This document shows positions 1 to 5,616 of a DNA stretch of 5,616 nt, one piece after another. A program made the translations under genes and the position numbers. The DNA is taken from contig DQGV01000154.1 in NCBI GenBank assembly GCA_003524705.1, positions 1-5,616 of the forward strand, written 5' to 3'. Every line of letters starts with the position of its first letter. The stretch's first letter is position 1. Origin of the DNA: Anaerolineae bacterium. GTDB taxonomy: Bacteria; Chloroflexota; Anaerolineae; Anaerolineales; Villigracilaceae. The notes beneath the pieces are model-generated. The model was not told where the DNA came from. It did no database searches and saw nothing but the letters and a program-made list of their open reading frames with translations.

Positions 1-553
1 CTTGTTCTTCGGTAGATAAATTTGTAGCGTCATCCCATAAAAAGTTGATATTTGTTACAAATCCGCTGACAATATTTGCTTCGTTAAAATCAAATGCAAA
101 TAAACGAAAACGATTCGGGTCTTGGGTTTGGATGGAATTTAATTGATTTTGAATTGCAGGGTTTGAGGCTTCGGGCAATAACCATGCATCTAAATATTCT
201 TGTTGATTGATGCGCATGGCAATTAATTCTTTTGGAACTGTAACTTGATATTTTCCTAATTCATCTGTAAACAGAAAAGAATTATCATCACTTTTGACTA
301 GGATACTACCTGCTGAATCTGCTTCGGGTGTGGATGTGGCGGTTGGCTCTGCTGTTTGAGTGGGGATTGGCGTTTGAGTCGGTTGGGCTTGTTGAGTCAT
401 TTCAAGTGCGGCGGAAACTGTAAGGGCAACCATACTTTCAAGTCGCGTATCAGGCGTCGGCGCGGATTGAGGCGCATCAGTTGAAAGCCCGGGCACAACA
501 CATGCCATTGTCAAAAACATCAAAGCGGAAAAAAATCTAAATATTGGTTTCAT
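1..553 (-). CDS. Lipoprotein with Pro/Thr/Gln-rich linker, partial (C-terminus outside window)
   Basis: This frame is open from an ATG at 553 to the left edge (about 184 residues visible) and lies outside any complete ORF because the stop is missing. The N-terminus (MKPIFRFF, then a hydrophobic run ending LTMAC) is a lipoprotein signal peptide with the acceptor Cys at residue 18, so the mature protein should be tethered to the outer face of the membrane. A low-complexity linker rich in Thr, Pro and Gln (about residues 54-78) follows, as is common in Anaerolineae surface lipoproteins. Beyond it is a soluble region (from about residue 83: ILVKSDDNSFLF...) that I cannot assign to a family. The start is supported by an AAGGA at 561-565, 7 nt upstream. 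A terminator hairpin lies 20 nt upstream of the start codon, so the gene probably needs its own promoter or readthrough. Function unknown. Confidence 0.8.
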   Translation of the reverse strand, partial: MKPIFRFFSALMFLTMACVVPGLSTDAPQSAPTPDTRLESMVALTVSAALEMTQQAQPTQTPIPTQTAEPTATSTPEADSAGSILVKSDDNSFLFTDELGKYQVTVPKELIAMRINQQEYLDAWLLPEASNPAIQNQLNSIQTQDPNRFRLFAFDFNEANIVSGFVTNINFLWDDATNLSTEEQ

Positions 554-560
554 CGCATTA

Positions 561-565
561 TCCTT
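561..565 (-). promoter_or_regulatory. Ribosome binding site of the partial lipoprotein gene
   Basis: On the minus strand this reads AAGGA, 7 nt before the ATG at 553. It fixes the start of the left-edge lipoprotein gene. It lies just beyond the U-run of the preceding terminator, so an mRNA starting in or just after the hairpin would still carry it. Confidence 0.6.
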
Positions 566-570
566 AAATA

Positions 571-603
571 AAAAAACCTCTCGGTATTATATCCGAGAGG
601 TTT
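571..603 (-). terminator. Rho-independent terminator of the toast-rack lipoprotein gene
   Basis: A perfect 11-bp inverted repeat (AAACCTCTCGG at 574-584, CCGAGAGGTTT at 593-603) surrounds an 8-nt loop. On the minus strand the second arm runs into six consecutive Ts (576-571), then TATTT. It begins 5 nt after the TAA of the upstream gene, the classic position. The loop reads ATATAATA on the minus strand and so contains a perfect TATAAT hexamer; see findings. Confidence 0.9.
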
Positions 604-608
604 AGAAT

Positions 609-1460
609 TTAATCAGTGAGTGTGAGATTGCCCGCACCCATATCAATGATGATGGTAAGCGTGTGACCTTCGCCATCTTGTTCATACACGCTTCCTCTTT
701 GACTCCAACCTGAATCAGCATTGACATTTAATGCGCCACCTTCAACAGTGACAATCGCATTGATGCCTTCGGGAACAATCACGATGACATTGCTCAAACC
801 AGATGAAATTGTGACAGTTGCATCGCGTTGAAGTTCACCAGAAAAATCTAAAGTGTAATCACCTGCACCCGATGAAAAATCGAGAATGCTAAAGTTGGCA
901 TTGGCAAGCCCAGTGAGTTTGACATTGCTTGCACCCGTTGAATAAGTGAATTGAGTCATTTCTACTTTGTTTAATTCAGAGAAAGATAACTCTACATCTG
1001 CGGCACCGTCATTGATATCAAGATTGGTTAATGAGAGCCCGCCGAGTTCAAACCTGCCTTGATAGGCTCCTGAATCAATGCGTAAGTTCATTGGTTCAGT
1101 ACCAAGTTTGAAATCCCAAGTATTTTCGATATCGTCATTGAATGATGGCAAACGGTTGAAATTGCTATCACCCATTTTTATTTCGATATTATTTTCCTCA
1201 GTAACAATTTCTGGCTCAAATTCTGCGTAGTTGTAAGTGGCAGTACCATCTACAAGGTCACTTGCGCCGGGGGCAAGGATTAATTCACCTGCTCCGAAAG
1301 AAAGTTTGAGATTTACTTCTTCTGAATCAGGATATGGGACGTTAATGTCTTTTGTTTCGGTTGGAATGGGCTCGGATTGTCTAGGTAGGTTGATATCGAA
1401 TCCACAAGCCATGCTTACGAGTGCAAGCACTAAAAATGCTGAAATAATTTTTTTGTTCAT
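609..1460 (-). CDS. Toast-rack / DUF4097-like beta-repeat lipoprotein
   Basis: 283 residues. Residues 1-19 (MNKKIISAFLVLALVSMAC) are a lipoprotein signal peptide with Cys19 as the lipidated residue. A short linker (about 20-45) leads to a beta-rich region with recurring Gly-Ala-containing turns followed by alternating hydrophobic strands: FGAGELIL, SGAYQGRFEL, DGAADVELSF, TGASNVKLTG, SGAGDYTLDF, SGLSNVIVIV and a last MGAGNLTLTD. This is the pattern of the toast-rack / DUF2154 / DUF4097 group of right-handed beta-solenoid-like domains, also found at the C-terminus of LiaF-type envelope stress proteins. The frame is open upstream to an ATG at 1544, but I chose 1460 because it has a Shine-Dalgarno (AGAAGG, 1471-1476) and puts the signal peptide first; the extra 28 residues would be translated mostly from an inverted repeat. 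A terminator follows the stop. Probably a surface or envelope protein; precise role unknown. Confidence 0.85.
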   Translation of the reverse strand: MNKKIISAFLVLALVSMACGFDINLPRQSEPIPTETKDINVPYPDSEEVNLKLSFGAGELILAPGASDLVDGTATYNYAEFEPEIVTEENNIEIKMGDSNFNRLPSFNDDIENTWDFKLGTEPMNLRIDSGAYQGRFELGGLSLTNLDINDGAADVELSFSELNKVEMTQFTYSTGASNVKLTGLANANFSILDFSSGAGDYTLDFSGELQRDATVTISSGLSNVIVIVPEGINAIVTVEGGALNVNADSGWSQRGSVYEQDGEGHTLTIIIDMGAGNLTLTD

Positions 1461-1470
1461 GGTATTTTTT

Positions 1471-1476
1471 CCTTCT
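1471..1476 (-). promoter_or_regulatory. Ribosome binding site that decides the start at 1460
   Basis: AGAAGG on the minus strand, 10 nt before the ATG at 1460. The more upstream in-frame ATG at 1544 lies inside the palindromic repeat 1519-1594 and has no comparable site, which supports 1460 as the true start. Confidence 0.6.
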
Positions 1477-1518
1477 GGCAAACATACGCCCCAGCGCCAA
1501 AAAGGTTGCAGAAAAGCC

Positions 1519-1594
1519 TTAGCCACAGAGGTCACAGAGCTCACTGAGATTTTTTGAGGATTTTCTCAAAGGTCTCAGTGAGCTCTATGGCTAA
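1519..1594. repeat. 76-bp nested palindromic intergenic element (TTAGCCA...TGGCTAA)
   Basis: Outer arms TTAGCCA (1519-1525) and TGGCTAA (1588-1594) are perfect inverses. Inner arms AGAGCTCACTGAGA (1536-1549) and TCTCAGTGAGCTCT (1573-1586) pair over 14 bp. A small central hairpin, TTTGAG (1553-1558) / CTCAAA (1565-1570), sits inside. The left arm holds a 9-nt-period direct repeat (CACAGAG at 1524 and 1533). The spacer between outer and inner stem is 10 nt on the left and 1 nt on the right, a difference of one such unit. It begins 5 nt past the stop of the DinB-like gene and may help end that transcript, although no long T-run follows. From memory it resembles the 'TTAGCCACAGAG...CTCTGTGGCTAA' repeats of many environmental bacterial genomes; I could not search for copies. 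Confidence 0.85.
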
Positions 1595-1599
1595 ATAAT

Positions 1600-2037
1600 T
1601 TATTTCCTTAATGCCATCTCGACTTCATCCAAATGTTCGTTTCTATGCAAAGCGCGGACAACGAGTCTTTTGTTATGCTCATGGATTTCTTCAAGCAAAT
1701 CTTTTGGAAATTTTTCTAGCTGATTATCCAACTCTTCGGCAGACTCAATAGCGAGTTTAATCGCCTCTTTCGCAGGGACAACTGCCCACAATGGCAGAGA
1801 CAAATCATTAACTACAGTTTCCACTTCCACAACGGATAATTTTCCATGCTTTGCAGTTTGTTCCAAAGTGGCTAACACGCGCCTATCCCAAAACGCCAAG
1901 TGGACAAATGCAATCGCCACCGTCCAATGTTCACCAACGCGGGTTTGGAATTGTTCATCTGTGAGGCTAGAAGCTATTCTTTTGATTCGTTCTGTAGATT
2001 CACGATTGAGTTGGTTGTAGTTTGGGTCAAGGGGCAT
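1600..2037 (-). CDS. DinB/YfiT-like four-helix-bundle protein
   Basis: 145 residues, the usual size for a small DinB-superfamily protein. An N-terminal helix (about 7-24) is followed by LTDEQF and then EHWTVAIAFVHLAFWDRR (36-53), matching the family's 'W-x-hydrophobic-HL-x-x-W' block with His46 as a likely metal ligand. Two further helices follow, then the C-terminal HRNEHLDEVE (131-140), with His131 and His135 giving the remaining two ligands expected of a three-His site. Members include metal-dependent thiol transferases and many proteins of unknown activity; the substrate here cannot be inferred. The start is supported by AAAAGGA ending 7 nt before the ATG. This Shine-Dalgarno overlaps the TAA of the upstream gene (12-nt gap), so translation is probably coupled. 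It is the last gene of a three-gene cluster; a 76-bp palindrome follows its stop. Confidence 0.75.
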   Translation of the reverse strand: MPLDPNYNQLNRESTERIKRIASSLTDEQFQTRVGEHWTVAIAFVHLAFWDRRVLATLEQTAKHGKLSVVEVETVVNDLSLPLWAVVPAKEAIKLAIESAEELDNQLEKFPKDLLEEIHEHNKRLVVRALHRNEHLDEVEMALRK

Positions 2038-2049
2038 GGGGGATTCCTT

Positions 2050-2721
2050 TTATTGAGTTATTATGTTTGCTTGATGCCAAAAAATTAAATCTAAAATTTT
2101 CAAATTCGTCATATCTTTTGTCAAGTCTGTAGTTGTAATAGAAGAAATTCGAGATTTAATCTCTTTCAATAAGATTTGATTTTCATTTGCCCATTCTGTA
2201 TATGCACAACTAATAATAACAAGCGCAATATAGTAACTTTCTTTTTCAAGACCAAAATATTTTTTTATGGGAGTATCAAGTGCGCAGTATTTATCAGGAG
2301 CAAAAGTGTGAACTAATTTAGCAAAAAATGAGCCTAAATTTCTTGTTATTTTGTTATTACCATGCTGAATTGAAACATTATAAAAAAAACGAAAATATAA
2401 CGAGGACAAGTCATTATTTTTAATGAGACTGAAAATCTCCTCTTTATTTTCCTCAAGAATTTTTAGGTGTTTTTTATCTACACCTTGTAATGAATATTGC
2501 TGTTTGAATTTCCCAAAGAAATTCTTTTCAGATAAAAAATACTCTTTATTGGAAATGGTCTGATAATAAAATATTTGAAAAGATTGAGGTTTCTTATTAT
2601 CAAAGTTATTTTTAATGGCTTCAATTATTAAATTCAAATTTTCGTTAGTCAAAGACTTGATAATTTTCTTTTTTATCCGTTCTTTGTGTTGATTCAAATA
2701 AGCATTTATTTCTTCTACCAT
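2050..2721 (-). CDS. AT-rich protein of unknown function with a K-x2-H-x3-PDKY-x3-D motif
   Basis: 223 residues, strongly enriched in Lys, Asn, Ile and Phe and visibly more AT-rich than radA or the lipoprotein genes. No signal peptide or clear membrane segment. The best landmark is residues 131-158: SFFAKLVHTFAPDKYCALDT then PIKKYFGL, with Lys135, His138, Pro142-Asp143, Tyr145 and Asp149. This resembles a block in small uncharacterised helical proteins ('K-hydrophobic-hydrophobic-H...PdkfpixD') sometimes likened to HhH-type DNA glycosylase folds, but spacing and context are too weak to call an enzyme. The C-terminus ends LDLIFWHQ. The start has a weak site (AGG, 8 nt upstream) overlapping the stop of the DUF2277 gene 9 nt away, so translation may be coupled. 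Composition suggests later insertion between the two flanking genes. Function unknown. Confidence 0.65.
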   Translation of the reverse strand: MVEEINAYLNQHKERIKKKIIKSLTNENLNLIIEAIKNNFDNKKPQSFQIFYYQTISNKEYFLSEKNFFGKFKQQYSLQGVDKKHLKILEENKEEIFSLIKNNDLSSLYFRFFYNVSIQHGNNKITRNLGSFFAKLVHTFAPDKYCALDTPIKKYFGLEKESYYIALVIISCAYTEWANENQILLKEIKSRISSITTTDLTKDMTNLKILDLIFWHQANIITQ

Positions 2722-2730
2722 TTTATTTAC

Positions 2731-2937
2731 CTACCCTGATTTGCTCATCAACATCTCCAACATCTTCCGCGTTGACTCAGCCACTTCCTCAATCGCCTTA
2801 TTAAATGCCTCCTCATTAACTTTTGACGGCTTGCGATATCCGCTCACTTTGCGAATGTATTGCAATGCCGCTTCTTGAATCTCTTGCTCGGTGACGGGAT
2901 GGTCCATATTTCGTAAGGGTTTAATACTTCTGCACAT
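2731..2937 (-). CDS. DUF2277 family protein
   Basis: 68 residues, the normal size of the family. The start MCRSIKPLRN, the EQEIQEAALQYIRKVSG segment (17-33), the 'KPSKVNEEAFNKAI' segment (36-49) and the helical tail ending in a Leu/Met-rich stretch are the hallmarks of DUF2277 proteins, small, mostly helical, of unknown role and found in several bacterial phyla. No catalytic residues are known to me; Cys2 is a conserved feature. A strong Shine-Dalgarno (AAAGGAG, 2944-2950) lies 6 nt before the ATG. This is the first gene of a close-packed trio. The palindrome 2956-3015 sits directly upstream and would be in its mRNA leader, ending 18 nt before the start codon. Confidence 0.85.
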   Translation of the reverse strand: MCRSIKPLRNMDHPVTEQEIQEAALQYIRKVSGYRKPSKVNEEAFNKAIEEVAESTRKMLEMLMSKSG

Positions 2938-2943
2938 AATTTA

Positions 2944-2950
2944 CTCCTTT
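2944..2950 (-). promoter_or_regulatory. Strong ribosome binding site of the DUF2277 gene, next to a hairpin
   Basis: AAAGGAG on the minus strand, 6 nt before the ATG. Only five bases separate it from the foot of the palindrome 2956-3015, so folding of that hairpin in mRNA could affect ribosome access; this effect is inferred. Confidence 0.65.
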
Positions 2951-2955
2951 ATTCC

Positions 2956-3015
2956 GTAAGGGCGACCCTTCAATATCATCATTGAGTCTAATTGATATGG
3001 GCGGGTCGCCCCTAC
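2956..3015. repeat. 60-bp palindromic element, copy A (GTAAGGGC...GCCCCTAC), intergenic
   Basis: Arms GTAAGGGCGACCC (2956-2968) and GGGTCGCCCCTAC (3003-3015) pair over 12 of 13 positions; the odd position becomes G-U in the minus-strand transcript. An inner pair ATATCA (2973-2978) / TGATAT (2993-2998) can extend the structure. No T-run follows on the minus strand, so it does not look like a simple terminator. The outer 8 bases of both arms are identical to those of the copy inside radA (4028-4088), while the inner five base pairs differ. It is in the leader of the DUF2277 gene if radA transcripts read through or a promoter lies upstream of it. Confidence 0.85.
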
Positions 3016-3084
3016 TGATTACTGACAACTGATTACTACCAACCACCAACTGACCACTATCAACTATTCCCTATTCACTAATTA
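3014..3084. repeat. Degenerate short tandem repeat overlapping the radA stop
   Basis: ACTGATTACT occurs at 3014-3023 and again at 3028-3037 (14-nt period). Looser relatives follow (ACCAACCACCAACTGACCAC, then CTATCAACTATTCCCTATTC and CACTAATTACC). On the minus strand this is a run of AGTAATCAGT- and GTTGGT-like units. It begins within the last two bases of palindrome copy A and runs through the radA TAG and final codons. Similar low-complexity 'CTGATTACTGA' tracts are common between genes of cyanobacteria and Chloroflexi (recalled, not searched). It is not a CRISPR: units are short, degenerate and lack unique spacers. Confidence 0.65.
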
Positions 3085-4523
3085 CCTTTCTTCAACGCCG
3101 CATCTAATGCTTGATCCAAAGACCTGACTTCAATTATCTCAATTCCTTTGGGATATTCTTCGCCTTTGCGAATCGCTTTAGGAACAATGGCAGTTTTGAA
3201 TCCTAACTTTTGTGCTTCTCTTAATCGCGCCACCATCTGACCCGGCATCCGCAACTCACCTGCCAAACCAATTTCACCAATGAAAACAACATCGGCTTTT
3301 ACAGGCAGGTCTTTCCATGATGATGCAATTGCAGCGGCGATGGCTAAATCTGCGGCAGGTTCGTCAATTTGAATCCCACCGACCACGTTTACAAAAACAT
3401 CTTGTTCTGCAAGTTTTAATCCAACACGACGAGTTAATACGGCTGTAATTAATAACAAACGATTAAAGTCCACCCCATTCGGTGTGCGACGTGCATTTCC
3501 AAATTGAGTCGGTGATGTTAGACCTTGAATTTCAACCAAGATAGGTCGTGTGCCTTCCATTGTCACTGCAATGGATGAGCCTGCGGCATTGACTAATCTT
3601 TCTGCTAAAAATGCTTCGGATGGATTCGTCACTTCGGTTAATCCGCCTTCTCGCATTTCAAACACGCCAACTTCAGATGTTGCACCAAAACGATTCTTCA
3701 CAGAACGCAACAAACGATAGGCTTGAAAACGGTCGCCTTCTAAATATAAAACTGTATCCACAATATGTTCCAACACACGCGGACCCGCAATATTGCCTTC
3801 TTTGGTCACATGCCCAATCATAAACACTGAAACGCCCGATGATTTTGCTAACTCGCGTAATTGCGATGAACATTCACGCACCTGAGTCACCGAACCCGCA
3901 GACGAATCTAATTGGGATAAATAAACTGTTTGGATGGAGTCAACAATTAACAGGTCAGGTTGTGAGGCGCCTACATGATTCAAAATTACTTCGAGATTCG
4001 TTTCAGTCACCAACAATAAATTATCTGGTAAGGGCACAGCGGAATTTTTTGAAGTCTTTGATAAAGAATCATCTTGCTGTGCCCCTACATTTTTCAAACG
4101 CATCGCACGCATTTTGATTTGCCGTTCAGATTCCTCACCCGACACATACAAAACTTTTTGCGTCTTCGCCATCTCCATTGCCATTTGCAACATCAAAGTG
4201 GATTTGCCAATGCCCGGATCACCACCCACCAAAACGATGGAACCCGGCACGATGCCGCCGCCGAGGACGCGTGCAAATTCGCCAATCGCCAAATGGACTC
4301 TTTCTTCCGCTTCACCCCCGACTTTTGAAATGGGTTGCGGCTCTGAACGTCCGGTCAAGCCTCGAACATTGACCGCATTTTTCTTCGCTGCAGATTCATC
4401 ATGAATCACTTCTTCTATCATGCTGTCAAACGCGCCACATTGCGGACACTTGCCCATATAACTTGCCGAGACTCTTCCACATTGTTGACAAACAAAGCGT
4501 GTATGTGTTTTTGTTTTTGCCAT
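3078..4523 (-). CDS. radA: DNA repair protein RadA/Sms, with an in-frame repeat-derived insert
   Basis: RadA is a RecA-related, DnaB-like hexameric ATPase that promotes branch migration in recombinational repair. 481 residues versus roughly 455-460 in well-known bacterial members. In order: a four-Cys zinc finger (Cys12, 15, 26, 29); the ATPase core with Walker A GGDPGIGKST (100-109), the VSGEES segment (127-132) and Walker B LLIVD (191-195); the RadA-specific KNRFG motif (276-280); and a Lon-protease-like C-terminal domain (about 300-475). All key motifs are intact. The extra length lies mainly at residues 146-166 between 'MRAMRLKN' and 'DNLLLVTET', where homologues have only a few residues, and is encoded by a 61-bp palindromic element. 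The start has an AAAGAG site 6 nt upstream, within the last codons of the nuclease-like gene (2-nt gap), implying co-translation. The stop lies in a tandem repeat. Confidence 0.97.
   Translation of the reverse strand: MAKTKTHTRFVCQQCGRVSASYMGKCPQCGAFDSMIEEVIHDESAAKKNAVNVRGLTGRSEPQPISKVGGEAEERVHLAIGEFARVLGGGIVPGSIVLVGGDPGIGKSTLMLQMAMEMAKTQKVLYVSGEESERQIKMRAMRLKNVGAQQDDSLSKTSKNSAVPLPDNLLLVTETNLEVILNHVGASQPDLLIVDSIQTVYLSQLDSSAGSVTQVRECSSQLRELAKSSGVSVFMIGHVTKEGNIAGPRVLEHIVDTVLYLEGDRFQAYRLLRSVKNRFGATSEVGVFEMREGGLTEVTNPSEAFLAERLVNAAGSSIAVTMEGTRPILVEIQGLTSPTQFGNARRTPNGVDFNRLLLITAVLTRRVGLKLAEQDVFVNVVGGIQIDEPAADLAIAAAIASSWKDLPVKADVVFIGEIGLAGELRMPGQMVARLREAQKLGFKTAIVPKAIRKGEEYPKGIEIIEVRSLDQALDAALKKGN
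4028..4088. repeat. 61-bp palindromic element, copy B, in-frame inside radA
   Basis: Arms GTAAGGGCACAGC (4028-4040) and GCTGTGCCCCTAC (4076-4088) pair over 12 of 13 positions. The single odd pair is at the same place as in copy A and again becomes G-U in the mRNA. A small internal hairpin TCTTT (4055-4059) / AAAGA (4063-4067) lies in the 35-nt centre. It has no stop in the radA frame and encodes residues 146 to the first base of codon 166, a hydrophilic, Ser/Asp/Lys/Gln-rich stretch (VGAQQDDSLSKTSKNSAVPL) in a probable surface loop. Confidence 0.85.
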
Positions 4524-4525
4524 AT

Positions 4526-5590
4526 TTAACTCTTTCTACCGTTTGGTTTCGTAACTGATTTTGCAAATTCAAAATTCTCATTAACAATTTTTGTTAAGTA
4601 ATCTAATTGTTTATCTCTTCCGATCTCGAAAAAGTGTTCAGGGATTTTTATATCGTTTCTCCATCTAATTATTTTATATTGGCGTTCATAAAATGTCTTA
4701 CCAAATTCATTGTAATCCTGCTCAATATCTGATATACGATGGAAGGTGGAAAATTTCAAAACCTCTGGGCGATTATATTCTAGCCATACAAAATAATCTC
4801 CATTATCAATGTTGTAAATAACAGAGCCATTGCCTGATTTATCATTTGTAGAGTCGAACTTTATTTTAGATTCATCAGTAAATGTTTTTATCGCTTCAAA
4901 CAAAAGGAGCAAAAATTCATATAACGACTTTAACTCATTTATTGATATTAGCTTATCCAAACTCTTAAATCTATTGTATAAGACTGATGCTTCGCCAGTA
5001 ACACTTCTATATTTGGATAGCCCATCAGAAATCGGTGAGGAAACTTTCAACAATGTCGATCGTTGGAACTCAAGAAACTCAATGAAACTTTTAATCAAAA
5101 AACGACTTACTTCTTTATCTGTTGAATTTGATGCTTGTTCTAACCATTCCGCAATTTGATACCAACGAAGAGGAAACGCCCCTTGTGTTATATCACTTGA
5201 TATTGGTGACCTTGTTAAACAAACCAACATTTTATTTTGAGGTTTATTAACTTTTTTCTGTAACAAATCTAAATAAGATAAAACTTGAGTACGATTAAGA
5301 GGTGAACCAAATTTGATTTCTACAAAAATTAATTTGTCTGGTGTTTTTATTTCAATGTCTTGAATTGTGTTTTCTAATCTTGATTGTGTTGAAATTTCAA
5401 TTTGATGTACTTTATCGCTTGAATTAATAAGCCCATTTGTGAGTTTAGAAAGAATCTTTACAAAAATAAGTTTTTCAGAACCCTGAAGATATCTGAGAAG
5501 ATAGGCAAAAGATTCCGTTGTGAAATTTTCATCTTGTCTAGATGCCCAATGATGTAGACTAATGAACAAATTGCTAGGCGATTTCATCAC
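4526..5590 (-). CDS. PD-(D/E)XK nuclease-like protein
   Basis: 354 residues. The N-terminal part has a PD-(D/E)XK pattern: ENFTTESFAYLLRYL (21-35) with Glu26, Asp78 in NTIQDIEI as the first catalytic acid, then LIFVEIKFGS (87-96) giving Glu91-x-Lys93, and Gln102...Tyr106 (RTQVLSYLDLL), the 'Q-x3-Y' helix typical of the PDDEXK_4-type group. The C-terminal half (about 190-354) is not recognised; it has a WLEYNRPE strand-like segment and ends in a charged tail. Such proteins are predicted Mg-dependent DNA nucleases, often stand-alone or in defence or mobile contexts; the target is unknown. The first codon is GTG with an ATG directly after (5587); no Shine-Dalgarno is visible, and the frame has no stop up to the window edge, so an upstream start cannot be excluded. 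AT-rich relative to radA, which follows 2 nt downstream. Confidence 0.7.
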   Translation of the reverse strand: MMKSPSNLFISLHHWASRQDENFTTESFAYLLRYLQGSEKLIFVKILSKLTNGLINSSDKVHQIEISTQSRLENTIQDIEIKTPDKLIFVEIKFGSPLNRTQVLSYLDLLQKKVNKPQNKMLVCLTRSPISSDITQGAFPLRWYQIAEWLEQASNSTDKEVSRFLIKSFIEFLEFQRSTLLKVSSPISDGLSKYRSVTGEASVLYNRFKSLDKLISINELKSLYEFLLLLFEAIKTFTDESKIKFDSTNDKSGNGSVIYNIDNGDYFVWLEYNRPEVLKFSTFHRISDIEQDYNEFGKTFYERQYKIIRWRNDIKIPEHFFEIGRDKQLDYLTKIVNENFEFAKSVTKPNGRKS

Positions 5591-5594
5591 AATC

Positions 5595-5603
5595 AGTATA
5601 ACA
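5595..5603 (-). promoter_or_regulatory. Candidate extended -10 promoter for the nuclease-like gene and radA
   Basis: The minus strand reads TGTTATACT: a TGn extension followed by TATACT, a 5/6 match to TATAAT. Transcription would be expected to start about 7 nt further on, at 5588-5587, essentially at the GTG/ATG start, giving a leaderless mRNA. That would fit the missing ribosome binding site. The -35 region would lie beyond the window edge and cannot be judged. Confidence 0.4.
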
Positions 5604-5616
5604 GAATTTTTGTTCT

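Follow-up and report, generated by a model that had tools for sequence, protein, structure and literature searches.

In-frame palindromic repeats have probably replaced a tolerant RadA loop repeatedly in Anaerolineales

To our knowledge, in-frame palindromic elements have been reported mostly as scattered oddities. The closest described systems are the RPE of Rickettsia, palindromic repeats in frame within open reading frames (ORFs) that likely code for functional proteins, and the GTAG-tagged REPs, dispersed hairpins with a GTAG terminus and with Chloroflexi among their hosts, both as presented in the relevant parts of Di Nocera et al. 2013 (PMC3733652). The same parts describe REPs within replication and repair genes, among them recB, where two Xanthomonas species have REPs at nearly matching positions. 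Its parts on GTAG REPs do not name RadA or Anaerolineae, and no report of coding palindromes in RadA or in Anaerolineae was found among the best-ranked literature matches. Coding palindromes and REPs in repair genes are already known, and what appears to be new at the locus described here is a single RadA loop replaced again and again by captured repeats.

The window (the whole stretch of 5,616 nt of DNA from an uncultured Anaerolineales bacterium that was analysed) contains an intact radA gene (Table 1). Its product is a full-length match to known RadA/Sms proteins (TIGR00416, 595.5 bits versus a cut-off of 403.05 over residues 1-473; PDB 5lkm, E = 3e-142; PDB 8rxc, E = 4.2e-142), from which it differs by a repeat-coded loop added after ERQIKMRAMRL. 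A viral scan for radA gave no match. The first-pass annotation had reported a 61-bp palindrome with 13-nt arms (12/13 paired), in frame and stop-free within this ORF, and this was borne out: an inverted-repeat search found 13-nt arms that are 92% complementary at a spacing of 35 nt, and the element encodes the stop-free residues VGAQQDDSLSKTSKNSAVPLP. DNA folding of positions 4020-4096 gave -13.1 kcal/mol versus -5.64 (sd 2.08) for shuffled sequences, with none of 200 shuffles as good. Because the window holds 31 inverted pairs in total, a 13-nt pair is unremarkable alone. The extra residues lie where known RadA has a short connector, as seen in S. pneumoniae RadA (PDB 5lkm), and the claim that the protein exceeds typical RadA by about 20 residues agrees with a relative (L002) that is 51 nt shorter in the loop. 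A structure model of the window RadA from 40 near relatives has a mean pLDDT of 49.4; in it the loop follows a helix, but the model is too poor to support the surface position that the first-pass annotation proposed.

Table 1. Location of radA and its associated palindromes in the window.
Feature	Position	Strand	Basis or reading
radA (sms)	3078..4523	(-)	ORF of 481 aa, intact host gene; TIGR00416, PDB 5lkm and 8rxc matches
61-bp palindromic element	4028..4088	(-)	RadA residues 146-166, codons 4026-4088
5' arm in reading direction, GTAGGGGCACAGC	4076..4088	(-)	Read V-G-A-Q
35-nt interior	4041..4075	(-)	Read Q-D-D-S-L-S-K-T-S-K-N-S; first and last bases common with the arms
3' arm, GCTGTGCCCTTAC	4028..4040	(-)	TTAC gives Leu and the first base of Pro, natively coded in relatives
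60-nt palindrome, stem GGGCGACCC	2956..3015	undefined	Inverted-repeat search and fold; directly downstream of radA

The closest relative genome examined (G001, the genome of Anaerolineales bacterium UBA2317, locus L001) served as a stand-in for the window's own genome. Its RadA is identical to that of the window over residues 1-479 and the insert DNA is the same. The flanking stretches are only 90-93% identical at the DNA level, so the two are perhaps different species.

The 61-bp stretch belongs, as one copy among many, to a dispersed family of GTAG...CTAC repeats that are REP/MITE-like and mostly intergenic. It scores 74.6 bits against family model R1, which was partly built from the L001 copy, identical to that of the window. 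The first-pass annotation had made its reading depend on other copies in the genome, and these are abundant in G001, where a covariance model built from ten copies gave 60 matches on both strands in 31 places, at least 26 of them full-length (58-62 nt); this is a lower bound, as 150 of 2018 candidates were scored. Family matches occurred in 16 of the 20 genomes searched. The usual long-form layout is GTAGGG[GA]CACAGC, 34-35 nt, GCTGTG[CT]CCCTAC, and most copies have GTAG or GTAA with CTAC or TTAC as termini. The 48 aligned rows outside radA are mostly 59-60 nt long, with 61 nt in four, and the radA rows are 61 nt in six of six. Flanks of copies elsewhere are AT-rich and yielded no consensus target site. 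A second, short form of 28 bp with many stem variants is dispersed too. Besides radA, copies in open frames in G001 were found in L103 (335 aa) and L120 (179 aa) among the 23 of 26 places tested.

Between ERQIKMRAxRL and LLLVTETN, the loop runs to 9-13 residues, e.g. NGKKELPKNL, in 96 of 118 distinct radA genes, and 13 have a recognisable palindrome there. The 118 genes derive partly from a similarity-ranked search; about 20 of 142 radA matches, mostly divergent or truncated, lie outside the set, including carrier G147, and the radA regions of L209, L248, and L250 were missed by the loop motif scan. Loops of L045, L070, L074, and L258 are possibly eroded palindromes and were counted as non-carriers. 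Nine carriers are of the long type, of which L031 and L073 are eroded, L006 and L039 have an extra partial copy, and L201 has an extra half arm; four are short (L068, L072, L181, and L257). About five stems are represented (GGGCACAGC, GGGCGCAGC, GGGCGGACGG, GGACGAATCG, and GGGCGAAG). L068, L181, L072, L257, and L201 have palindromes of differing kind, and L041 and L068 have different palindromes within common flanks. As for same-length loops without a palindrome, which the first-pass annotation regarded as contrary evidence, the nearest non-carriers of the carriers have the short native loop, and L031 and L073 go partway, with long loops in which the palindromic DNA is eroded. Protein P0001 occurs on 5 contigs and P0002 on 9.

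Similar repeats occur elsewhere in nine of the 13 host genomes, as long copies in G001, G005, G006, G007, and G008 and as short copies with the same or a near stem in G015, G042, G130, and G112. No clear repeat source was seen within the other four: in G004 short copies were found and no other long copy, G009 had no family match, G020 had two weak matches only, and a search covering short copies found none with the same stem in G024.

The suggestion that a spreading repeat had entered a tolerant loop of RadA is supported, but its plain insertion is not, since native nucleotides are missing. In all nine carrier/non-carrier pairs measured, which cover nine of the 13 carriers, the net gain falls short of the length of the element stretch by 7-13 nt; for L006 (85 nt) and L201 (79 nt) that length was judged by eye. 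No target-site duplication was seen in radA; instead, 7-13 native nucleotides are missing in each of these pairs. The right end of the element codes for Leu and part of Pro, which relatives code natively. The pattern resembles replacement of a loop guided by short similarities at the ends more than it resembles a transposition that leaves a duplication. We consider it probable that dispersed mobile palindromes replaced a tolerant RadA loop in frame, repeatedly, in many Anaerolineales lineages. The palindrome in radA, captured in frame on this reading, now codes for about 20 residues of a loop with a conserved block of the ATPase core on either side; each event would replace a short native loop (e.g. 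NG-KKE-LP), with CTAC or TTAC at the right end taking over the Leu codon. Survivors would be the in-frame events in tolerant loops, and after capture the insert would drift faster than the remaining RadA.

Similar repeats appear to have been captured at the same RadA loop many separate times, judging from trees built from radA. With the loop removed, the carrier state changes 12 times on the DNA tree and 13 times on the protein tree of the 118 genes. A 41-row tree gave 11 changes, of which at least nine are forced by well-supported branches; shuffled labels gave a mean of 11.2, and as low a number in 271 of 500 shuffles, and this tree favours scatter because its non-carriers were chosen near carriers. 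A single clade was rejected both for all 13 carriers (p-AU 2.9e-5) and for seven 61-bp carriers (p-AU 8.8e-4). On a tree of 200 proteins, a set biased by the 120 rows that an insert-bearing query had retrieved, lnL was -142.4 for loss only, -117.9 for gain only, and -101.6 for both.

Directly downstream of radA, the first-pass annotation had placed a related element. The 60-nt palindrome has the 13+34+13 layout of copies elsewhere in the family, but its stem (GGGCGACCC) differs, so that the relationship holds for the layout and not for the stem. At the same spot L001 has a 28-bp palindrome (GTAGGGGCGACTGGCCAGTCGCCCCTAC) that has GTAGGGGCGAC in common with the 60-nt form of the window, so that a long form in one and a short form in the other of two close relatives take up one position. 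On the other side of the gene, the radA leaders of L065, L061, and L066 contain different hairpins near one spot, either a 60-bp element or a hairpin resembling GTAGAGCGACTT...AAGTCGCTCTA.

Long and short forms at one position would also be expected if one old ancestral insertion had been inherited vertically, with later losses in most lineages and local remodelling in which 61 bp became 28 bp and stems were converted by genomic copies. Such a history would account more simply for the agreement of the listed radA copies in reading phase and in their 61-nt length; the difference of 33 between 61 and 28 keeps the frame, L041 and L068 show a change of palindrome between common flanks, and the lack of another long copy in G004 suits remodelling. 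The source of the elements, as assessed by interior similarity, is indecisive: interiors of radA copies resemble each other slightly more (means 0.61-0.68) than they resemble outside copies (0.57-0.66), yet the L001 interior has its best match (0.74) in a copy at another place of the same genome. Against a single insertion, the losses would have to restore a native loop of the K-x-LP type many times, the loss-only fit is worse on the biased protein set, and one clade is rejected, a result that taken alone is compatible with loss. We regard a single ancestral insertion as rather unlikely.

Selection for the insert, through a role of the coded loop or of the mRNA hairpin in RadA activity or expression, seems less likely again. 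A peptide query taken from the long form in the RadA reading frame gave 12 matches across 152 genomes, and all seven in frames longer than 380 aa are RadA, but this query covers one reading frame, and 61-bp elements occur in frame and are read differently in the transposase-like ORFs L144 and L391. Across 81 inserts, a biased set, V-G-A-Q and S-A-V-P-L-P at the two ends are conserved, and these residues coincide with the ends of the DNA element. Hairpins in the radA leaders and directly after the gene would fit a role in expression. Opposed to this are the very different palindromes in the loop, the 105 of 118 radA genes counted without one, and the quick drift of the interior: the insert is 70% identical where RadA is 92-95% identical (304 overlapping pairs). 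Constraint on the insert thus appears weak.

As a further alternative, homologous recombination could pass radA segments with the insert from lineage to lineage; as the main process this is a poor candidate. Between the window and L001, 806 nt of radA around the insert (window 3685-4490) are free of mismatches, with 4 mismatches in the first 1191 nt of the gene and 16 in the next 239; such a run occurred in none of 200,000 random placements. Lying amid flanks that are 90-93% identical, it indicates a recent recombination tract within radA that includes the insert. However, the two partners of this exchange are close relatives. Around the loop, the nearest non-carrier is a closer match than the nearest carrier for nine of the 13 carriers, and L039, L041, L201, and L257 are equally close or closer to another carrier. 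Within 75 nt of the loop, the carrier/non-carrier pairs diverge 0.9-1.7 times as much as in the remainder, with a ratio below 1.4 in 11 of 13 and more divergence than elsewhere in nine of 13, and no clear donor tract at the loop was seen among distant carriers in these 13 pairs. Recombination of insert-bearing radA is shown as a secondary process. A chance palindrome or an assembly artefact, for which the modest arm size alone speaks, is hardly credible, as the same DNA is present in L001, the two proteins recur on several contigs, and the dispersed family elsewhere (G001) excludes a chance palindrome.

RadA is not the sole host gene, which answers the suggestion that other ORFs carrying the element be sought. 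The fetched loci contain 168 distinct palindromes, 44 of which lie within an open frame that extends 40 or more residues to each side, by a crude test that admits spurious frames. Sixteen host ORFs chosen from the 44 were all above the Pfam cut-off, and in 13 the domain match spans the element; the spanned domains include LeuRS, a class I tRNA synthetase read as ValRS, GatA (twice), GatB, MoeA, M20 peptidase, acetyl xylan esterase, amino-acid kinase, DegT, and E1 dehydrogenase. The element lies beside the domain match in MutS2-like, ABC-type, and glycosyltransferase ORFs. Different palindromes occupy one site in the M20 peptidase (G042 and G130) and in the esterase (G004 and G024). In the editing-domain loop of LeuRS (L436-L445), G015 and G012 have a 28-bp GTAG palindrome, G008 and G024 have two unrelated palindromes at the same site (by eye), and the other six of ten matched genomes retain the native loop in a short form (e.g. 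EGVEL). A comparison of GatA in G024 and G061 (G015, G008, G110, G013, and G116 were not parsed by the motif) shows a 24-nt palindrome body in place of GATGGCGACGCG before TTGCGCGG. The GatA of G024 (L349) contains two 28-bp palindromes in frame, of which G061 has the first site only. Long elements in other frames were found in the transposase-like ORFs L144 and L391.

A broader reading, tentative and in our judgement doubtful, is that the palindromes are exchangeable loop cassettes that swap native loops in frame at RadA, LeuRS, M20 peptidase, and acetyl xylan esterase. Their ends would resemble native codons (GTAGG approximating GA-GG, and CTAC or TTAC approximating a Leu codon such as CTGC or TTGC), so that a template-switch or transposase event would put a repeat-coded loop in the right frame, at the same sites again. 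With lengths that are both 3n+1 (28 and 61) and with open frames, the elements would be protein-compatible. If this is true, Anaerolineales have in these cassettes a continuing supply of new protein loops.

The palindromes probably moved through a REP-type tyrosine transposase that works on single-stranded DNA, or else through template switching where the ends are similar. For TnpA-REP, cleavage close to CT dinucleotides is one idea, which plays no part in the reading given here. Y1 transposase (Y1_Tnp) genes are present in ten of ten genomes tested. A strict search found no palindromes beside 30 Y1 loci, with separate arms near one (L292), and RAYT flanked by a repeat pair, as a mobiliser, was not seen at these loci. 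Several Y1-like ORFs of one subtype carry an element right after the HxH motif (L144:1849-1909, L391:701-761, L292, and possibly L352). These elements are 61 bp in L144 and L391 and 92 bp in L292 (a 202-aa minus-strand ORF), where two GTAG-tagged hairpins are seen by eye, and they differ from genome to genome. Matches to NF047646, the REP-associated tyrosine transposase, reach 66.2 bits in L144 and 68.6 bits in L391, under the cut-off of 80. Y1-like genes with internal elements are thus a lead as to the possible mover.

Other repeat-like features were observed in the RadA set and in the window. The P0103 RadA has the residues PFDKAQDR before RVLYVS, and the P0114 RadA has SVLSAVEG in the same loop; both look to us like coded copies of other repeat types. 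Window positions 1520-1600 form a strong intergenic hairpin (-21.2 kcal/mol, z -7.0) with CTCACTGAG arms, perhaps of another repeat family. At 570-600, a hairpin CCTCTCGG...CCGAGAGG precedes a run of T on the (-) strand and is, by eye, a likely terminator of the gene ending at 609. The (-) ORFs at 4526-5590 and 2050-2721 had no NCBIfam match.

One loop of a repair protein has apparently been overwritten many times, and its insert-free relatives are ready controls. This opens a long-standing question to testing: by what route selfish repeats get into important genes and leave them intact, and whether repeat DNA is a routine raw material of protein loops. Annotated Chloroflexota proteins may hold repeat-coded residues (VGAQ..APLP) that could mislead alignments.

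Compared with known systems, the elements have the GTAG end of the GTAG REPs and are likewise dispersed hairpins, but in the REPs, as described in the relevant parts of PMC3733652, GTAG is an unpaired tag beside the stem, whereas here it pairs with CTAC within the arms. Inverted pairs of GTAG-ended repeats are common to these elements and to the REPINs and RAYT transposases (PMC3116915 and PMC2817692), and the Y1 genes in all ten genomes tested, with an element inside some Y1-like ORFs, fit this likeness; unlike in REPIN/RAYT, repeats flanking the Y1 genes were not seen at the 30 loci. Unlike MITEs, the radA copies are without target-site duplication. The likeness to the protein-coding palindromes of Rickettsia drawn by the first-pass annotation was apt, as the Anaerolineales elements are also dispersed palindromes of which some copies lie in frame in conserved genes. 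In the parts of PMC3733652 that treat RPE, those of R. conorii end in CGTC, whereas the Anaerolineales elements end in GTAG. Compared with RPE as described there, what sets RadA apart is that one loop of one gene repeatedly bears different palindromes, with native nucleotides missing.
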